NCBI RefSeq assembly: GCF_002210285.1
Contig: NZ_MWQE01000002.1
Location: forward strand, 62,001-126,000
Source of the DNA: Fibrobacter sp. UWR2
GTDB taxonomy: Bacteria; Fibrobacterota; Fibrobacteria; Fibrobacterales; Fibrobacteraceae
Direction of reading: 5' to 3'
Length of the DNA stretch: 64,000 nucleotides
Below, in pieces: positions 1 to 64,000 of the stretch (position 1 is its first letter; each line of letters begins with the position of its first letter). The notes under the pieces are model-generated. The model was not told where the DNA came from, ran no database searches, and saw only the letters and a list, made by a program, of their open reading frames with translations. The translations under genes were made by a program, and so were the position numbers.

Positions 1-7
1 AACCAAA

Positions 8-42
8 AAATGCGCTTTTTTTACGGTCTGGGGCGCATTTTT
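8..42 (+). terminator. Rho-independent terminator of the gene upstream of the window
   Basis: An 8-bp stem (8-15 with 33-40) is followed by a short T-run. It sits directly before the first gene, so that gene probably starts a new transcript. Confidence 0.55.
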
Positions 43-53
43 CCTGTTTTTTA

Positions 54-797
54 ATGTATTTTGGGGGTATGACAAGGCGTGTTTGTAACCAGACACATCT
101 TTTTTGGCGTTTGGCATCATGGGCGGCAGTGTTTTTTACTGCAATCGCCCTTTGCGCCTGTGTAGATGACTATGTGAACCGTGGTAACGAGGCTTTGCGC
201 ATCGGGGACTTTGACCGCGCCGTTACGAATTTTTCGAAGGCGCTCGATGAACAGCCCGCAAATAGGGATGCCCGTTATGGCTTGGCACTTTCTTACTATG
301 CCATTGCCGAAGACCGTGAACACCTCAAGTCGGCGACGACCGAAATGTGGGAACGTACGGTCAATGAATTCCGCATCCTTTCGAAGGTCGATTCCACGGA
401 CCGTATTGCACCGGCGTACTCGACAAGCCTTTTCTACCTAGCGCGTGCGACCCTGATGAAGAACGGGCGTGCCAACGTGATTTCGCTATTGGACCAGTCG
501 ATACGGCTTGACAGTGCTAATTACTTTAGTCACAACTTGAAGGCGATTTTGCTCGGGAACATGGGCCGTATCGAAGAAGCGAAGAAGATTTTCGTGTTCA
601 TCGTAACGAAGGAACCGAAGTTTGCATCGGCCTACCTGAACCTTGGAAACCTATACTGGGCCGAAGGCGACGTGGAGTCGGCGTGGGATATATGGTCGAT
701 GGGCCACGAGGCTGTGCCCGCAGATGTTGAACTAGCACGCTGGACCGCCACTGCCGAGGATTCTCTAAAGGCGCTTGTCTCGTCGGGAGAACTATGA
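54..797 (+). CDS. TPR-repeat lipoprotein
   Basis: A 247-residue secreted protein. The N-terminus has a hydrophobic stretch ending in a lipobox (L-C-A-C, Cys36), so it should be a lipoprotein. The rest is helical with TPR-like repeats: a first pair around residues 40-75 and another around 160-215. TPRs bind protein partners, so this may be a scaffold or sensor for the kinase that follows. The next gene overlaps it by four bases (ATGA), indicating translational coupling. The start is uncertain: ATG 54 has no clear ribosome site, and ATG 69 has a G-run that sits too close. The TPR and lipoprotein calls are firm; the role is inferred from neighbours. Confidence 0.8.
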   Translation: MYFGGMTRRVCNQTHLFWRLASWAAVFFTAIALCACVDDYVNRGNEALRIGDFDRAVTNFSKALDEQPANRDARYGLALSYYAIAEDREHLKSATTEMWERTVNEFRILSKVDSTDRIAPAYSTSLFYLARATLMKNGRANVISLLDQSIRLDSANYFSHNLKAILLGNMGRIEEAKKIFVFIVTKEPKFASAYLNLGNLYWAEGDVESAWDIWSMGHEAVPADVELARWTATAEDSLKALVSSGEL

Positions 798-1918
798 GCG
801 TACTTGCGGGGGTCGAACGTTGCGTGCTGTTGCACGAAGGCGGCGAGGCCCGCATTTACAAGGTATATTCCGGCTCCAAGGCGTATGCGCTCAAGTGGTA
901 TGCCGAAGGTTCCCGTATAGATGCCCGTGTAATGGATTGCCTGAGTGGCGAAAAGTTTGCGGGGGTCTACCATGTGCTTGAAACAGGCGAGAAGGCGGGC
1001 CGGCCTTACCTAGTATACGATTATGTGGAAGGCGTTCCGCTTGCAGGTACGTTCTCGCTGCCCGTCCCGTTTGCTATCTCTGTGGTGAGGAGCCTGGTGC
1101 AGTCGCTTGCCGGGCTTGAAAAGCGCGGCATCCATCACGGAGACTTGAATCCATCGAACGTGCTACTTGACAGGGGTGGCGGTCCGACGCTCATCGATTG
1201 CGGGATTGTCGGGCCGGGCGCGCTCCCTTATGCGGCGCCGGAAAGGTTCCAGGGGAGGGCGGCCGACACGAAAAGCGACTTGTACAGCTTGGGCCTGTTG
1301 CTGTATCGCATGGTGGCGGGAGAAGACCTGCTCAACTGCGCCCGGTACGAGGACTACGCGCAGGCGGCCTCGCAGATAGAATCTATGGAACCGACCTCTC
1401 GCCTGTACGGCAAGCGGATCGATGTGCAGGCGCTGTCGGCGCTTGACCCCTTATGGGGAGCGACTTTGCGTGCAAATCCGGACGACCGCGCGGAAGATTT
1501 CGAGGAGTTGGACGAACTGCTCGAAATCGCATTTGACAAGATTTGCGGGGGGAGCGTCTCCTGGAATTCTTTACGGGCGGGCCTTCTTGCGACTCTTGCC
1601 CCAAAAATTGGAACGAATCGTGACGAATCGGCTCATATTTGCGAACTACCGCGTGAATTTGTTGTGAGGAAGCCCACAAGTAGGCGAAAGGCCTTCCTTT
1701 TTGCGGGTGTTTTTGGTACTATATTGATATTGTTGTTGCTTTTCCTGGCGCTTTGGCCTAGGAATCCTTCTATCGACGAGACTGGGGCGCTTCTGCTCCA
1801 GAATTCGAGGACGATGGAAGATTGGGGGGCGCCTTCCGATTCTTCTGTCGAAGGCGTTTCCGGAAAAGTACTCGAGTCGCTTCCTATGCCAGGGGAGAGC
1901 GGTGAGGATGTTGAATAA
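794..1918 (+). CDS. Divergent membrane-anchored Ser/Thr protein kinase
   Basis: 374 residues. A protein-kinase-like domain (about 10-250) shows a Gly-rich turn (15-17), the VAIK lysine as ALK (Lys34), a catalytic loop reading HGDLNPSN (115-122), DCG in place of DFG (135-137), APE (148-150) and the conserved Asp162. The HRD arginine is Gly116 and the catalytic-loop lysine is Asn119, and no clear alpha-C glutamate is seen, so activity is uncertain. A single membrane helix lies at 300-321, followed by a 53-residue acidic tail, placing the kinase in the cytoplasm. It overlaps the TPR lipoprotein gene and ends 17 bases before the sigma-54 activator, so it may control that activator. The kinase fold is confident; catalysis and target are inferred. 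Confidence 0.8.
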   Translation: MSVLAGVERCVLLHEGGEARIYKVYSGSKAYALKWYAEGSRIDARVMDCLSGEKFAGVYHVLETGEKAGRPYLVYDYVEGVPLAGTFSLPVPFAISVVRSLVQSLAGLEKRGIHHGDLNPSNVLLDRGGGPTLIDCGIVGPGALPYAAPERFQGRAADTKSDLYSLGLLLYRMVAGEDLLNCARYEDYAQAASQIESMEPTSRLYGKRIDVQALSALDPLWGATLRANPDDRAEDFEELDELLEIAFDKICGGSVSWNSLRAGLLATLAPKIGTNRDESAHICELPREFVVRKPTSRRKAFLFAGVFGTILILLLLFLALWPRNPSIDETGALLLQNSRTMEDWGAPSDSSVEGVSGKVLESLPMPGESGEDVE

Positions 1919-1935
1919 CGAACGGAGTCATGTGT

Positions 1936-3390
1936 ATGAAATCGGAATCGATGCTTGCGACAGAGAAGATGCTGGATGTGGTCAAGACGCTCCTTGACGA
2001 GGAACAGCCGGAGAGCCTCTTCACGAAGATTCTGGAGGTCGCCAAGGGCGTGCTCCACGCGGATGCCGGCGTCCTGGATATTGCTGGCGAGACTCCGCTC
2101 CATTTCTCGAATCCTGAACAGGTAAGCATTTCTATTTCTGCGGTAAGGCAGGCGAAGAACGAGAAGCGCGCCGTAGTCTGGAACCAACTCGATGACGATG
2201 GAGCGGACCTTTCCAAATCTATCGTGCAGAACCAGCTTACGAGTATCATGGTTTCGCCGTTCCGCACTCCCGATAGCGAGTCGGGCTACCTCTATTTGCA
2301 GCGCGCCGCCCGCGAGGAGCCGTTTACCGAAGAGGACAGCCAACTGTTCGATGATTTCGTTGCGGTTTGCGAAAAGTTCGCGTTTGCCGCCTACGACCGC
2401 CTGCGCGACAAGGAATCGCTCGATATGCTCAAGAACGTGGTGCGCAAGGACGATATCGTTTATTCGAGCAAGGTCATGGCGGATCTCGTCGCCTTGGCCG
2501 AAAAACTGTCTACGCTCCCGCTCCCGGTAATCATTCGTGGCGAGACCGGTACGGGCAAGGAAGTGTTTGCGAGGTTCATCCACAAGCACAGCCCGCGCGC
2601 TGACCGTCCGTTTATCGCGGTCAACTGCGGCGCCATTCCGGAACACTTGATTGAATCCTTGCTGTTCGGACATGCGCGTGGTTCGTTTACGGGCGCTGTC
2701 GATACCCGCAAGGGCTTTTTCGAGGAGGCCGATGGCGGAACAATCTTCCTGGACGAAATCGGCGAACTCCCGATGAACATGCAGGTTAAGCTTTTGCGCG
2801 TACTGCAAGAAAAGCACATCACGCGTGTGGGCGATAACCGCGAGATTCCAGTGAATGTGCGTGTCATATCGGCGACACATGTGGATCTCGAGGCCGCAGT
2901 CCGCGAGAAGCGCTTCCGCGAAGACCTCTATTTCCGCATACAGGTGATGCCGTTGGTTATCCCGCCTCTGCGCGAACGCGGGCAGGATGTCGTTTTACTG
3001 GCCGAAGAATTCGTGAAGCGCTATGGTGCGGAGTACGGCCGAGGTCGCTTCAAGATGAGCCGCAATACCGAAAAGGCGTTGCTGGGCTACCACTGGCCGG
3101 GTAATGTACGCGAACTTGAGAACCGCATCCAGAAGGGCCTGGTTCAGGCGGTGCACGGTGTTATCCAGCCCAAGGACATCGGGCTTGACGAGGTGCAAAA
3201 GGAGGCGAAGGAGTCTCCCCGCACGCTCAAGGAAGCCCGCGAGGCTGTGGAGCGCGATGTTATCGGGCGTGCCCTGCGCGATAGCAATGCGAACCTGACG
3301 CTTGCCGCCACGATTCTCGGGATTGACCGCAAGGTCCTTCGCGAGGTCATGGAACGTTTGGGCATGAAGAAAGAGGATTTCAAGAGTTGA
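1936..3390 (+). CDS. Sigma-54-dependent transcriptional activator (GAF-AAA+-HTH)
   Basis: An enhancer-binding protein that uses ATP to open sigma-54 promoters. It has a GAF-like sensor region (first ~160 residues), a AAA+ domain with Walker A GETGTGKE (nt 2539-2562), the sigma-54 contact loop as GSFTGA (usual GAFTGA, nt 2680), Walker B with LDEIGELP, and a Fis-type HTH at the C-terminus. There is no receiver domain. ATG 1936 is preferred over ATG 1930 because the GGAG at 1924-1927 is correctly spaced only for 1936. It is third in the TPR-kinase operon and lies directly before a -24/-12 promoter, its probable target. The family is certain; the signal is unknown. Confidence 0.92.
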   Translation: MKSESMLATEKMLDVVKTLLDEEQPESLFTKILEVAKGVLHADAGVLDIAGETPLHFSNPEQVSISISAVRQAKNEKRAVVWNQLDDDGADLSKSIVQNQLTSIMVSPFRTPDSESGYLYLQRAAREEPFTEEDSQLFDDFVAVCEKFAFAAYDRLRDKESLDMLKNVVRKDDIVYSSKVMADLVALAEKLSTLPLPVIIRGETGTGKEVFARFIHKHSPRADRPFIAVNCGAIPEHLIESLLFGHARGSFTGAVDTRKGFFEEADGGTIFLDEIGELPMNMQVKLLRVLQEKHITRVGDNREIPVNVRVISATHVDLEAAVREKRFREDLYFRIQVMPLVIPPLRERGQDVVLLAEEFVKRYGAEYGRGRFKMSRNTEKALLGYHWPGNVRELENRIQKGLVQAVHGVIQPKDIGLDEVQKEAKESPRTLKEAREAVERDVIGRALRDSNANLTLAATILGIDRKVLREVMERLGMKKEDFKS

Positions 3391-3418
3391 TTGTCGGCCT
3401 GGTCACAAAAAAACGGAA

Positions 3419-3523
3419 CGAAAAGTCCTGTGAGGGCGAAAAGTCTCGTTTTTTTACTTTGTCTTTTTGCACGAATAATCTATATTATGGCTAGAAAGGC
3501 TCAAAAAGCCTAAAAAGATAGCC
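3419..3523 (+). promoter_or_regulatory. Possible activator-binding region upstream of the sigma-54 promoter
   Basis: Two direct copies of CGAAAAGTC (3419-3427 and 3437-3445) are followed by a nested palindrome (GGCTA 3489-3493 with TAGCC 3519-3523; AGGCT 3497-3501 with AGCCT 3507-3511) that ends about 10 bases before the -24 element. Enhancer-binding proteins use such upstream sites. The assignment is inference. Confidence 0.35.
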
Positions 3524-3533
3524 GGAAGGAAAA

Positions 3534-3550
3534 TTGGCACAGTTTTTGCA
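3534..3550 (+). promoter_or_regulatory. Sigma-54 (-24/-12) promoter
   Basis: TTGGCAC-AGTTT-TTGCA matches the sigma-54 consensus, with GG (3536-3537) and GC (3548-3549) separated by exactly 10 bases. It lies between the sigma-54 activator gene and the secreted-protein gene at 3562. The predicted transcription start (about 12 bases after the GC) falls at or next to the ATG. Confidence 0.8.
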
Positions 3551-3561
3551 GTAGAAACAGT

Positions 3562-3996
3562 ATGAAGTACGCAACTTTCATATCGATGGTATCCCTGGTG
3601 GCGACGATGTCGTTCGCCCAAGGTACTGCGATGCCTGCGTCCAGCGTTCCGACCCCTGCCGAAAACATGGAAGTCTCTAACGGGGCTCCTGATTTGGGTG
3701 CTAAGGAAAGTGCAGAATGGCAAAAGATGCGTGCTGAACGTAAACAAGCCCGCGAACAGATCCTCTCCCGCTTGAGAGAGAGCACCAACGCGGAAAAACA
3801 GCACATTCGCCAGGACGTTTCAAAAAAACGGAACGAAAATTCTCGCTTTGAGGGGAAACCGCAAAGACAGCAGCCTCGCGAACGTCAATCTTTTCATGAG
3901 AGACCCGATTCTCCTAATATGAATCCTGCGCAAGGCTATCAGCCCTATATACCACCCTGTCCGTGGTGCATATGGCCTCCGATGCCTAGGCAATGA
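3562..3996 (+). CDS. Small secreted Pro/Arg-rich protein under a sigma-54 promoter
   Basis: 144 residues. A signal peptide of about 19 residues ends in SFA-Q. The mature part has a Lys/Arg/Glu-rich, probably helical middle (about 50-100) and a Pro-rich end with a CPWC motif near 134-137, which resembles a disulfide or metal-binding CxxC. No family is recognised. No ribosome site precedes the ATG, which coincides with the predicted transcription start, so the mRNA may be leaderless. The next gene overlaps its stop by four bases, suggesting the product works with the outer-membrane barrel. Confidence 0.7.
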   Translation: MKYATFISMVSLVATMSFAQGTAMPASSVPTPAENMEVSNGAPDLGAKESAEWQKMRAERKQAREQILSRLRESTNAEKQHIRQDVSKKRNENSRFEGKPQRQQPRERQSFHERPDSPNMNPAQGYQPYIPPCPWCIWPPMPRQ

Positions 3997-5321
3997 TCAG
4001 GTCGCATTCTGTCGCCCTTTTGTTGATGCTTGGTTCTGTGCTTTACGCTCAGAGCCAAGTTGATTTGTATACGCAGGCCATGAAGGCCGAAGAGGCGGGC
4101 AACGTTACCGAATCTGTTTCGCTTTTTGAGCAGGCGCTTGCCGCCGGTGGTGAATATTCCGACGAAATCCGTGAAATTCTTGCGCAGTATTACGAAGCGC
4201 TCGGGCTTGCTGAAGACGGCTCGGGCTCATTCTCTTTCCGGTTGCAGAGCGATGTTGGTTATTACGGCCTGCGTTATACCGAATTTGGGGCGAAGAAGGA
4301 TTCCGCCGGGAATAGCGATGGCGACATCACCGAAAACGGGGGCGACATCTTTGCTTCCTTGAACTTGTACCTGGATTACACCAGGGGGAACTGGAGCCAC
4401 TCGCTTGGTATAACCTTTGTCTCGGACTGGTTCTATGACAACAAGGACATGCCTGCACTGGACACGAACGACTGGAACATTGCTCCGGGGTTAGAGTACT
4501 CCCTCGTGGGGCGCAACATTTTGCTCGATGTGGGTGTCGACTTCAATATCTCGAGTGACAAGGTGTTCAGGCCTGCCGGATATGCGTGGATCGAGTACGA
4601 TATCTACAAGTACGAAACGCTGCGCGTGGGTGTGGCCGCATTGGGCTACTATCGCAAGGATGGCCCTGCTACGGCATCCTTGATGGGTTCGCTGCACCGC
4701 ACCGCAGAGACTGGTTTTAACTTTTCTGTATACGTGGGTGCGAAGTACGAGGCCGACTACATGCTGAACATTCTCGACTATGTTGAGCAGGTTCAACAGG
4801 GCGGGTATCAGGGGGGTGGGAGCGTAATACCTGACGATAACCCTTGGGCCAGGTGTGTGGCGGATCATGGGGATTCTGTCTGCGCGAACCAGTACAACGG
4901 GGTTCTCCAGACGTATATAGAAGAATATTGGGCTGAGCAGGGAGACATCTGGAACAGCCAGAATCCTTGGACGAATCCGCAGGACACTACTGCTGTGCTG
5001 CCTACCTACTGGACCCGCTGGGTCGGTCCGTCGGTGCGTGCGAATGTATCGTACCTGTTCAAGACGAATATCGCCCTTGAGGTTTCTCTCAACATGTTCT
5101 ATGCATTGGTTGTGGACGGAGCTTCCAGTGAATACGAAAAAATGCAGAAGTTCTCGGGCTCATGGGGCTTCAAGTTCTCGTGGAAGCCGTGGTGGTTTAG
5201 CCTTTATGCGGGTATCGAACAGACGTTCCTGGATTATAACTTGCCTGAGGAACTTTCAAATTACTTTACCGAGCGCAACCTGCTGACTTCGATCAAGGCT
5301 GGCGTGAAGGTCGAATTCTAA
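3993..5321 (+). CDS. Outer-membrane beta-barrel protein with N-terminal TPR-like segment
   Basis: 442 residues with a signal peptide (cleavage near residue 20, YAQS). Residues about 22-70 form a TPR-like helical pair; from about 75 the protein alternates aromatic and polar residues in strand-length segments. It ends in Val-Glu-Phe, with the terminal aromatic typical of BAM-inserted barrels. A Cys-containing loop (about 285-300) may carry a disulfide. The architecture resembles TPR-plus-barrel outer-membrane proteins, but no precise family is recognised. It is coupled to the 3562 gene (ATGA) and presumably expressed from the same sigma-54 promoter. Confidence 0.7.
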   Translation: MIRSHSVALLLMLGSVLYAQSQVDLYTQAMKAEEAGNVTESVSLFEQALAAGGEYSDEIREILAQYYEALGLAEDGSGSFSFRLQSDVGYYGLRYTEFGAKKDSAGNSDGDITENGGDIFASLNLYLDYTRGNWSHSLGITFVSDWFYDNKDMPALDTNDWNIAPGLEYSLVGRNILLDVGVDFNISSDKVFRPAGYAWIEYDIYKYETLRVGVAALGYYRKDGPATASLMGSLHRTAETGFNFSVYVGAKYEADYMLNILDYVEQVQQGGYQGGGSVIPDDNPWARCVADHGDSVCANQYNGVLQTYIEEYWAEQGDIWNSQNPWTNPQDTTAVLPTYWTRWVGPSVRANVSYLFKTNIALEVSLNMFYALVVDGASSEYEKMQKFSGSWGFKFSWKPWWFSLYAGIEQTFLDYNLPEELSNYFTERNLLTSIKAGVKVEF

Positions 5322-5353
5322 CGAAAAGGCTTGCCTGACGCTGTAAAAACAAG

Positions 5354-5377
5354 AGAGGCCGGCATAAACCGGCCTCT
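5354..5377. terminator. Bidirectional terminator
   Basis: A 9-bp perfect GC-rich stem (5354-5362 with 5369-5377) lies between the barrel gene (+) and the tRNA (-). The better T-run is on the minus strand, so it mainly ends the tRNA transcript. Confidence 0.7.
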
Positions 5378-5382
5378 TTGCG

Positions 5383-5455
5383 TGGAGATAGTGGGAGTCG
5401 AACCCATGACCTACAGATTGCGAACCTGTCGCTCTACCAACTGAGCTATATCCCC
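5383..5455 (-). tRNA. tRNA-Ala (anticodon CGC)
   Basis: A 73-nt cloverleaf on the minus strand: 7-bp acceptor with a G3-U70 pair (the alanine identity element), 4-bp D stem, 5-bp anticodon stem, loop TTCGCAA with anticodon CGC (5420-5422), T loop TTCGACT and discriminator A. The outermost T-stem pair is A-C. CCA is not encoded. It decodes GCG. Confidence 0.88.
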
Positions 5456-5559
5456 AGGTGCGCCAAATATATTTTTTATAGGCGGATTCGTCAAGCGGGA
5501 ACCCGTAAAAATCCGTAAAAAGTGGAAAAACGCCATAAATTTTTCTATTTTAGCCAAAG

Positions 5560-6672
5560 ATGAAAAAGATTCCTGCACTTATTGTTGTTTGCCTGTTGCT
5601 CCTTGCTTCGCTTGTCTTTGCGTACCCTGCGCCTGCAGCCCGAAACGGGTTTAGCAACATGAACGTGACTACCGAGTATTCCGAACTCCTGAAGGAGAAG
5701 AATGCCCGTAACGATTCGCTGTTGCCTGCCCTCGATGGCGATAAGGCCTTTGCCGAGGTGCTGCGCCTGAACCCGAACTTCTGGAGCCTCGGGAGCGCTA
5801 TGGAAAAGGAAGGTTCGCTTGTCACCAAGCTTAATGCGCAAATCGTGTTTATCGACGGTATCCGCGAGGATCCTTTCTGCGAACTCTTGAAGGGCTCCAA
5901 GAGCGATGCCTCCACATGGAATGTGCGCATCGGTGTGGACTTTGTTTCGGGCGGATCCAATACGGTGCATATCCACGTGCAGCAGTGCTTGGACTACGTG
6001 CGCGACCAGTTGGGCTATGCCATCAAGCAGGGCGACAAGATTATTGTCGTCCCGCCGAAGAAGGTCCTGGACAAGCTCCGTGAAAGCGAGATCCCCGATG
6101 CCATCGACCTCGATATGCAGCAGACGCTCCTGAAGGCGCATGAGGAAGTGGAACTCGACGGCAAGTGCCCGAAGAACATCGAGGCCTACATCATCCTGAT
6201 GAACGTGTACAATCAGGTCAAAGACAAGAAGATGGATTACGTTGTCATCAACGACCAACTGAACAAGCAGCGTAACGGCGGAAGCCGCGTGCAGAGCTGT
6301 GCCTTCAGTCGCGAGTGGAATAAGCGTTACCAGGAAAGTGCGAGTTTCGAGTGCGATATCGACCATGACCGCTGCCTGTACCGCCAGGAAAACGACGGTA
6401 ATTCCGAATGGAGCATCAACTACGAGCAGGACCGCTTCGAGTACATCAACAAGAAGTTCCTGTTCTTCAACTTGAACCCGAAGAGCATCCACAAGGGCGG
6501 TTCCATGTTGGATTTGCGCCTAATCCGCCTTTCAACCAAACTCTACCTGGAAGCCTACATCAACCTGAAGGGCGAACCCGTGACACTCGGCCTGATTATC
6601 GTGCCTGGGGACAAGACCATCGAGGATTATGATGACGGGGAAGAAGACGATGGTACCATGGTTGAGGATTGA
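5560..6672 (+). CDS. Secreted protein of unknown function
   Basis: 370 residues with a clear signal peptide (MKKIPALIVVCLLLLASLVFA). The mature protein is mixed, with a tetra-cysteine pattern in the second half (Cys near 205, 247, 267 and 274) and a strongly acidic C-terminal tail. No known domain is recognised. It stands alone, between the tRNA on the opposite strand and the PDZ gene 92 bases downstream. The ORF is clearly coding by length, codon pattern and signal peptide; the function is unknown. Confidence 0.65.
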   Translation: MKKIPALIVVCLLLLASLVFAYPAPAARNGFSNMNVTTEYSELLKEKNARNDSLLPALDGDKAFAEVLRLNPNFWSLGSAMEKEGSLVTKLNAQIVFIDGIREDPFCELLKGSKSDASTWNVRIGVDFVSGGSNTVHIHVQQCLDYVRDQLGYAIKQGDKIIVVPPKKVLDKLRESEIPDAIDLDMQQTLLKAHEEVELDGKCPKNIEAYIILMNVYNQVKDKKMDYVVINDQLNKQRNGGSRVQSCAFSREWNKRYQESASFECDIDHDRCLYRQENDGNSEWSINYEQDRFEYINKKFLFFNLNPKSIHKGGSMLDLRLIRLSTKLYLEAYINLKGEPVTLGLIIVPGDKTIEDYDDGEEDDGTMVED

Positions 6673-6764
6673 TGGTAATTTTTTGTGAAAAAAGGGCTCC
6701 CAACGGCCTACAGACGATTTTTTATAGTATATTTAGTACGTACAAGATTTATTAGGAGAATTTT

Positions 6765-7580
6765 ATGAATTCCTTGATCAAGTTTTCTATTGCGGCCGCG
6801 ATTGCTGCGGCTCCTTCCCTTGCCGACGAGAACTTTGGCGGTATTGGCGTTACGATTTACCAGGTTCCCGCTGGTGTGTATGTTGCCGAGGTTATTCCCG
6901 GTGGTCCTGCTTCTGAAACCAAGCTCAAGACCGGCGATGTGATTGTTGCGGTGGATGGCGTTTCCCTGAAGGGCAAGACCATCGATTTCTCGAAGGAACA
7001 GATCCGTGGCCAGATCGACAAGCCGGTCGAACTCACGTACGTGAGCGAAGGCGATACGCTTTCGGCTGTCGTGCGCCGTGCATCGATGCTCGTGAAGGAT
7101 TTCAATGCCGAAGACGTTTCGGCCTGGTATGGTGACAAGCAGGAATTCAATGCTGCTGAACTCGAGACGTTTGCAAGCGGTAGCGAGACCGACAAGCAGT
7201 TGCTTGCTGTGCTCAGCCGTGGTACCGTGGTGGCAAGTGATGCCGAGAAGGTTTCTGCGAGGAACTTGAACGGCGTGTTCGTGAAGAAGGCCGAGGTGGT
7301 CGCTCCGAAGGTCAATTCGAACAAGGGTGTCAAGTCCAATGGTGCCGTGCTGAAGGGCTTCAGCCGCAATTCGATTGCCTTTACGCTCAAGACCGCTGGC
7401 ACGACTGTCGTGAAGGTCTCCGATCCGAACGGCGAAGTGGTCGCGACCGTGCGCGTGGATAACGCTCCGGCCGGATTCAATTCCGTGTCTTGGAATTCCG
7501 AGAATATCCCGAGCGGTCGCTACATGGTGAGCATCGAACAGTCCTTCGGCATCTCCGGCAAGTTCGCTGTCTTGAAGTAG
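6765..7580 (+). CDS. Secreted PDZ-domain protein with FlgD/Por-like C-terminal domain
   Basis: 271 residues. A short signal peptide (about 20 residues) precedes a PDZ domain (about 23-110) with the carboxylate-binding region GIGVTIYQVPAGVYV and the GDVIVAVDGVSL segment typical of HtrA/C-terminal-processing PDZs. No protease domain follows. The last ~75 residues are a beta-sandwich of the FlgD-Ig / type IX sorting type (GFNSVSWNSENIPSGRYMV). That end is common on exported proteins of the Fibrobacteres-Chlorobi-Bacteroidetes group and suggests cell-surface sorting. A good ribosome site (AGGAG) precedes ATG 6765, and a terminator follows at 7601. Confidence 0.75.
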   Translation: MNSLIKFSIAAAIAAAPSLADENFGGIGVTIYQVPAGVYVAEVIPGGPASETKLKTGDVIVAVDGVSLKGKTIDFSKEQIRGQIDKPVELTYVSEGDTLSAVVRRASMLVKDFNAEDVSAWYGDKQEFNAAELETFASGSETDKQLLAVLSRGTVVASDAEKVSARNLNGVFVKKAEVVAPKVNSNKGVKSNGAVLKGFSRNSIAFTLKTAGTTVVKVSDPNGEVVATVRVDNAPAGFNSVSWNSENIPSGRYMVSIEQSFGISGKFAVLK

Positions 7581-7600
7581 AACAAACTAACAAATTTGAG

Positions 7601-7634
7601 AAATCCTGCGTCCTTGTGGAGGCAGGATTTTTTT
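7601..7634 (+). terminator. Rho-independent terminator after the PDZ gene
   Basis: A 9-bp stem (7601-7609 with 7622-7630) runs into a seven-T run. It lies inside the longest possible lptD frame, which argues that lptD starts downstream of it. Confidence 0.85.
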
Positions 7635-7703
7635 GCTATTTCTCGCATAAAATGGGTATTTTGGGCCTTTTGCCTATCGTCTATTATTTATATTTGCTCC
7701 GAC

Positions 7704-10166
7704 GTGATTTTGTCTAGAACCCATAGTCCGCTATGGGCCGTTTTGCTGTTTGCAATAGCGGCCTTTGCTCCTGTAGCCTTCGCACAGGATATGACGCGCT
7801 TTGAACTGGAAGAGCGCGAACAGCCTGTGGAGGACACGACCGAGGTGGACTGGATGAACGACACCACGGGGACGGACACTATCGAGTACCATGCGGTAGA
7901 CCTTGTGTACGACGTGGAAAAGGAAACTTTCAACCTGAATGACGGCGCTCAACTCAAGTATCGTACCGCGACGCTTGATGCGGACACCATCTGGTTCGAT
8001 CAGAGAAACAGTGTGCTTGTGGCTGCAGGTGAGCCTGTGCTCCGTGAGGCGAAAAATCCGTCGCTTTCGGGAATGCGCCTCAAGTACAACATGAACAGCC
8101 GTATCGGCGAAATCTATTATGCAACCACCTTCCAGGACAACCAGCAGTTGAACGGCATGGAGGTGCGTCGCTTGCCCGACCAGAGAATCCAGATTGCACG
8201 TGGTGACTTCAGTACCTGTAATGATTCTACGCACCAGCACTTCTTCTTCTACGGACGCCGCATGGTGGTGAAACCGAAGGAGACCATCACGGCACGGCCT
8301 GTGGTACTCAACATTGCCGATGTGCCTGTGGCGGTTCTCCCGATGATTGTCGCACCGCTCAAGAGCGGGCGCAAGTCGGGCCTCCTGACACCCAAGTTTG
8401 GTGGTGACCAGGTGCAGGGTTACTACCTGCGTAATCTCGGCTTCTATTATGCGCCTAACGATTACTGGGATGCGACTATCTATGGTGACATCATCGAAGG
8501 TGACGAGGCTCGGTTCGAACGCTCGACATTGACAGGCCAGGTGCGCTACAACAAGCGTTATGTGCTCGACGGAAACGTGTCGTACACGGCATACCTCGAA
8601 GAATTTGATTTTGGAAACAGCGGTTACGATATTCGCTTTACGCACAACCAGAACTTGACTCCCGATAGGAAGCATACGTTGAGCGGTACGGGTTCATTCG
8701 TGAGTAACCAGAACATCCGTAAGGATAACGCGCTTGATGCGGAGACAATCTTGGACCAGCAGGCAAACGCCTGGCTTACTTACTCGGGCAAGTTCGGTAC
8801 GAACAAGAGCCTTACCGTGAAGGTGGGGCAGGACCATAACCTCGTGACAGGATTTATCCGCAGGCAGTTGCCCGATATACGCTTCAACATGAGCGGTCCG
8901 CTTTTTAATTTCGAGACTGATGACGATGAAGTTGCTGCTGCCGACGGTTCGTTCAGTTCGTACCTGAAGAAACTCAACTACAGTTTCTCGAACCAGTTCA
9001 ATTACGAAACTGAAGAAGGGCGCGATACAATCCTCAATGTGGATACGCTTGCGAAGTATGTGGGTTATTCGGGAACATATTCCTTGGATTATTCGGGCTC
9101 GCTGTTTAATGTCATCAACATCACTCCGCGTGCGACCTGGAGCGGTTATTGGACTGGCCAATCGTGGGAGAACCCCGAGGATTCTAGTAAGTACTGGCGT
9201 CGATATACGAGTCTCGATCCTGAACACAATACTTATGGCGAGTTCGCGTATAACCACAATTACAGCCTCACTGCCGATACAAAGCTCTATGGAATCTGGG
9301 TCCCGGAAATCGGGCGCTTTACGGGCCTTCGCCATATCCTTTCACCGAGTGTGTCGTACACGTATGCGCCCGAGATAGATACCGTCAAGACGTTCGCCCC
9401 GCATCCGCATTTGTCGCAGTCCTGGTACCAGAAGGAACAGCAGACTATCGGTTTTTCGCTTGGTAACGACCTGGACTTGAAATACCTGAAGGTGGTGGGC
9501 CATAAGCCCGATACCTCCAAGGGCGATACGGCGAAGGCGGTAGAAGACCAGTATGGTAACCGGAGACTCCTTACCACACGTCATAGCGTTTCGTACAACT
9601 TTGCAGCAGATTCCCTGAACTTCTCGGACATCAATTCGAGTTTCGGCCTGCAAATCTTGCCGGATTACCTGTTCACGATTACCACGCGCCATAGCCTGTA
9701 CCATAAGTATTCCATGGAACCCAACAAGGTCCGTTTCCCGGAACTCACTTACTGGGGCTACGACTTTAGCCGTAGTTTCCGCTGGAGCGGAACGTTTAAT
9801 GCCGGCCTCCCGTCGCAGATGGGCAAGTACGAGATGCGCAAGTGGTCCCTTGGACTCAGCTACCGCTATTCCTTTTCCAGTACGCGAGTAGGGAAGGACC
9901 TGTTCCAGGACAACATAAGCCATTCGACATCCATTACGGCGTCGTTCCAGCCGACGGTAAACTGGGAAGTTTCGTACAGCACGCAGTACGATTACAACGA
10001 AGGAAAGTTTGTTACGCACAAATTCACATTTAATAGGGCTTTGCATTGCTGGCAACTTGACTTCACGTGGACACCGACCGGGCCTGCTGCTGGATGGTCG
10101 TTCGCACTTTACGTGAAGGACCTGCCCGATATCAAGCTCAATGCCGGAAGCACGGAGACGAAGTGA
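7704..10166 (+). CDS. lptD: LPS-assembly outer-membrane protein LptD
   Basis: LptD is the outer-membrane barrel that, with LptE, inserts lipopolysaccharide into the outer leaflet. After a signal peptide (AFA-Q about residue 26) comes an OstA/LptA-type beta-jellyroll region (roughly 55-180, LVYDVEKETFNLNDGAQL), then the LptD barrel domain (about 200 onward, with SGRKSGLLTPKFGG). The length of about 820 residues is usual. The frame is open back to ATG 7596, but that start would put a terminator (7601-7634) in the coding region. GTG 7704 or TTG 7710 gives a normal signal peptide. It is first in a coupled operon with maf (GTGA overlap), the rodZ-like gene and hisB. Confidence 0.85.
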   Translation: MILSRTHSPLWAVLLFAIAAFAPVAFAQDMTRFELEEREQPVEDTTEVDWMNDTTGTDTIEYHAVDLVYDVEKETFNLNDGAQLKYRTATLDADTIWFDQRNSVLVAAGEPVLREAKNPSLSGMRLKYNMNSRIGEIYYATTFQDNQQLNGMEVRRLPDQRIQIARGDFSTCNDSTHQHFFFYGRRMVVKPKETITARPVVLNIADVPVAVLPMIVAPLKSGRKSGLLTPKFGGDQVQGYYLRNLGFYYAPNDYWDATIYGDIIEGDEARFERSTLTGQVRYNKRYVLDGNVSYTAYLEEFDFGNSGYDIRFTHNQNLTPDRKHTLSGTGSFVSNQNIRKDNALDAETILDQQANAWLTYSGKFGTNKSLTVKVGQDHNLVTGFIRRQLPDIRFNMSGPLFNFETDDDEVAAADGSFSSYLKKLNYSFSNQFNYETEEGRDTILNVDTLAKYVGYSGTYSLDYSGSLFNVINITPRATWSGYWTGQSWENPEDSSKYWRRYTSLDPEHNTYGEFAYNHNYSLTADTKLYGIWVPEIGRFTGLRHILSPSVSYTYAPEIDTVKTFAPHPHLSQSWYQKEQQTIGFSLGNDLDLKYLKVVGHKPDTSKGDTAKAVEDQYGNRRLLTTRHSVSYNFAADSLNFSDINSSFGLQILPDYLFTITTRHSLYHKYSMEPNKVRFPELTYWGYDFSRSFRWSGTFNAGLPSQMGKYEMRKWSLGLSYRYSFSSTRVGKDLFQDNISHSTSITASFQPTVNWEVSYSTQYDYNEGKFVTHKFTFNRALHCWQLDFTWTPTGPAAGWSFALYVKDLPDIKLNAGSTETK

Positions 10167-10729
10167 CGAAGATTATTCTAGCAAGCGGTTCGCCGAGGCG
10201 CCGCGAAATTTTGACACAGATTGGGGTGGATTTCGAGGTGGTGGTCTCGAACGAGGAAGAATGCCCGAAAAGCGCAAATCCGCTCGATTTCCCGCGTGAA
10301 AACGCCGCCATGAAGGCTCTCGCGGTCTCGAAAAAGGTTCCTGGGGCCTATGTCCTGGGTTACGATACCCTTGTTTTTCTGGATGGAAAGCCCCTGGGCA
10401 AGCCCAAAACGCCTGAAGAGGCCCTAGAAATGTTACAAAAACTGAATGGAAAAACTCACAAAGTTATTACAGGAATCGCACTAGCTAAAGATGCGCAAGT
10501 CGTTGATACTCAACAAGAAGAAACACAGGTACTTTTTCGGGAGAACTCCTTACGCGAGCTAAAAGATTATGTAAATTCTAAGGACCCGATGGATAAGGCG
10601 GGCGCTTACGGAATCCAGACCCGGGGGGCGCGCCTCATCAAATCGATTACTGGATGCTATTACAACGTAGTGGGTTTGCCAGTGGCCCTTACGTTAGAGA
10701 TGCTGGCAAAGCGGGAGGTTGAGGTATGA
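10163..10729 (+). CDS. maf: Maf-family nucleoside triphosphate pyrophosphatase
   Basis: A house-cleaning pyrophosphatase that hydrolyses non-canonical or pyrimidine NTPs (Maf/YhdE/YceF family). The signature LASGSPRRREIL lies at the N-terminus, with GYDTLVFLDGKPLGKP and DKAGAYGIQ in the usual places; the length of 188 residues is normal. The start is GTG 10163, which overlaps the lptD TGA and has GGAG at 10154-10157. Longer upstream frames lie inside lptD. It overlaps the next gene by four bases. Confidence 0.93.
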   Translation: MTKIILASGSPRRREILTQIGVDFEVVVSNEEECPKSANPLDFPRENAAMKALAVSKKVPGAYVLGYDTLVFLDGKPLGKPKTPEEALEMLQKLNGKTHKVITGIALAKDAQVVDTQQEETQVLFRENSLRELKDYVNSKDPMDKAGAYGIQTRGARLIKSITGCYYNVVGLPVALTLEMLAKREVEV

Positions 10730-11721
10730 ATACGAACCCTATCGAAGATAAACGCCCGGATGAACGCCTTGGTGCCTACCTGACACGCGTTCGCGAGGCT
10801 AAGGGTTTATCCGTTGAGGATCTCGCCACTGTGACGAAACTCACAGTAAAAAACATTACGCTTATCGAAAGCGGCGACTGGAAGGCGTTCCCGGTGGAAG
10901 CCTACCTGCGCGGCTACCTGAATTCCATTTGTGAAAAACTCGGCCTCGAGCCGAGAAGGATTGTCGATTACTATCTGGGCGAGGCCGGAACTAAGTTCAC
11001 GAGCCTCCTGTCTCCTGTTCAGGAGAAGGCGGTTAAGGTCTCTCCGATGACGGACGAAGAACGCAAGCCCCGCAGTAAGGCCGTGCCGATTGTCATTGTC
11101 TTGCTCGGACTGGCATTCGTGGTCGGGTCTCATTTCCTCAAGGAAATGGGTGAGAGCGACCAGGCTGCTGCAACTGCCGAAAAGGCAAGTGTAGAAGCGA
11201 GTGCCGATGCTCAGCCGGCCGATGCTCCTCTGGCGGAGATGCCGGACGGTGCCGAAGTGGTTCCGCCGGATTCCGTGCAGACGGATTCGAGTGCCAAGGA
11301 TTCTGCGGCCAAGTCCAACAATGTCGTGACTCAGGCCGTGGTCGATGAGGCTGTGAAAAAATCTGAACTTCCTGCTTCTGCAACAATCTTTATTTCGTCG
11401 ACTTCCGAGACGGAAGAGGCTGTTGTTTCGACGAAGACTCATTTTGAATTGGTCGGCTCAGGATCGATGGCTTCGTGGATTGGACTCAAGCGCCATGAGG
11501 ACGATGGCTCGTTTGTGAAGGAAGCGAACATCGCTGTAAAGGATTCGCGCATGATCTACGACACTGACGATACTTTGTATGTAGTCGTCGGCGAACCGCG
11601 CGCTATTTCCAAGATGCTCCTGAACGGCAAGGAAGTAAAGATTCCCGAAGTGAAGTTTGGCCGTGTGGCTAAGTTCCGCGTGTTCGCGGGCGAAATCGTG
11701 AAGATCAAGGGAGGCCGCTAA
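10726..11721 (+). CDS. RodZ-like helix-turn-helix membrane protein
   Basis: 331 residues. The N-terminal HTH_25 domain (about 12-85; LGAYLTRVREAKGLSVEDLA) is the one that in RodZ binds MreB. One transmembrane helix follows near 125-145, then a low-complexity Ala/Asp-rich periplasmic linker and a C-terminal beta domain (about 240-331) of the DUF4115 type. This is the RodZ architecture, so a role in cell-shape control is likely but not proven. Start and stop are shared with the neighbours (ATGA with maf, TAATG with hisB). Confidence 0.83.
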   Translation: MNTNPIEDKRPDERLGAYLTRVREAKGLSVEDLATVTKLTVKNITLIESGDWKAFPVEAYLRGYLNSICEKLGLEPRRIVDYYLGEAGTKFTSLLSPVQEKAVKVSPMTDEERKPRSKAVPIVIVLLGLAFVVGSHFLKEMGESDQAAATAEKASVEASADAQPADAPLAEMPDGAEVVPPDSVQTDSSAKDSAAKSNNVVTQAVVDEAVKKSELPASATIFISSTSETEEAVVSTKTHFELVGSGSMASWIGLKRHEDDGSFVKEANIAVKDSRMIYDTDDTLYVVVGEPRAISKMLLNGKEVKIPEVKFGRVAKFRVFAGEIVKIKGGR

Positions 11722-12305
11722 TGCGCGTTTCTAAAATATCCAGAAAGACGGGCGAAACCGATATCCAGCTTTCGCTGAATCTTGATGAAGCTTCGCGCGG
11801 TGTCGTGAATTCCGGCAACGGATTCCTTGACCACATGCTCGATCTCTTCCAGGTACATGGTGGTTTCCGCCTGGACCTTACCTGCAAGGGCGATACGAAT
11901 GTGGATATGCACCACAGCATGGAAGATATTGCAATCGTGTTAGGCCAAGCGCTCGTGGAATGCCTGGGCGACAAGAAAGGTATCGAACGTTACGGATTCT
12001 ACTTCGTTCCGATGGACGAGGCGCTTTCCCGTGTATGCGTGGACTTCAGCAACCGTATCGGATTCGTGTGGAACGTGAATCTCCCGGCGGCAATGGCAGG
12101 CGGTATTGAAGCCTCCATGTTCGAACACTTCTTCAAGAGCCTTGCCGAGAATGCGCGCATGAACCTGCACGTGGAACTTTTCTACGGTAGCGATAACCAC
12201 CACTGCCTCGAAAGCATCTTCAAGGCTTTCGCTCGTGCAGTCGCTATGGCGGTCGCTCCGAGCCGTAACGTGAAGGGAGTGCCCAGCAGCAAGGGTGTCC
12301 TTTAA
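11721..12305 (+). CDS. hisB: Imidazoleglycerol-phosphate dehydratase
   Basis: Catalyses imidazoleglycerol phosphate to imidazole-acetol phosphate in histidine synthesis. 194 residues is the standard monofunctional length. The manganese-binding histidine motifs are visible: FLDHML, DMHHSMED and, near the end, DNHHCLESIFKAFARA. The start ATG overlaps the previous stop by one base (TAATG). It is separate from other his genes here, at the end of the envelope operon. A palindromic terminator follows. Confidence 0.96.
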   Translation: MRVSKISRKTGETDIQLSLNLDEASRGVVNSGNGFLDHMLDLFQVHGGFRLDLTCKGDTNVDMHHSMEDIAIVLGQALVECLGDKKGIERYGFYFVPMDEALSRVCVDFSNRIGFVWNVNLPAAMAGGIEASMFEHFFKSLAENARMNLHVELFYGSDNHHCLESIFKAFARAVAMAVAPSRNVKGVPSSKGVL

Positions 12306-12330
12306 GCGAAAGTATATTGCAAAAAATAAG

Positions 12331-12357
12331 GCGCGAACAGAACTGTTCGCGCTTTTT
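12331..12357. terminator. Bidirectional terminator between hisB and nuoN
   Basis: A 9-bp perfect stem (12331-12339 with 12344-12352) with loop GAAC, then five Ts on the plus strand. It lies between convergent genes. Confidence 0.85.
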
Positions 12358-12382
12358 GTTTTATAGCAATCGTTAAAAAACT

Positions 12383-13825
12383 CTAGAAGGAGAACCCTGC
12401 AAAGATGTTGTTGCTGAGGAACGGGATGAACCCCAGGGCGACAACGGCAATGCTGAGTGCTACAATCACTCCGCGCTGGCGCCGCGTAAGACGGAGCGGA
12501 CTTAAGTGGCCGTCGTAATCTTCGACCCACGCACTCTTGATGAGTTGTATGTAATAGAACAGGGCGAGTACGTTGTTCAGGACAGCGAATGCGACAAGCA
12601 TGTAGTGGCCCGTGGATGCCCCGCTAAAGAACAGGTGGAACTTGCCGAAGAAACCGGCAAGTGGCGGAATGCCTGCAAGGCTGAACATCGAAATCGCAAG
12701 TGCGATGGCTAGGCTCGGGTTCTGCTTCGAAAGCCCGCGTAGCGATGCGAACGTTTCTTCGCGGTGGTGCCCGATAATCCCGAAGATGAAGAATGCGAGG
12801 TAGTTCGAGACCGCATAGACGAACAGGTAGTAGACGATGGCCGTCTTTGCCGTTGTCGCAGGCCCGAGGAGAGCCACCATGATGTAGCCCGCCTGAGCGA
12901 TGGAACTGTATGCCATGAACCGGCGGAGCCTGCTCTGCTTTAAGGCGCCGAGGTTACCCACGAAAAGAGTGGTTCCTGCAAGGAGCGCTATGAACGGGGC
13001 GATCTGTTCCTGTATCGGGGCGAAGGGGCCGAATACGAGCACCACGAGGAATGCGATTGCGGTAGCCTTCGAGGTTACGGAAAGGACTGCCGTGACGGGT
13101 GTCGGAGCGCCTTCGTAAACGTCCGGAGCCCAGGTGTAGAACGGGAACAGGGTGAGCTTGAATCCGATTCCGCAGAAGAGGAACAGCACGGCAACCCACA
13201 GGAGGGGGCTGGTGCCCGCGGCGACGGCCTGCTGGATGTCGCCAAAGTGCAGCGAGCCTGCAAAACCGTAGAGGTAACTGAAGCCGAAAAGTTCGAAGGC
13301 GGTCGCGACGGACCCCATCAGGATGTACTTGGTTGCGGCCTCGCTTCCGAGCTGGTCCTTCTTGTTCCATGCGGTGAGCGCGTACATTGGGATGGTCGCG
13401 ATTTCGAGCCCGAGGAAGAAGGTGAGCATGTCGCATGCCGACACGACCGTCACGCCGCCGAAGGTGGCGAACGCGATGGCGCCAATGAATTCCGCAATCT
13501 GGTGCATTTGCGGCTTGCCATCGGCTCCGTGCTCGAAGTAGTCCTTTGCAAACCAGATGCCCAGAATAGCGCTAATGAGGAACACTTCGCGCATGAGCAC
13601 GCCGAAATCGTCGATGCGCCAGTTGCTGATGAAGAATCGGCCTTCTCCGCTTGCGAGCGGGATAAAGTTCAGCACGATGAAGATGGCCACAAAACCGAAG
13701 TTTGCAATACGCCAAGGGACTTTCGACTGCGCGGTGCAGAAGAGTCGGCTCCCGATGACGATGAACGGGAACAGCAACAGCAGCAGGTCGGGAATAATAA
13801 ACGTTGAATTGTATAAGTCTAGCAT
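12383..13825 (-). CDS. nuoN: NADH-quinone oxidoreductase subunit N
   Basis: Antiporter-like membrane subunit of complex I, one of the proton channels of the membrane arm. 480 residues, almost entirely hydrophobic helices, with the Proton_antipo_M core (about 120-420), the helix-breaking proline region and conserved Glu/Lys residues typical of NuoN. It is last gene of the nuo operon, three bases after nuoM. Confidence 0.93.
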   Translation of the reverse strand: MLDLYNSTFIIPDLLLLLFPFIVIGSRLFCTAQSKVPWRIANFGFVAIFIVLNFIPLASGEGRFFISNWRIDDFGVLMREVFLISAILGIWFAKDYFEHGADGKPQMHQIAEFIGAIAFATFGGVTVVSACDMLTFFLGLEIATIPMYALTAWNKKDQLGSEAATKYILMGSVATAFELFGFSYLYGFAGSLHFGDIQQAVAAGTSPLLWVAVLFLFCGIGFKLTLFPFYTWAPDVYEGAPTPVTAVLSVTSKATAIAFLVVLVFGPFAPIQEQIAPFIALLAGTTLFVGNLGALKQSRLRRFMAYSSIAQAGYIMVALLGPATTAKTAIVYYLFVYAVSNYLAFFIFGIIGHHREETFASLRGLSKQNPSLAIALAISMFSLAGIPPLAGFFGKFHLFFSGASTGHYMLVAFAVLNNVLALFYYIQLIKSAWVEDYDGHLSPLRLTRRQRGVIVALSIAVVALGFIPFLSNNIFAGFSF

Positions 13826-13828
13826 GGG

Positions 13829-15367
13829 TTAACCTCCAATCCCGCTAACAACGGGCTGGGTGGCCGCAGAAATTTTTTCAAAAATAGGTGCGATACTCCA
13901 GTCGAGCATATCGGAAATCCAGCTTGGACAGATACCGATGAACAGGAGACATGCGACAAGCACCACGATGACAAGTTTTTCGCGGAAGCATCCGTCGGAG
14001 AGGCTCTCGTACTTTTGCGGGAGCGGTCCATGCAGCATACGGTTGGCCGTCTGTAGGATATAAACGGCGGTTGTCGTGATGGAAAGGATTGCAAGAGTGG
14101 TCACGATGCGGGTGAGCGTGGAATCTTGCTGGAACGCTCCGATGAAGATTGTACTTTCGGCGATGAATCCGCTGAAACCCGGAAGGCCGAGGCCTGCGAA
14201 ACCGGCTAGGACGAACCCTACGCCGAGGAAGGGCATCTTGCGCATGATACCGCCCATCTGTGTGATGTCGCGGGTATGCGTGCGCTCGTAGATCATGCCG
14301 ATGGTCGCGAAGAAGAGCCCGGTGAGGAACCCGTGCGAAATCATCTGCAGGCTCGCGCCGCGCAGGCCGATGGGCGTGAGGGCGGCAAGCCCGAGGAAGA
14401 TAAGGCCCAGGTGGCTAATGGAACTGTAGGCGGTAATGTACTTGAGGTCCTTGTGCCTAAGCGCAATGAAGGGGCCGAGCACGACATTGAATATCAGCAG
14501 GGCCACTACGTAGGGGAGCCAGATTTTTGCCGCTTCGGGCATGAGGAACATGGCTACACGCAGGCACCCGTAGGCGCCCATCTTCATCATTACGCCAGCA
14601 GCAAGCATCGAGACTGCGGTTGGGGCGGAGGAATGGCCGTCAGGGCTCCAGAAGTGGAACGGGAATAGGGAACTCGATACGGCAAATCCCATGAACATGA
14701 GCGGGAAAGCCCACATCTGGAATTCCATCGGGAGTGTAATCTTAGAAAGCTCCGTAATGCTCCAGCTATTCACGCCGCCTTCGAAGTAGAGCCCGAAGAG
14801 GGTCGCGAGAATCATCGAGGAACCGAACGCGAGCGTCAAGGTGAGTTTCTTTCCGCCGTAGTCCCTGCGGCCGCTGCCGTAGCAGGCAATCATCAGGTAC
14901 ATGCAGAGGGCTTCCATTTCGTAGAATACGAAGAAGAGCACGAGGTCGAAACTCATGTACACGCCATACACGCTTGTTGCGAGAATCTGGATGAGCGCGA
15001 AGAATACCTTCTGGTTCCCCTTGATGTTGTAACTTACAAGAACGCCTGCCCAGACGATAAATGCGGTAAGTGCAAGCAACAGTATGTTGAGGCCGTCGGC
15101 ACCGACGATATAGTGTGCACCAATCATCGAAAGCCACGGGATATCGGTAAAGAACCGGAGCAGTAGCGGGGCAGCGGCCTCGCTTGCGGAAACGCTTCCC
15201 ATGGCATAGACGCGGAAGGTCAGGTAACAGACGATTGCGAGGACAACCGATGCCGATACGGTGTGGATTCCGCGGAGCAACTTCGCGTGCGATTCCGGAA
15301 TCGGGATGCAGGCGAGTACCGTGAAGAGCGGGATGACCCAGATGAGATTGAAGAGTATCGTATCCAT
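13829..15367 (-). CDS. nuoM: NADH-quinone oxidoreductase subunit M
   Basis: Membrane-arm antiporter-like subunit of complex I; 512 residues. The core contains FYEMEALCMYLMI and SLFPFHFWSPDGHSSAPTAV, matching the NuoM quinone-oxidoreductase signature. Start: the ATG at 15367 (protein MDTILFNL) gives a membrane helix straight away and a 7-base gap after nuoL. A longer frame to 15421 would run into nuoL and adds a non-membrane tail. Confidence 0.94.
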   Translation of the reverse strand: MDTILFNLIWVIPLFTVLACIPIPESHAKLLRGIHTVSASVVLAIVCYLTFRVYAMGSVSASEAAAPLLLRFFTDIPWLSMIGAHYIVGADGLNILLLALTAFIVWAGVLVSYNIKGNQKVFFALIQILATSVYGVYMSFDLVLFFVFYEMEALCMYLMIACYGSGRRDYGGKKLTLTLAFGSSMILATLFGLYFEGGVNSWSITELSKITLPMEFQMWAFPLMFMGFAVSSSLFPFHFWSPDGHSSAPTAVSMLAAGVMMKMGAYGCLRVAMFLMPEAAKIWLPYVVALLIFNVVLGPFIALRHKDLKYITAYSSISHLGLIFLGLAALTPIGLRGASLQMISHGFLTGLFFATIGMIYERTHTRDITQMGGIMRKMPFLGVGFVLAGFAGLGLPGFSGFIAESTIFIGAFQQDSTLTRIVTTLAILSITTTAVYILQTANRMLHGPLPQKYESLSDGCFREKLVIVVLVACLLFIGICPSWISDMLDWSIAPIFEKISAATQPVVSGIGG

Positions 15368-15374
15368 ATTGCGC

Positions 15375-17330
15375 CTACAGGGGAAGCTGGCCGAAGAATC
15401 GCCAGAGGAGAACGCCCACAATCAGTGTGCCGAGATAGAAGGGAAGGTAACCTACCTGTGCCGTGCGCACAAGGTCGCCCAACTTGTGGATGAACCAGAC
15501 GGAGAATGCGAGGAGCCCTTCGATAACATAGTCGTTGAATGCACGCGATATGCGGGCAATGCCACCGAATATGAACTGGCGTACGACGGTGTAGTAGATT
15601 TCGTCGAAGTAGAACTTGTGGTAGACGACCTTGTAGAGGCCGCAACGGTTTGTTTCGTCGAGTGCGCGCTCGATTTTTGCCTTAGGACGGGCATACAGGA
15701 ACCATGCGATAAGCAACGCGACGATTGCGATGCCGACGGCGACATACGGAAGCCATTCCGCATGGCTGACTCTTAGCAGGGTAGGTACGTGCAACTTGTC
15801 TGGAGTGAAATATTTTTCGAAGACGACCATGCCGAGGATACCTGAGAGGAGCGCCGGAATGGCGAGTACGACGATCGGGAGTGTCATTGCGGGATCTTCG
15901 TGCACGTGGCCCGCCTTGACACCCTCGTGGCGCGGTTTCCCGTGGAAGGCGAGGAAGAACAGACGGAACATGTAGAACGTCGTGAGCCCGCTTGTGAGGA
16001 GCGCAAGGCCGAATACCACGTAGTGGTGCCCTTGGAATGCCGCGAGGATGATTTCGTCCTTCGAGAAGAACCCGGAGAACGGCGGAATGCCCGAAATCGC
16101 AAGTATTGAGATGAGCGAGCAGACATAGGTGACGGGCATCTTCTTGCGGAGACCGCCCATCGCGTCAAGGTCGTTTGTATGGACCTGGTGGATGAGGCTG
16201 CCCGCAATAAGGAACAGGCTGCACTTGAAGAATGCGTGCGTAAAGATATGGAATGTGCTTGCAGTCCAGCCCGTGGTGATGACTGCCTGGCCAATCTTGC
16301 AGGCGCCGAGCGCGAACATCATATAGCCGAGTTGCGAAAGCGTGGAGTAGGCGAGAATGCGCTTGATGTCTTTCTGTGTGCAGGCGATGACGGCAGCGAA
16401 AACCATCGTGAAGGCGCCCACCCACATAATGATGGTGAGGGTGTTGCCACAGGCGGCAAAGAACGGGAACAGTCGCGCCACAAGGTAGACGCCCGCAACC
16501 ACCATGGTCGCGCTATGGATGATGGAACTGACCGGGGTCGGGCCTTCCATCGCGTTCGGGAGCCAGATATGCATCGGGAACATGGCCGACTTGCCCCAAC
16601 CGCCGGTAAAGATAAGAATGGAACCGAGTACGAGCGCATTTGCCCGAGTCATCTCGGTAAGCCCGAGATTGATGGTTTCCGTACGGAACGAGAATAGCGA
16701 AATGCCGTTAATCTGGGAAAAATCGAACGAGCCCACGACATAGCTCACGAGCACGATGCCTAGCAGGAAGAAACTGTCGGCGAAGCGTGTGAGGATGAAC
16801 GCCTGCTTGGAGGCGCTCACGGCGGAGGGCTTGTGGTACCAGAAACCAATGAGCAGGTAGCTGGACACACCCACGAGTTCCCAGAAGATAAACATCTGGA
16901 ACAGGTTTGTCGCGACGACGAGCCCGAGCATGGAAAAACTGAACAGCGAGAGCAAGGCAAAGAAACGCCCCTCGGCGCGGTCCTCGCGCATGTAGCCGAT
17001 GCTGTAGATGTTCACCATGAGGCTGATGAACGTGACGACGACGAGCATCATCACCGAAAGCGGGTCGACGAGCATGCCGATTCTTGCGACCAGGTCATCG
17101 ACGAAAGGAATGAAGGTGTACTCGAAGAGTATCGCCTTCTGCGGGGCGAATGTTGAGCAGAAGTAGTGGACCGCGACGAGAATGGCGGAAAGCGCCGATA
17201 CACCGTTGAGGGTGACGGCGATGGCTGCGGCTGCATTTGCATTCTTGTTGCCGACGAACAGCCCGTTGATGACGAATGTCAGGAGCGGACAGAGGAAAAT
17301 TAGGTAACCGAGAGTGACGTCGTTAATCAT
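15375..17330 (-). CDS. nuoL: NADH-quinone oxidoreductase subunit L
   Basis: The distal antiporter-like subunit, with a C-terminal lateral helix along the membrane arm. 651 residues, slightly longer than the E. coli protein (613). Conserved segments include FWELVGVSSYLLIGFWY, AMFPMHIWLPNAMEGPTPVSS and FTHAFFKCSLFLIAGS. The ATG overlaps the nuoK stop by eight bases. Confidence 0.95.
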   Translation of the reverse strand: MINDVTLGYLIFLCPLLTFVINGLFVGNKNANAAAAIAVTLNGVSALSAILVAVHYFCSTFAPQKAILFEYTFIPFVDDLVARIGMLVDPLSVMMLVVVTFISLMVNIYSIGYMREDRAEGRFFALLSLFSFSMLGLVVATNLFQMFIFWELVGVSSYLLIGFWYHKPSAVSASKQAFILTRFADSFFLLGIVLVSYVVGSFDFSQINGISLFSFRTETINLGLTEMTRANALVLGSILIFTGGWGKSAMFPMHIWLPNAMEGPTPVSSIIHSATMVVAGVYLVARLFPFFAACGNTLTIIMWVGAFTMVFAAVIACTQKDIKRILAYSTLSQLGYMMFALGACKIGQAVITTGWTASTFHIFTHAFFKCSLFLIAGSLIHQVHTNDLDAMGGLRKKMPVTYVCSLISILAISGIPPFSGFFSKDEIILAAFQGHHYVVFGLALLTSGLTTFYMFRLFFLAFHGKPRHEGVKAGHVHEDPAMTLPIVVLAIPALLSGILGMVVFEKYFTPDKLHVPTLLRVSHAEWLPYVAVGIAIVALLIAWFLYARPKAKIERALDETNRCGLYKVVYHKFYFDEIYYTVVRQFIFGGIARISRAFNDYVIEGLLAFSVWFIHKLGDLVRTAQVGYLPFYLGTLIVGVLLWRFFGQLPL

Positions 17331-17628
17331 GGAGGTCCCTCAACTGGTCTACGTCAAGGCTCTTATGGCGACGGTACATGGTGACGATAATGGCAAGGGC
17401 GATTGCCATTTCGCATGCCGTGACGGCGATGACGAAAATACTGAAGAGCGCACCCGCCGTGGCATCGTGCGCGGTGAAATAGGCAAAACTGATAAAGTTG
17501 ATGTTCGCCGCGTTCAGCATGAGCTCGATAGAGATGAGCATGCCGATGAGGTGACGCCTGCGCATAAGACCCCAGACGCCGATACCGAACAACAGGAAGG
17601 CGAGAATCAGGCAGTTCATTAAATTCAT
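17323..17628 (-). CDS. nuoK: NADH-quinone oxidoreductase subunit K
   Basis: A small three-helix subunit of the membrane arm; 101 residues, the standard length. The pattern GVWGLMRRRHLIGMLISIELMLNAANINF carries the conserved Glu in helix 2 that takes part in proton transfer. It overlaps nuoJ by four bases and nuoL by eight. Confidence 0.95.
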   Translation of the reverse strand: MNLMNCLILAFLLFGIGVWGLMRRRHLIGMLISIELMLNAANINFISFAYFTAHDATAGALFSIFVIAVTACEMAIALAIIVTMYRRHKSLDVDQLRDLHD

Positions 17629-18233
17629 TGCTGTACCGCCTTTTCTTTTTCGACTTCGTCCTTTGTCTTGCGGGCAACGGTAATGGCGCAGATGAGCGTC
17701 ATCAAGAGGAGCACGCTGACGACCTCAAATGGAATGATGAAGCCGTCTGGCCCATAGCCGAGCAGGCGCATGGCTATGGGCTCGAGCCCTGAATAGTTTT
17801 CCGGTGCGCTGACGGTTCCGCTCGCAAGTTCTGGAGTCGGCAAGATGCACTTAATCATGATGAACACGAAGGCGACCGATAGCGCGAAGGCTGCAAATAC
17901 TCGCGGAATCTTTGTCGTGAAGGCGTCTTCGCCGAGGTGACTTGTCAAGAGGATGGTGAACACCACGAAGATGACGACGCCACCCACGTAGACCATTACC
18001 TGGGCAAGCGCGATGAATTCAGCATGCAGGAGCAGGTAGAGGATGGCGGTTGCCACAAAGCTGAAAATCAGGAACACGGCGCTTTGCAGGATGTTCTTCA
18101 CCGCGACAGTACAGACGGCGGTAAACAGCATGATGGCGGCAACTACGTAGAATGCGATGTCCATGCCTCCCATGGGGAAGGCGAGAGGAATGTCTGGCAA
18201 TTGCAGGTTCGGTAAGGCTAGATTCGGAAACAT
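17625..18233 (-). CDS. nuoJ: NADH-quinone oxidoreductase subunit J
   Basis: Membrane-arm subunit with five helices; about 202 residues. The conserved stretch around FLIFSFVATAILYLLLHAEFIALAQ and VYVGGVVIFVVF is typical. The start is ATG 18233, overlapping the nuoI stop by one base (TAATG). The frame stays open upstream only because it shadows nuoI. Confidence 0.93.
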   Translation of the reverse strand: MFPNLALPNLQLPDIPLAFPMGGMDIAFYVVAAIMLFTAVCTVAVKNILQSAVFLIFSFVATAILYLLLHAEFIALAQVMVYVGGVVIFVVFTILLTSHLGEDAFTTKIPRVFAAFALSVAFVFIMIKCILPTPELASGTVSAPENYSGLEPIAMRLLGYGPDGFIIPFEVVSVLLLMTLICAITVARKTKDEVEKEKAVQQ

Positions 18234-18706
18234 TATCCTTGTCCCTCCTTCTTGTTCAAGATCATTTCGAGCGAATTCGGATCGGTTGTCGCTACCTCGA
18301 AATCCTGGTTCATGCGGATGGCTCCGAAGGGGCAGGCCTCTACGCAGAGACCGCATTGCGTGCAACTAGCGAAGTGATAGACGTAGCGGCCCAACACCTT
18401 CTTGCCGGCAATGTTCTTTGTCGAAAGAACGTTGATGCTTGCATTCGGACAGGCGCGTTCGCACATGCCGCAGGCGGTGCAGCGGTTGTTGCCCTCTTCG
18501 TCCTCTATCATTTCGAGGCGGCCGCGGAAGCGTTCATGCATCTTTAGGGTCTTGCGATTTTCCGGATACTGCTCCGTAACAATGCGCCTCGGGTCAAAGA
18601 AGTACTTGAGCGAAACGGAAAGCCCGCACATGAGACTCCACGGCCCCGTGATGCAGCGCTTGAAGTAGCGCTTGAAATACTGGATTAAGGTGATATTCTC
18701 TTGCAT
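18233..18706 (-). CDS. nuoI: NADH-quinone oxidoreductase subunit I (2x[4Fe-4S] ferredoxin-like)
   Basis: Carries clusters N6a and N6b, which pass electrons to NuoB. Two ferredoxin motifs are visible, CTACGMCERACP and CTQCGLCVEACPFGAIRMNQ; the length is 157 residues. The start is ATG 18706 (MQENITL). It lies between nuoH and nuoJ, as in most bacteria. Confidence 0.95.
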   Translation of the reverse strand: MQENITLIQYFKRYFKRCITGPWSLMCGLSVSLKYFFDPRRIVTEQYPENRKTLKMHERFRGRLEMIEDEEGNNRCTACGMCERACPNASINVLSTKNIAGKKVLGRYVYHFASCTQCGLCVEACPFGAIRMNQDFEVATTDPNSLEMILNKKEGQG

Positions 18707-18719
18707 AGCAAACTCCCGC

Positions 18720-19841
18720 CTAACCACAGACCACAATGTATGCCGCACCGGCGACAAGCAGCACGAGGTTCACGGGCAACAAAAATTTCCATTCAAAGTC
18801 CATGAGTTGGTCCACGCGCGGGCGTACGAACGTCCAGCGGACCATCATGTAGCACCAGATCATGAAGAATACTTTCGCGAAGAACCACACGACTCCAGGA
18901 ACCATGTTGAGATAGTTGTCAACAAAAGCAACTCCGATGCAGGGCGGAAGGAACCCCCCGAGGAAGCACGTGGTGGCAAGAGCCGAGTTCGTCACGAGTG
19001 CGATGTATTCGGCGAGGTAGAACATGGCGAACGGTGTGCCGTTGTATTCCGTATGGTAGCCGCCCGTAAGTTCTTGCTCCGCTTCGGCGATGTCGAAGGG
19101 TGCGCGGTTCATTTCGGCGGTACTCGAGATGAAGAAAAGGATGAAAGCGATAATCCCGAGTACGGGAATCTTGAAGATCCACCAGTCGGCGATTGTACCA
19201 TCTTGCCCGAGCGTGATACCCATGAGGTTCGTGGAACCCGAAATCATCACGACGAACAGGAGGATCATCGCAAACGAAATTTCGTAGCTGATCATTTGGG
19301 CGCCGCTACGGAGCGCGCCGAGCAGGGAATACTTATTGTTGCTGCTCCAGCCGCCAAGCAAGATGCCCAGCACACCGAAGCCGTTCACCGCGATGATAAG
19401 CGGAATGCCCATCGAGACGTCGGCGACGACGAGATTCCTGCCGAAGGGGATGAGCGCGCATACGATGAAGGGGGCGATAAGCACGATAAGCGGCGCAAGG
19501 TAGAACATGAGCTTGTCTGCGCCGCTTGGGGCATAGACTTCCTTGAAGAGCATCTTGAGCACGTCGGCGATGGTCTGGATTGTACCGTGCCAGCCGAGGC
19601 GCATGGGGCCAAGCCTGCATTGCACGTGTGCACATACCTTGCGTTCCATGTAGATGAGTATCGGGGCCGACCCGATGTTCACTGCACATACCGCGACGAC
19701 GCAAATGAGCGCGTTTACCAGGAATGCGACAATGCTGTTGAGCGTATCGCTCTGGAGACTTGCTGGCAAGAATTCCGCTACTCGCGGGACCATTTCACGA
19801 ACAAAGTCGCCTATGGGGTTTGTAACTGAGGGAACAAACAT
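18720..19841 (-). CDS. nuoH: NADH-quinone oxidoreductase subunit H
   Basis: Membrane subunit that forms part of the quinone chamber; 373 residues. Conserved ERKVCAHVQCRLGPMR and the ELTGGYHTEYNG loop (usually E..AGYxxEYSG) are present, with eight or more hydrophobic helices. It follows nuoD by three bases. Confidence 0.95.
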   Translation of the reverse strand: MFVPSVTNPIGDFVREMVPRVAEFLPASLQSDTLNSIVAFLVNALICVVAVCAVNIGSAPILIYMERKVCAHVQCRLGPMRLGWHGTIQTIADVLKMLFKEVYAPSGADKLMFYLAPLIVLIAPFIVCALIPFGRNLVVADVSMGIPLIIAVNGFGVLGILLGGWSSNNKYSLLGALRSGAQMISYEISFAMILLFVVMISGSTNLMGITLGQDGTIADWWIFKIPVLGIIAFILFFISSTAEMNRAPFDIAEAEQELTGGYHTEYNGTPFAMFYLAEYIALVTNSALATTCFLGGFLPPCIGVAFVDNYLNMVPGVVWFFAKVFFMIWCYMMVRWTFVRPRVDQLMDFEWKFLLPVNLVLLVAGAAYIVVCG

Positions 19842-19844
19842 AAA

Positions 19845-20984
19845 CTACCTGTCAATTTCGGGAATGACGGGGTCGAGGGTTGCCATGATGGTTACGAGGT
19901 CAGATATCTTGTGACCCTGTGCCATCTTGTTGAGTGCTGCAATATGCGGGAAACTAGGCCCACGCGTGTGGATGCGGTAGGGCTTCTCGCCGGTAGTGGC
20001 TGCGACCACGTATGTGGCGTACAGGCCCTTCGCCGTCTCGATTTCGCTGTAGTAGCGGCCCTCGGGAAGTCGCACCGGCTTTTCCTTGCTGCGCCAGGGA
20101 CCTTCTTTGGGGAACTTGTCTACACACTGCCGCAGGATCTTCATGGACTCGTGGATTTCGGCGATGCGGATCTTGTAGCGGTCGTAGCAGTCACCGTTAT
20201 GGAATACGGGAACTTCGAAGTCGAACTGGTCGTAGATGCTGTAGGGGTTCATGCGGCGAACGTCGAAGTTCACTCCGCTGGCGCGCAGCACCGGGCCTGA
20301 GCATCCATAGGCGATAGCGTCTTCCTTGGTAAGCACGCCGATGCCGATGCTTCTTTCGAGCACGATGATGTTCTTGGAGAGGAAACGCTCGTAGTCGCGC
20401 ATCGCGTCTTCGAGGTGGTCGAGGAACGCCTTGACGCGCGGGACGAACGTGTCCGGTACGTCGGCCCGGCTTCCGCCCGGCCTGAAATAATTGGTGGTGA
20501 GGCGCGATCCGGTGACCTCTTCGAGGATGTCATGGATCATCTCGCGTTCCTTGAACCCGAACAGGAGGCAGGTTTGCCCGCCCAGGTCACCGCCGAAGCA
20601 GCCGTAGAACACCAGGTGAGATGCGATGCGGCCGAGTTCCTGGAGCATCACGCGGATGTATTCGCCCCTTTCGGGCACGCCGACGTTCATGCCTTTTTCT
20701 AGCGCAATCACAACCCCCAGGTTGTTCTGAATGGCCGTAAGGTAGTCCTGGCGGTCACTAAGTGCAATGTATTGCAGGTAACTCATCGATTCCGCCTGCT
20801 TTTCCATGCCACGGTGGATGTATCCAAAGTGCGGGACGACTTCCACAATCGTTTCGCCATCCATGCGCAGCGCAAGGCGCAGCGCACCGTGCGTACTCGG
20901 GTGCTGGGGACCCATGTTGATGAAGAATTCTTCGGTATTGGTTTCGCGCTGGATGCGGAATCCTGGAGGCAACTGTGCGGTCAT
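19845..20984 (-). CDS. nuoD: NADH-quinone oxidoreductase subunit D
   Basis: The 49-kDa subunit that lines the quinone site. 379 residues with the hallmark [15 protein letters not shown] near the N-terminus, where the conserved His helps bind quinone. The C-terminal [10 protein letters not shown] ends in Arg as in the family. It is a separate gene, not fused to NuoC. It overlaps nuoBC by four bases. Confidence 0.96.
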
Positions 20985-22240
20985 ACGGGCCTCCTGATCA
21001 TTTCCGGGTGCGTGAAGTCCTTGCGCAGCGGGTAGCCTACGAAATCTTTGTCGAGGAATATGCGACGCTGGTCGGGGTGACCTTCGAAGTTGATGCCGAA
21101 CATGTCGTAGACTTCGCGTTCCTTGACTTCGGCGCCCGGGTAGAGATGGCTGATGCTCTTGACGCTTGCGAGGAGCGATGTTGGCCGTTTTTCTTCGGGA
21201 ATGCTGAAGTCCTTCTTCGTCTGCACGCAGAGGAAGAGTTTGTGTCCGTGTTCGAGACTGCGCAACATTGTCACCATGTCGAAATGGTCGTCGTAGTCAA
21301 TGGCAGTCACGTCGATGAGGTAGTCCATGCTGAATTCGGGGGAACTCTTCACGAATTCCACAATTGGCAGGTAGTCTTCGGGTTCTACCATCACTTCGAG
21401 CGGACGGTCGGCGGGGATTGCCGCCACGACGTCTTCAATCGGGTCTTCGCTGTGGGTGTGCACCGTGACCTTAGGAAATTTTTCGCGCAGCTTCGCGAAC
21501 AGTTCGGACTGTGTAAGGCCGAACCTCTTGAACGGTACGCGAGGTACTTCCGGAAAATCTTCCTTCTTCACGCGGATGGGCTTGAAGGCGCTCTTGTAGT
21601 CCGGGTGCTCTTCCTTGAACTTCGCGCGGGCTTCCGCCATCTGTTCGTCCTTCATTTCTTCGAGGGCGGCCCAGGTCTTTGCGGCTTCGCGGTAGCGGTC
21701 CATAGTGGAAACGTCCTTCGGCCTGCCTTCGTGCCACGGGTGGCGGCAGGTTTCCTTCAGGATCTTTTCGCGTAATGTCAGGAGCCCGTGGAACAGAGCC
21801 TCGGGGCGTGGCGGGCATCCGGGAACGAACACGTCGACGGGAATCAGGTTCTGTGCGCCTCGGACGACGGAATAGTTGTCGTAGATGAACGGGCCGCCGC
21901 TAATGGTGCAGGCGCCCATGGCGATCACGTATTTTGGCCCGGGAATCTGCTCCCAGAGCATCTGGATGGCAGGAGCCATGCGGCGGGTTATTGTTCCGGC
22001 CAAAATAAAAAGGTCCGCTTGTCGCGGGGACGAGCGGAACACTTCACTGCCGAAACGGGCAATATCGTAGCGGGCCATAGAACTGCTCATCATTTCGATG
22101 GCGCAGCAACTGGTGCCGTACGTAAGGGGCCAAATTGAATTTGCTCGTGCCCAGTTCACCACGTAGTCGATGGCGTTCACGACGTACTTTCCGCCGGGAA
22201 TCGGGTCGAGAATCTTGGGGGCTAAATTGACTATTCCCAT
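20981..22240 (-). CDS. nuoBC: NuoB-NuoC fusion subunit of complex I
   Basis: 419 residues. The first ~165 are NuoB, which holds the terminal cluster N2: Cys45-Cys46 ([12 protein letters not shown]), Cys111 (GACTISGG) and Cys142 (VPGCPPRPE). A charged linker (about 170-240) leads into NuoC (about 250-419), with the signature [20 protein letters not shown]. The more usual fusion is NuoC-NuoD; here B and C are joined while D is separate. The frame is continuous, with no sign of a lost stop, and neighbours overlap on both sides (10 bases with nuoA, 4 with nuoD). Confidence 0.92.
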
Positions 22241-22611
22241 TTGAGGATTCCTTTTTTCCAGGCGTAGGCAAGGCCGGAAACGAGGATGGCTATGAAAATT
22301 GCGAGGTCGATAAGGACAATGACGGGCGAAAGTGCCGTGTGGCCAGCCATGATTTCCTTGAAGTTCATCATGACGGGGAAGAGGAACAGCGCTTCGATGT
22401 CGAATACGAGAAACAGGAGCGCGAACAGGTAGTAGCCCACCTTGAACTGGATGCGGGCGTTACCGATGGTCTCCATGCCGCATTCATAGGGCGCCATCTT
22501 GTTCTTGGTGTTCCTAGTCCTGTAGCCGAGCAGAAGCCCGGTGACGGTCGCCGCAGCGGCGATGAACGCGCCCAGGAAAAGGAATATTGATAGGATGATA
22601 TATTCAGACAT
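22231..22611 (-). CDS. nuoA: NADH-quinone oxidoreductase subunit A
   Basis: First gene of the nuo operon; a three-helix membrane subunit of 126 residues. Conserved [17 protein letters not shown] and [13 protein letters not shown] are present, including the loop Cys used as a conformational marker. Start ATG 22611 (MSEYIIL) is preferred over the longer frame to 22644. The 63 bases upstream contain degenerate GACTATTGA repeats. Confidence 0.94.
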
Positions 22612-22674
22612 AGTAGCTCTTATTAGTCTTTGGTCATTCGTCAATAGTCTTTAATCAATAGTCATTTCATATTA

Positions 22675-23265
22675 TTAGTAGAAGTTCTGGAGCTCCTGTA
22701 CGGTGCCGAACAGCGTGTTGCCTATCTGGAATCGGTCAATGATATGCTTGAAAAGGTCCTTGAATTCCTCGATGGTCGCGTTGTTCATTGCGGTAAGTTT
22801 TTCCTGAATGGAGCTCACGAACCCAGAGTTCATGGGCTTGGCCTTCATGTCCTGCATGGAGCCGCTCCACTGTTGCAGGATGGTGTCCGTTTCCATACGC
22901 GCGATGATGTAGCGGGTCGTGGAAAGCAGTTCCTGTAAGAAATGTACGAGGAAAATTTCCTCTTGCAGGATACCCCAGCGTTTGTCCTTGGAATAGAGCG
23001 TGGCGATATCGGCCTTACCGTAGAATACGGCCGCCTGTGCATATTCGAGGCATGTCTTGAGAACTCGGTCAAGACGGTTTATCTCTTGGGCGAGGTTCTT
23101 GAACCATTCGAGGTTCATTGCCGACCCGTCGATTTCGCCCTTGGCGTCGAGCGGCATCACTGCACGGAAGGCATAGTACACTTCCTCGTAGTAGCGGTTG
23201 CGCATACGGCAGTTGAAGGCGCGGTTCTTGAGTGTGTAGTCGCTGTGGTGTAGGGGTGTTATCAT
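22675..23265 (-). CDS. Protein of unknown function between rel and nuoA
   Basis: 196 residues, predicted mostly helical, soluble, no signal peptide. It has an aromatic- and charge-rich N-terminal half (RYYEEVYYAFRAV, near 22-34). No family is recognised. The start overlaps the rel/spoT stop by four bases (ATGA), so the two are translationally coupled, and nuoA follows 63 bases later on the same strand. Coupling to the stringent-response enzyme hints at a related role; this is only inference. Confidence 0.65.
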   Translation of the reverse strand: MITPLHHSDYTLKNRAFNCRMRNRYYEEVYYAFRAVMPLDAKGEIDGSAMNLEWFKNLAQEINRLDRVLKTCLEYAQAAVFYGKADIATLYSKDKRWGILQEEIFLVHFLQELLSTTRYIIARMETDTILQQWSGSMQDMKAKPMNSGFVSSIQEKLTAMNNATIEEFKDLFKHIIDRFQIGNTLFGTVQELQNFY

Positions 23266-25400
23266 GCTTTAGAAACCTCCCTTACGCCGGAAATCTGCTT
23301 GATCTTCGTGATGATGGAATCGACCTGCTCCGTGCGGAAAGCCTTGAATTCCATGCGGATACGGCCCGTAGACTGTGCGCTAGCGACACTCATGCGGTCA
23401 AGCGACACGTCGGACCCCTTCAGCTGTTCCAAGACATCGAGGGTGATGTTCTTACGGTTGTCCGTATCGATAGTGAGGTGCGTCATGAAGGGCTTCGAGA
23501 CATCGGCGCTCCATGCGACTGCAATTTGCTGCTCCGCTGGGAAGTTTTTGAGGTTCGTGCACGCGCGGTTGTGCACCTCGATTCCAATCTTTGGCCTGAG
23601 GATGCCGACAATCGCGTCTCCGGGGAGCGGTGCACAGCAATCCGCGAAATGGATCACGAGGCTTGTTTCCTGGCCAATCTGCAGGGGCATTTCCTCAGGG
23701 ACGGCCTTCTTGTCGCTTCCGAATGTCGGGAAGAACCGGAGCGCCATTTCCTTGGGGAGAGAACTCCCGCCCGTAATGAACCTGTGGATGTCCTGCAGGG
23801 GCAGTTCACCCTGGCCGACGCGCTCGTAGAAGTCGTCCATCGAGAGCGTTCCGAAGTACTTGCGGATTTCGTCCTCGCTGGGGCGCTTGTCCTTCTCGAC
23901 TTTTGCAAGCCTGAGCTCGCGCGTCCAGATTTCCTTTCCGAGGCTACGGGACTGCTGTATGATGCTGGTCTTCATCCAGCGGCGCAGTTCCTGCTTGGCC
24001 TTGACCGTCTTGACGATATCTAGCCATTCGGGGCTCGGTTCCTGGCTCGGGCTCTTGAGTACCTGGATGGTCGCTCCGTGGGTCACGACCTTGTCGAGGC
24101 TCACAACCTCTTCGTTGATGCGGGCACCGATGCAGTGCAGGCCCAGTTCCGTATGGATGGCGAACGCGAAGTCGAGCACAGTGGAGCCTTCCGGCAGTTC
24201 GATGGAGGCTCCCTTCGGGGTAAACACGGTCATGCCTTCCGGCTTCAGGTCCACCTTCAAAAAGTCGAGGTATTCCTTGGAGTCCGAGATTTCGGACTGC
24301 AGCTTGACCATGTGGTCGAGCCAGGCGAGTTCTTCGCCCTCGTGCTGGGTTTCCATCTTGTAGGCCCAGTGCGCGGCGAATCCCTTCTCGGCGGTCAGGT
24401 CCATGTCCTTAGTGCGGATCTGGACTTCGACCATCTTGTTCTCCGGCCCGATGACCGTGGTGTGGATGCTCTGGTACAGGTTTGGCTTCGGGGTCGCGAT
24501 GTAGTCCTTGAAACGGCTTTGCATCGGGGTCCACAGGTTGTGGACGTAGCCCAGCGCCAGGTAGCATTCGGGAATCGTCTCCACGATGATGCGGATGGCG
24601 AAAATGTCGAAAATGTCCTCGAACTGGCAATCACGACTGATCATCTTGTTGTAGATGCTGTAGATGTTCTTGGTGCGGCCCTGGATGGTGCAGTCGAAGT
24701 CTTCGAGGGCCATCTTGATTTGCAGCGGGCCTATGACGGACTGGACGTACTTCTCGCGCTTTTCCTTGTTTTCGATAAGCGCGTCGACTATCTTCTGGTA
24801 TTCGTCCGGATTGACATACTTGAAACTCAGGTCCTCGAGTTCGGTCTTGAGCTTGTACAAGCCGAACCTGTGGGTGAGGGGCACGTAAATGTCGAGCGTT
24901 TCCTGCGCGATGGAACGGCGCTTTTCGGGCTTCATGTAGCGCATGGTCCGCATGTTGTGGATGCGGTCGGCGATCTTGATCATGATGACCCGCGGGTCCT
25001 TTGCCATCGCAGTGATGAGCTTGCGGTAGGTTTCCGCCTTCTGCGCAGTCTTGTTGTGCTCTTGTGCAGCGGTAATTTTCGTGACGGCGTCCACCATGAA
25101 CGCGGTCTCTTCACCGAATTCCTCCGCAATTTCTACGAGCGTGTGCTGCGTATCCTCGACTACGTCGTGGAGCAGGCCTGCGAGCACGGTTGGCTGGTCT
25201 TGTTTGAGTTCGGCGAGAATCTTTGCGACTTCGAAGGGATGCTCGGTATAGGGCATGCCGCTCTTGCGGTATTGCCCGTCGTGGGCGTCTGCGATGAAGG
25301 CAACAGCGTTCCTAAGGACCCGACGGTCGAGGTTCGGGTTCTTCTTGATGAGCACGTCGACTATGTGCTCCTGATTCGGTGTCAGGTCCACTGTTTTCAT
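23262..25400 (-). CDS. Bifunctional (p)ppGpp synthetase/hydrolase, Rel/SpoT family
   Basis: Makes and degrades the alarmone (p)ppGpp. 712 residues with the expected order: HD hydrolase domain (about 30-180; GLLHDVVEDT supplies the His-Asp pair), synthetase domain (about 220-350; YQSIHTTVIGP and EVQIRTKDMD), TGS domain (about 385-445; FTPKGASIELPEGSTVLDFA) and ACT domain at the end. The synthetase motif reads RFKD (QSRFKDYIATPKPN), the RxKD form of bifunctional Rel enzymes, not the ExDD form of RelA. With the intact HD motif, both activities are expected. The downstream unknown gene is coupled to it. Confidence 0.95.
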   Translation of the reverse strand: MKTVDLTPNQEHIVDVLIKKNPNLDRRVLRNAVAFIADAHDGQYRKSGMPYTEHPFEVAKILAELKQDQPTVLAGLLHDVVEDTQHTLVEIAEEFGEETAFMVDAVTKITAAQEHNKTAQKAETYRKLITAMAKDPRVIMIKIADRIHNMRTMRYMKPEKRRSIAQETLDIYVPLTHRFGLYKLKTELEDLSFKYVNPDEYQKIVDALIENKEKREKYVQSVIGPLQIKMALEDFDCTIQGRTKNIYSIYNKMISRDCQFEDIFDIFAIRIIVETIPECYLALGYVHNLWTPMQSRFKDYIATPKPNLYQSIHTTVIGPENKMVEVQIRTKDMDLTAEKGFAAHWAYKMETQHEGEELAWLDHMVKLQSEISDSKEYLDFLKVDLKPEGMTVFTPKGASIELPEGSTVLDFAFAIHTELGLHCIGARINEEVVSLDKVVTHGATIQVLKSPSQEPSPEWLDIVKTVKAKQELRRWMKTSIIQQSRSLGKEIWTRELRLAKVEKDKRPSEDEIRKYFGTLSMDDFYERVGQGELPLQDIHRFITGGSSLPKEMALRFFPTFGSDKKAVPEEMPLQIGQETSLVIHFADCCAPLPGDAIVGILRPKIGIEVHNRACTNLKNFPAEQQIAVAWSADVSKPFMTHLTIDTDNRKNITLDVLEQLKGSDVSLDRMSVASAQSTGRIRMEFKAFRTEQVDSIITKIKQISGVREVSKA

Positions 25401-25532
25401 CTACCATAATTATATCTAAAATTGATGCTTTTGGAAGGGTAAAAAGGGTTAAATAAGCGAAAAATATGGGTTTTTCGGACCATAAACTTTTTTTGCAATC
25501 GCCTGAAAGCACTTGTTTTGGGCCTGTACGAG

Positions 25533-25549
25533 TACTTGTTGTAAGTACG
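25533..25549. promoter_or_regulatory. Short palindrome in the rel-CE15 divergent region
   Basis: GTACTT (25533-25538) and AAGTAC (25544-25549) form an inverted repeat with a 5-base spacer, about 50 bases before the leader ORF of the esterase. It is a possible operator; no regulator is identified. Confidence 0.3.
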
Positions 25550-25602
25550 AACAACGCTTTATAAAAAGAAACGAAAATTTTGAATGTGGAGGAAATTATT
25601 TT

Positions 25603-25653
25603 ATGTTCACTAATCGGGTCGAATTCACGACTCGAAAAGTGGGTTGGTTATGA
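25603..25653 (+). CDS. 16-codon leader ORF upstream of the CE15 esterase
   Basis: The peptide is MFTNRVEFTTRKVGWL. A strong GGAGGA lies at 25588-25593, nine bases before the ATG. Its TGA (25651-25653) overlaps the esterase ATG at 25650 (ATGA). The esterase start has no good ribosome site of its own, so its translation probably depends on ribosomes finishing this leader. It is too short for family assignment. Confidence 0.5.
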   Translation: MFTNRVEFTTRKVGWL

Positions 25654-27221
25654 ATAAAAGGAAATTCCTATTTCCGGTGGCTTTGGTTGCCATCGGCTTG
25701 TGGGCTTGCGGAGAGGAGACGAACGTAGGCCCTGAAACTTGCACAACACCAGATTGCATTGCGGCGCAGGAACCTGAACCTGCGAGTTCTGCAACTGTTC
25801 CTCCGGTAGGGGATACCCTATCCTCATCGTCGGTGATGGGGCAGGAACCGCACTATCTGGGCGACCAGGATTCCCTGAAGGATACGACGCAGGCGATGTC
25901 ATCGAGCGCCGTATTGCCGCAAGAATCGTCGAGTTCGACTATAGTGCTGAGCTCGAGCACGTTGCCTCCTGTTACCTCGAGCAGCTCGTATCACCACCAT
26001 CGCAGTTCAAGCAGTTCCGTCGTAAAGCCGGTTGAATCTAGCTCGAGTGCCGTGGTTGTGCCGCCGACACCAGGCAATGACTTCGTAGAAGACCATCGTA
26101 GCGAATGCCAGATTGGCGACATCCCGACGAGCGTGAACAACGCCAAACTCCCGGACCCGTTCAAGGGCCTCGACGGCAAGCGTATTTCCACGAAGGACGA
26201 ATGGAAGTGCCGTCGCGAAGAAATCGGCGCCATGTACGAAAAGATTATGTTCGGCCAAAAGCCGCGTAACCCCGAGAAGGTCGAAGGCTCCTTCTCTGGT
26301 GGCAAACTCAAGGTGTCTGTGACCGACAAGGGCAAATCCATTTCCTTCTCTGTCAGCATTTCTGGAGGCGGAACCAAGGATAAACCGAAACCCGGCATCA
26401 TCGGCTTTGCGAGCTTTGGCGGTTGCGGAAGTCTGGGCGCCTCTACAAACGGCCTTGGCGTCGCCATGATTTCGTTCAATCCTGATGACGTGGCTCCTGA
26501 AAACGGCGGCGGCTCCTTCTTCCAGCTCTATGGCGGCTCCGATGCAGGTACTGCTATTGCTTGGGCGTGGGGTATTAGCCGTGTAATCGACGCCCTTGAA
26601 AAGACACCTGAGGCGGGCATTGATGTGCACCATCTGGGCGTCACCGGGTGTTCCCGCCATGGCAAGGGTTCCCTGATTGCTGGTGCGTTTGACGAACGTA
26701 TTGCGCTTGTGATTCCGCAGGAATCTGGTTCCGGTGGTGCGTCTCTCTGGCGTTCTATCGCCCAGGTGAACAGGCAGAAGGGCACTCAGTTCGTGCAGGG
26801 CCTTGCCAGTGCTGGCACTGAAGGCCGTTGGATGAAGAGCAGTTTCAAGAATTACGATGGCAAGGAAACCACCCTCCCGTTTGACCAGCATATGCTGACG
26901 GCCATGGTGGCTCCGCGTGCGCTTCTCCTGCTTGACAACCAGTCCTTCGACTGGCTGGGCGAGGTACCGTCGAACTATTGCGGCAATGCTTCTCTTGAAG
27001 TGTTCAAGGCCCTCGGCATCGAAGACAATTACACCTATGCGCAGAAGGGTGGCCATGACCACTGCAGTTTGCCGCAAGACCATTACGATGAGGTAAAGGC
27101 TTATGTCAACGCCTTCTTGAACGAGAGCGGAACGACAAAGGGCAAGGTCGAATCCTTCAGCAGCGTCGCCAAGTGGAACAAGTCCGAGTGGATTGACTGG
27201 GATACGCCGAATTTAAAATAA
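25650..27221 (+). CDS. CE15 glucuronoyl esterase lipoprotein
   Basis: Cleaves the ester between 4-O-methyl-glucuronic acid of xylan and lignin alcohols. 523 residues: lipoprotein signal with lipobox LWAC (Cys20), then a Ser-rich low-complexity linker (about 45-140) as in Fibrobacter surface lipoproteins, then the catalytic domain (about 150-510). The CE15 signature GCSRHGKG carries the nucleophile (Ser335); QESGSGG holds the acidic residue and GGHDHCSLPQ the histidine. It is likely displayed on the outer membrane for plant cell-wall attack. Its translation appears coupled to a 16-codon leader. A terminator follows at 27255. Confidence 0.92.
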   Translation: MNKRKFLFPVALVAIGLWACGEETNVGPETCTTPDCIAAQEPEPASSATVPPVGDTLSSSSVMGQEPHYLGDQDSLKDTTQAMSSSAVLPQESSSSTIVLSSSTLPPVTSSSSYHHHRSSSSSVVKPVESSSSAVVVPPTPGNDFVEDHRSECQIGDIPTSVNNAKLPDPFKGLDGKRISTKDEWKCRREEIGAMYEKIMFGQKPRNPEKVEGSFSGGKLKVSVTDKGKSISFSVSISGGGTKDKPKPGIIGFASFGGCGSLGASTNGLGVAMISFNPDDVAPENGGGSFFQLYGGSDAGTAIAWAWGISRVIDALEKTPEAGIDVHHLGVTGCSRHGKGSLIAGAFDERIALVIPQESGSGGASLWRSIAQVNRQKGTQFVQGLASAGTEGRWMKSSFKNYDGKETTLPFDQHMLTAMVAPRALLLLDNQSFDWLGEVPSNYCGNASLEVFKALGIEDNYTYAQKGGHDHCSLPQDHYDEVKAYVNAFLNESGTTKGKVESFSSVAKWNKSEWIDWDTPNLK

Positions 27222-27254
27222 CTTCTCTCCCGATATAACTCCTGATAAATCGGG

Positions 27255-27285
27255 CGGGGCTGGGTAAAACCGGCCCCGTTTTTTT
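27255..27285 (+). terminator. Terminator after the CE15 gene
   Basis: A 9-bp stem (27255-27263 with 27270-27278, one G-U pair) with loop GTAAAA, then seven Ts. Confidence 0.9.
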
Positions 27286-27295
27286 GTGATTGTGC

Positions 27296-27449
27296 GCGAA
27301 ACTGCTCGTTTGACAGCCTGCGAAACTGCGCGTGAGACTGTTTGTTTGACTGCCCGCGAAACTGCGCGCGCTTCGTTTGGGCGCAAATTGCACCGGAAGG
27401 CGTTTGCTTGTGCTTCGTTTGGGCGGTAATTGTTCCGGAAGGCGTTTGC
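27296..27449. repeat. Short degenerate direct repeats in the CE15-thrH gap
   Basis: GCGAAACTGC occurs at 27296, 27320 and 27356 (spacing 24 and 36, multiples of 12). A 38-base unit occurs twice (27370-27407 and 27412-27449) with few differences. Read on the minus strand the block gives repeated Gln/Arg/Ser-rich peptide, but no plausible gene. Confidence 0.7.
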
Positions 27450-27483
27450 ATGCGGGGGATGAATGCGGCGGAATGGCCAAAAT

Positions 27484-27697
27484 GACTAAAGCGACAGACT
27501 AAATGCAGGGGGTGCGGGTTTTAGTCCGTAAAATATTAGTTTATTCGTAATGAAACTTGGTGATTTTGTCATTTTCTACGCAGATTCTGCGTTGAATAAG
27601 CTTTTGGGAGGCTGTTTTTCTCCAGAAAGTGAATTATTTTGATTACTTTGTGTGTAAAATTACGGACTAAAAGGGAGGGGTTGTCATTTAGTCTGTC
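27484..27697. repeat. Nested inverted repeats built on TTTAGTC motifs
   Basis: Outer arms 27493-27505 and 27685-27697 are perfect 13-base inverse complements; inner arms 27519-27531 and 27660-27672 are another perfect 13. The core TTTAGTC/GACTAAA occurs five times (27484, 27497, 27521, 27665, 27688). The ~125 bases inside are AT-rich with no gene. This could be a small non-autonomous mobile element or a multi-site operator. Confidence 0.65.
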
Positions 27698-27737
27698 AAA
27701 ATGCGAAAAATGCTCTGAAAAAACACCCCGCGCGTAA

Positions 27738-27768
27738 TAAAAAAACGCGCGCAGTTTAGTGCACGCGC
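27738..27768 (-). terminator. Terminator after thrH
   Basis: On the minus strand a GC-rich stem (about 27747-27751 with 27764-27768) is followed by a seven-T run. Confidence 0.6.
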
Positions 27769-27773
27769 AAAAA

Positions 27774-28391
27774 TTACAGCGTATTTTGGAACTGGTGGAA
27801 CTTCTCCAGCAGTTCGGCGTACGTCTTGGTGGCTTCGAGCTGCGGGAACTGCGCCACGATGGAGTCCGGCGCGCAGAAGAAGCACCCCTTGTCGGCCTGC
27901 TTGAGCATTCCCGTGTCGTTGAAGGAGTCTCCCGAAGCGAACACCTTGAAGTTCAGCTCCTGCAGGTGCTTCACGACCTTCGTCTTCTGGTCGCTCATGC
28001 GCAGGTGGTAGCCCCTGATGCGGTCGTTTTCCACCACGAGATTGTGGCAGAAGATGGTCGGGAAGGCGAGGTTCTTCATGATGGGGTAGGCGAATTCCTG
28101 GAACGTGTCCGAAAGGATAATCACCTGCGTCTCGTCGCGGAGCTTGTCCATAAAATCGCGCGCGCCGTCGAGGAGCCCGAGGTTCGCGATGACATTCTGG
28201 ATGTCCGAGAGCTTGATGCCCTCGCGGTCGAGGATGGCGATGCGGCCCTTCATGAGCACGTCGTAGTCGGGGATGTCGCGGGTAGTGAGTCGCAGGTCCG
28301 CGATACCCGTCTTTTCGGCGACGGCAATCCAGATTTCGGGGGCGAGGACACCTTCAAGGTCCAGGGTAACGACACATTGCTTCGTAAACAT
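27774..28391 (-). CDS. thrH: ThrH-type phosphoserine phosphatase / homoserine phosphotransferase (HAD family)
   Basis: A HAD-superfamily enzyme of the ThrH group, which dephosphorylates phosphoserine and can pass the phosphate to homoserine. The nucleophile motif is TLDLEGVLAPEIW, then VIILSDTF (motif II) and ASGDSFNDTGML (motif IV). The EIWIA...KTGI and TTRDIPDYDVLMK stretches are characteristic of ThrH as opposed to SerB. The length is about 205 residues. The start is ATG 28391 or 28403; neither has a convincing ribosome site. Confidence 0.9.
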   Translation of the reverse strand: MFTKQCVVTLDLEGVLAPEIWIAVAEKTGIADLRLTTRDIPDYDVLMKGRIAILDREGIKLSDIQNVIANLGLLDGARDFMDKLRDETQVIILSDTFQEFAYPIMKNLAFPTIFCHNLVVENDRIRGYHLRMSDQKTKVVKHLQELNFKVFASGDSFNDTGMLKQADKGCFFCAPDSIVAQFPQLEATKTYAELLEKFHQFQNTL

Positions 28392-28458
28392 ACTGATTGT
28401 CATCCCCGCTGTTCGGCTTGCTCAGGGCAGGCTCCGGCGGGAACATCTCCTTTAACGT

Positions 28459-29346
28459 TTAATTCTTTCGTCTTTCGTCTATGATGGCGCGCAAGTCTGC
28501 GACCGTAATCTGGTACGGCGTGCGGCAGAAGTCGCAGATGACTTCCAGGTCCTTGCCTTCGGCTTCGAGTTCCTGCAGGTCCTTGAGCGGGAGCGTTGCA
28601 AGCGTCGCTACCGTGCGTTCGCGGCTGCAGGGGCAGTATGCCTTCGGGTCGATTTCTTTCACGATATCGATTTCATAGGGCCCGCGCAGCTGGTCCAGCA
28701 GCTCGTCCAGGTCAAAACCCTCGGGCGTGTTCATGTCCTTGAACTTCGGCAGGTTCTGCACGATGACTTCGATCAGGTTGATGTCCTTGTCCTCGAGGTC
28801 GGGGAAAGCCTCGATGTAGAAGCCGGCGGCGTAGTCGAGCTTGCTCGGGTCTTCGCGGTTGAACGCCGCCTCGATGCCCACGGCGGAGCGAATCTGCTCG
28901 GACTGCAGCAGGTAGGTGGCGAGGTTCTGGCCCATCGAAACGGCGGGCGCCTCGATGATGCTCTCATGGACGCGCTTGCCCTGCTCGTTGAGCTTCACGA
29001 CCTGCACGCTTTGCGGGATGAGCGCAGGCTCGTTACCGCCCACGGCCTGGAGTTCTGCCTGCGGGATCATCGCGCGCACGAGGCCCATCGGCGTCGTGTC
29101 GGAGGAAACCTTCGTGATTTCGCCACCGAAGCGCGTAGTCAGCGAGACGGTGCCCGCGTACTTGAGGCTTGCACTCAGGAAGATGCTTGCGATGGAGTTC
29201 TCGGCCAAAAGCTTGAGGGCGAACCCCTGTGCGTTGTGCTGCTTGCCGATTTCGTTCATCGTCGCGGTCAAGTCGACGACAATCAGGCGGAAGGGCGTTT
29301 TTTGGCCCGTGGCGCGGATAATGCGGTCCTTGAAATTCATGGGCAC
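28459..29346 (-). CDS. hslO: Redox-regulated chaperone Hsp33
   Basis: A cytoplasmic holdase chaperone switched on by oxidation. 295 residues, the usual length. The C-terminal zinc/redox switch is visible as CPC (YCPCSRERT) followed by CDFC about 35 residues later, the conserved CxC...CxxC. The N-terminal domain has the Hsp33 features (DRIIRATG at the start, GEITKV). It lies 55 bases upstream of thrH on the same strand. Confidence 0.95.
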   Translation of the reverse strand: MPMNFKDRIIRATGQKTPFRLIVVDLTATMNEIGKQHNAQGFALKLLAENSIASIFLSASLKYAGTVSLTTRFGGEITKVSSDTTPMGLVRAMIPQAELQAVGGNEPALIPQSVQVVKLNEQGKRVHESIIEAPAVSMGQNLATYLLQSEQIRSAVGIEAAFNREDPSKLDYAAGFYIEAFPDLEDKDINLIEVIVQNLPKFKDMNTPEGFDLDELLDQLRGPYEIDIVKEIDPKAYCPCSRERTVATLATLPLKDLQELEAEGKDLEVICDFCRTPYQITVADLRAIIDERRKN

Positions 29347-29381
29347 AAATGTAGTAAAAAATATAGCCCGAGGGAAGTAGA

Positions 29382-30761
29382 GTGGTATGTGTTGTTATAA
29401 TTGTACCAGTGGAAAAACAGCTATTTATCAAATTGATTCAACCCAAGATGCATCGTCGTCCAATGGATACGGACATAAAGTTGCACATGGCACCTCCTTT
29501 GGGCCTGCTCACGATTGTGAATCTGGTCAGGAAAGAGCACAGGGTGCAACTGGAAAATGAAAATATTCAGCAAATTCATTATGATGATGCGCCTGATATT
29601 GTTGGAATATCGGTTACGGTTGACACCTTGCCGAGGGCCATCGAGATAGCGCGACGTTTTCGTGAAAAAGGCTCCATTGTTGTTGCTGGGGGAATTCATG
29701 TGACGACCGCCTTTGATACGATCCCGGCGGATGCTTTTGACGTTCTTTGTATTGGTGCTGCGGAAGGTACTTGGCCGGAGATTATAAAGGATTTCCTGGA
29801 CAACAATCTGAAGCGTGTCTATCGCTGTCCAAAACTGCAAGATGGAAACCTTGTAGTTTCTCCTGCATACGATTTCCTCAAGAAAGGCGAATACTTATAC
29901 TGTCATGTCGTTCACACAAGCAGGGGTTGTCCTTTTAGGTGTGATTTTTGCTATAACAGCGCTAAAGCACATCAATACCTAAATCGCAATATTCAAGATG
30001 TCTTGGCGGATATCAAGGCGGTTCGTTCGAGACACATCATGTTTATCGATGATAATTTTGCAGGGAACCCAGTATGGACAAAACAGTTCCTGAAAGAAAT
30101 TATGCCGTTGCGATTAAAGTGGAGGGCGGCCGTGTCCATCAATGCCGCATTCGATGATGAACTGCTTGACTTGATGAAAAATTCGGGATGCCAAAGTTTG
30201 TTTATCGGTTTTGAAAGTATCAATCCGGATTCTGTAAGTGGAGTTCACAAGGTTCAGAACCACACGCAGGAATATGAGAAAGCGATAAGGGCTATTCATG
30301 AAAGGGGTATCATGATTAATGCTAGTTTCGTGTTCGGGCTGGATGGCGATACGCCTGAAGTCTTTAAGTCGACTCTAGATTGGATTGTGAAAAATAAGAT
30401 TGAGACGGTCACATCCCATATTCTGACGCCTTATCCGGGAACGGCTCTCTATGACAGGATGAAATCGGAAGGAAGAATCCTTACAGATGACTTGACCCTT
30501 TACAATACGGCTCATGTGGTTTATCAACCAAGAGGGATGACAAGGCAGGAACTGTATCAAGGGTATCATTGGATCTATAAAGAAATATATAGTTTGAAAA
30601 ATATATGGAAACGTCGTCCGGAGTCTAAGGGCATAAGAGCAGCCTACTTTACATTCAATCTCTTATACCGGAAGTATGGAAAGTTTACCGATATGCTCTG
30701 CCATTTGATATCGTATGAAAAAATAGGGGCGATTGCAGAACGAATAGCGAAGTCGGTCTAA
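29382..30761 (+). CDS. B12-binding-domain radical SAM protein
   Basis: 459 residues. An N-terminal cobalamin-binding-like domain (about 30-150; PPLGLLTIVNLV, VVAGGIHVT) precedes a radical SAM domain with cluster motif Cys183-x3-Cys187-x2-Cys190 (CPFRCDFC). The middle shows the Elp3/MiaB-like TIM-barrel motifs (FIDDNF, FGLDGDTPE, TPYPGT). Such BchE/P-methylase-type enzymes carry out methylations or cyclisations; the substrate here is unknown. The gene is clearly more AT-rich than both neighbours, suggesting acquisition. The start is uncertain: GTG 29382 has GAGGGA upstream; GTG 29409 or ATG 29448 are possible. Confidence 0.85.
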   Translation: MVCVVIIVPVEKQLFIKLIQPKMHRRPMDTDIKLHMAPPLGLLTIVNLVRKEHRVQLENENIQQIHYDDAPDIVGISVTVDTLPRAIEIARRFREKGSIVVAGGIHVTTAFDTIPADAFDVLCIGAAEGTWPEIIKDFLDNNLKRVYRCPKLQDGNLVVSPAYDFLKKGEYLYCHVVHTSRGCPFRCDFCYNSAKAHQYLNRNIQDVLADIKAVRSRHIMFIDDNFAGNPVWTKQFLKEIMPLRLKWRAAVSINAAFDDELLDLMKNSGCQSLFIGFESINPDSVSGVHKVQNHTQEYEKAIRAIHERGIMINASFVFGLDGDTPEVFKSTLDWIVKNKIETVTSHILTPYPGTALYDRMKSEGRILTDDLTLYNTAHVVYQPRGMTRQELYQGYHWIYKEIYSLKNIWKRRPESKGIRAAYFTFNLLYRKYGKFTDMLCHLISYEKIGAIAERIAKSV

Positions 30762-30809
30762 GATGATTAGTCCTTGATTTTATTATTTTCCTCAAAAAAG
30801 AGGTTCAAT

Positions 30810-31355
30810 ATGCAGATACTTTTCCTTATGGCCGATGGCTTTGAAGAAACCGAGTTCGTCACACCGTTCGACTACCTGCAGCGTGCGGGTTTCCAGGTGG
30901 CGCTGGCGAGTGTTTCGGGTGATTCGTCTGTGACGGGTGCCCACGGGCTCAAGATTGCTGCCGATTTCGCGCTTTCGGGTGCCGATACCGCCAAGTTCGA
31001 TGCCGTGCTCCTGCCGGGTGGCGGTCCGGGCGTGCAGCGCCTCAAGGCGTCTGACGACGTGGAGCGCGTCGTGTGCGACTTTAACGACAAGAACAAGTGG
31101 ATTTTTGCCATCTGTGCGGCACCGCTCGTGCTGAGCAAGGCCGGGCTTCTCGTGGATCGCACTGCGACATGCTTCCCGGGTTGCGTGGAGGAACTGGTCT
31201 GCAACAAGTTCGTGGAAGACCGCGTGGTGGTGGACGGCAATATTGTCACGAGCCGCGGTGCAGGTACCGCCGAGGAATTCGCGTTCGAGTGCATCGCTCT
31301 GCTGGGCGGGCGTGATTTGTCCGAAAAAATCCGCAAGCAGGTCGTGGCGCGCTAG
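30810..31355 (+). CDS. DJ-1/PfpI family protein
   Basis: 181 residues, DJ-1/ThiJ/YajL type. The flavodoxin-like fold with the nucleophile elbow AICAAP (Cys102) and the N-terminal Glu (GFEETEF) that activates it are visible, with GGGPG before it. Family members act in oxidative-stress protection; the glycation-repair claim is debated. Start ATG 30810 follows AAGAGG. The longer frame to 30774 lacks a ribosome site. Confidence 0.92.
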   Translation: MQILFLMADGFEETEFVTPFDYLQRAGFQVALASVSGDSSVTGAHGLKIAADFALSGADTAKFDAVLLPGGGPGVQRLKASDDVERVVCDFNDKNKWIFAICAAPLVLSKAGLLVDRTATCFPGCVEELVCNKFVEDRVVVDGNIVTSRGAGTAEEFAFECIALLGGRDLSEKIRKQVVAR

Positions 31356-31399
31356 GCGTTTTTTGTATATTGTTTGCATAAACAACAAACGAGGTTTTT

Positions 31400-31828
31400 A
31401 TGAAGTTTACCCATGCTTTGATTCTTGCAAGTTCGCTCGCTTTTTTTGCTTGCGGCGATGATGAATCCTCCACCGGTCCGAGCAACGATACTGCGGACTG
31501 CTCCGTGACCGACGGCGTGAAGGTCGTTTCCCCGAAGGGCGGCGAGGAATTCAAGGTAGGCGAGACCATCAAGGTCGTGTTCGGTTCCGATATGGATTTC
31601 GGCGGCTTCGGTATTGAACTTCGCTATGACGAAGGCGCGAAGAAGGTGAACCTGCTCGAAGAAAGCATCGACGATGCGAAGATTGACGGCAAGACCTGCA
31701 ACGAGTACAGCATCAAGCTGGATGCTGACCTTGGTGTGGTCGCGACAGACGACGCCTTCATTTACGTCTACCCGTATTCCAAGCAGTCCAAGGCGGGCAA
31801 GTCCGGGACCTTCAAGGTCAAGGAGTAA
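31400..31828 (+). CDS. Small lipoprotein with Ser-Thr-rich/Kre9-like Ig domain
   Basis: 142 residues. Lipobox FFAC (Cys18), then a short Asp/Ser linker and a beta-rich domain whose start, SPKGGEEFKVGETIKV, matches the sandwich domain described in Ser/Thr-rich Kre9/Knh1-type proteins and many bacterial surface proteins. Two cysteines (near 34 and 99) may pair. The stop overlaps the next start by one base (TAATG), coupling it to the nucleotide-sugar dehydrogenase gene. The function is unknown. Confidence 0.7.
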   Translation: MKFTHALILASSLAFFACGDDESSTGPSNDTADCSVTDGVKVVSPKGGEEFKVGETIKVVFGSDMDFGGFGIELRYDEGAKKVNLLEESIDDAKIDGKTCNEYSIKLDADLGVVATDDAFIYVYPYSKQSKAGKSGTFKVKE

Positions 31829-32934
31829 TGAACCCCCGCTTCGACGACAGTAGTTTCACCGTGGCCATCGTGGGCTGCGGTGGTTTTATCGGTAGCCATT
31901 TGCTCGACGCCGTGCTGGAACGTACCCGCTGGCGCGTTTTTGGCGTGGATCTCGATTTCTACAGGCTGCAGCACCGTCTGAACCATGAACGGTGCGAGTT
32001 CCTGTGTGCGGATTTGGCCGACCCTGCTGTCGTGGAGCGCATCGCGCAGTTCCCGCTGGTGGTGAACCTCGCGGCCATCTGTACGCCGAGCCGCTACATG
32101 GGGGAGGCGTGCGAGGTTATCCGGAGCAACTACGACCATCCGGCGGCATTGGCCTCGGCTTGCGCAAAGTCGGGCTCCTGGCTTGTGCATTTTTCGACTT
32201 CCGAAATCTATGGGCGTACGACGCCGGATTCGGATGAACTGATTGAAGACGAAACTCCCGTTGTGTTCGGGCCCGTTGCTGCGAGCCGCTGGAGTTACGC
32301 GACGGCGAAACTCCTGGCGGAACGGTTTATCGCGGGGCTACCTGGGCTTAAGTGGACTGTTGTCCGCCCGTTCAATTTTGTCGGGCCGTACATGGACTTT
32401 ATGCCGGGAGTGGACGGCGAGGGAATTCCGCGGGTGCTTGCGAACTTTTCAACGGCGCTATTGCGTGGCGAACCCCTGAAACTTGTGAACGGCGGGATGG
32501 CAAAACGCAGTTTTACGAGTGTCCATGATGCCGTAGACTTCTTGTTTGCGCTTTTTGCCGCAGGGAGTGGTGCGCAAGGTGCTGGTTCCGAGACAGCGCA
32601 AGATGCAAGTTCTAAAACTGTGCCGAACTCGAGTGTTTTCTCGCAGGCGTTTAATGTCGGGAATCCTGAGAACGAGGTGAGCATTGCGGAACTTGCGCAG
32701 AAAATGCGCACGATTTTCGCGAAGTTGCGCGGGGTCGATGTTTCTACACTGCCAGAACCGCAAAGCGTTTCGGGCGAGGAATACTATGGCGCGGGTTACG
32801 ACGATTCGATGCGCCGCATGCCCTCGGTCGCGAAAGCGCAGCGTCTGCTCGGGTTCAAGGCGCGCATCCCGCTTGATGTCGCTTTGGAAGAATCGCTCTC
32901 TTGGTTCGTGAAGCATTATTCCGTTGAACAATGA
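31828..32934 (+). CDS. ArnA-like NAD-dependent UDP-glucuronate decarboxylase/epimerase family protein
   Basis: 368 residues, short-chain dehydrogenase/reductase of the extended type: NAD motif GCGGFIG (near 13), STSEIYG, the catalytic YATAK (YxxxK), and KRSFT. The order FGPVAASRWSYATAK...RPFNFVGP...KRSFT closely parallels the C-terminal decarboxylase of ArnA, including its Ser-Glu pair and the Arg near KRSFT. The expected product is UDP-4-keto-pentose or a related sugar. No formyltransferase domain is attached. A low-complexity insert (about 248-270) is unusual. It is coupled to the GT2 gene by an ATGA overlap. Confidence 0.82.
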   Translation: MNPRFDDSSFTVAIVGCGGFIGSHLLDAVLERTRWRVFGVDLDFYRLQHRLNHERCEFLCADLADPAVVERIAQFPLVVNLAAICTPSRYMGEACEVIRSNYDHPAALASACAKSGSWLVHFSTSEIYGRTTPDSDELIEDETPVVFGPVAASRWSYATAKLLAERFIAGLPGLKWTVVRPFNFVGPYMDFMPGVDGEGIPRVLANFSTALLRGEPLKLVNGGMAKRSFTSVHDAVDFLFALFAAGSGAQGAGSETAQDASSKTVPNSSVFSQAFNVGNPENEVSIAELAQKMRTIFAKLRGVDVSTLPEPQSVSGEEYYGAGYDDSMRRMPSVAKAQRLLGFKARIPLDVALEESLSWFVKHYSVEQ

Positions 32935-33707
32935 CTCCCGATTACTTCATCTTTGTTCCTGCCTATAACGTATCGCAGACTCTCGCGGGCGTACTGGGGC
33001 GCATTCCGCCCGCGGTCTTGGAACGCGCTGAAGTGCTCGTGATTGACGACGGCTCGAAGGATGATACCCGCGGGGCCTATGAAAACTTTATTGCGGGGGA
33101 GGCCTGCGCTGTGTTCGGTAAGGCTTGCGCAGCCCACCTGCAGTATATGCGGTTTGAGTTCAATCGCGGTTATGGCGCCGTAGTCAAGACAGGTATTTCC
33201 GAGGGGCTCCGCTCCGGCGCAAAATACATTGCCTGCTTGCATGGCGACGGGCAGTACCCCGCCGAACAGCTTGGTGAGTTCTTCGCATGCCTCGAGTCCG
33301 CGCGCAACCGGCCCGAGGCAAGTAACCTGCTCGAATTGGCTTTAGTCCAGGGTTCCCGCCATGCCATTGCAGGGGGCGCGAAAGCCGGCAACATGCCCCT
33401 CTACAAGCGCCTTGGCGGAGCGTTCCTCACCGCGTTCGAGAACGTTACCTTCCGGCAAAAGCTTACGGACCGCCACAGCGGTTTCATTGTCTACAATGCG
33501 GAATTCCTGAAGACACTCGACCTCAAGAAACTGAGCCCGAGTTTTGATATCGATTTGGAAATCATTTCCATCGCCGATGCCCGCGGCTACCGGCTGGCCG
33601 AACTCCCCATACCTACGCGCTATGCCGGCGAAAAATCCAACCTCAATGTAGTCACTTACGGCCTGCGTGTGTTGCGCCAGACCTGGCGCCGTTTCTGCCT
33701 GCGGTAA
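32931..33707 (+). CDS. Family 2 glycosyltransferase
   Basis: 258 residues with a GT-A fold: N-terminal FVPAYNVSQTL, LVIDDGSKDDT (sugar-nucleotide binding), HGDGQYPAEQL (DxD-type) and RHSGFIVYNAEFL later. This resembles DPM1/ArnC-type enzymes that transfer sugar to a polyprenyl phosphate, but it lacks the long membrane C-terminus of ArnC. Coupling to an ArnA-like enzyme supports glycan or lipid modification. It is last in the three-gene unit; the hairpin array begins 40 bases after the stop. Confidence 0.85.
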   Translation: MTPDYFIFVPAYNVSQTLAGVLGRIPPAVLERAEVLVIDDGSKDDTRGAYENFIAGEACAVFGKACAAHLQYMRFEFNRGYGAVVKTGISEGLRSGAKYIACLHGDGQYPAEQLGEFFACLESARNRPEASNLLELALVQGSRHAIAGGAKAGNMPLYKRLGGAFLTAFENVTFRQKLTDRHSGFIVYNAEFLKTLDLKKLSPSFDIDLEIISIADARGYRLAELPIPTRYAGEKSNLNVVTYGLRVLRQTWRRFCLR

Positions 33708-33746
33708 AACTTTTTTCGCCAGCGCTAAGTCCGTATTTTTTCTGTA

Positions 33747-34042
33747 GGGCGTATAAATTGCGGATTTTCTTTGAGTTTATAAGCCCTTTTATTGTGTTGC
33801 GTGTGAAAAAAAAGTCTGTTTTTCAGGTCGGGGGCGTATAACAGGGACTCTTTGTTTCGGTTTATATGCCCTTTGTTACGTTGTATGCGAGCCTATGTGC
33901 TGAATTGTGGCTTACAGGGACATATAAATTGCTTGTTTCGACACATCTTATATGCCCCCGAACAAAAACAATGCGTTTGCAGGACTTGTTTTTTGCCCTT
34001 GGGGCATATAAATTGCGAAAATAACTCCGGTTTATATGCCCC
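33747..34042. repeat. Array of four diverged palindromic repeats, ~85-bp period
   Basis: This fills the 397-base gap between the GT2 gene and the FISUMP gene. Left arms like GGGGCATATAAA start at 33747, 33832, 33917 and 34001; right arms like TTTATATGCCCC start at 33776, 33861, 33948 and 34031. The fourth unit is a perfect 12-bp palindrome; the others have one or two changes. The spacers between palindromes are only weakly alike. A GTG-started frame through here shows no protein-like features. Confidence 0.75.
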
Positions 34043-34104
34043 GAGGGTAAAAAACTCGAAAAAAATTATATGTTTAAGGGGAAATACGCCTCGTGGAGGA
34101 GAAA

Positions 34105-34986
34105 ATGCGCTTCTGGATGAAATATTTGGCCGTATCGGCTGCATTGGCTTTATTCATTGCCTGCAGTGACGATGACAGCGATTTTGCAACCCGTCCGAAT
34201 GCAAAGGCATCTTCTTCTAGCGTTTCGTCGTCATCTTCAAGTGACTTGCCGCAGTCGAGTTCTAGCGAGACAAGTGAATCCAGCAGCAGTGTTCTCGCGG
34301 ACTATGTTGACCCTTCGACAGTTGTAAAAGGAACCATGACAGATGAACGTGATGGACAAACCTACAAGACTGTCACCATTGGCACGCAGACCTGGATGGC
34401 GGAAAACTTGAACTATGCCTACCTGCAGCCGACAGATGAATTAGATTCATCGAGTTTTTGTCACAACGATTCCGCTGAATCCTGCACCAAGTATGGTCGG
34501 TTATACCTATGGAGTGCTGCTATGGACAGTGCGGGCGTATGGAGTACAAACGGGATGGGCTGCGGTAGCGGCGAAGAATGTTTCCCGACGTACCCTGTGC
34601 GCGGAGTTTGCCCCGAGGGTTGGCATTTTCCGGATTCAACGGAATGGGAAATACTTTTTTCGGCGGTTGGCGGTTTCGCTACGGCGGGAAAAATCCTCAA
34701 GGCCTCCAGTGGTTGGGATAGCGATCTAGAAATAAGTGGCAATGGTACGGATGCCTACGGGTTCTCGGCGTTGCCTGTTGGCCCCAGAAGCTATAATGGG
34801 AGTTATCATGACAGGGCCGATGTCACGATTTTTTGGACATCGACAAAATCCGGAGAGGGCGATGCTTACTATATGCGTCTGTGGAACAGTCTCGACGATG
34901 CTTTCTTGAGTGACGCTAAAACGGAAACGGGGGCTGTAGTCCGATGCGTAAAAGATTATATTTCAAATAAACCGTCCGTACTTTGA
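34105..34986 (+). CDS. FISUMP-domain lipoprotein
   Basis: 293 residues: lipoprotein signal with lipobox FIAC (Cys20), a poly-Ser linker (about 30-65), then a Fib_succ_major (FISUMP) domain (about 75-285). That domain is marked by TVTIGTQTWMAENLNY, CTKYGRLYLWSAAM, GVCPEGWHFPDSTEW and the VRCVKD end. This family is abundant in Fibrobacter succinogenes outer membranes and resembles C-type-lectin-like folds; its role is unproven. Start ATG 34105 is chosen because GGAGGA at 34095-34100 is well placed; GTG 34093 overlaps that site. A coupled gene follows 15 bases later. Confidence 0.92.
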   Translation: MRFWMKYLAVSAALALFIACSDDDSDFATRPNAKASSSSVSSSSSSDLPQSSSSETSESSSSVLADYVDPSTVVKGTMTDERDGQTYKTVTIGTQTWMAENLNYAYLQPTDELDSSSFCHNDSAESCTKYGRLYLWSAAMDSAGVWSTNGMGCGSGEECFPTYPVRGVCPEGWHFPDSTEWEILFSAVGGFATAGKILKASSGWDSDLEISGNGTDAYGFSALPVGPRSYNGSYHDRADVTIFWTSTKSGEGDAYYMRLWNSLDDAFLSDAKTETGAVVRCVKDYISNKPSVL

Positions 34987-35001
34987 TGTGAAGGTGTGTC
35001 T

Positions 35002-35937
35002 ATGAAAAGGTTCTTGACGACGATTATTCTCCTCCTGGCTTGCACTTCGGGCGCATTCGCGTCGTACGTCGCAGTTCTTGAAACCGGCGTAGATCCGACG
35101 GTAAAGAAGAAAGTAAAACTTTCTGACCGACAATACCTCACGAACGTCTTGCGCGAGGAAGCGGTCAAGCAGCTCCCTGCAGAAGACGACTATACCATCA
35201 TGACGCGCGAAAATATCAGCGCGATGCTCCCGCCTGGGAAGGCCATCGAGGATTGTGAGGGCAGTTGCCTTGCGGAGACAGGCCGGAATATTTCTGCAGA
35301 TTATATTTGTCAGGCTCACGTGGGCAAGTTCGGTTCTAAGCTCACGATTTCTGCGGAAATCTATGAGACTGCGGGCAATAAGCTTATTGCGAGCTTTAAC
35401 GGAAATGGCGCGAACGTGGATGCGCTTCTGAAAATCATCAAGGAGAACGCTCCGGAATTCTTCGGTAAGGTGAAATCCAACAGGGATGCGGGTTCCGGCG
35501 GTATCGGCGAGGCTCCAAAGGGGGCGCAGAAGGGTGGACGCCGTGCGCAGGGTGCCGGAGGCATTGGTGATAATGACCTTGATTCTGAGGAGGATGCTGG
35601 TGCAGACAAGGTTGCGGTCACTCCTGCTAGGAATGTAAAATTTGACGACGATGATGATGACATGCCCAGGTCGAACAAGCCCATTAACGAAGTCCCGTCT
35701 GTGACAAATCCTCAAAACAGGGTATGGATCCGTTGGGGGCTGATTGGTGGCGGCAGTGTACTGCTTACGATGGGCATTGTCCTTGCCGCCATGGGGAGCG
35801 TCGATACTTCGACCGAATATGACTACGACACTTTCGAAGAGAAAACGACCGATAACGGCGGGGGTGCAAAACTCGGCATAGGAATTGCCTTGTCCATCAT
35901 CGGAGCCGCCGGTATAGTCGTTGGATTCTGCTTCTAG
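35002..35937 (+). CDS. Exported protein with two C-terminal membrane helices, unknown function
   Basis: 311 residues. Signal peptide (about 20 residues, AFAS), then a domain (about 20-155) starting YVAVLETGVD that looks like the TolB-N/CsgG-like fold used by predicted outer-membrane component sensors; Cys pairs (CEGSC near 80) could form a disulfide. A low-complexity Gly/Asp-rich stretch (about 160-225) and two hydrophobic helices (about 246-268 and 290-309) follow. The stop overlaps the convergent slyD stop (shared CTAG, 35934-35937). Start ATG 35002 has AAGG upstream. No specific function is assigned. Confidence 0.65.
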   Translation: MKRFLTTIILLLACTSGAFASYVAVLETGVDPTVKKKVKLSDRQYLTNVLREEAVKQLPAEDDYTIMTRENISAMLPPGKAIEDCEGSCLAETGRNISADYICQAHVGKFGSKLTISAEIYETAGNKLIASFNGNGANVDALLKIIKENAPEFFGKVKSNRDAGSGGIGEAPKGAQKGGRRAQGAGGIGDNDLDSEEDAGADKVAVTPARNVKFDDDDDDMPRSNKPINEVPSVTNPQNRVWIRWGLIGGGSVLLTMGIVLAAMGSVDTSTEYDYDTFEEKTTDNGGGAKLGIGIALSIIGAAGIVVGFCF

Positions 35938-36548
35938 CCGTGGTGCTTGTCGTGGTTGGGGCAGCCGCAGCCGCCCTTGCCGTCGCAGTTTTCCTTGTGA
36001 CCGTGGTGGCCGTGGCCTTCGCCGCCGCATTCGCATTCGTGGCCATCTTCGCCACACTTGCATTCGCCATCGCCCTTGCCGCCACAGCAGCAGTGGCCCT
36101 GCGGGTTGAGTTCCTCTTCGGTGGCCTCGCGCACGCTCACGACCTCGATGGCGAAGTTCAGGTTCTTGCCCGCGAGCTCGTGGTTCGCGTCAATTATGGC
36201 CTTGTCGCCCGCGACGGACTTGACGCGGATGGGCATCGGGCCTGCCGGGGTCTGCGCATAGAACTGCATGCCCGGCACGACCTTGTCTACGCCCTGGAAA
36301 ACGTCGATCGGGACTTCCTGCGTCAGGCGTTCGTCGTACTCGCCGTAGCCTTCGCGCGGGATGACCTTCACGTCGAACTTTTCGCCGACTTCGCGGCCTT
36401 CCATCGCCTTTTCAAGACCGATGACGATCATGTGGGCTCCCTGGATGTACTGGAGCGGTTCGCGGCCTTCGGAAGAGTCGATGACGGCTCCTTCGTCGGA
36501 GGTGAGGGTGTAGTGCATCTGGACGACGGTCTTATCGGCGATTTTCAT
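35934..36548 (-). CDS. slyD: SlyD-type FKBP peptidyl-prolyl isomerase with Cys/His-rich tail
   Basis: A cytoplasmic prolyl isomerase/chaperone. 204 residues: FKBP domain (about 1-70 and 125-145) with the insert-in-flap domain characteristic of SlyD (about 70-125), then from about 152 a Gly/Cys/His-rich tail with CCC, CKC, CEC, CGC and several His clusters. In SlyD that tail binds nickel and supports hydrogenase maturation. Start ATG 36548 gives the canonical MKIADKTVVQMHYTL; the longer open frame above is antisense shadow of the U32 gene. It converges on, and shares its stop bases with, the upstream gene. Confidence 0.93.
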   Translation of the reverse strand: MKIADKTVVQMHYTLTSDEGAVIDSSEGREPLQYIQGAHMIVIGLEKAMEGREVGEKFDVKVIPREGYGEYDERLTQEVPIDVFQGVDKVVPGMQFYAQTPAGPMPIRVKSVAGDKAIIDANHELAGKNLNFAIEVVSVREATEEELNPQGHCCCGGKGDGECKCGEDGHECECGGEGHGHHGHKENCDGKGGCGCPNHDKHHG

Positions 36549-36607
36549 GGTGTTCCTTTGGCCCTGCGTTTGAGGGCGGTGAAATTTATAGGCGCAATAT
36601 AGAAAAA

Positions 36608-39178
36608 TTAGGCCTTCTTGCGGTCTTGCCAGACACTCTCGTTGAAGAGTTGTCCTTCGCTGAGACCGTATTTCTCTTCGACGCCGGCGAGGCGGATGGC
36701 TTCGGCGATGGAAACCTTTCCGCGGATGGCCTGCGTGTAGATGAGCGCCTTGCGGTGGACCGTTTCGGCGTCTTCCTGGAGCATCTCGAGGCGGAAGTGG
36801 CTCACTCCGGCCTTTTGCAGTTCGGGCAGCAACTTGAGCGCGGACTGCGGCTTGCCTACGAACAGCGTGTTGCGGCATTCCGCGTCGCTCTGCAGAAAGT
36901 GACGTTCGCCCTTGTGGTCCAAAATTTCGACTTTGTGCAGGGTACAGATCTTGCCGCATTCGGGGAACCGCCTGCCGCTGGTAAGCGCGCGGGCGAACGC
37001 GCAGTATTCGGAATGGAATGCGGGCATGTACTGGTGGAGGGTGAGTTCCATGCGGCTGCCGTCGATGTCGCCTAGCAGGTCGAATAGCTGTGTGCTGTTC
37101 AGGTCCCACGAGGGGTGCAGCGTCTGTAGCCCCTGTGACAGAAGCCAGTCGTAGTTCAGACTGTTCGCGGCGTTCAGGCTGTAGTCACCGGTGAGCGGGA
37201 TGCCGCTTTCCTTGAGGATGGAAAGTGCACCGAGGTTGCGCACCAGCGCAAAGTCGGGGCATAGCCGCAGGATGTTCTTGAGGTAATGGCTTTCGCCCGG
37301 CTTGTGGATGCGGAGCGTGGCCATGCCCGCCTTGAAACCGAGTTCGCGGATCTGCTGGAGCGATTCGTCGTATTTGACGCCCCAGTCGAAATCCATGATG
37401 ATGTTGTCGATGTCGAGGCCTTCGAGAGCGGCAACTTGCTCGGGACTGCGGACAAGGACCGATATGACGGGGCGGGCGTTTGCGGCGTTGCCGGCTGTGG
37501 ACGGCGTGGCGGTCTTGCCAAACTTCACGCTGTTGAGGAGGGCACGGCCCGCAATGGCGCTCGGATTCAGTTCCTTCCATTCGCAGCGCTTAGCATCGAG
37601 CAGTTCTATCGCCTTCTGGCGTAGCGTGCGTAGGAGTTTGCCGGGAATGAAGGCTCCGCGCTCGACATTGACTTCGAGATTCCTGAGGCTGTAGGCGGTT
37701 GCGCTCAGGCCCGAAAGTTCCTTTTGTGCGAGGTCGCGCAGTTTATCGCCCGCATCGCCATTCCTTGAGGCTTCCAGCACCGTATCGCTCTCGACTTCGA
37801 TGCGGTTGCGCGGCACGTCGTAGACGGCGAGCTTGAGCAAACTGCCGATTTTCCCCGAAAGTTCCATGTTCACGGGGATGCGCTTTGCCTGCTCGCGGTC
37901 GGTAAATGTCTTGCGTAGTTCCTTTTCCAGTGCTGGCGAGTCGTTGCGGTAAACCTTCATGCCGGTGGCAATCTGTCGTGTATTGAAATCGCGCCCGAAT
38001 TCGAGCCGCAGGTACTTCGGGTCGCCGCGCTTGGTGTGGGGGAGGTGCGTCACTTGCGATGCATACAGGCGGCTGCCGATGCTTACGCCGAGGGCGGCAT
38101 TTTCAAACAAAATGCCGTCACCCGGCCGCGGCCCCATACCTGCAGCGAAATCGTCGGCGCAGTTTGAACCATCGACAAGCGAGTCGTCTAGCCCCACTAT
38201 GACACACCCGCGTTCCACTTTCGCGACGGTTCCGAGGTATAGCCCGTGATGGTTGCTGAACGTACCGTCCACAAGTTCCTGGTGGTTGTCCCCGTCGAGC
38301 CAACCCGCGCGCAGGCCGCGGCTGAACAGGACTTCCAGCGGTTCCATGTCCTTGCCGTCGAGCGGGATGCGGTTCAACGCCTTGCGGTATGCCTTCGCGA
38401 CTGCCGCCACGTATTCCGGGCTCTTGAGGCGACCTTCTACCTTTAGCGAATCTACGCCGATTTCTTCAAGCTCGTTTAACTTCGGGAGGGCGCACAAATC
38501 GTGCGGGCTGAACAGGAACTGCGCATCGGTATCGCGGAATTCCTTGCCGTCTACGAATATGCGATAGGGGAGCCTGCAACTCTGGGCGCATTGCCCGCGG
38601 TTCGCGCTCCGGCCGCCAAAGTTCTCGCTGGTGAGGCACTGCCCCGAATAGCTCACGCAGAGCGCTCCGTGTATAAATACTTCGAGTTCTAGCGGGGTCG
38701 CTTCCTTTATGCGTGCGATTTCCTTGAGCGAGAGTTCTCGTGCGAGTACGGCGCGGTTGAACCCGATTCCCGCGACCAGGTTGACGGCCTCCGCGCTTGC
38801 AAGCGTCATCTGCGTGCTCGCGTGAATCTCCTGCGTGGGTGCGATGGCGCGTATCAGGCGCGCAAGCCCGATGTCCTGGATAATGAAGGCATCCGGTTCC
38901 AGCGAGATGATTTTTTCAAGAAACTCGGGTAACTCCCGCAGTTCGCGCTCGAATACGAGAACGTTCATCGCAAGGAACGTGCGCACTCCGCGAAGCCTTG
39001 CGTAGCGGATCATGTCGTAGACATCGTCGAACGAAAAGTCTTCCGTTCGACCGCGCGCGTTCCAGTGCGGAACCCCGAAATAAACGGCATCGGCGCCGTT
39101 TGCGACGGCGGCCTCCAGCATCTCGCGCGTGCCCACGGGCAGGAGAAGTTCCGGAGATGGCCTCGTACTCGAATTCAT
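36608..39178 (-). CDS. U32 peptidase family protein (YhbU/RlhA-like)
   Basis: 856 residues. The N-terminal U32 domain (about 10-300) has the family signature with cysteines, FIHGALCVSYSGQC and GGRSANRGQCAQSCRLPY. The remainder matches the DUF3656 plus second-half architecture of long members such as RlhA, which hydroxylates a 23S rRNA cytidine with YrrN-like partners. So an RNA-modification role is more likely than proteolysis. Start ATG 39178 (MNSSTRPSPELLLPVG) is where homology should begin; the frame above adds 66 basic residues of no family. Confidence 0.85.
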   Translation of the reverse strand: MNSSTRPSPELLLPVGTREMLEAAVANGADAVYFGVPHWNARGRTEDFSFDDVYDMIRYARLRGVRTFLAMNVLVFERELRELPEFLEKIISLEPDAFIIQDIGLARLIRAIAPTQEIHASTQMTLASAEAVNLVAGIGFNRAVLARELSLKEIARIKEATPLELEVFIHGALCVSYSGQCLTSENFGGRSANRGQCAQSCRLPYRIFVDGKEFRDTDAQFLFSPHDLCALPKLNELEEIGVDSLKVEGRLKSPEYVAAVAKAYRKALNRIPLDGKDMEPLEVLFSRGLRAGWLDGDNHQELVDGTFSNHHGLYLGTVAKVERGCVIVGLDDSLVDGSNCADDFAAGMGPRPGDGILFENAALGVSIGSRLYASQVTHLPHTKRGDPKYLRLEFGRDFNTRQIATGMKVYRNDSPALEKELRKTFTDREQAKRIPVNMELSGKIGSLLKLAVYDVPRNRIEVESDTVLEASRNGDAGDKLRDLAQKELSGLSATAYSLRNLEVNVERGAFIPGKLLRTLRQKAIELLDAKRCEWKELNPSAIAGRALLNSVKFGKTATPSTAGNAANARPVISVLVRSPEQVAALEGLDIDNIIMDFDWGVKYDESLQQIRELGFKAGMATLRIHKPGESHYLKNILRLCPDFALVRNLGALSILKESGIPLTGDYSLNAANSLNYDWLLSQGLQTLHPSWDLNSTQLFDLLGDIDGSRMELTLHQYMPAFHSEYCAFARALTSGRRFPECGKICTLHKVEILDHKGERHFLQSDAECRNTLFVGKPQSALKLLPELQKAGVSHFRLEMLQEDAETVHRKALIYTQAIRGKVSIAEAIRLAGVEEKYGLSEGQLFNESVWQDRKKA

Positions 39179-39192
39179 ATAGATAAAGATAA

Positions 39193-39597
39193 TTATTGTA
39201 GGAGGTCTTCGAACCTGTATCCGAACTTCACGATGGCGCCGGATTCTCGATTTTTTAGGACCTTCTTGTGGGCGAGCCCTTCGATGATGGCGTTGTCCAG
39301 GTTCCTCTGGATATTCTCGGCATCGCCCGCAAAACTGACCTCGATGACTCCTTCCAGGTATGTCTCCTGTGCCCAAGTTTCGGCGGATGTCGCTCCTACC
39401 TGCTTGATGATGGCGACAACGCGGTAGTCCGGGTCCATCTCGTAGATAGCCTCGTGGATAAAGATATCGTCGTCAGGAGTGTTCCCCTTGCTTGTGAAAA
39501 TATGCGATGTACCGGATGCCCCTGAATCCTGGTTCCGTACAGAAACGGAACCTTTGTAACCTTGACTTGTAAACCAGGCCCAAACCTTATCAATCAT
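39193..39597 (-). CDS. Small protein of unknown function
   Basis: 134 residues, soluble, no signal peptide, alternating strands and helices. No domain is recognised. It lies 14 bases upstream of the U32 gene on the same strand and probably forms a two-gene transcript with it. The intergenic region on the other side is divergent with the small lipoprotein gene. Confidence 0.6.
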   Translation of the reverse strand: MIDKVWAWFTSQGYKGSVSVRNQDSGASGTSHIFTSKGNTPDDDIFIHEAIYEMDPDYRVVAIIKQVGATSAETWAQETYLEGVIEVSFAGDAENIQRNLDNAIIEGLAHKKVLKNRESGAIVKFGYRFEDLLQ

Positions 39598-39655
39598 AAT
39601 ACATTTTTCCAGATTAGCAGTTTTCCTCTACCATATTTATAATTAAATTTTGAAT

Positions 39656-39868
39656 ATGACAAGACTTATTGGAATTTTGTTGTTTGCAATCTCTTTTTTT
39701 ATGTTGTCCGGCTGTACCGATTCCGAAAAGGTTGCCGAAATCCAGGAACTTACTGCCAAGAAGGATTCTCTGGAACGGAACATAGGAATTTTACGTATAA
39801 AGGCTGATTCGCTTGCACGCGAAAACGAGGCCTTGCACAAGCAGCTTTCTGATTTGGACATGGACTGA
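39656..39868 (+). CDS. Small coiled-coil lipoprotein (Lpp-like)
   Basis: 70 residues from ATG 39656 (a TTG at 39650 is possible). The signal peptide ends in lipobox LSGC, then about 45 residues with heptad-like Leu/Ile spacing (IQELTAKKDSLERNIGILRI), predicted as a coiled coil. The size and layout recall Lpp, but there is no C-terminal Lys for peptidoglycan attachment. The rhamnose reductase gene follows after 14 bases. Confidence 0.65.
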   Translation: MTRLIGILLFAISFFMLSGCTDSEKVAEIQELTAKKDSLERNIGILRIKADSLARENEALHKQLSDLDMD

Positions 39869-39882
39869 TTTAGAGGTTCCCT

Positions 39883-40797
39883 ATGAAAGTTTTAGTGACT
39901 GGTGTCGGTGGCCAGCTGGGTCACGATGTGATGAATGAACTTGCCAAGCGCGGTTACGAGGGCGTGGGTAGCGATATCGCTCCGGCCTATGCGGGAATTG
40001 CGGACGGAAGCGCCGTGACTACCATGCCGTACGTGCAGATGGATATTACCGATTCGAACGCTGTTTCTGCGGTAATCGAAAGTGTCAGGCCCGATGTCGT
40101 AGTCCATTGCGCAGCCTGGACTGCGGTGGACCTGGCCGAGGACGAAGACAAACAGCCCAAGGTCCGTGCCATCAATGCGAAGGGAACAGAGAACATTGCC
40201 AAGGTGGTCAAGGCGCTCGATGCGAAGATGGTCTATATCAGCACGGACTATGTTTTTGATGGCCAGGGGAGTGAACCCTGGAAACCGGACTGCAAGGACT
40301 ACAAACCGCTGAATGTTTATGGACAAACTAAACTCGAGGGTGAACTGGCGGTAAGCGGGACTCTCGAGAAGTTCTTTATCGTACGAATCGCATGGGTATT
40401 TGGCCTCAATGGCAAGAACTTCATCAAGACGATGCTGAATGTGGGCCGTACGCACGATACAGTGAAGGTCGTAAATGACCAGATTGGTACGCCGACCTAT
40501 ACACTCGACCTGAGCAGGCTGCTTGTCGACATGATCGAGACGGACAAGTACGGTTACTACCACGCGACAAACGAGGGTGGTTTTATCAGCTGGTACGACT
40601 TTACAAAGGAAATCTACCGGCAAGCGGGTCTAAAGACGAACGTGTTGCCCGTAACCACTGCGGAATACGGCCTAAGCAAGGCGGCTCGCCCCTTCAATAG
40701 CCGTCTGGACAAGAGTAAACTGGTTGAGGCCGGGTTCAAGCCCCTGCCCACATGGCAGGATGCCCTTTCCCGTTATTTGAAAGAAATAGAAGGTTAA
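39883..40797 (+). CDS. rfbD: dTDP-4-dehydrorhamnose reductase
   Basis: Makes dTDP-L-rhamnose for O-antigen or other surface polysaccharide. 304 residues, RmlD type: nucleotide-binding GVGGQLGHDV at the N-terminus, AAWTAVDLAE, ISTDYVFDG and the catalytic YGQTK. These RmlD-specific stretches are clear. No rmlA/B/C partners are nearby. A palindrome across its stop (40786-40810) separates it from convergent ridA. Confidence 0.93.
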   Translation: MKVLVTGVGGQLGHDVMNELAKRGYEGVGSDIAPAYAGIADGSAVTTMPYVQMDITDSNAVSAVIESVRPDVVVHCAAWTAVDLAEDEDKQPKVRAINAKGTENIAKVVKALDAKMVYISTDYVFDGQGSEPWKPDCKDYKPLNVYGQTKLEGELAVSGTLEKFFIVRIAWVFGLNGKNFIKTMLNVGRTHDTVKVVNDQIGTPTYTLDLSRLLVDMIETDKYGYYHATNEGGFISWYDFTKEIYRQAGLKTNVLPVTTAEYGLSKAARPFNSRLDKSKLVEAGFKPLPTWQDALSRYLKEIEG

Positions 40798-40810
40798 TTC
40801 GACCTTCTAT
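40786..40810. terminator. Palindrome across the rfbD stop codon
   Basis: A 9-bp perfect inverted repeat (40786-40794 with 40802-40810). The T-run is poor, so it may be a weak bidirectional terminator. Confidence 0.5.
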
Positions 40811-40822
40811 TTGAAAGTCTGA

Positions 40823-41326
40823 TTACTGTTCAATCCAGTTCATTCTTCCGGTGAACTGAACTTCTTCGGGTACAGCCTGGAAGGTGCAGCTGATTTCGAC
40901 GGCGGCATTCTTCGGGAGTGCTTTTACACCGACGGCGGTACGTGCGTGCTTGCCATTTTCGCCGAGAATCTGTACCGCGAGTTCGCTTGCTCCGTTCAGT
41001 ATGGCCGGCTGCTCATGGAAATCCGCTGCGGACTGCACGAACCCTTGCATTTGCACGAGTCTGAGCGTTTCTCCATGCTGGAGTTGAGTCATGGCTGCAG
41101 CGATGTTGTTCAAGAGGCAGATGCGTGCTGCCTCGGTTGCCTTTTCGACGGAAAGTTCGGCCGGAACGGTGCCGCAGTAGGCCGAGAAATCGCCCTTGAC
41201 GCTCGGGAGTTGGCCCGAGACGACGATTGTATCGCCAAAGCGTGTTGCCGGGATGTATGCCGCAAGCGGTACGGGGCATTCGGGGAGGGTGAGCGCCAGT
41301 TCTTCGACTTTCTTCTTGATATCCAT
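40823..41326 (-). CDS. RidA (YjgF/YER057c/UK114) family protein
   Basis: RidA proteins deaminate reactive enamine/imine intermediates. 167 residues of the larger subtype (usually ~130 for RidA proper). Typical features include VVSGQLP, NIAAAMTQL and the C-terminal KALPKNAAVEISC. The conserved Arg of RidA is not obvious (position near AVEISC), so it may be one of the Rid2/3-like subgroups. Start ATG 41326 follows AAGGAAAA. Confidence 0.8.
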   Translation of the reverse strand: MDIKKKVEELALTLPECPVPLAAYIPATRFGDTIVVSGQLPSVKGDFSAYCGTVPAELSVEKATEAARICLLNNIAAAMTQLQHGETLRLVQMQGFVQSAADFHEQPAILNGASELAVQILGENGKHARTAVGVKALPKNAAVEISCTFQAVPEEVQFTGRMNWIEQ

Positions 41327-41373
41327 TGTGAATTTTCCTTTTCCCGATTTAGCCATCGCAATGTTCTGGCGTC

Positions 41374-41399
41374 GTCATGGCGGACTTGATCCGCCATCT
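41374..41399. repeat. GTCAT...ACTTGAT...ATCT hairpin repeat, copy 1
   Basis: Stem GGCGG with CCGCC around the ACTTGAT loop, flanked by GTCAT and ATCT. The same plan with different stem bases appears at 52433 and 62308. Confidence 0.6.
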
Positions 41400-41423
41400 C
41401 TCGGGATTCTGCGTTAAATATAC

Positions 41424-41531
41424 TTACTTCTTCTTGAGCACCCTTGTGAAGCAGAATGCGCAAAGGGCCGTAATCGCCGTCCACGACGCAATCATAAAAA
41501 TGAGCCCACCGGTAGTGAATTCAGCGTCCAT
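41424..41531 (-). CDS. MetS-like small membrane partner of the NSS transporter
   Basis: 35 residues: MDAEFTTGG, one hydrophobic helix (LIFMIASWTAITALCAFCF) and the basic end TRVLKKK. AAGGAG lies about 8 bases upstream. It begins one base after the NSS stop on the same strand. Many bacterial neurotransmitter:sodium symporters carry such a short downstream gene; MetS of the methionine/alanine importer is the characterised case. The assignment rests on size, topology and position. Confidence 0.6.
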   Translation of the reverse strand: MDAEFTTGGLIFMIASWTAITALCAFCFTRVLKKK

Positions 41532-41532
41532 G

Positions 41533-43239
41533 CTAGTTCTCCTTTACGGCGCTGGCCGCGTTGTCGGTTTCGTCGGAATTGCCGAGAGGCATCTTCTTGA
41601 TGTCCTTGCTGCGCCCCTTTTCGGCGGGGCCGCCCTTGCGCCAGGCGTAGGCGATGGCGACGTTCAGGAGGATAAAGAGCAGAAGCAGGAACCCGCGGAA
41701 AGCCCAGGTGAAGCCGACCTTCGGGAAGGTGTGCCCGAGGAATTCGACGGTTGCGGTCGGGTCCACGTTGCTGAGCGTGATGAACGGAAGGCCGTCCGTT
41801 GCAGTGAACGATACGAGCAGCACGATCAGGTAAATCGGGCATACGTACATGATGATGGGGCGCAAGAAGCGCGGAAGCTTGATCTGTGCGCCGTCGTTCA
41901 TCGTGGCGAATGCTTCGTTTTCGCCCGGTTCGATATCCACTTCGGGTGGGAGGTCGCCATTGGCCTGCGCTTCCTTAGCCTTGCGGCGCCCGAGCACGAG
42001 GCTGAATAGGACTGCCTGGATCATGCCGACAAACACGATGAGGTACGTACCGCCCCAGAAGTCAAGTTCGTCGACCGTGCCCGCGGCAAGGCCGAAGATG
42101 GCGGTGAGGCTACCGATGAACGTGATGGTGCTGACCGTGGTCACCGACTTTTTACGCGTGAACTTGAGGTCGTCTTCGCAGAAGCTGATGAGCGGCTGGA
42201 TGATGGAAATTGCGCTTGTGATGCCCGCGAAGAACAGCATGGCGAACCAGACTGTCTGCAGGAACCCGCCGAGCGGGAGCGTGCCGAACACGTAAGGCAT
42301 TGTCTGGAATCCGAGCCCGAAGGTGCCGAGTTTGGCGCATTCCTCGATGTTCGCGCCCGCGATGAGAACCGCCATCGGGATGACGACTGTACCGCCGATA
42401 ATCACTTCGGCAAAGCCGTTTGTGGCGCTAGCCGTGAGCGAAGAAAGTACGAGGTCTTCCTTGGGCTTGAGGTAGCTCGCGTAGCAGAAGATGATGGCCA
42501 TGCCGAGGCTCATGGTGAAGAATACCTGGCCGGCCGCCGCCATCCATACCTTGGGGCTTGCAAGTTCGGAGAGGTCGGGGTTCCACATGAATGCGAGACC
42601 CTTGCCGATGCCCGGGAGCGTAAGCACGCGTACCACCAGCACGAGGCCCAAAATCAAGAGGATGGGCATGCAAATCTTGTTCGCACGTTCGATGCCCTTG
42701 CGCACGCCGAACGAAAGTACGACCATGTTCGCGGCGAAGGTCACGAGGAAGAAGATAATCGCCACGGGGATGCCGCCGACGCAGGTCTTGAGCATAATGT
42801 AGTTGCCGAAGAACTCCGTCATCTTTTCGGGGCCCTGCGCGACGATTTCCATCAGCGTGCCGGTAGCCGAATAGAAGGCAAACGCGAGAATCCACGACTG
42901 GATGAATCCGTAGTAGAAGATGATGAAGATGGGCGGTAGTAACCCGAGAGAGCCGAGGTACTTTGCCCAGGGTTTCTTCTTGTGGAAGATAACGTGGTAG
43001 GTGCTCGGGGAGGTGCCGTAGTTGTGGTAGCCGGCGTAGCGCCCGAGGGTCCATTCTATCCACGCGAGGGGAATCCCGAGGAATACGAATGCGATGAGGT
43101 AGGGGATGATGAACGCGCCGCCGCCATTAGTTGCCGCCTGGACAGGGAAGCGTAAAAAATTGCCGAGGCCGACTGCCGAACCGGCAACAGCCAAGATGAC
43201 TCCTATTTTGGAGCCCCAGTTTTCACGATTGTTTTGCAT
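41533..43239 (-). CDS. Neurotransmitter:sodium symporter family (NSS) amino-acid transporter
   Basis: Sodium-coupled transporter, probably for an amino acid. 568 residues with about 11-12 membrane helices. The N-terminus WGSKIGVILAVAGSAVGLGNFLRFP is the unwound TM1 motif of LeuT-type NSS, with GGGAFIIPY after it. The C-terminal tail is charged. It is followed by a 35-residue helix gene, like the MetP-MetS pair; MetP itself imports methionine and alanine. The substrate is not determined by sequence alone. Confidence 0.9.
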   Translation of the reverse strand: MQNNRENWGSKIGVILAVAGSAVGLGNFLRFPVQAATNGGGAFIIPYLIAFVFLGIPLAWIEWTLGRYAGYHNYGTSPSTYHVIFHKKKPWAKYLGSLGLLPPIFIIFYYGFIQSWILAFAFYSATGTLMEIVAQGPEKMTEFFGNYIMLKTCVGGIPVAIIFFLVTFAANMVVLSFGVRKGIERANKICMPILLILGLVLVVRVLTLPGIGKGLAFMWNPDLSELASPKVWMAAAGQVFFTMSLGMAIIFCYASYLKPKEDLVLSSLTASATNGFAEVIIGGTVVIPMAVLIAGANIEECAKLGTFGLGFQTMPYVFGTLPLGGFLQTVWFAMLFFAGITSAISIIQPLISFCEDDLKFTRKKSVTTVSTITFIGSLTAIFGLAAGTVDELDFWGGTYLIVFVGMIQAVLFSLVLGRRKAKEAQANGDLPPEVDIEPGENEAFATMNDGAQIKLPRFLRPIIMYVCPIYLIVLLVSFTATDGLPFITLSNVDPTATVEFLGHTFPKVGFTWAFRGFLLLLFILLNVAIAYAWRKGGPAEKGRSKDIKKMPLGNSDETDNAASAVKEN

Positions 43240-43280
43240 GCCATAAATTTAGACATTCTGTGCCGTATGGCAACCCGCCT

Positions 43281-44633
43281 TTAGCGCAAACGCAGTTTCT
43301 TTTGTGCGTAAATGCTTTGGCCGCCGTTGCATAGGTAGGCGACAGTACAGGCGACAAAGAATGCCGGCAGGGTATCGAACCCGAACATTTCTGCCCCGAT
43401 GAAGATGGGGGCGAAAAGCGTGTTGGTGGCGGCACCGAAGACGGCGGCATACCCGAGGGCAGCGGCAAGCGGGAGAGGTACGCCCGCAATGGTCGCGACG
43501 GCCGTGCCGAGGGTTGCACCGATGGTGAATAGCGGGGTGACTTCGCCGCCCTGGAACCCGACCGAGAGCGTGACTATCGTAAGTACGAGCTTGAAGATCC
43601 AGTCGTAAGCGTAGATGCCCGTGTCGCTTGCGGTAAGCGCCGCCGGATTGGCAAAGCACATGTCGACCAGGTTCGTGCCGAGGCCGGAATAGCGGCCTTG
43701 CCAGAGCAGGATCATGAGCACGCTGAGCACTGCACCCATGATGGCGACGCGCTTGAAGGGATTCGGGAACTTTTCGGCGAAGAATTTCCTGGATAGTGTG
43801 AGGAGTTTTGCGAACCCGCCACCGACAATCCCGAAAATAAGTCCGAGGAGGGCGAGCTTCAGGATAAAGTAGACGTTGAGGCCGGATTCGCTGTACAGGA
43901 GACTGGCGAGGTTCCAGTCCGGCGAGAAACTGTTCAGGTCGAGCGTGAAGCGCGAATTCCCGAGCATTTCCGAAACTTTATAGGCCGTGATGGCGGCAAC
44001 GGTGGCGGTGAGCAGGGCCGTAAGGGCCAGGTGACCGGCGATGAGGATTTCAAGCGAGATGGCGATTGCAGCCATCGGGGTCTGGAAAAGACCCGCGAAG
44101 CCTGCCGCCATGCCTGCCACGAGCAAAATGCGGGGGGCGTTTTCCACATGGATTTTCGAGCTGATGTTGTGCCCGAGGGTGGCGCCAATCTGCATCGCGA
44201 CACCCTCGCGCCCCGAGCTCCCGCCGAACAGGTGGGTAATCCACGTGGCCGCCATGATGAGCGGAATCAGGCGCAGGGGAATTTCACGTTCATTGCCGTG
44301 CGCGGCATCGAACACGAGTCCCATGCCGCGTTCCGTGCCCTTGCCGACCTTCTTGTACGTGAACACGATGGCGATGCCACCGAGGGCGAGGGCCGGAATC
44401 CAGTACAGAGGGTTGGCGTCGCGGATTGCGCCGACGCGGTCCAGCACCTGGCCAAAGAATGCGGTGAGCGTGCCGACGATGGCTCCGAGTACGAGCGCCA
44501 CCGCCACGAGCACCGGCTGCGAAATCCAGTGCATCACCTTTTCCTTGATTTTTTCCTTGGCCATCTTCATGGCCTGCTCCTTCATCTCGGGGCTCATGTT
44601 CTTGTAGATTTCTTGCCAGTTCCTGTAATCCAT
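43281..44633 (-). CDS. ClC-family chloride channel/antiporter
   Basis: 450 residues. The ClC signature appears as GGSSGREGVAMQIGA (consensus GREGP); FQTPMAAIAISLEI and VGFQGGEVTPLFTIGATLG match further family motifs. The first ~50 residues are hydrophilic helix. Start ATG 44633 has AGGAT upstream; the 8-residue extension above is probably not translated. Whether it is a channel or a Cl-/H+ or fluoride antiporter cannot be decided from motifs alone: the proton-glutamate position is present as GREGV. Confidence 0.88.
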   Translation of the reverse strand: MDYRNWQEIYKNMSPEMKEQAMKMAKEKIKEKVMHWISQPVLVAVALVLGAIVGTLTAFFGQVLDRVGAIRDANPLYWIPALALGGIAIVFTYKKVGKGTERGMGLVFDAAHGNEREIPLRLIPLIMAATWITHLFGGSSGREGVAMQIGATLGHNISSKIHVENAPRILLVAGMAAGFAGLFQTPMAAIAISLEILIAGHLALTALLTATVAAITAYKVSEMLGNSRFTLDLNSFSPDWNLASLLYSESGLNVYFILKLALLGLIFGIVGGGFAKLLTLSRKFFAEKFPNPFKRVAIMGAVLSVLMILLWQGRYSGLGTNLVDMCFANPAALTASDTGIYAYDWIFKLVLTIVTLSVGFQGGEVTPLFTIGATLGTAVATIAGVPLPLAAALGYAAVFGAATNTLFAPIFIGAEMFGFDTLPAFFVACTVAYLCNGGQSIYAQKKLRLR

Positions 44634-44667
44634 CGCGTATCCTTTTTTCGCCGCCAAATTTAGAAAA

Positions 44668-44692
44668 AAGCCCCCGCTTTTGCGAGGGCTTA
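44668..44692 (-). terminator. Terminator after aconitase
   Basis: A hairpin of about 8 bp (AAGCCCTCGC...GCGGGGGCTT on the minus strand) with loop AAAA, then a T-run. Confidence 0.8.
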
Positions 44693-44713
44693 TAAATGAC
44701 TATTGACTTACGA

Positions 44714-46987
44714 TTACTTGTTGTTCGCGCGGATGAGGTTGAGGGCGGAACCTGCCTTGAACCATGCCCACTGCTGTTCGTTGTAGGTGTGGCTCAGTGC
44801 GATGTTGTCGACAGAGCCGTCCTTGTGGTGGGCGACGAGCGTGAACTCGGAACCCGGAGCGAACTTGGTGAGGCCGACGATGTCGAATACGTCCTGTTCC
44901 TGGATCTTGTCGTAGTCGGCGGCGTTCTTGAAGGTGAGGGCGAGCATGCCCTGCTTCTTGAGGTTCGTCTCGTGGATGCGGGCGAAACTCTTCACGATCA
45001 CGGCCTTCACGCCGAGGAAGCGCGGTTCCATGGCAGCGTGTTCGCGGCTGGAGCCTTCACCATAGTTTTCGTCACCGATTACGATGGAGCCGACACCAGC
45101 GGCCTTGTACTGCTTGGCGAGTTCCGGGACTTCCTTGTAGTTGCCGTCGTTGCCGAGAACCTTGTTGGTTTCGCCGTTGAAGGCGTTCACGGCGCCGATG
45201 AGCATGTTGTTCGAAATGTTTTCGAGGTGACCGCGGTAGTTGAGCCACGGGCCGGCCATGGAGATGTGGTCGGTGGTGCACTTGCCCTTGGCCTTGATGA
45301 GGAGCGGGGCACCGGCGATGTCCTTGCCGTCCCAAGCCGCGAACGGAGCGAGAGCCTGCAGGCGCTTGCTTTCGGGGTTGATGGAAACGGTAATCTTGGA
45401 ACCGTCTTCTGCCGGAGCCTGGTAGCCGGCATCCTTGACTTCAAAACCCTTCGGCGGCAGTTCGCACTGTTCCGGCGGGTCAAGCTTCACAGCCTTGCCC
45501 TCGTTATTCACCAGGGTGTCGGTCATCGGGTTGAAGCGGATGTCGCCGCTGAGCGCTGCAATCACGGCCATGAGCGGGCTAGCCACGAATGCGTGCGTGT
45601 TCGGGTTGCCGTCGGCGCGCTTTGCAAAGTTGCGGTTAAAGCTGTGGACGATGGTGTTGAGTTCCTTCTTGTCGGCACCGGCGCGGTCCCAGCGACCAAT
45701 GCAAGGACCGCAGGCGTTCGTCATGATGGTTGCACCGAACTGCTTGAACAAGTCGATGAGGCCGTCGCGTTCGGCGGTGTAGCGCACCTGTTCGGAACCC
45801 GGGTTGATGAGGAGCGGGCACTTCGGGCTGAGACCCTTCGCGAGGGCCTGCTTGATCATGTTTGCTGCCATGAACAAATCTTCGTAGCTGGAGTTCGTGC
45901 AAGAACCGATGAGGGCGGCGCTCACGACCGGCGTAGATTCCGGCTTGGTTTCTGTGGCCTTGAGGGATTCTGCCATGTCGGTCACGGCGAATGCACGGTC
46001 CGGGCTGAACGGGCCGTTGTAATGCGGGATGAGCGTGTTGAGGTCGATTTCCACAACGCGGTCGAAGTATTTTTCCGGTTCGGCTTCAACTTCCGGGTCT
46101 GCCTTGAGGTCGGCAGCAATCTTGTCGGCGGCGTCAGCGACGTCGGCACGGCCAGTAGCGCGGAGGTAGCGGCTCATGGAATCGTCGTAGCTGAAGGTGG
46201 AGCAGGTGGCGCCCACTTCGGCACCCATGTTGGCAATCGTTGCCTTGCCGGTGGCGGAGAGGCTACGAGCGCCTTCGCCAAAGTATTCGATAATGGCGTT
46301 GGTGCCACCCTTAACGGTGAGGATGCCAGCGAGCTTCAAGATAATGTCCTTGGCGGTAGCGAAGCCCTGGAGCTTGCCGGTGAGCTTCACGCCGATCATC
46401 TTCGGGTACTTGAGTTCCCACGGGAGGCCGACCATGGCGTCCACGGCGTCTGCACCGCCCACGCCAATCGCGAGCATGCCGAGGCCGCCGGCGTTCACGG
46501 TGTGGGAGTCGGTACCGATCATCATACCGCCCGGGAATGCGTAGTTTTCAAGCACCACCTGGTGGATGATGCCTGCACCCGGGAGCCAGCAGTCAATGCC
46601 GTACTTGGCAGACACGGACTGGAGGAAATCGTAAACTTCCTTGCTTTCTTCTTTGGCGCGGGGCAAATCCTTTTCGACGCCGTCGCGGGCGATAATCAGG
46701 TGGTCGCAGTGCACGGAGCTCGGCACTGCCACGCGGGCCTTGCCGGCGGTGGTGAACTGCAAAAGGGCCATCTGGGCGGTAGCGTCCTGCATGGCCACGC
46801 GGTCGGGGTGGAATTCGGCAAAATCCTTGCCGCGTTCATAGGTCCTGTTCTCGGCGCCATCGATTAGGTGGCTGTAGATAATCTTTTCGGCGAGGGTGAG
46901 CGGACGGCCCAGCTGCTTGCGTGCAGCTTCAACGCGGGCAGGAATGCGGGCATAGACGCCCTGGATCATGTCGAAATTGAAAAGCAT
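44714..46987 (-). CDS. Aconitate hydratase
   Basis: Interconverts citrate and isocitrate. 757 residues, the size and order of mitochondrial-type bacterial aconitases. Cluster-binding cysteines are in [11 protein letters not shown] and [12 protein letters not shown]; the swivel domain has [19 protein letters not shown] with the active-site Ser and Arg. [21 protein letters not shown] is another family hallmark. It is a single-gene unit ending in its own terminator. Confidence 0.96.
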
Positions 46988-47099
46988 AGTTACCTCTTAA
47001 TTTTTCGCGCGAAAAGATAGAAAAAACGCTCCATTTAGTCGAGAGCATGCGACGAACGAACATGCTTGAAACGTTGAACGAGCGGTCTTGTAAAAGCAG

Positions 47100-47136
47100 A
47101 AAAATAAGGGCTCTGCACAGCAGAACCCTTATTTTT
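47100..47136 (-). terminator. Terminator of ssrA
   Basis: A long, nearly perfect hairpin (about 15 bp) directly after the tmRNA 3' end, with a T-run on the minus strand. Confidence 0.85.
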
Positions 47137-47137
47137 C

Positions 47138-47494
47138 TGGAGGTGAGGGGAGTCGAACCCCTGTCCAAAATCACGTCCATGTCCATTCCTACAAGCTTTC
47201 CCTTCGTATTTAAGGTCTCGCCTTGTCCACGCCCAAGAAGGTCGGCGCAGATTTCAGCCAGCCTAGTGAATCTCGGAACCTACCCCCAGGCATGGCAGAT
47301 TCCTATCCCATATTTCGTCCGGACGTACATCCCGATGGGAGCGGAATGAGGCCCGGCGTTGCCGCTAATTAGGCAGCGAGTGCGTAGTTTTCGTCAGCAC
47401 TTATTTTTTTTCAGACTTTTTTACGAGTGCCCTCGTCTGAGACCTCGGCTTGCAACTAACACTTCGGTAACCCTGTCGATGCCAAAGCACCCCC
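47138..47494 (-). ncRNA. ssrA: Transfer-messenger RNA (tmRNA)
   Basis: Rescues stalled ribosomes and adds a degradation tag. 357 nt, one-piece. The ends pair as a tRNA-Ala acceptor (5' GGGGGTG with 3' CACCTCC, G3-U70 present), with a T arm GGTTCGACT. The tag reading frame (47369-47398) encodes ADENYALAA and a TAA stop, so with the charged Ala the tag is AADENYALAA. Pseudoknot stems lie between tag and tRNA-like end. CCA is not encoded. Promoter at 47516-47544; terminator at 47100-47136. Confidence 0.97.
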
Positions 47495-47515
47495 TGGTTA
47501 TTTGGTGTTGGTTAT

Positions 47516-47544
47516 AATATAACAAAATGTCGTTTTTTATGCAA
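47516..47544 (-). promoter_or_regulatory. Sigma-70-type promoter of ssrA
   Basis: On the minus strand TTGCAT (-35) and TATATT (-10) are separated by 17 bases; the -10 lies 21 bases before the mature tmRNA 5' end, leaving a short leader for RNase P. Confidence 0.7.
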
Positions 47545-47570
47545 GCGAATAACAAATAAGGCTTTGGCAG

Positions 47571-47673
47571 CGACAGGCCTGTCGACTAAATGCGAGCTGG
47601 CGAGCATTTAGGCCCTTAAGCTCACGAAGTGAGCGCAAGGCCCCGAAGGGGTGAGGTTGGAGCGAATAGCTCC
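47571..47673. other. Cluster of consecutive short hairpins
   Basis: In about 100 bases: CGACAGGCCTGTCG (47571-47584), a 7-bp stem TAAATGC/GCATTTA (47587-47610), CTCAC-GAA-GTGAG inside a GGCC...GGCC frame (about 47611-47644), CCCC-GAA-GGGG (47641-47651) and GGAGC-GAATA-GCTCC (47659-47673). It fills most of the 344-base gap between ssrA and the GH5 gene; no gene is seen. Possible RNA element or repeat-family member. Confidence 0.55.
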
Positions 47674-47838
47674 GACCGAAGCAAACCAGATCACCCCCAA
47701 GGAGAAAGGGTGGGTAAAAATGCTTTCATTTAGGCGAGGCAGAACAGTATGTGCTTTTATCGAAGATATTCCTCTCCCGGTACAAATGCGACTTTTTTAT
47801 ATATATTTATACTCAAAAACAAGATTTTGGAGATTTCG

Positions 47839-49461
47839 ATGAATATCGCGAGTGCCAAGCCAGGTTTCTTTGTTCAAGACCGTTTCCTCTACAGCAAGGA
47901 TAACGAGAAAGTCATTTTACGTGGCATTAACCACATGTTTATCTGGACGGACCGCGAAGGCAAAACGATTCCCGAAATGGCCAAGACCGGCGCAAACTGC
48001 GTTAGAATCGTCTGGAATACCCGTGGGCGCATCAGTGACCTTGATTCCATCGTCGCCATGAGCATCAGCAACGGAATGATTCCCATTGTGGAACTGCACG
48101 ACACCACCGGAAACTGGGACAAGTTGCCCGAGGTTGTTGATTTCTGGCTGCGTGACGAAATGCTCCAGATGATCAACAACCATCAGGAATACCTCATTCT
48201 CAATGTGGGTAACGAGCCCGGTTCGCATGAGATTGATCCTGGCGAGTTTTTTGATACGTACAACGTGATTGTCACCAGGATGCGTGCAGCAGGGATTCGC
48301 GTGCCCATCATGATCGACGCTGACAACTGGGGCCAGAACGAGAAGAACCTGCTTTCCGTGGGTCCGAAGCTTTTGCAGGCGGATCCGGAACACAACCTTC
48401 TTTTCTCCATCCACATGTGGTGGCCGAGTGAGCGTCACGATGCCGCGGTGACAGGCTTTGCGACCGTTTCGGAGCGTGTTACCGCATGTCTCGAGAAGTC
48501 TATCGAAGTGAATATCCCGCTTGTCGTGGGTGAATTCGCCCCGATGGCAGTTGCCGGCGTGCGTGAAATCCCTTACCGTCATATCATGGGTGAATGTGAA
48601 CGCCTGAATATTGGCTGGCTCTGCTGGAGCTGGGGTCCGGGCAACTCCGACAGTCCCGAGATGGATATGACGGAACACGGCTCGTACAACACGCTTGTCG
48701 GCTGGGGTAAGGAAGTGGCTGTCGATAGCCCGCTTGGAATCCAGAACACGAGTGTTATCCCGAACTTTATCCAGAATAAGGATTTTACGACCGGCTCGCA
48801 GGGCGGTGGCGCGAACATCATCGAGAACGGCGATTTCTCTGCCGAAAATCCGCTTGATGGCTGGACTACCGATTTCTGGGGAGGCAAGGCCGAAGTCGTC
48901 GCCCGTGACGGTGCGATACATTTCGATATCAAGCAGGCGGGCAAGGAAACTTGGGGCCTGCAGTTCAAGCAGCACCTTGTGCTCCGCAATGGTATCACCT
49001 ATATCTTCAGCATGCGGGCGAAGGCCGAAAAGCCGCGTACGCTCAACGTGAACATCAAGCGCGATACTGAGGAATACACTCCGTATGCGAACGGGCGTAT
49101 TCTGGACTTGAGTACCAGCTGGCAAAATTTCAGCTGGAAGTTTACTATGAAGGAGGACACCGATTCCGATGCCCTCCTGATATTCGACATGGGTGGGTCC
49201 CCGATATCCTGGACGCTTGCCGACATTAGCCTTGTGCAGGCTCGCAGTATCGCCGATCGCCTTAACCGAACCTTCCAGCGCAACGTTCAGAAGAACTCCG
49301 GTTATTTCAACGCACCCAATGGCCCGTGGGAGCTCCACCTTTACAACGTGAAGGGTGAACTCGAAGAAGTTCTTGACCGCGGTAAAGGTGGGGAAGGCAT
49401 GCGCTCCTATCCGAAAATTGAGAAGGGGGGCATCATGGTCGTCAAGGACGTCCCGGCTTAA
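47839..49461 (+). CDS. GH5-family glycoside hydrolase with CBM4/9-like domain, no signal peptide
   Basis: 540 residues. A GH5 (beta/alpha)8 domain (about 15-295): NVGNEPG carries the acid/base Glu and VVGEFAP the nucleophile Glu. Cellulases and mannanases share this; the WGPGNSDSPEM region leans toward a GH5 mannanase/cellulase subgroup, undecided. A CBM4/9-like jelly roll (about 325-470, IENGDFSAENPLDGW) and a C-terminal segment resembling secretion-tail domains follow. Start ATG 47839 has GGAG 8 bases upstream; the open frame above it gives no signal peptide. So export, if any, is not by an ordinary N-terminal signal. Confidence 0.85.
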   Translation: MNIASAKPGFFVQDRFLYSKDNEKVILRGINHMFIWTDREGKTIPEMAKTGANCVRIVWNTRGRISDLDSIVAMSISNGMIPIVELHDTTGNWDKLPEVVDFWLRDEMLQMINNHQEYLILNVGNEPGSHEIDPGEFFDTYNVIVTRMRAAGIRVPIMIDADNWGQNEKNLLSVGPKLLQADPEHNLLFSIHMWWPSERHDAAVTGFATVSERVTACLEKSIEVNIPLVVGEFAPMAVAGVREIPYRHIMGECERLNIGWLCWSWGPGNSDSPEMDMTEHGSYNTLVGWGKEVAVDSPLGIQNTSVIPNFIQNKDFTTGSQGGGANIIENGDFSAENPLDGWTTDFWGGKAEVVARDGAIHFDIKQAGKETWGLQFKQHLVLRNGITYIFSMRAKAEKPRTLNVNIKRDTEEYTPYANGRILDLSTSWQNFSWKFTMKEDTDSDALLIFDMGGSPISWTLADISLVQARSIADRLNRTFQRNVQKNSGYFNAPNGPWELHLYNVKGELEEVLDRGKGGEGMRSYPKIEKGGIMVVKDVPA

Positions 49462-49469
49462 TCTGCCAT

Positions 49470-50720
49470 TTATTCCACGTACTTCTTTATAAGCCTTACC
49501 ATCAGATCGGCGAGGATTTCGACCTCGTACTCCCCAACGGAAGCCTTGATATGGTCTCCGCCGATTCCGCTGTCGTTGGTGAGGAATACATACGTTCCGC
49601 CTGTTGCGAGGTCGAAGAAACGCAGCATGAATTCCGTGTCCTTGTCAACGCCGCTTGCAGCCACGGGGATGACCTTGATGCCGTTCTTGGCGAAGTTTTT
49701 AATGGATTTCTGCAGACTCTTGATGACCTTATCGGTGTGGTGCGCAGGAGCGTCAAGGACCAGGAAGGCTATGCGGGAACGTGCAGACTCATTCCAGGAG
49801 AGTTTTTGTAAGGAGGATTCAAGCGCGGTATGTACGGCTTCGGGGTAGTCTCCGCCACCGTTGGCTTCCTGCTTGGAGAGGAAATTCTGCGTCTTGGAGA
49901 CATCGTTCGAGAAATCGTCGTAGCGCGTGATGTATTCGTCATCTTCATCGCGGTAGACAAGCGCGGCTGTACGCAATTTAATCGAGTTGCCCGAACTTGC
50001 ATGTTCAATTATATAATCGAGGTCGGATTTGAGAAAGTCCATTTCGTCGCCCATGGAGCCTGTCGCATCAACGATGAACGCAATGTCTGCGGCATCTTCA
50101 GCCTGCTTTGCTTCGCTTACAATTACGTTGATTTCGAGTTCCTGGTCTTTTTTGCCTGAAATCTTTACCGTTTCTGTGTAGTCGACCCCGTTGATGTTGA
50201 GTGTGTAGCTGTCGGTGGTGGAGTCGTCCGCAGCTCCACCGAACATGCCAATCCAGCAGTACGCATATCCTGCGTTATCTGTCCTGGTCGCAAATTCCAC
50301 GTCTTTCCCCTTAAGGAGTTCGACGGAGACGTTTGCGATGCCGACACTGTCCTCATCGATAACCTTTACGGCCACGAGCTTATTTGGGAAAAATTTCCAG
50401 TAACTTGTCTTGTCATAGAACTCGTTTTCATTCAGTAGGTCTGTCCAAAATTTCCAATTGTCTAGGTCGCTCCATTCCCCTGCAGTGAGCAAACCGGACT
50501 TTCGAGTGTTGTCCTCGTCACCCACGCCGCCTTCGTCTCCATCGCTAATTTCTTCTCCACCAGGACCATCTCCCTTGTCCACCGCCGAGTAAGACTCTTC
50601 AGACATTCCTGCGACATCTCCAGGAAAACCTGTAACGCCGTCTGCGCTACAGTCATTGCCACTGCAGGCCATGAAAAACATTGTGATGCCTGCCATCAAA
50701 AAGAGTTGGATTTTTTTCAT
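49470..50720 (-). CDS. von Willebrand factor A-domain lipoprotein
   Basis: 416 residues: lipobox FMAC (Cys19), an Asp/Gly-rich acidic linker (about 20-75), a beta-sandwich of the carboxypeptidase-regulatory/Ig type (about 105-195), and a vWA domain (about 205-400) with the metal-site start as DATGSMGDEMD (near 216). The MIDAS is thus DxTxS-like, usually retaining Mg-dependent adhesion. Likely a surface protein facing the medium; partner unknown. It is convergent with the GH5 gene. Confidence 0.82.
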   Translation of the reverse strand: MKKIQLFLMAGITMFFMACSGNDCSADGVTGFPGDVAGMSEESYSAVDKGDGPGGEEISDGDEGGVGDEDNTRKSGLLTAGEWSDLDNWKFWTDLLNENEFYDKTSYWKFFPNKLVAVKVIDEDSVGIANVSVELLKGKDVEFATRTDNAGYAYCWIGMFGGAADDSTTDSYTLNINGVDYTETVKISGKKDQELEINVIVSEAKQAEDAADIAFIVDATGSMGDEMDFLKSDLDYIIEHASSGNSIKLRTAALVYRDEDDEYITRYDDFSNDVSKTQNFLSKQEANGGGDYPEAVHTALESSLQKLSWNESARSRIAFLVLDAPAHHTDKVIKSLQKSIKNFAKNGIKVIPVAASGVDKDTEFMLRFFDLATGGTYVFLTNDSGIGGDHIKASVGEYEVEILADLMVRLIKKYVE

Positions 50721-50855
50721 TTTAAGCCCTCCTTAGTATTGGTACTTAAAATGTATTTTTGTAATGAAACGAATTCAATAAGAAAAGTGATGGATTTTGA
50801 GTTTTTTTCGTAAAAACATCTTGCACGGATGCTTTTATGAAACAGCATGTTTCAT

Positions 50856-51344
50856 TTACAGTTCTATATAATGCGGGATGATGTCCTCGTAATTCCCGTC
50901 CTTGAGCAAAAAGCCCTTGGGAATCACGCCGAGTTGGGTAAAGCCGAGTTTCTTGTAGAGCTTGAGGGCCGAGGTATTCGTCGCGACAACCGCGTTAAAC
51001 TGCAAAATCCTGAAACCGATTTCCTTGGCCTTCGCGAGGCAATTCTTCACGAGAAATTCACCGATATGCTGGCCACGCTTGTTCTTCTTGACCGCATAGC
51101 TCGCATTCGAAATATGCCCGCAGCGCCCGACATTGTTCGGGTGGAGAATGTAGAGCCCGACCACCTCGCCGGAGTCTGTGTCGATCGCGATGCCCGTGAA
51201 CGACTGCGACTTGAAAAAGGCGTCGCCTGTCTGCGCGTCAAGTGTTTCTTTCTGCGGGAACGCGATTCCGTCTTCGACGATGTCGTTCCAGATTTCAATC
51301 GCGTCGTTGATATACTTTGTATTATATTGTTCAATTTTAAGCAT
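50856..51344 (-). CDS. GNAT-family N-acetyltransferase
   Basis: 162 residues. Acetyl-CoA-binding motif A is visible as KNKRGQHIGEFLVKNCLAKAKEIG (RxxGIG variant HIG), followed by FNAVVATNTSALKLYKKLGF. This is the phosphinothricin-acetyltransferase-like type; substrate unknown. Start ATG 51344 is preceded by GAGATCAT; the frame extending to 51629 shadows the LysR gene. It runs with LysR on the minus strand. Confidence 0.85.
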   Translation of the reverse strand: MLKIEQYNTKYINDAIEIWNDIVEDGIAFPQKETLDAQTGDAFFKSQSFTGIAIDTDSGEVVGLYILHPNNVGRCGHISNASYAVKKNKRGQHIGEFLVKNCLAKAKEIGFRILQFNAVVATNTSALKLYKKLGFTQLGVIPKGFLLKDGNYEDIIPHYIEL

Positions 51345-51364
51345 GAGAATGATCTCCTTTTTTT

Positions 51365-52246
51365 TTATTCCCCCAGCACGTGCCGGAGCGTGTCGAGGAA
51401 AAGTTCCCCCGCCCGCGTGAACTGCTGGCCCCGCCGCCAAATGATGTACATGTTGGTGGTGAGTTCGGGCATGAGCGGCCTGAAACACAGGCGCGAAGTA
51501 CGGCTCGTATCCACCAGGCCGTCGAAAGTGAGCAGGTAGCCCGTACCCTCTTTGGCAAGCACCGAACCGTTGTACGAAAGATCCAGCCCCACAATCACGT
51601 TCAGCTTCGAAATATCGTCGCCGAACCATTTCGGTAAATCCGCCACCATCGCCTGGCGCGACGCCAACAGCGGCTTGTCGAGCAAGTCCTTCGGCTCGAT
51701 GAAATCCCGCTTGGCCAAAGGGTCGTCGCGACGCATCACCACGCCCCAGCGGTCCACCGAACGCACCGCAAGGCAGTTGTATTTTTCCAAATCGACGTTA
51801 TCTACAACCACCGCGAAATCAAAAATGCCCTTGTCCAACTTTTCCAAAGCGCGCTCGCTGTCGCCCGAATATAAGTTGTACTTAATCTTCGGATAGTCGT
51901 CCCGGAGAATCGCGATGCACTTCGAAAGAAAATTCACGTTCCGTGATTCCGCGCAGGCAATGGCGATTTCACCCACCACCTCGTCTTCCTTCAGCGACTT
52001 GAAATCCTGCACCGTCCTGTCCGCCATCGAAAGGATATCCTCCGCACGCTCCCGCAAGAGTTCCCCCGCAGGCGTCAGCCGAATCGCATAATTCGTGCGC
52101 TCGAAAAGCTTCTCGCCCAGCTCCTCCTCCAACTCCTTAAGCTGGCGACTCACCGTCGGCTGTGTCACGCAAAGATTATCCGCCGCGCGCGAGACATTTC
52201 CCAACCGCGCCGCCTCCAGAAAATACCGCAAAACTCGAAGTTCCAT
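51365..52246 (-). CDS. LysR-type transcriptional regulator
   Basis: 293 residues. N-terminal winged HTH (residues 1-60; LRYFLEAARLGNVSRAADNLCVTQPTVSRQLKELEEELG) and a substrate-binding effector domain (about 90-293). LysR proteins usually regulate a neighbouring or divergent gene; the nearest are the GNAT gene just downstream and, divergent, nothing until hsdM 590 bases away. Target unknown. Confidence 0.93.
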   Translation of the reverse strand: MELRVLRYFLEAARLGNVSRAADNLCVTQPTVSRQLKELEEELGEKLFERTNYAIRLTPAGELLRERAEDILSMADRTVQDFKSLKEDEVVGEIAIACAESRNVNFLSKCIAILRDDYPKIKYNLYSGDSERALEKLDKGIFDFAVVVDNVDLEKYNCLAVRSVDRWGVVMRRDDPLAKRDFIEPKDLLDKPLLASRQAMVADLPKWFGDDISKLNVIVGLDLSYNGSVLAKEGTGYLLTFDGLVDTSRTSRLCFRPLMPELTTNMYIIWRRGQQFTRAGELFLDTLRHVLGE

Positions 52247-52432
52247 ACCCGAAAACTAATAAAATTCAAGCCCCGCAGGTATGAAATTGTAAAAATAATG
52301 CCCGAAAGGAATAACTGATTGATTTGACGGGGGGAGGTGTCCCCCTGGTTCGCACTTCGTTGCTCTCCACCCCCTCGCCTAAGGGGCTCCGCCCCCTAAA
52401 ACCCCCGGCTTGACCCGCCCGCCCACCCAAAT

Positions 52433-52459
52433 GTCATGCCCCGCTTGACGGGGCGTATC
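52433..52459. repeat. GTCAT...CTTGA hairpin repeat, copy 2
   Basis: Stem GCCCC with GGGGC around the CTTGA loop, same frame as the copies at 41374 and 62308 but with different stem bases. Confidence 0.6.
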
Positions 52460-52467
52460 CCTTTTAT

Positions 52468-52508
52468 CGTCATTCTGAGCGTAGCCGCAAGGCGAAGTCG
52501 AAGAATCC
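52468..52508. repeat. GTCATTCTGAGCG...GAATC dispersed repeat
   Basis: CGTCATTCTGAGCGTAGCCG...GGCGAAGTCGAAGAATC; this type of sequence is a known kind of intergenic repeat in many bacterial genomes. It shares the GTCAT start with the hairpin family. Confidence 0.5.
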
Positions 52509-52579
52509 AGTCACTTTTTTACTACTATTTCCCACTGACATAGCCCTTTGCCACCCGGCATTGGGCGACCGGAAATTTT

Positions 52580-52758
52580 GAGATTCGTCTCTTATTCTTG
52601 GTACAGAAAAATCACCACTTTCTAAAGTCACTAAAGGATAAGACGAACGCTCACGTCCCAACTGGGGCGTGGGTCGTTTTGTGCTTATTTAGTGACTGGG
52701 TTGTGGTGACCCTTCTGTACCGATAGGCACGTAAGCGACTCCACGCCTTTTTTGTTTT
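52580..52758 (+). ncRNA. Candidate structured RNA (long interrupted hairpin)
   Basis: A GAGA-TTCG-TCTC hairpin (52580-52591) precedes a rod of about 122 nt: 52600-52618 pairs with 52703-52721 (16 of 19), 52626-52635 with 52688-52697 (10 of 10), 52643-52646 with 52674-52677, and the apical 52652-52659 with 52664-52671. A T-rich run (52747-52758) could end a plus-strand transcript. No reading frame crosses it. The topology loosely recalls 6S RNA; a MITE with 19-bp terminal inverted repeats is the alternative. Confidence 0.4.
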
Positions 52759-52832
52759 CCCGACATCTTAGGCCAACGTCTCCGTGCATAAGAGGTGACT
52801 CGTTCATTTTTTACATGGAGCATGCCCCGATT

Positions 52833-54446
52833 ATGGCAAAGAAAAAAGCGGTCGAGACCTCACTGAACCTCGAAAACATTCTCTTTAACTGTCGCGATAT
52901 TTTGCGGGCTGCCCGAAATTCGGGTTCGTTCTTCGAAAAACGCGACATGATGCTCACGCTCGTGTTCTTGCGTTTTATTGGCGAAAAATTTGATGACGGT
53001 GTCGCCAAATTGCGCAACGCACTGATAGACCAAGGACTCGATCCCGATGATGAAGGGGTCCGCATCGCATTTTTTGAGGATATCTCCTTTACAGACGGAA
53101 CTTACTATTTGCCTCCCGAAGCTCGCTGGTCGAATATCATCGACACTCCTGCTCCAAAATTGAATTCTGCGCTTGACGGAGCTCTGCACAGCATTGCTAC
53201 CGACTCGAAAGACCTCAAGGGCTGCTTTGTCGAAGGCACGTTCATGACGCGAAACCTTGCCCCCAACGATATCAAGAAATTGGTGGACGAGGTGAACAAG
53301 ATAAGCCATAAAAAGTTCGGCGAAGAAAAGGACTTGATCGGCCGCGTCTATGAATATTTCTTGAAGGAATTTGCCGTAAACGCCACGAAGGAAGAAGGTG
53401 AATTCTATACTCCCCACGATGTGGTGCAGTTGATAGCCTCGATGATTGAACCTTACGACGGAACGCTCTACGACCCGTGCTGTGGCTCGGGCGGCATGTT
53501 CATCCAGAGTGCGGAACTGGTCAAATCCAAGCAGGGCGACGTCAACCGCATCAACATTTACGGTCAAGAAAAAGAGGCCGCCACTTACCGCCTTGCCAAA
53601 ATGAACCTCGCCTTGCGCGGGCTCAGCCACCATCTGGGCGAGACAAACGATTCAACATTTAGGAACGACTTGCACAGGGGACTCTATTTCGATTACATCA
53701 TGGCGAACCCGCCTTTTAATCTCAAGGGTTGGTACGACAGCGATTTGAAAGATGATGCGCGCTGGGCCGATTACGAAACTCCTCCAGAAAGCAATGCAAA
53801 CTACGCTTGGATTTTGCACATGCTCTCGCACCTCAAGCCTGCCGATGGTGTTGCCGGATTCTTGCTGGCGAACGGTGCGTTGAATGATGAGGATACGGTT
53901 AACATTCGCAAGAAACTTATCCAAAACGACAAGGTTGAAGCGATTGTCGTATTGCCGCGAGAATTGTTCATTACCACCGATATCAGTGTGACGCTATGGA
54001 TACTGAACCAGAACAAGAAGGGCGGAAAATACAACGGTCGTAAACTGCGCAACCGCACGCACGAAATTCTCTTTATGGATTTACGTCAATGGACGGAAAA
54101 CCCCGTGAAGAACGAACAGAAGAAAAAGGTGCGTCTTGTCACGGAGCAGATTGAACGTGCCGTTGGCATCTATCACACCTGGCAGAACGAGGGAACCAAC
54201 GGCATGAATTATGCGGTGCCGGAACTTTACCGCAGCGTAGGAATTAAGGAAATCGAAGAAAAGGGTTGGGCACTTACGCCGAGCAAGTATATCGAATTCA
54301 TCGACCACGATCTGGATATTGATTACAAGAAAGAAATGAAACGTATTCAGAAAGAAATGAAGGATTTGCTCAAGACAGAACGCGAGTCGCAGCAGATGCT
54401 TGTTGATGCATTCAAAGGAATTGGCTTTGATATTGAGGATCGATAA
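52833..54446 (+). CDS. hsdM: Type I restriction-modification DNA methyltransferase subunit
   Basis: Methylates adenines in the target set by HsdS. 537 residues; N-terminal helical HsdM_N region (about 10-150), then the N6-adenine methyltransferase domain with motif I DPCCGSGG (Asp214) and motif IV NPPF (Asn292). It is the usual M subunit of type I systems. Start ATG 52833 (MAKKKAVETS); an in-frame ATG at 52815 is also possible, GGAG lies between. It overlaps hsdS by one base (TAATG). Confidence 0.95.
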   Translation: MAKKKAVETSLNLENILFNCRDILRAARNSGSFFEKRDMMLTLVFLRFIGEKFDDGVAKLRNALIDQGLDPDDEGVRIAFFEDISFTDGTYYLPPEARWSNIIDTPAPKLNSALDGALHSIATDSKDLKGCFVEGTFMTRNLAPNDIKKLVDEVNKISHKKFGEEKDLIGRVYEYFLKEFAVNATKEEGEFYTPHDVVQLIASMIEPYDGTLYDPCCGSGGMFIQSAELVKSKQGDVNRINIYGQEKEAATYRLAKMNLALRGLSHHLGETNDSTFRNDLHRGLYFDYIMANPPFNLKGWYDSDLKDDARWADYETPPESNANYAWILHMLSHLKPADGVAGFLLANGALNDEDTVNIRKKLIQNDKVEAIVVLPRELFITTDISVTLWILNQNKKGGKYNGRKLRNRTHEILFMDLRQWTENPVKNEQKKKVRLVTEQIERAVGIYHTWQNEGTNGMNYAVPELYRSVGIKEIEEKGWALTPSKYIEFIDHDLDIDYKKEMKRIQKEMKDLLKTERESQQMLVDAFKGIGFDIEDR

Positions 54447-55543
54447 TGGCTGTGAAGAAATATAAATTTGGTGATTTGATTGAATTAACGAATGAACAAA
54501 ATTCTGATGGGAAATATGGGGTAAATGATGCCATCGGAGTGAATATTGGCAAGACTATTATTCCTATGAGGGGTGATAATTCGCAAAAAGACTTACGAAA
54601 ATTTCATATTGTTCCTCCTAGGCATTTTGCTTATAATCCACGTGGGAGTCGAAAACTTGGACTTGGTTATAATGATACAAACGTTACATATATAATCACA
54701 TTCAATGATAACGTTTTTCGAATAAAAAAAACAAAAGAAACTACGGTCTTAAATAAGTATTTGTTTATGTATTTAAGCAGACAAGAGTGGGATCGCTATG
54801 CGGAAAGCGTGTCTTGGGGAAGTTCAACAGAAGTTTTTGATTGGAAAGTTTTTTGCGATATAGATATTGTTTTGCCAGATTTGCCGACCCAACAGAAGTA
54901 TGTGGATATTTACGAGTCAATGGTCGCTAACCAAAAATCTTACGAAAAAGGCCTTGACGACCTAAAGTTCACCTGCGATGCGTATATTGAAGAACTGCGA
55001 AGAAAAACGAAATGTGAAAAAATTGGAAAATATCTACATGAAGAAAATGTACGAAACAATGATAATAAACTAAACAACGTTTTGGGCGTGAGCAAAGATA
55101 AAGTTTTTATTCCAACCGTAGCTAATTTGATGGGAATAGATCTTGATAATTATAAAGTAGTCAATCCAAATTGGTTCGCTTACAGCAATCGAATAAATAT
55201 TGGAAGTATAGCGTTAAGGTATAAATCTGCATGTTTGGTTTCCCCATCATATACATTTTTTTCAATAGATGAACAAAAGATTAATCCAGAATATTTTGCC
55301 TTATGGCTTCAACGAGAGGAATTTTTACACTTTGCATTTTTTTATTCTATGGGAACAGTAAAGGACGAGTTAGATGTTGAAGAACTTGGACAGATGGAAA
55401 TACCTATTCCTAGTTTAAATGTACAAGAAAGCATTGTAAATATCTACAAAGTCTATACAGAACGCAAGCGCATCAACGAACAGCTGAAACAACAGATAAA
55501 GGATATCTGTCCCATTCTCATCAAGGGTTCGTTGGAGGAATAA
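54446..55543 (+). CDS. hsdS: Type I restriction-modification specificity subunit
   Basis: Sets the DNA sequence recognised by the complex. 365 residues with two target-recognition domains (about 5-140 and 190-320) separated and followed by conserved helices: LPTQQKYVDIYESMVANQKSYEKG and NVQESIVNIYKVYTERKRIN. The protein is toward the short end for a two-domain HsdS. It is clearly more AT-rich than hsdM and hsdR on either side, as expected for a locus whose recognition domains are exchanged between strains. Confidence 0.93.
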   Translation: MAVKKYKFGDLIELTNEQNSDGKYGVNDAIGVNIGKTIIPMRGDNSQKDLRKFHIVPPRHFAYNPRGSRKLGLGYNDTNVTYIITFNDNVFRIKKTKETTVLNKYLFMYLSRQEWDRYAESVSWGSSTEVFDWKVFCDIDIVLPDLPTQQKYVDIYESMVANQKSYEKGLDDLKFTCDAYIEELRRKTKCEKIGKYLHEENVRNNDNKLNNVLGVSKDKVFIPTVANLMGIDLDNYKVVNPNWFAYSNRINIGSIALRYKSACLVSPSYTFFSIDEQKINPEYFALWLQREEFLHFAFFYSMGTVKDELDVEELGQMEIPIPSLNVQESIVNIYKVYTERKRINEQLKQQIKDICPILIKGSLEE

Positions 55544-55546
55544 ATT

Positions 55547-58500
55547 ATGGCGAAATTGATAAACTTCAACGGTCGCTTCTGCGAATCGGATTACGAATTT
55601 GCCTTTATCTCATATCTTGAAACGGAAGGTTGGCTGTATTTGCCGGGCAACAAACTTGCCCGAGAAGAAATCAAGGAAGTCCTTCACGCTGATGACATCA
55701 AGGAATATCTGGCCACAAATAATCCCGACTTGCCGAAGGACGATGTCGAAAAACTGTTCGACACCATTCGCCTCGTGGGTGCCGAAAGCGATTTCGCGAC
55801 ACTCCACAAGTTCTACAACTGGCTTATAGACGGCATCAAGTTCACTCCGCAAGACGGGAAACCAAGAACAATACAACTGATAGATTTTGAACGCCCTGAA
55901 AATAATATTTTCCGCGTTGTGAATCAGTTGACGGTAGAATACATCAACAACGGCAAAAAAGAAAACCGCCGTCCCGATGTAATGCTATATGTAAATGGGT
56001 TCCCACTTTGCGTTATAGAACTGAAAAACCCCGCCGATGCAAATGCCACTATTTATGACGCCTGGGAACAAATCAACATCCGCTACTGGCGCGATATTCC
56101 GCATCTTTTGCATTATTGCCCATTGGCCTGTATTTCCGACGGCGTAAAGACCCGTCTTGGAACAGTCCGCACGCCTTACGAACATTTCTATGCGTGGCGA
56201 CGAATAAACGAAGGTGACAAGATTTCAACGATGCCGTTTGCCGAAACCGAGGCGATGATAAAGGGCGTCTATAACCCAGTCCGCTTCCTTGAAATTTTCC
56301 GCGATTACGTTTACTTTCAGGACAGCGAATACGACCACGACGAAAAGGAAATCGTCTGCCGTTATCCGCAGTTCTTCGCCTCCCGTTTGCTAAAACAGAG
56401 CATTGTCAAGTCTGTCATTGAAAAAAGCGGCAAGGGCGGCACCTACTTTGGTGCGACAGGCTGTGGTAAAACTTACACGATGGCGTTTCTTGCCCGTCAA
56501 TTGGCACTTCGCTGTTCCGATATTCCCGAAATCGGGTCTCCTACAATCGTGATGATTGTGGACCGCGAGGAATTACAAAAGCAGGGAGCAAAACTTTTTA
56601 AGAAAAGCACGGAGTTCCTGAATCTTGGAAGCGTCGAAGTCGTAAAGAACCGCAAACAACTTCGTGAAGAACTGGGTGCGCGCGAAAGCGGAGGGTTCTA
56701 CATTTGCACCATCCAAAAATTCTGCGACCGCGAAGACGATAAAATCGGCCTGATCAACAACCGTGCCAACATCATCTGCTTTTCAGACGAGGCTCACCGA
56801 ACCCAACTGGAACATTCCAAGAAAATCCAGTTCAGCAAAGACGAAAACATGAAGGCGATGATTTCGAAGCCTTATGCGAAAGTCCTGCGCGAAGCGTTCC
56901 CGCATGCGACTTTCGTTGGCTTTACGGGCACGCCGATTGCAGAAACGTACCAGACCTTCGGTGACGAAATCGACCGCTATACCATGGACCAGGCGGTTGC
57001 CGACGGCTTGACGGTTCCTATCAAGTATCACCCTCGAATTGCAAAGGTGCTGCTTGACAAGGAAAAAGTCAAAGAAATTGAAGATTACTATAAGAAGTGC
57101 GCTGAAGATGGTGCAACAGCCGAAGACATTCAGGCCAGTAAAAAGGCGATGAGTTCCATGGAGGTGATTCTTGGGGATCCCGCTCGCTTGGAACGCCTCG
57201 CAGTTGATATTCACGACCATTATGTTTCTAGTTGCGCAGGCGAACCGGACCGCGTACAAAAAGCAATGATCGTGTGCTCTTCTCGCCAAATTGCATACGA
57301 CCTGCTGAAGAAATTCCAGGAGAAGTATCCTGAATGGTTTGTCGAAAAGAAAACACCTGATGGTGTTATAGCAACTGAAGAAGAATTGAAGAAAATGCAG
57401 CCCGTGCCTTTTATGGCGATGGTTGCAAGCGTCGGGAGTAACGACCGCAAGGAAATGTACGATTATCTTGGTGGAGTCAAAAACGATTCCCGTTCCGAAG
57501 AATTAGATATTGCCTTCAAGAACGAAAAGTCAAATTTCCGAATCGTCATTGTCGTGGATATGTGGATAACGGGTTTCGACGTTCCCTGTCTTACTTACAT
57601 GTACAATGACAAGCCTCTGAAAAAGCACATGCTTATCCAGACAATAAGTCGTGTCAACCGTAAAGATACGGGCAAGGGATATGGCTTGATTGTGGACTAT
57701 ATCGGCATTCGCGACAACATGCGCGAAGCGATGAAACTTTATGGCGGAGATACATCCGTTGCTCCGACGGTAGATGATGTGGAACAGGCAACAGCCGTAT
57801 TCAGGGGCGAATTGGAAATTCTAAAGCACCTGTTTGCCGGGTATGATATCACTCCGTTTCTGGATCCGGAATGCGAACCAGGAAGGCGGTACATGCTGCT
57901 TGCAAAAGCCGCTGAATACGTGTTTACCTCAACGCAAGAACTCAATTCGGAAAACAAGAACGGAGCAAAGGCTCCGCAAAAGGTTTCCTTCAAGAATTAC
58001 TTCTTGCAGGTTGTGAAACGGATGCGCGTGGCGTTTGATATCTGCTCGCCTTCTGGAAATTTGAGCGAAGAAGAATCTGCCCTGGCGCAGTGTTTTATGG
58101 CGATTGCAGGCTTTGTGCGGAAAATGAGCGGAACAAGCGACATCGATACCGATACGATGAATCGCAATGTCGCTAAAATGGTAGAAGAAGCGCTCAAGTA
58201 TAGCAAGGTCGAAAGCGTTCTTGAAAGCGGCGATGAAGAGAATCTTTTCAGCCCGGAATTCTACGAGAAACTTTCCGATGTGAAGATGCCCGCAACTAAG
58301 CTTGAACTTCTGGTGAAAATGCTCCGCAAGCAAATCAAGGAATTCGGGAAGATTAACCAAATTGCTGCAAAATCGTTCTTGGAAATGCTCGAAAGGACAA
58401 TCGAGGAATATCACGAACGCCGCAAGGCGTTGACCGCTGAAGAAGCGGGAGAAACACAGGAACACGCGACGGACGAAATTATCAAGAACGCGACAGAACA

Positions 58501-58873
58501 AGCGCTTGAGATTTTGCGCCAGATGAACGAAAACCGCGAAAGCTTCCGCAAGATGGGCTTGACCTTCGAAGAAAAGGCTTTCTACGATATTCTGCTTGCT
58601 CTCCGCGACCAATACAACTTTGAATATGGCGAAGACAAGAACGTTGACGGCGTGGTCATTAACGAAAAATGCAAGGCCTTGGCGAAGAAGGTGAAGGAAA
58701 TCATCGACACGAAATCTTCATTTGCCGACTGGCTCAACAATCAGAATGTGCGCAACGCCCTCAAAGTGGATATCAAAATCTGCCTTGTGAAAAACGGATA
58801 CCCGCCGCAGTACAGTCCCGAAGAATTCAGCAAGGTTATGGAACAAGTGGAAAATTTTGAGGAGAATCAGTAA
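55547..58873 (+). CDS. hsdR: Type I restriction endonuclease subunit
   Basis: Motor and nuclease of the type I complex; cuts unmethylated DNA after translocation. 1108 residues. N-terminal PD-(D/E)xK nuclease with Asp144 and Glu158-x-Lys160 (RRPDVML...IELK); SF2 helicase with Walker A GATGCGKT (Lys308), DEAH (Asp414), FTGTPI and, later, ITGFDVP...QTISRVNR; C-terminal helical region with coiled-coil character. All catalytic motifs are intact, so the system is probably functional. It starts 3 bases after hsdS. Confidence 0.95.
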   Translation: MAKLINFNGRFCESDYEFAFISYLETEGWLYLPGNKLAREEIKEVLHADDIKEYLATNNPDLPKDDVEKLFDTIRLVGAESDFATLHKFYNWLIDGIKFTPQDGKPRTIQLIDFERPENNIFRVVNQLTVEYINNGKKENRRPDVMLYVNGFPLCVIELKNPADANATIYDAWEQINIRYWRDIPHLLHYCPLACISDGVKTRLGTVRTPYEHFYAWRRINEGDKISTMPFAETEAMIKGVYNPVRFLEIFRDYVYFQDSEYDHDEKEIVCRYPQFFASRLLKQSIVKSVIEKSGKGGTYFGATGCGKTYTMAFLARQLALRCSDIPEIGSPTIVMIVDREELQKQGAKLFKKSTEFLNLGSVEVVKNRKQLREELGARESGGFYICTIQKFCDREDDKIGLINNRANIICFSDEAHRTQLEHSKKIQFSKDENMKAMISKPYAKVLREAFPHATFVGFTGTPIAETYQTFGDEIDRYTMDQAVADGLTVPIKYHPRIAKVLLDKEKVKEIEDYYKKCAEDGATAEDIQASKKAMSSMEVILGDPARLERLAVDIHDHYVSSCAGEPDRVQKAMIVCSSRQIAYDLLKKFQEKYPEWFVEKKTPDGVIATEEELKKMQPVPFMAMVASVGSNDRKEMYDYLGGVKNDSRSEELDIAFKNEKSNFRIVIVVDMWITGFDVPCLTYMYNDKPLKKHMLIQTISRVNRKDTGKGYGLIVDYIGIRDNMREAMKLYGGDTSVAPTVDDVEQATAVFRGELEILKHLFAGYDITPFLDPECEPGRRYMLLAKAAEYVFTSTQELNSENKNGAKAPQKVSFKNYFLQVVKRMRVAFDICSPSGNLSEEESALAQCFMAIAGFVRKMSGTSDIDTDTMNRNVAKMVEEALKYSKVESVLESGDEENLFSPEFYEKLSDVKMPATKLELLVKMLRKQIKEFGKINQIAAKSFLEMLERTIEEYHERRKALTAEEAGETQEHATDEIIKNATEQALEILRQMNENRESFRKMGLTFEEKAFYDILLALRDQYNFEYGEDKNVDGVVINEKCKALAKKVKEIIDTKSSFADWLNNQNVRNALKVDIKICLVKNGYPPQYSPEEFSKVMEQVENFEENQ

Positions 58874-58879
58874 AACCTC

Positions 58880-58908
58880 TTGACAACCGCCATTCCGTAA
58901 TTTATATT
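58880..58908 (+). promoter_or_regulatory. Sigma-70-type promoter
   Basis: TTGACA and TATATT separated by 17 bases, starting just after hsdR. It would drive the 59001 gene and the fragments beyond. Confidence 0.75.
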
Positions 58909-59000
58909 TAGTGCACAAGTGTGTATAAAACCAATTTTTGCGCACAGCGTAAAACAATCAAAGCCCCGCCTTTTTATGCTTGTAGGCGGAGGGAGGAAAG

Positions 59001-59324
59001 ATGAATACTAGCCAAACAAGGCCTGAAAATGTTATATTGCCATTAAGCAATATGATGTACCCCTTCATGACACTTGACGACAACGCGGAAATCGTCCATT
59101 CCGAAATGGGCAAGGATGGCCGCGTTAAGGTGTACATCGAAAAGCCCGACGCAAAAGACGGCTTCCATCGGGCGACATGCTATTTACCCTCCTATACATG
59201 GGAAGATATATTCGGTTTTTCAGATGAGGAAATCAATCGCTATAAGAAGGTGATTGAATCTACGGCTCATTTGATAATGGAATTTTCTCAGAAAGGTGGG
59301 TTCAGCAATGCCGCAAATCTTTAA
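59001..59324 (+). CDS. Small protein of unknown function upstream of DUF4160-like gene
   Basis: 107 residues, acidic, no signal peptide, probably alpha/beta. GGAGG lies about 9 bases before the ATG. The last codons overlap the DUF4160-like gene by 17 bases, so the two are likely a pair. DUF4160 proteins usually sit with a small partner (often DUF2442) and are thought of as possible toxin-antitoxin modules, but this protein does not clearly match DUF2442. Confidence 0.6.
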   Translation: MNTSQTRPENVILPLSNMMYPFMTLDDNAEIVHSEMGKDGRVKVYIEKPDAKDGFHRATCYLPSYTWEDIFGFSDEEINRYKKVIESTAHLIMEFSQKGGFSNAANL

Positions 59325-59481
59325 GATAGGATCTTTCTGGGTTTATTTCTGGTCCAACGAAGGTGTTCCTCTGGAACCGGTACATGTCTTGCAAAATATT
59401 CTTCGGATTATTGAAGCTCGTCATGAGGACGTTGTTGCGAAATGGATTGCTCATTTCAACGAAATATCGTATTTCTGCTAG
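59308..59481 (+). pseudogene. Internally deleted DUF4160-family gene
   Basis: 57 residues. The start (MPQIFKIGSFWVYFWSNEGVPLEP) and the end (RIIEARHEDVVAKWIAHFNEISYFC) look like the two ends of a DUF4160 protein, but about 30 middle residues that the family normally has are missing at VHV|LQN. The junction is in frame, which suggests a deletion between short repeats. It overlaps the preceding gene by 17 bases. The full family protein would be about 90 residues. Confidence 0.5.
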
Positions 59482-59746
59482 ACTTACTGCGAATTATGGT
59501 AAGGGATTTTCTATGACGAACTTGAAGCAGATGCGGGATTTCTATCTGACTTATCAAATTGGTCAGACGGTGTCTGACCAATTCGTCTTGAGCTGGTCCC
59601 ATTACTTGTTCCTGATGCGTATCGATAATCCCGATGAACGGAAATTCTACGAAATTGAGGCGAAAAACTCGAATTGGAGCCTGCGGGAACTCAAAAGGCA
59701 GTTCGATTCCAAAAAGAAGGCTCAAAGATGGTGTGTCGTTCCGTAA
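59465..59746 (+). pseudogene. Fragment of a YhcG-type (DUF1016) PDDEXK nuclease gene
   Basis: The frame from about 59471 encodes LTANYGKGFSMTNLKQMRDFYLTY, then SDQFVLSWSHYLFLMRIDNPDERKFYEIEAKNSNWSLRELKRQFDS. These are typical of the N-terminal domain of YhcG proteins, which normally run to about 340 residues with a nuclease domain. It then leaves the family sequence (KKKAQRWCVVP) and stops. The 5' end is also missing, running into the DUF4160-like remnant. This is a decayed gene, both ends lost. Confidence 0.65.
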
Positions 59747-59776
59747 AATTCTGCCATTTTTTTGCCGTTCCCGGCA

Positions 59777-60085
59777 TTACAATCCCAAAATCCTCAGATA
59801 GTCCATCCGGCTATTCAAAATTCGAATGACAAAAACTTTATCACGTTCGTTCCGGTAAAAGACCAAATACCCGCTGACAGAAAGGCAACGATACTTCACC
59901 AGGTTATTTACTTTACCTCTTAACGAAGGACCAATCTCAGGGAAGACGGCTAAGTTGTCAATGGCATCAAGAATTTCAATGAGTTTTTCGTTCGCCGCCT
60001 TGGGACTTCCCAGCTCGGTTTCGATATAAGCTTTGATACCGTCTAAATCTTCGACGGCTTTTGGCGAAAATACGACGGAGGGCAT
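59777..60085 (-). CDS. RelE/ParE-family toxin
   Basis: 102 residues: VVFSPKAVEDLDGIKAYIETELGSP at the N-terminus and YRNERDKVFVIRILNSRMDYLRIL at the end match ParE/RelE toxins, with IGPSLRGKVNNLVKYRCL between. ParE types poison gyrase and RelE types cut mRNA; sequence alone does not settle which. It directly abuts the antitoxin gene with no gap. Confidence 0.9.
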   Translation of the reverse strand: MPSVVFSPKAVEDLDGIKAYIETELGSPKAANEKLIEILDAIDNLAVFPEIGPSLRGKVNNLVKYRCLSVSGYLVFYRNERDKVFVIRILNSRMDYLRILGL

Positions 60086-60331
60086 CTAGACCTCGTATTT
60101 TTTCCGCACATCAGCGGCGGAAAGCCATCGTCCCTGTTCGGCGGAGCGTTCGCCTTCGGCAAGAGCCTTCTGTAGCTTCAGTTCGGCGACCATGCGTTCG
60201 TATTCCTTGATATCAATTACAACGTAACAACCGCGACCGTTCTTGGTCAAAAAGACTGGAGAATCTTCGGTCACGTTCTGAAGAACTTCGTTATAATTGC
60301 GCAAATCAGAAACTGGCAAAATACAGGGCAT
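60086..60331 (-). CDS. Phd/YefM-family antitoxin
   Basis: 81 residues. N-terminal Phd/YefM DNA-binding and dimerisation fold (LPVSDLRNYNEVLQNVTEDSPVFLTKNGRGCYVVIDIKEYERM) with a C-terminal charged helix (about 50-81) that should wrap the toxin. AAAGGAGG precedes the start. Such antitoxins autoregulate through operators upstream of their start. Paired with the ParE/RelE toxin gene at 59777. Confidence 0.92.
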   Translation of the reverse strand: MPCILPVSDLRNYNEVLQNVTEDSPVFLTKNGRGCYVVIDIKEYERMVAELKLQKALAEGERSAEQGRWLSAADVRKKYEV

Positions 60332-60528
60332 GGGGAACCTCCTTTCCTAAAATACAAAATCTTAAGAATAATTGCAAGTAAAATTCAACGAAGTACGTGC
60401 CGTATTGCGAGTTTTCTGCCTTAAATTTATGCTTTATAAGCATATCTAGTTATGAAAACAAAGTATTTGCAATATCTGAAAAACGAAGGTATATTTGGAC
60501 ATGTAAAGACTTCAACCGAGAGGAACCT

Positions 60529-61068
60529 ATGAAAAAAGTATTGGTCTTGTCCAGCAGTTTGCACAAGGGAAGCAACTCCGAAACCTTGGCGCAGGAGTTC
60601 GCGAAGGGTGCCGCCGAGGCGGGCAACAAGGTGGAATTCGAGTCGCTGCGCGGCAAGAAGATCGGTTTTTGCATGGGCTGCCTCGCTTGCCAGAAGAAGG
60701 GCAAGTGCGTCATCAAGGACGACGCTCCCGCCATCACCAAGAAGATGGAATCGGCGGACGTCATCGTATTCGCAACGCCAATTTACTATTACGAGATGAG
60801 CGGCCAGCTCAAGACGATGCTCGACCGCGCCAATTCCCTTTACTCGAGTGATTACAAGTTCCGCGAGATTTACCTGCTCACATCTGCCGCCGACACCGAC
60901 GCGAAGGCCATGAACATCGCAAAACGCGGCATTGGGGGGTGGATCGCCTGTTTCGACGGCGTGAAGCTCAAGGGAGCCCTCTGCGCTACGGGAGCCGAAA
61001 GCGCAGGCGATGTCAAGAAGAATTCCGCGCTCCTGAAAAAAGCGTTCGCCATGGGAAAGAAAGTTTAA
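60529..61068 (+). CDS. Flavodoxin-like NAD(P)H-dependent FMN reductase / iron-sulfur flavoprotein
   Basis: 179 residues. FMN-binding loop VLSSSLHKGSNSETL at the N-terminus, then GKKIGFCMGCLACQKKGKCVIKDD, a Cys-rich motif typical of the iron-sulfur flavoprotein and NADPH-FMN reductase groups, and FATPIYYYEMSGQLKTMLDR. Likely a redox enzyme with FMN; partner unknown. ATG 60529 follows GAGGAACCT; the frame above it is antitoxin-region shadow. The alpha/beta-hydrolase gene follows 17 bases later. Confidence 0.88.
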   Translation: MKKVLVLSSSLHKGSNSETLAQEFAKGAAEAGNKVEFESLRGKKIGFCMGCLACQKKGKCVIKDDAPAITKKMESADVIVFATPIYYYEMSGQLKTMLDRANSLYSSDYKFREIYLLTSAADTDAKAMNIAKRGIGGWIACFDGVKLKGALCATGAESAGDVKKNSALLKKAFAMGKKV

Positions 61069-61085
61069 CTACAAGGAGATAAATC

Positions 61086-62279
61086 ATGAAATCCAGATTC
61101 TTTAAAGCGGCGCTCGCCGTGGTTTCCGCATGCACCCTGATGGCATGCTGCCCCGAAAAAGAAAACAATGCTGCACAGGATGCGGCCAAAACCGCCGCAC
61201 CGGCAACAGAAGCAGCACAACAGACAAAGGACGAAAATATGAACAAGCTCACGCTCACCGCCGAATGGGACAAGGTTTTCCCCAAGAGCGACAAGGTCGA
61301 ACATTCCAAGGTCACTTTCAAGAACCACTTTGGCATTGAACTCGCTGCCGACATGTTCGTGCCCAAGGACACGAGCCTCAAGGTGAACGGCAAGTGGGCC
61401 GCGATTGCAGTCTCGGGCCCGTTCGGCGCCGTCAAGGAACAGTCCAGCGGCCTTTACGCCCAGCAGATGGCGGAACGCGGATTCCTGACCATCGCATTCG
61501 ACCCGAGCTTCACCGGCGAATCGGGCGGCGAGCCGCGCTACATGAACAGCCCGGACATCAACACCGAAGACTTCATGGCGTCTGTAGATTTTCTCTCGAC
61601 CCGCGACAATGTTGACCCGGAACGCATCGGCATCATCGGCATTTGCGGCTGGGGCGGCATGGCGATTAACGCTGCCGGCATCGATACCCGCGTCAAGGCG
61701 ACGGTTGCATCCACCATGTACGACATGAGCCGCGTGACTGCAAACGGCTACTTCGATTCCGCAAACAACGCTGATGCCCGTAACGAGGCCCGCAAGGCAT
61801 TGATGGCCCAGCGCACCAAGGACTTCAAGAACGGCACGTACGACCTGGCCGGCGGTGTGGTGGACCCGCTCCCGGACGACGCTCCTTACTTTGTCAAGGA
61901 TTATTTCGCCTACTACAAGACCCCGCGCGGCTACCACAAGCGATCCCTCAACAGTAACAAGGGCTGGGCCGCCTCCGCAGGCACCTCGCTCATGAACACC
62001 AAGCTCCTCGCATACGCCGACGAAATCCGTAACCCGGTGCTCATCATCCACGGCGAAAAGGCCCACAGCCGCTACTTCGGCGAAGGCGCATTCGAAAAGA
62101 TGACCGGCAAGAAGGCGAACGTCCCCGCAAAACTCGACGCCACCAAGAACTGGAGCAAGACCGTTGGCAACAAGGAACTCCTCGTTATCCCCGGAGCCTC
62201 CCACGTGGACCTCTACGACAATCTGGAAAAAATCCCCTTCGAAAAGCTAGGCGAATTTTTCAAAGCGAATTTGAAGTAA
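61086..62279 (+). CDS. Alpha/beta-hydrolase lipoprotein with Cys nucleophile
   Basis: 397 residues. Lipobox LMAC (Cys21), then an Ala-rich linker to about 50 and an alpha/beta-hydrolase domain (about 55-397). The nucleophile elbow reads GICGWGG, with Cys187 in place of Ser as in dienelactone hydrolases and the related YcjY/GICGSGG group. The C-terminal ASHVDLYD supplies the His; the acid Asp/Glu lies near VLIIHGEKA. Substrate unknown. Coupled in position to the flavoprotein gene at 60529. Confidence 0.83.
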   Translation: MKSRFFKAALAVVSACTLMACCPEKENNAAQDAAKTAAPATEAAQQTKDENMNKLTLTAEWDKVFPKSDKVEHSKVTFKNHFGIELAADMFVPKDTSLKVNGKWAAIAVSGPFGAVKEQSSGLYAQQMAERGFLTIAFDPSFTGESGGEPRYMNSPDINTEDFMASVDFLSTRDNVDPERIGIIGICGWGGMAINAAGIDTRVKATVASTMYDMSRVTANGYFDSANNADARNEARKALMAQRTKDFKNGTYDLAGGVVDPLPDDAPYFVKDYFAYYKTPRGYHKRSLNSNKGWAASAGTSLMNTKLLAYADEIRNPVLIIHGEKAHSRYFGEGAFEKMTGKKANVPAKLDATKNWSKTVGNKELLVIPGASHVDLYDNLEKIPFEKLGEFFKANLK

Positions 62280-62307
62280 ATTTGCTGGAGACGAGACCTA
62301 CAAGGAT

Positions 62308-62333
62308 GTCATTCCCGGCTTGACCGGGAATCT
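62308..62333. repeat. GTCAT...CTTGA hairpin repeat, copy 3
   Basis: Stem TTCCCGG with CCGGGAA around the CTTGA loop, flanked by GTCAT and TCT. Third member of the family at 41374 and 52433. Confidence 0.65.
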
Positions 62334-62372
62334 CCTTTTAATTATCGGATTAAACTTTATTTAGAGTTTTTT

Positions 62373-62861
62373 ATGAAGATACATATCCTTTACATCGTCG
62401 TTTTATTGCTGTTCGCTGCATGCTCTGCTGATGCGGCTTCGTCTGTCAAGCCGACGCAACCTGAAGCCCAGACGCCGAAATCATCAGCCCAAACGGAGAC
62501 TCCCGTGAAACTCAAGATCCATGTGAACGACACCACCTTCACGGCAACGCTCGAAGAAAATTCCTCGGCCAAGGCCTTCGCCGAATTCCTCGCGCAGGGC
62601 GACATGACGCTCGACATGCACGACTACGGCAGTTTCGAGAAGGTGGCCGACCTGCCGCGCAGTTTTCCGCGCAACGACACGCAAATCGACACTGACGCGG
62701 GCGACATCATTCTATATCAGGGCAACACCATCACTATCTATTACGACAAGAATTCCTGGAATTTTACGCGCCTTGCCCGCATCGACAACGTGAACAAGAA
62801 ACGCCTACAGGAAATTCTCGGCAAGGGGAACGTGAAGGCGACTTTTTCTATCGAAAAGTAG
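62373..62861 (+). CDS. Cyclophilin-like-fold lipoprotein
   Basis: 162 residues: lipobox FAAC (Cys17), Pro/Ser/Thr-rich linker (about 18-45), then a domain (about 46-162) starting KLKIHVNDTTFTATLEENSSAKAF and continuing DMTLDMHDYGSFEKVADLP, GDIILYQGNTITIYYDKNSWNFTRLARID. This matches the cyclophilin-like (COG2164/DUF3830-like) fold, which in bacteria is often fused or linked to flavodoxin-like proteins; a flavodoxin-type gene is nearby. Function unknown. Confidence 0.8.
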   Translation: MKIHILYIVVLLLFAACSADAASSVKPTQPEAQTPKSSAQTETPVKLKIHVNDTTFTATLEENSSAKAFAEFLAQGDMTLDMHDYGSFEKVADLPRSFPRNDTQIDTDAGDIILYQGNTITIYYDKNSWNFTRLARIDNVNKKRLQEILGKGNVKATFSIEK

Positions 62862-62879
62862 CAGAGACGCTATTGATAT

Positions 62880-63086
62880 CTAACGCCTTTCTTCATTTTC
62901 GGCGATGGCCTTGATTGTAAAGCCTTTTCGGTGTTCATATAACTCTGCTTCTCCAATATGCCTTATTTCCCAAGTTGGGGAGGCTTCATACGAATATCCA
63001 ACGATTGTTGAAATAAAAATCCAAAGATTGTACTTTTTATGATGTTTTGTTGTTGCATTTTGTGGTGGAATAATATATATTTGTAG
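62880..63086 (-). pseudogene. Possible 3' remnant of a gene
   Basis: 68 codons open on the minus strand with no ATG, GTG or TTG start. The end reads WEIRHIGEAELYEHRKGFTIKAIAENEERR, which looks protein-like. An in-frame stop lies upstream at 63087-63089. Either a decayed gene or an unusual start not recognised here. It also overlaps the promoter region of the RelB-like gene on the other strand. Confidence 0.35.
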
Positions 63087-63102
63087 TTATAAGGATTATA
63101 TT

Positions 63103-63396
63103 ATGGCTACAACTGTAATGCAAATTCGGGTTGATGAAGACCTTAAGAACGATGCCGCAAAGATTTTGGAAAACCTGGGCATGGACGTGCCGACCGCAAT
63201 CCGCGTGTTCTTCAAGCGGGTGGTCGCCGAGCGGGGAATCCCCTTCGAAGTCCGCGAACCCCGCGCAACCTACGATGCGAATCCTGGCTGGAAGGCTTTT
63301 CAGGCATTGAGAAGACAAGCTGCTGAAAGCGGTGCCGCCGGAATGTCCGAAGCGGAAATCGAAGCCGAAATCGCCGCCGCCCGTTCGGGAAAATAA
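63103..63396 (+). CDS. RelB/DinJ-family antitoxin
   Basis: 97 residues. Ribbon-helix-helix N-terminus MATTVMQIRVDEDLKNDAAKILENLGMDVPTAIRVFFKRVVAERGIPFE, which is characteristic of RelB/DinJ, then a C-terminal helix that should bind the toxin. AAGGA is at 63091-63095. It is followed by a PIN-domain gene, so the pair is RelB-like antitoxin with VapC-like toxin, a less common combination than RelB-RelE. Confidence 0.92.
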   Translation: MATTVMQIRVDEDLKNDAAKILENLGMDVPTAIRVFFKRVVAERGIPFEVREPRATYDANPGWKAFQALRRQAAESGAAGMSEAEIEAEIAAARSGK

Positions 63397-63411
63397 TCTA
63401 TTGAGGTGGCT

Positions 63412-63894
63412 GTGGTTTACACGGTGATTGATACGAACGTTATTGTTTCGGCGCTTATTTCGAAGAACGAAAAATCGCCGGTTGTCGAAATCGTAAAACG
63501 AGCCTACGCAGGGAAGTTTCGCGTTTTGGTGAACAACGCGATATTGGCCGAATATGGGAAAGTTCTAAGACGACCTAAGTTTGGTCTTGCTCTTCAGCAG
63601 ATAGTCGAAACTTTGGATTTGTTGGCTGAAATTTCTGTAAATGTTGATGTTCCCATGAGCGGTACTATTCTGCCTGACCCAAAAGATGTCGTATTCTATG
63701 ATGTGGCCTTGGCCCATCAAGATAAGCATGCCTCTCTTGTGACGGGGAATATGAAGCATTTCCCGAATTGCTTTTTTGCCGTGACCCCGAGGGAGTTCTT
63801 GGATAGGCTTGAATTGGAAGAACTTTTGGATGGAAACTTTGCCGGATTTGGGCAGACTCTAAACGACTGCCGCGGCTGGACAAGGTATTGCTAG
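63412..63894 (+). CDS. PIN-domain ribonuclease toxin (COG1569 type)
   Basis: 160 residues from GTG 63412 (GTG 63406 is possible but GAGG at 63403-63406 fits 63412 better). PIN fold: DTNVIVSALIS holds the first acidic residue; LAEYGKVLRRPKF and the Asp in LPDPKDVVFYDVALA (PIN acid cluster) follow, with TGNMKHFP. COG1569-type PIN toxins cleave RNA. Paired with the RelB-like gene, 15 bases apart. Confidence 0.88.
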   Translation: MVYTVIDTNVIVSALISKNEKSPVVEIVKRAYAGKFRVLVNNAILAEYGKVLRRPKFGLALQQIVETLDLLAEISVNVDVPMSGTILPDPKDVVFYDVALAHQDKHASLVTGNMKHFPNCFFAVTPREFLDRLELEELLDGNFAGFGQTLNDCRGWTRYC

Positions 63895-63931
63895 AAATTT
63901 TTTTATAATTTTAAGAAGTTTCTTTACGCAA

Positions 63932-63959
63932 GAGCTTTCGCTCAAGGGAGGGCACTCCC
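63932..63959. other. Two short adjacent hairpins after the PIN gene
   Basis: GAGC-TTTC-GCTC (63932-63943) and GGGAG-GGCA-CTCCC (63946-63959). Similar in style to the hairpin cluster at 47571. Could be a transcription or RNA-stability element. Confidence 0.4.
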
Positions 63960-64000
63960 ACACGCTCAATTTTTATTACATTCAGCGTAGAATTGAACGT

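What the first reader, a model, noticed from the sequence alone, without database searches (positions are those of the whole stretch)
52580..52758. Rod-shaped structured element before the type I restriction operon
Seen: long-range pairing 52600-52618/52703-52721 and 52626-52635/52688-52697 with an apical stem, a UUCG-capped mini-hairpin just before it and a T-run after. No reading frame. Candidates: 6S-like regulatory RNA, an antisense or leader RNA for hsdM, or a MITE.
Basis: partly seen in the sequence, partly recalled or inferred. Interest (0 to 1): 0.6.

Follow-up and report, generated by a model that had tools for sequence, protein, structure and literature searches.

The report
RNA switch before restriction-modification genes
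Just upstream of a bacterial DNA-restriction operon lies a previously undescribed folded RNA leader, found in up to about 20 copies per genome across the Fibrobacter group and mostly in front of antiviral restriction genes; its base pairs have co-evolved to allow either a long rod or a transcription stop signal, so it looks like an RNA switch for antiviral defence.

Summary
The rod is real: fold z = -5.25, pairings exactly where stated. It is the core of a roughly 217-nt 5' leader of the hsdM-hsdS-hsdR operon. No Rfam family matches, 6S included. The own genome (Fibrobacter-type) has five copies. A covariance model finds relatives in 94 of 168 genomes of the phylum (10 of 41 genera), up to 20 per genome. 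Same-strand genes follow, median gap 67 nt; of 152, 97 are R-M or other defence genes of nearly every type (I, II, IIL, III, ISP, DISARM); the rest are DUF4417, TPR, lipoprotein and others. The rod is upheld by massive covariation (51 of 58 pairs changed on both sides).

A second, mutually exclusive fold is conserved equally well: the 3' strand of the apical stem pairs with a downstream segment followed by a U-tract, an intrinsic terminator (95.6% paired; three-way co-changes). Best reading: a terminator/antiterminator attenuator controlling defence operons; signal unknown. Loops fall into about 15 recurring complementary sequences. Sixteen elements carry a second copy of the 5' arm after the terminator; all 15 with a readable gene precede type II R-M genes. 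No expression data exist here. MITE and 6S are rejected; "leader RNA for hsdM" is right.

The parts
52523..52530 (+). -10-like box (TACTATTT) of the presumed leader promoter
   Evidence: In 123 anchored relatives a T-[A/T]4-TT block lies at -13 to -7 before a conserved GACATAG start; inferred, no transcript data
52537..52542 (+). presumed transcription start, GACATA(G)
   Evidence: Conservation begins here in relatives
52543..52566 (+). 5' hairpin H0 (GCCCTTTGCC-ACCC-GGCATTGGGC)
   Evidence: A hairpin at this spot in 94 of 100 anchored elements with 50 different 5' strands
52580..52591 (+). UUCG-capped mini-hairpin GAGA-UUCG-UCUC
   Evidence: the alternative basal pairing of this segment with CGACTCC is not supported by covariation
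52589..52597 (+). segment x (CTCTTATTC): pairs with w (rod) or y (5' hairpin)
52600..52622 (+). 5' arm, with a local hairpin GAAA-loop-UUUC (52606-52622) whose loop is complementary to the loop at 52698-52712
   Evidence: Variable-arm pairs change on both sides in most relatives; loop classes
52635..52647 (+). segment y (AGGATAAGACGAA): pairs with z (rod) or x
52650..52658 (+). segment a (CTCACGTCC), 5' strand of the apical antiterminator stem
   Evidence: a:b 98.3% paired over 52 sequences
52665..52676 (+). segment b (GGGCGTGGGTCG): pairs with a (rod/antiterminator) or c (terminator)
   Evidence: three-way co-changes a-b-c
52681..52688 (+). segment z (GTGCTTAT): pairs with y (rod) or w (terminator)
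52698..52721 (+). 3' arm, with a local hairpin GGG(T)-loop-(A)CCC (52698-52712)
52722..52731 (+). segment w (GATAGGCACG): pairs with x (rod) or z (terminator)
52736..52753 (+). segment c (CGACTCCACGCC) plus U6 tract: 3' half of the intrinsic terminator
   Evidence: b:c 96.8% paired, 6 of 11 pairs changed on both sides; U-run of 5 or more in 141 of 144 elements
52833..54446 (+). hsdM, first gene downstream (type I DNA methyltransferase, 537 aa)
   Evidence: N6_Mtase 6e-88, HsdM_N
54446..55543 (+). hsdS (specificity subunit)
   Evidence: Methylase_S 5e-16
55547..58873 (+). hsdR (restriction subunit)
   Evidence: HSDR_N, SWI2_SNF2, T1RH-like_C

Best explanation
The element is a cis-acting leader RNA that can fold in two mutually exclusive ways. 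In the rod state, segments x:w, y:z and a:b and the two variable arms pair, so segment b is held by a and the terminator cannot form; RNA polymerase reads on into the R-M operon. In the other state x:y form a 5' hairpin and z:w plus b:c form a long intrinsic terminator hairpin followed by U6; transcription stops about 80 nt before hsdM. Both folds are shown by covariation; that they set expression, which state is the default, and the signal that flips them (a factor or RNA recognising the recurring loop sequences, or transcription kinetics) are inferred. In type II R-M operons a second copy of the 5' arm after the terminator adds another partner for the 3' arm, presumably a further feedback step.
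For: Rod: 95.0% of 2839 cells paired, 51 of 58 pairs changed on both sides, 535 double-change cells against 145 in shuffles, on an alignment fitted to that fold; the independent MAFFT alignment gives 18 doubly changed pairs. Terminator: 95.6% of cells paired, 12 doubly changed pairs against 5.0, 34 double-change cells against 7.2, 0 of 500 shuffles, on a MAFFT alignment not built for that fold. Three-way co-changes of a, b and c: GCG to ATA in four sequences, ATA to GCG in one. U-run of 5 or more in 141 of 144. Both folds are energetically close: rod -90.6, terminator -81.5 kcal/mol for the window leader; means -66.9 and -61.1 over 136 elements. Same-strand gene a median of 67 nt downstream. 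Own-genome MTases without the leader exist, so it is not a generic 5' UTR. A relative in another family with a, b and c largely changed keeps the architecture and precedes an N6_N4 DNA methylase.
Against: No transcript, termination or reporter data are available. The rod is predicted more stable by about 9 kcal/mol here, so without a trigger the terminator might rarely form. About a third of the downstream genes are not recognisable defence genes. The tests of structure count related sequences, so cell numbers overstate independent events.
Confidence: 0.75

Rival explanations
1. Antisense-style feedback: the prematurely terminated leader accumulates as a small RNA whose 3' arm pairs, starting from kissing loops, with the same 5' arm in readthrough mRNAs (or with the A2 copy), triggering RNase III cleavage and limiting R-M expression. 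This could act on top of attenuation.
For: Local hairpins GAAA-loop-UUUC and GGG-loop-CCC carry complementary loops; 142 of 144 loops fall into about 15 classes whereas the flanking arm has 82 variants in 130. Sixteen elements carry a locus-matched second 5' arm downstream of the terminator, all 15 with a gene before type II R-M genes.
Against: Most elements, including this one, have no second arm; intramolecular pairing should outcompete pairing in trans.
Confidence: 0.3
2. RNase III-processed leader: the long duplex is simply a cleavage site that sets mRNA stability; the terminator is secondary.
For: Arms vary freely as long as they pair, as expected if only duplex length matters.
Against: Does not explain the equally conserved b:c and z:w pairings, the three-way co-changes, the U-tract or the discrete loop classes.
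Confidence: 0.12
3. Metabolite riboswitch, for example sensing S-adenosylmethionine, the cofactor of the methyltransferases.
For: Attenuator layout; most downstream genes are SAM-dependent methyltransferases.
Against: No obvious conserved unpaired pocket; the Rfam SAM families do not match; TPR, lipoprotein and DUF4417 genes carry it too.
Confidence: 0.07
4. Mobile repeat (MITE) or recombination site that travels with defence genes.
For: Many copies; tandem arrays of leader-gene units about 1.8 kb apart.
Against: No near-identical copies in the own genome, compensatory changes, sense orientation, promoter and terminator at fixed positions.
Confidence: 0.03

Closest known systems
Terminator/antiterminator attenuators (trp, T-box, TRAP- or ANTAR-controlled leaders)
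   Same: Two mutually exclusive stems sharing one strand; a U-tract after the second; located in a 5' UTR
   Different: No leader peptide, tRNA-binding element, (G/U)AG repeats or ANTAR hexaloop was recognised and no Rfam family matches; the switch is a long self-complementary rod; target genes are R-M and defence genes
6S RNA (RF00013)
   Same: Rod-like shape, about 180 nt
   Different: No match to the family; up to 20 copies per genome, each a leader of a different gene
Plasmid copy-control antisense pairs (CopA/CopT, RNAI/RNAII)
   Same: Complementary hairpin loops that could start pairing by kissing, with specificity differing between copies (from general knowledge)
   Different: Both partners are in one transcript; no replication gene
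Known R-M regulation: C proteins, MTase autorepression, antisense RNAs of EcoRI and Eco29kI
   Same: Regulates R-M expression
   Different: Two R-M regulation reviews (PMC3874152, PMC12707154) describe these; the terms for attenuation, antitermination, leader RNA and riboswitch gave no conserved leader attenuator there

Membership tests
Transcription attenuator (intrinsic terminator/antiterminator leader) | Terminator and antiterminator helices that share a strand and exclude each other, both conserved | tested here: met
Transcription attenuator (intrinsic terminator/antiterminator leader) | U-tract directly after the terminator stem | tested here: met
   U-run of 5 or more in 141 of 144
Transcription attenuator (intrinsic terminator/antiterminator leader) | Lies between a promoter and a same-strand gene | tested here: met
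   the promoter is by sequence only
Transcription attenuator (intrinsic terminator/antiterminator leader) | Condition-dependent termination | not testable with these tools
   Needs Term-seq or reporter fusions
6S RNA RF00013 | Match to the covariance model | tested here: not met
   5 of 14 control genomes did match
6S RNA RF00013 | Free-standing gene in one or two copies | tested here: not met
   Multicopy leader
MITE | Near-identical dispersed copies with inverted ends and target-site duplications | tested here: not met
   The best other copy in the genome is a 79%-identical relative with compensatory stem changes; target duplications were not searched for
Metabolite riboswitch | Conserved ligand pocket or match to a known class | tested here: inconclusive
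   No Rfam match; no ligand assay possible

The most novel reading that the evidence does not exclude
A phylum-level RNA regulon: one family of bistable leader RNAs, diversified into about 15 loop 'addresses', puts restriction-modification and other antiviral genes under common attenuation control, probably released by a trans signal linked to phage attack or to entry into a new host, with an added feedback arm in type II systems, where restriction and methylation must be balanced.
Probability: 0.35. Interest if true: 0.88.

Novelty: new variant of a known kind. Interest (0 to 1): 0.74.

Why it matters
Control of R-M systems is known mainly through C proteins, MTase autorepression and antisense promoters. 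A shared RNA attenuator in front of type I, II, III, ISP and DISARM genes would mean that a whole bacterial lineage regulates its antiviral arsenal through one RNA-level switch. It also gives a family-independent marker for finding new defence genes in these genomes (DUF4417, TPR proteins), and a clean system for studying RNA strand exchange.

Tried and rejected
6S and Rfam families: no match. MITE: contradicted by divergence, covariation and sense orientation. Basal GAG:CUC stem of the MFE rod: not supported by covariation, so the predicted closing stem of the rod is probably wrong; a local GAG..CTC hairpin is likelier. RNAalifold on the broad MAFFT alignment A2 gave a poor consensus because the variable arms misalign; pair counts on named helices were used instead. 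The rod count is on an alignment fitted to the rod, so (MAFFT) is the independent test; one row of that alignment (and of model R2) is a reverse-strand match and was left in. Viral contigs: no match to an exact core pattern. The cross-locus duplex-energy test of A2 specificity was blurred by shared constant segments and is not relied upon. Literature: searches found no earlier description; a survey of 224 RNA motifs (doi 10.1093/nar/gkx699) is not held, so prior description cannot be excluded.

Full report
Observation. The + strand folds at -83.9 kcal/mol against a shuffled mean of -57.6, z -5.25. The - strand scores alike, as any palindrome would, so energy alone does not give the strand; orientation comes from the comparisons below.

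Copies and range. A DNA search of the own genome found a second, 79%-identical copy whose stems differ by compensatory changes (GGTACAGA..TCTGTACC against CGAACCTG..CAGGTTCG). Across the host family 76 of 111 genomes match by BLAST. A covariance model R1 from 27 aligned copies finds it in 51 of 60 genomes of the family that are at least 90% complete, with up to 20 copies, and gives five places in the own genome (two further weak hits are the reverse strand of two of these). A broader model R2 finds 94 of 168 genomes of the phylum, 10 of 41 genera, in four families. A pattern scan of named genomes returned only Fibrobacter and Fibrobacteraceae records; viral contigs gave none.

It is a leader. 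In 152 cases with a readable downstream region the element precedes an ORF on the same strand, median gap 67 nt. The scan picked same-strand ORFs, so orientation was not tested blindly; but the Pfam results show that most of those ORFs are real genes of known families. Conservation begins at GACATAG, and a T-[A/T]4-TT block lies 7-13 nt before it in 123 anchored elements, where a -10 box belongs. A 5' hairpin follows in 94 of 100, with 50 different 5' strands.

What it precedes. By Pfam and PADLOC on representatives of 48 protein clusters, 97 of 152 downstream genes belong to R-M or other defence clusters: HsdM-type N6 methylases, type III Mod, type ISP, MmeI, EcoRI-type and D12 methylases, C5 methylases, Tsp45I endonuclease, HsdR, DrmD, an HKD+Snf2 helicase. 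The share is 73% for the best-scoring third and 58% for the weakest. The rest are DUF4417, TPR, lipoprotein/Fib_succ_major, acyltransferase, UvrD, NERD and other genes. In the own genome four of five leaders precede DNA methylases, while methylases at C13 and a weak one at C9 lack it. In nine other genomes roughly ten of about 38 N6 methylase loci have it (counted by eye). It is therefore selective, not a generic 5' UTR.

Two folds. Rod: RNAalifold on the MAFFT alignment gives 58 pairs, 18 with double changes; over 50 diverse members 51 of 58 pairs show double changes, 535 cells against 145 in shuffles (alignment fitted to the rod). Terminator: segments b:c and z:w, absent from the rod, are 95.6% paired over 52 diverse members on a MAFFT alignment, 12 doubly changed pairs against 5.0, 34 cells against 7.2, and all slid controls fall to 36-54%. 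Rod-only helices x:w, y:z and a:b score 95.4% on the same alignment. Strand b serves both: in four sequences a, b and c all change together (GCG to ATA), in one ATA to GCG; in G000:C2:141561 the three segments become GCTCGCGC/GCGCGAGC/GCTCGCGC. In G005 and in G113 (another family) a, b and c differ widely, yet both pairings persist; in G113 the next gene is an N6_N4 DNA methylase. A U-run of 5 or more follows c in 141 of 144. Energies of the two folds are close.

Finer anatomy. The 5' arm carries GAAA-loop-UUUC and the 3' arm GGG-loop-CCC; the loops are complementary and could kiss. 142 of 144 loops fall into about 15 sequences (CTACCAC, CGACCAAA, CTGGTAAA ...), reused across unrelated downstream genes, while the neighbouring arm has 82 variants in 130. 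This suggests that loops are read by something, or are under a kissing constraint; no partner was identified. Sixteen elements have a second, locus-matched copy of the 5' arm about 40-60 nt after the terminator (z about 20-50; all others about 3 or less). All 15 with a gene precede type II R-M genes, against 7 of 137 without it (lineages are related, so the p-value is optimistic). One of them (G000:C2:48741) is a short-apex element, which makes simple descent less likely.

Mechanism. Shown: structure, both alternative pairings, position, gene association. Inferred: that the terminator works, that the rod is the permissive state, and that a signal chooses between them.

Novelty. No Rfam family, and no description in the searched papers. 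The kind (attenuator) is known; the RNA family, its rod-based strand exchange and its association with defence genes appear new. One large survey of RNA motifs could not be read.

Noticed in passing
L065/L089 (G000:C11:87786), L091 (G000:C2:48741), L069-L075, L077-L082, L165: Sixteen elements carry a second, locus-matched copy of the 5' arm downstream of the terminator; all 15 with a gene precede type II R-M genes.
   Followed up: partly
L085, L086, L099-L103: Tandem leader-gene units about 1.8-2.1 kb apart, typically a DUF4417-like gene with its own leader followed by an R-M gene with its own leader; DUF4417 may be an unrecognised defence gene.
   Followed up: partly
all elements: Loop sequences fall into about 15 discrete complementary classes shared by elements in front of unrelated genes.
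   Followed up: partly
L064/L090, G000:C2:141561: Another leader about 15.6 kb beyond the window end, before an N6 methylase with an HSDR_N_2 domain.
   Followed up: partly
L002/L092, G000:C7:35095: The closest paralogue precedes a TPR protein (642 aa) with an HELTH motif in its C-terminal half; a PDDEXK/YhcG-like ORF (recognised by eye, not tested by profile) lies divergently upstream.
   Followed up: no
window 52436-52520: Short extragenic repeat-like sequence (TCATTCTGAGCGTAGCCGCAAGGCGAAGTCGAAGAATCC) just upstream of the leader; similar pieces lie upstream of other copies.
   Followed up: no
window 47135-47494: tmRNA gene on the - strand (Rfam RF00023, 166 bits).
   Followed up: no
own genome: No 6S RNA was found by RF00013; the 6S gene of this lineage is either absent or too divergent.
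   Followed up: no
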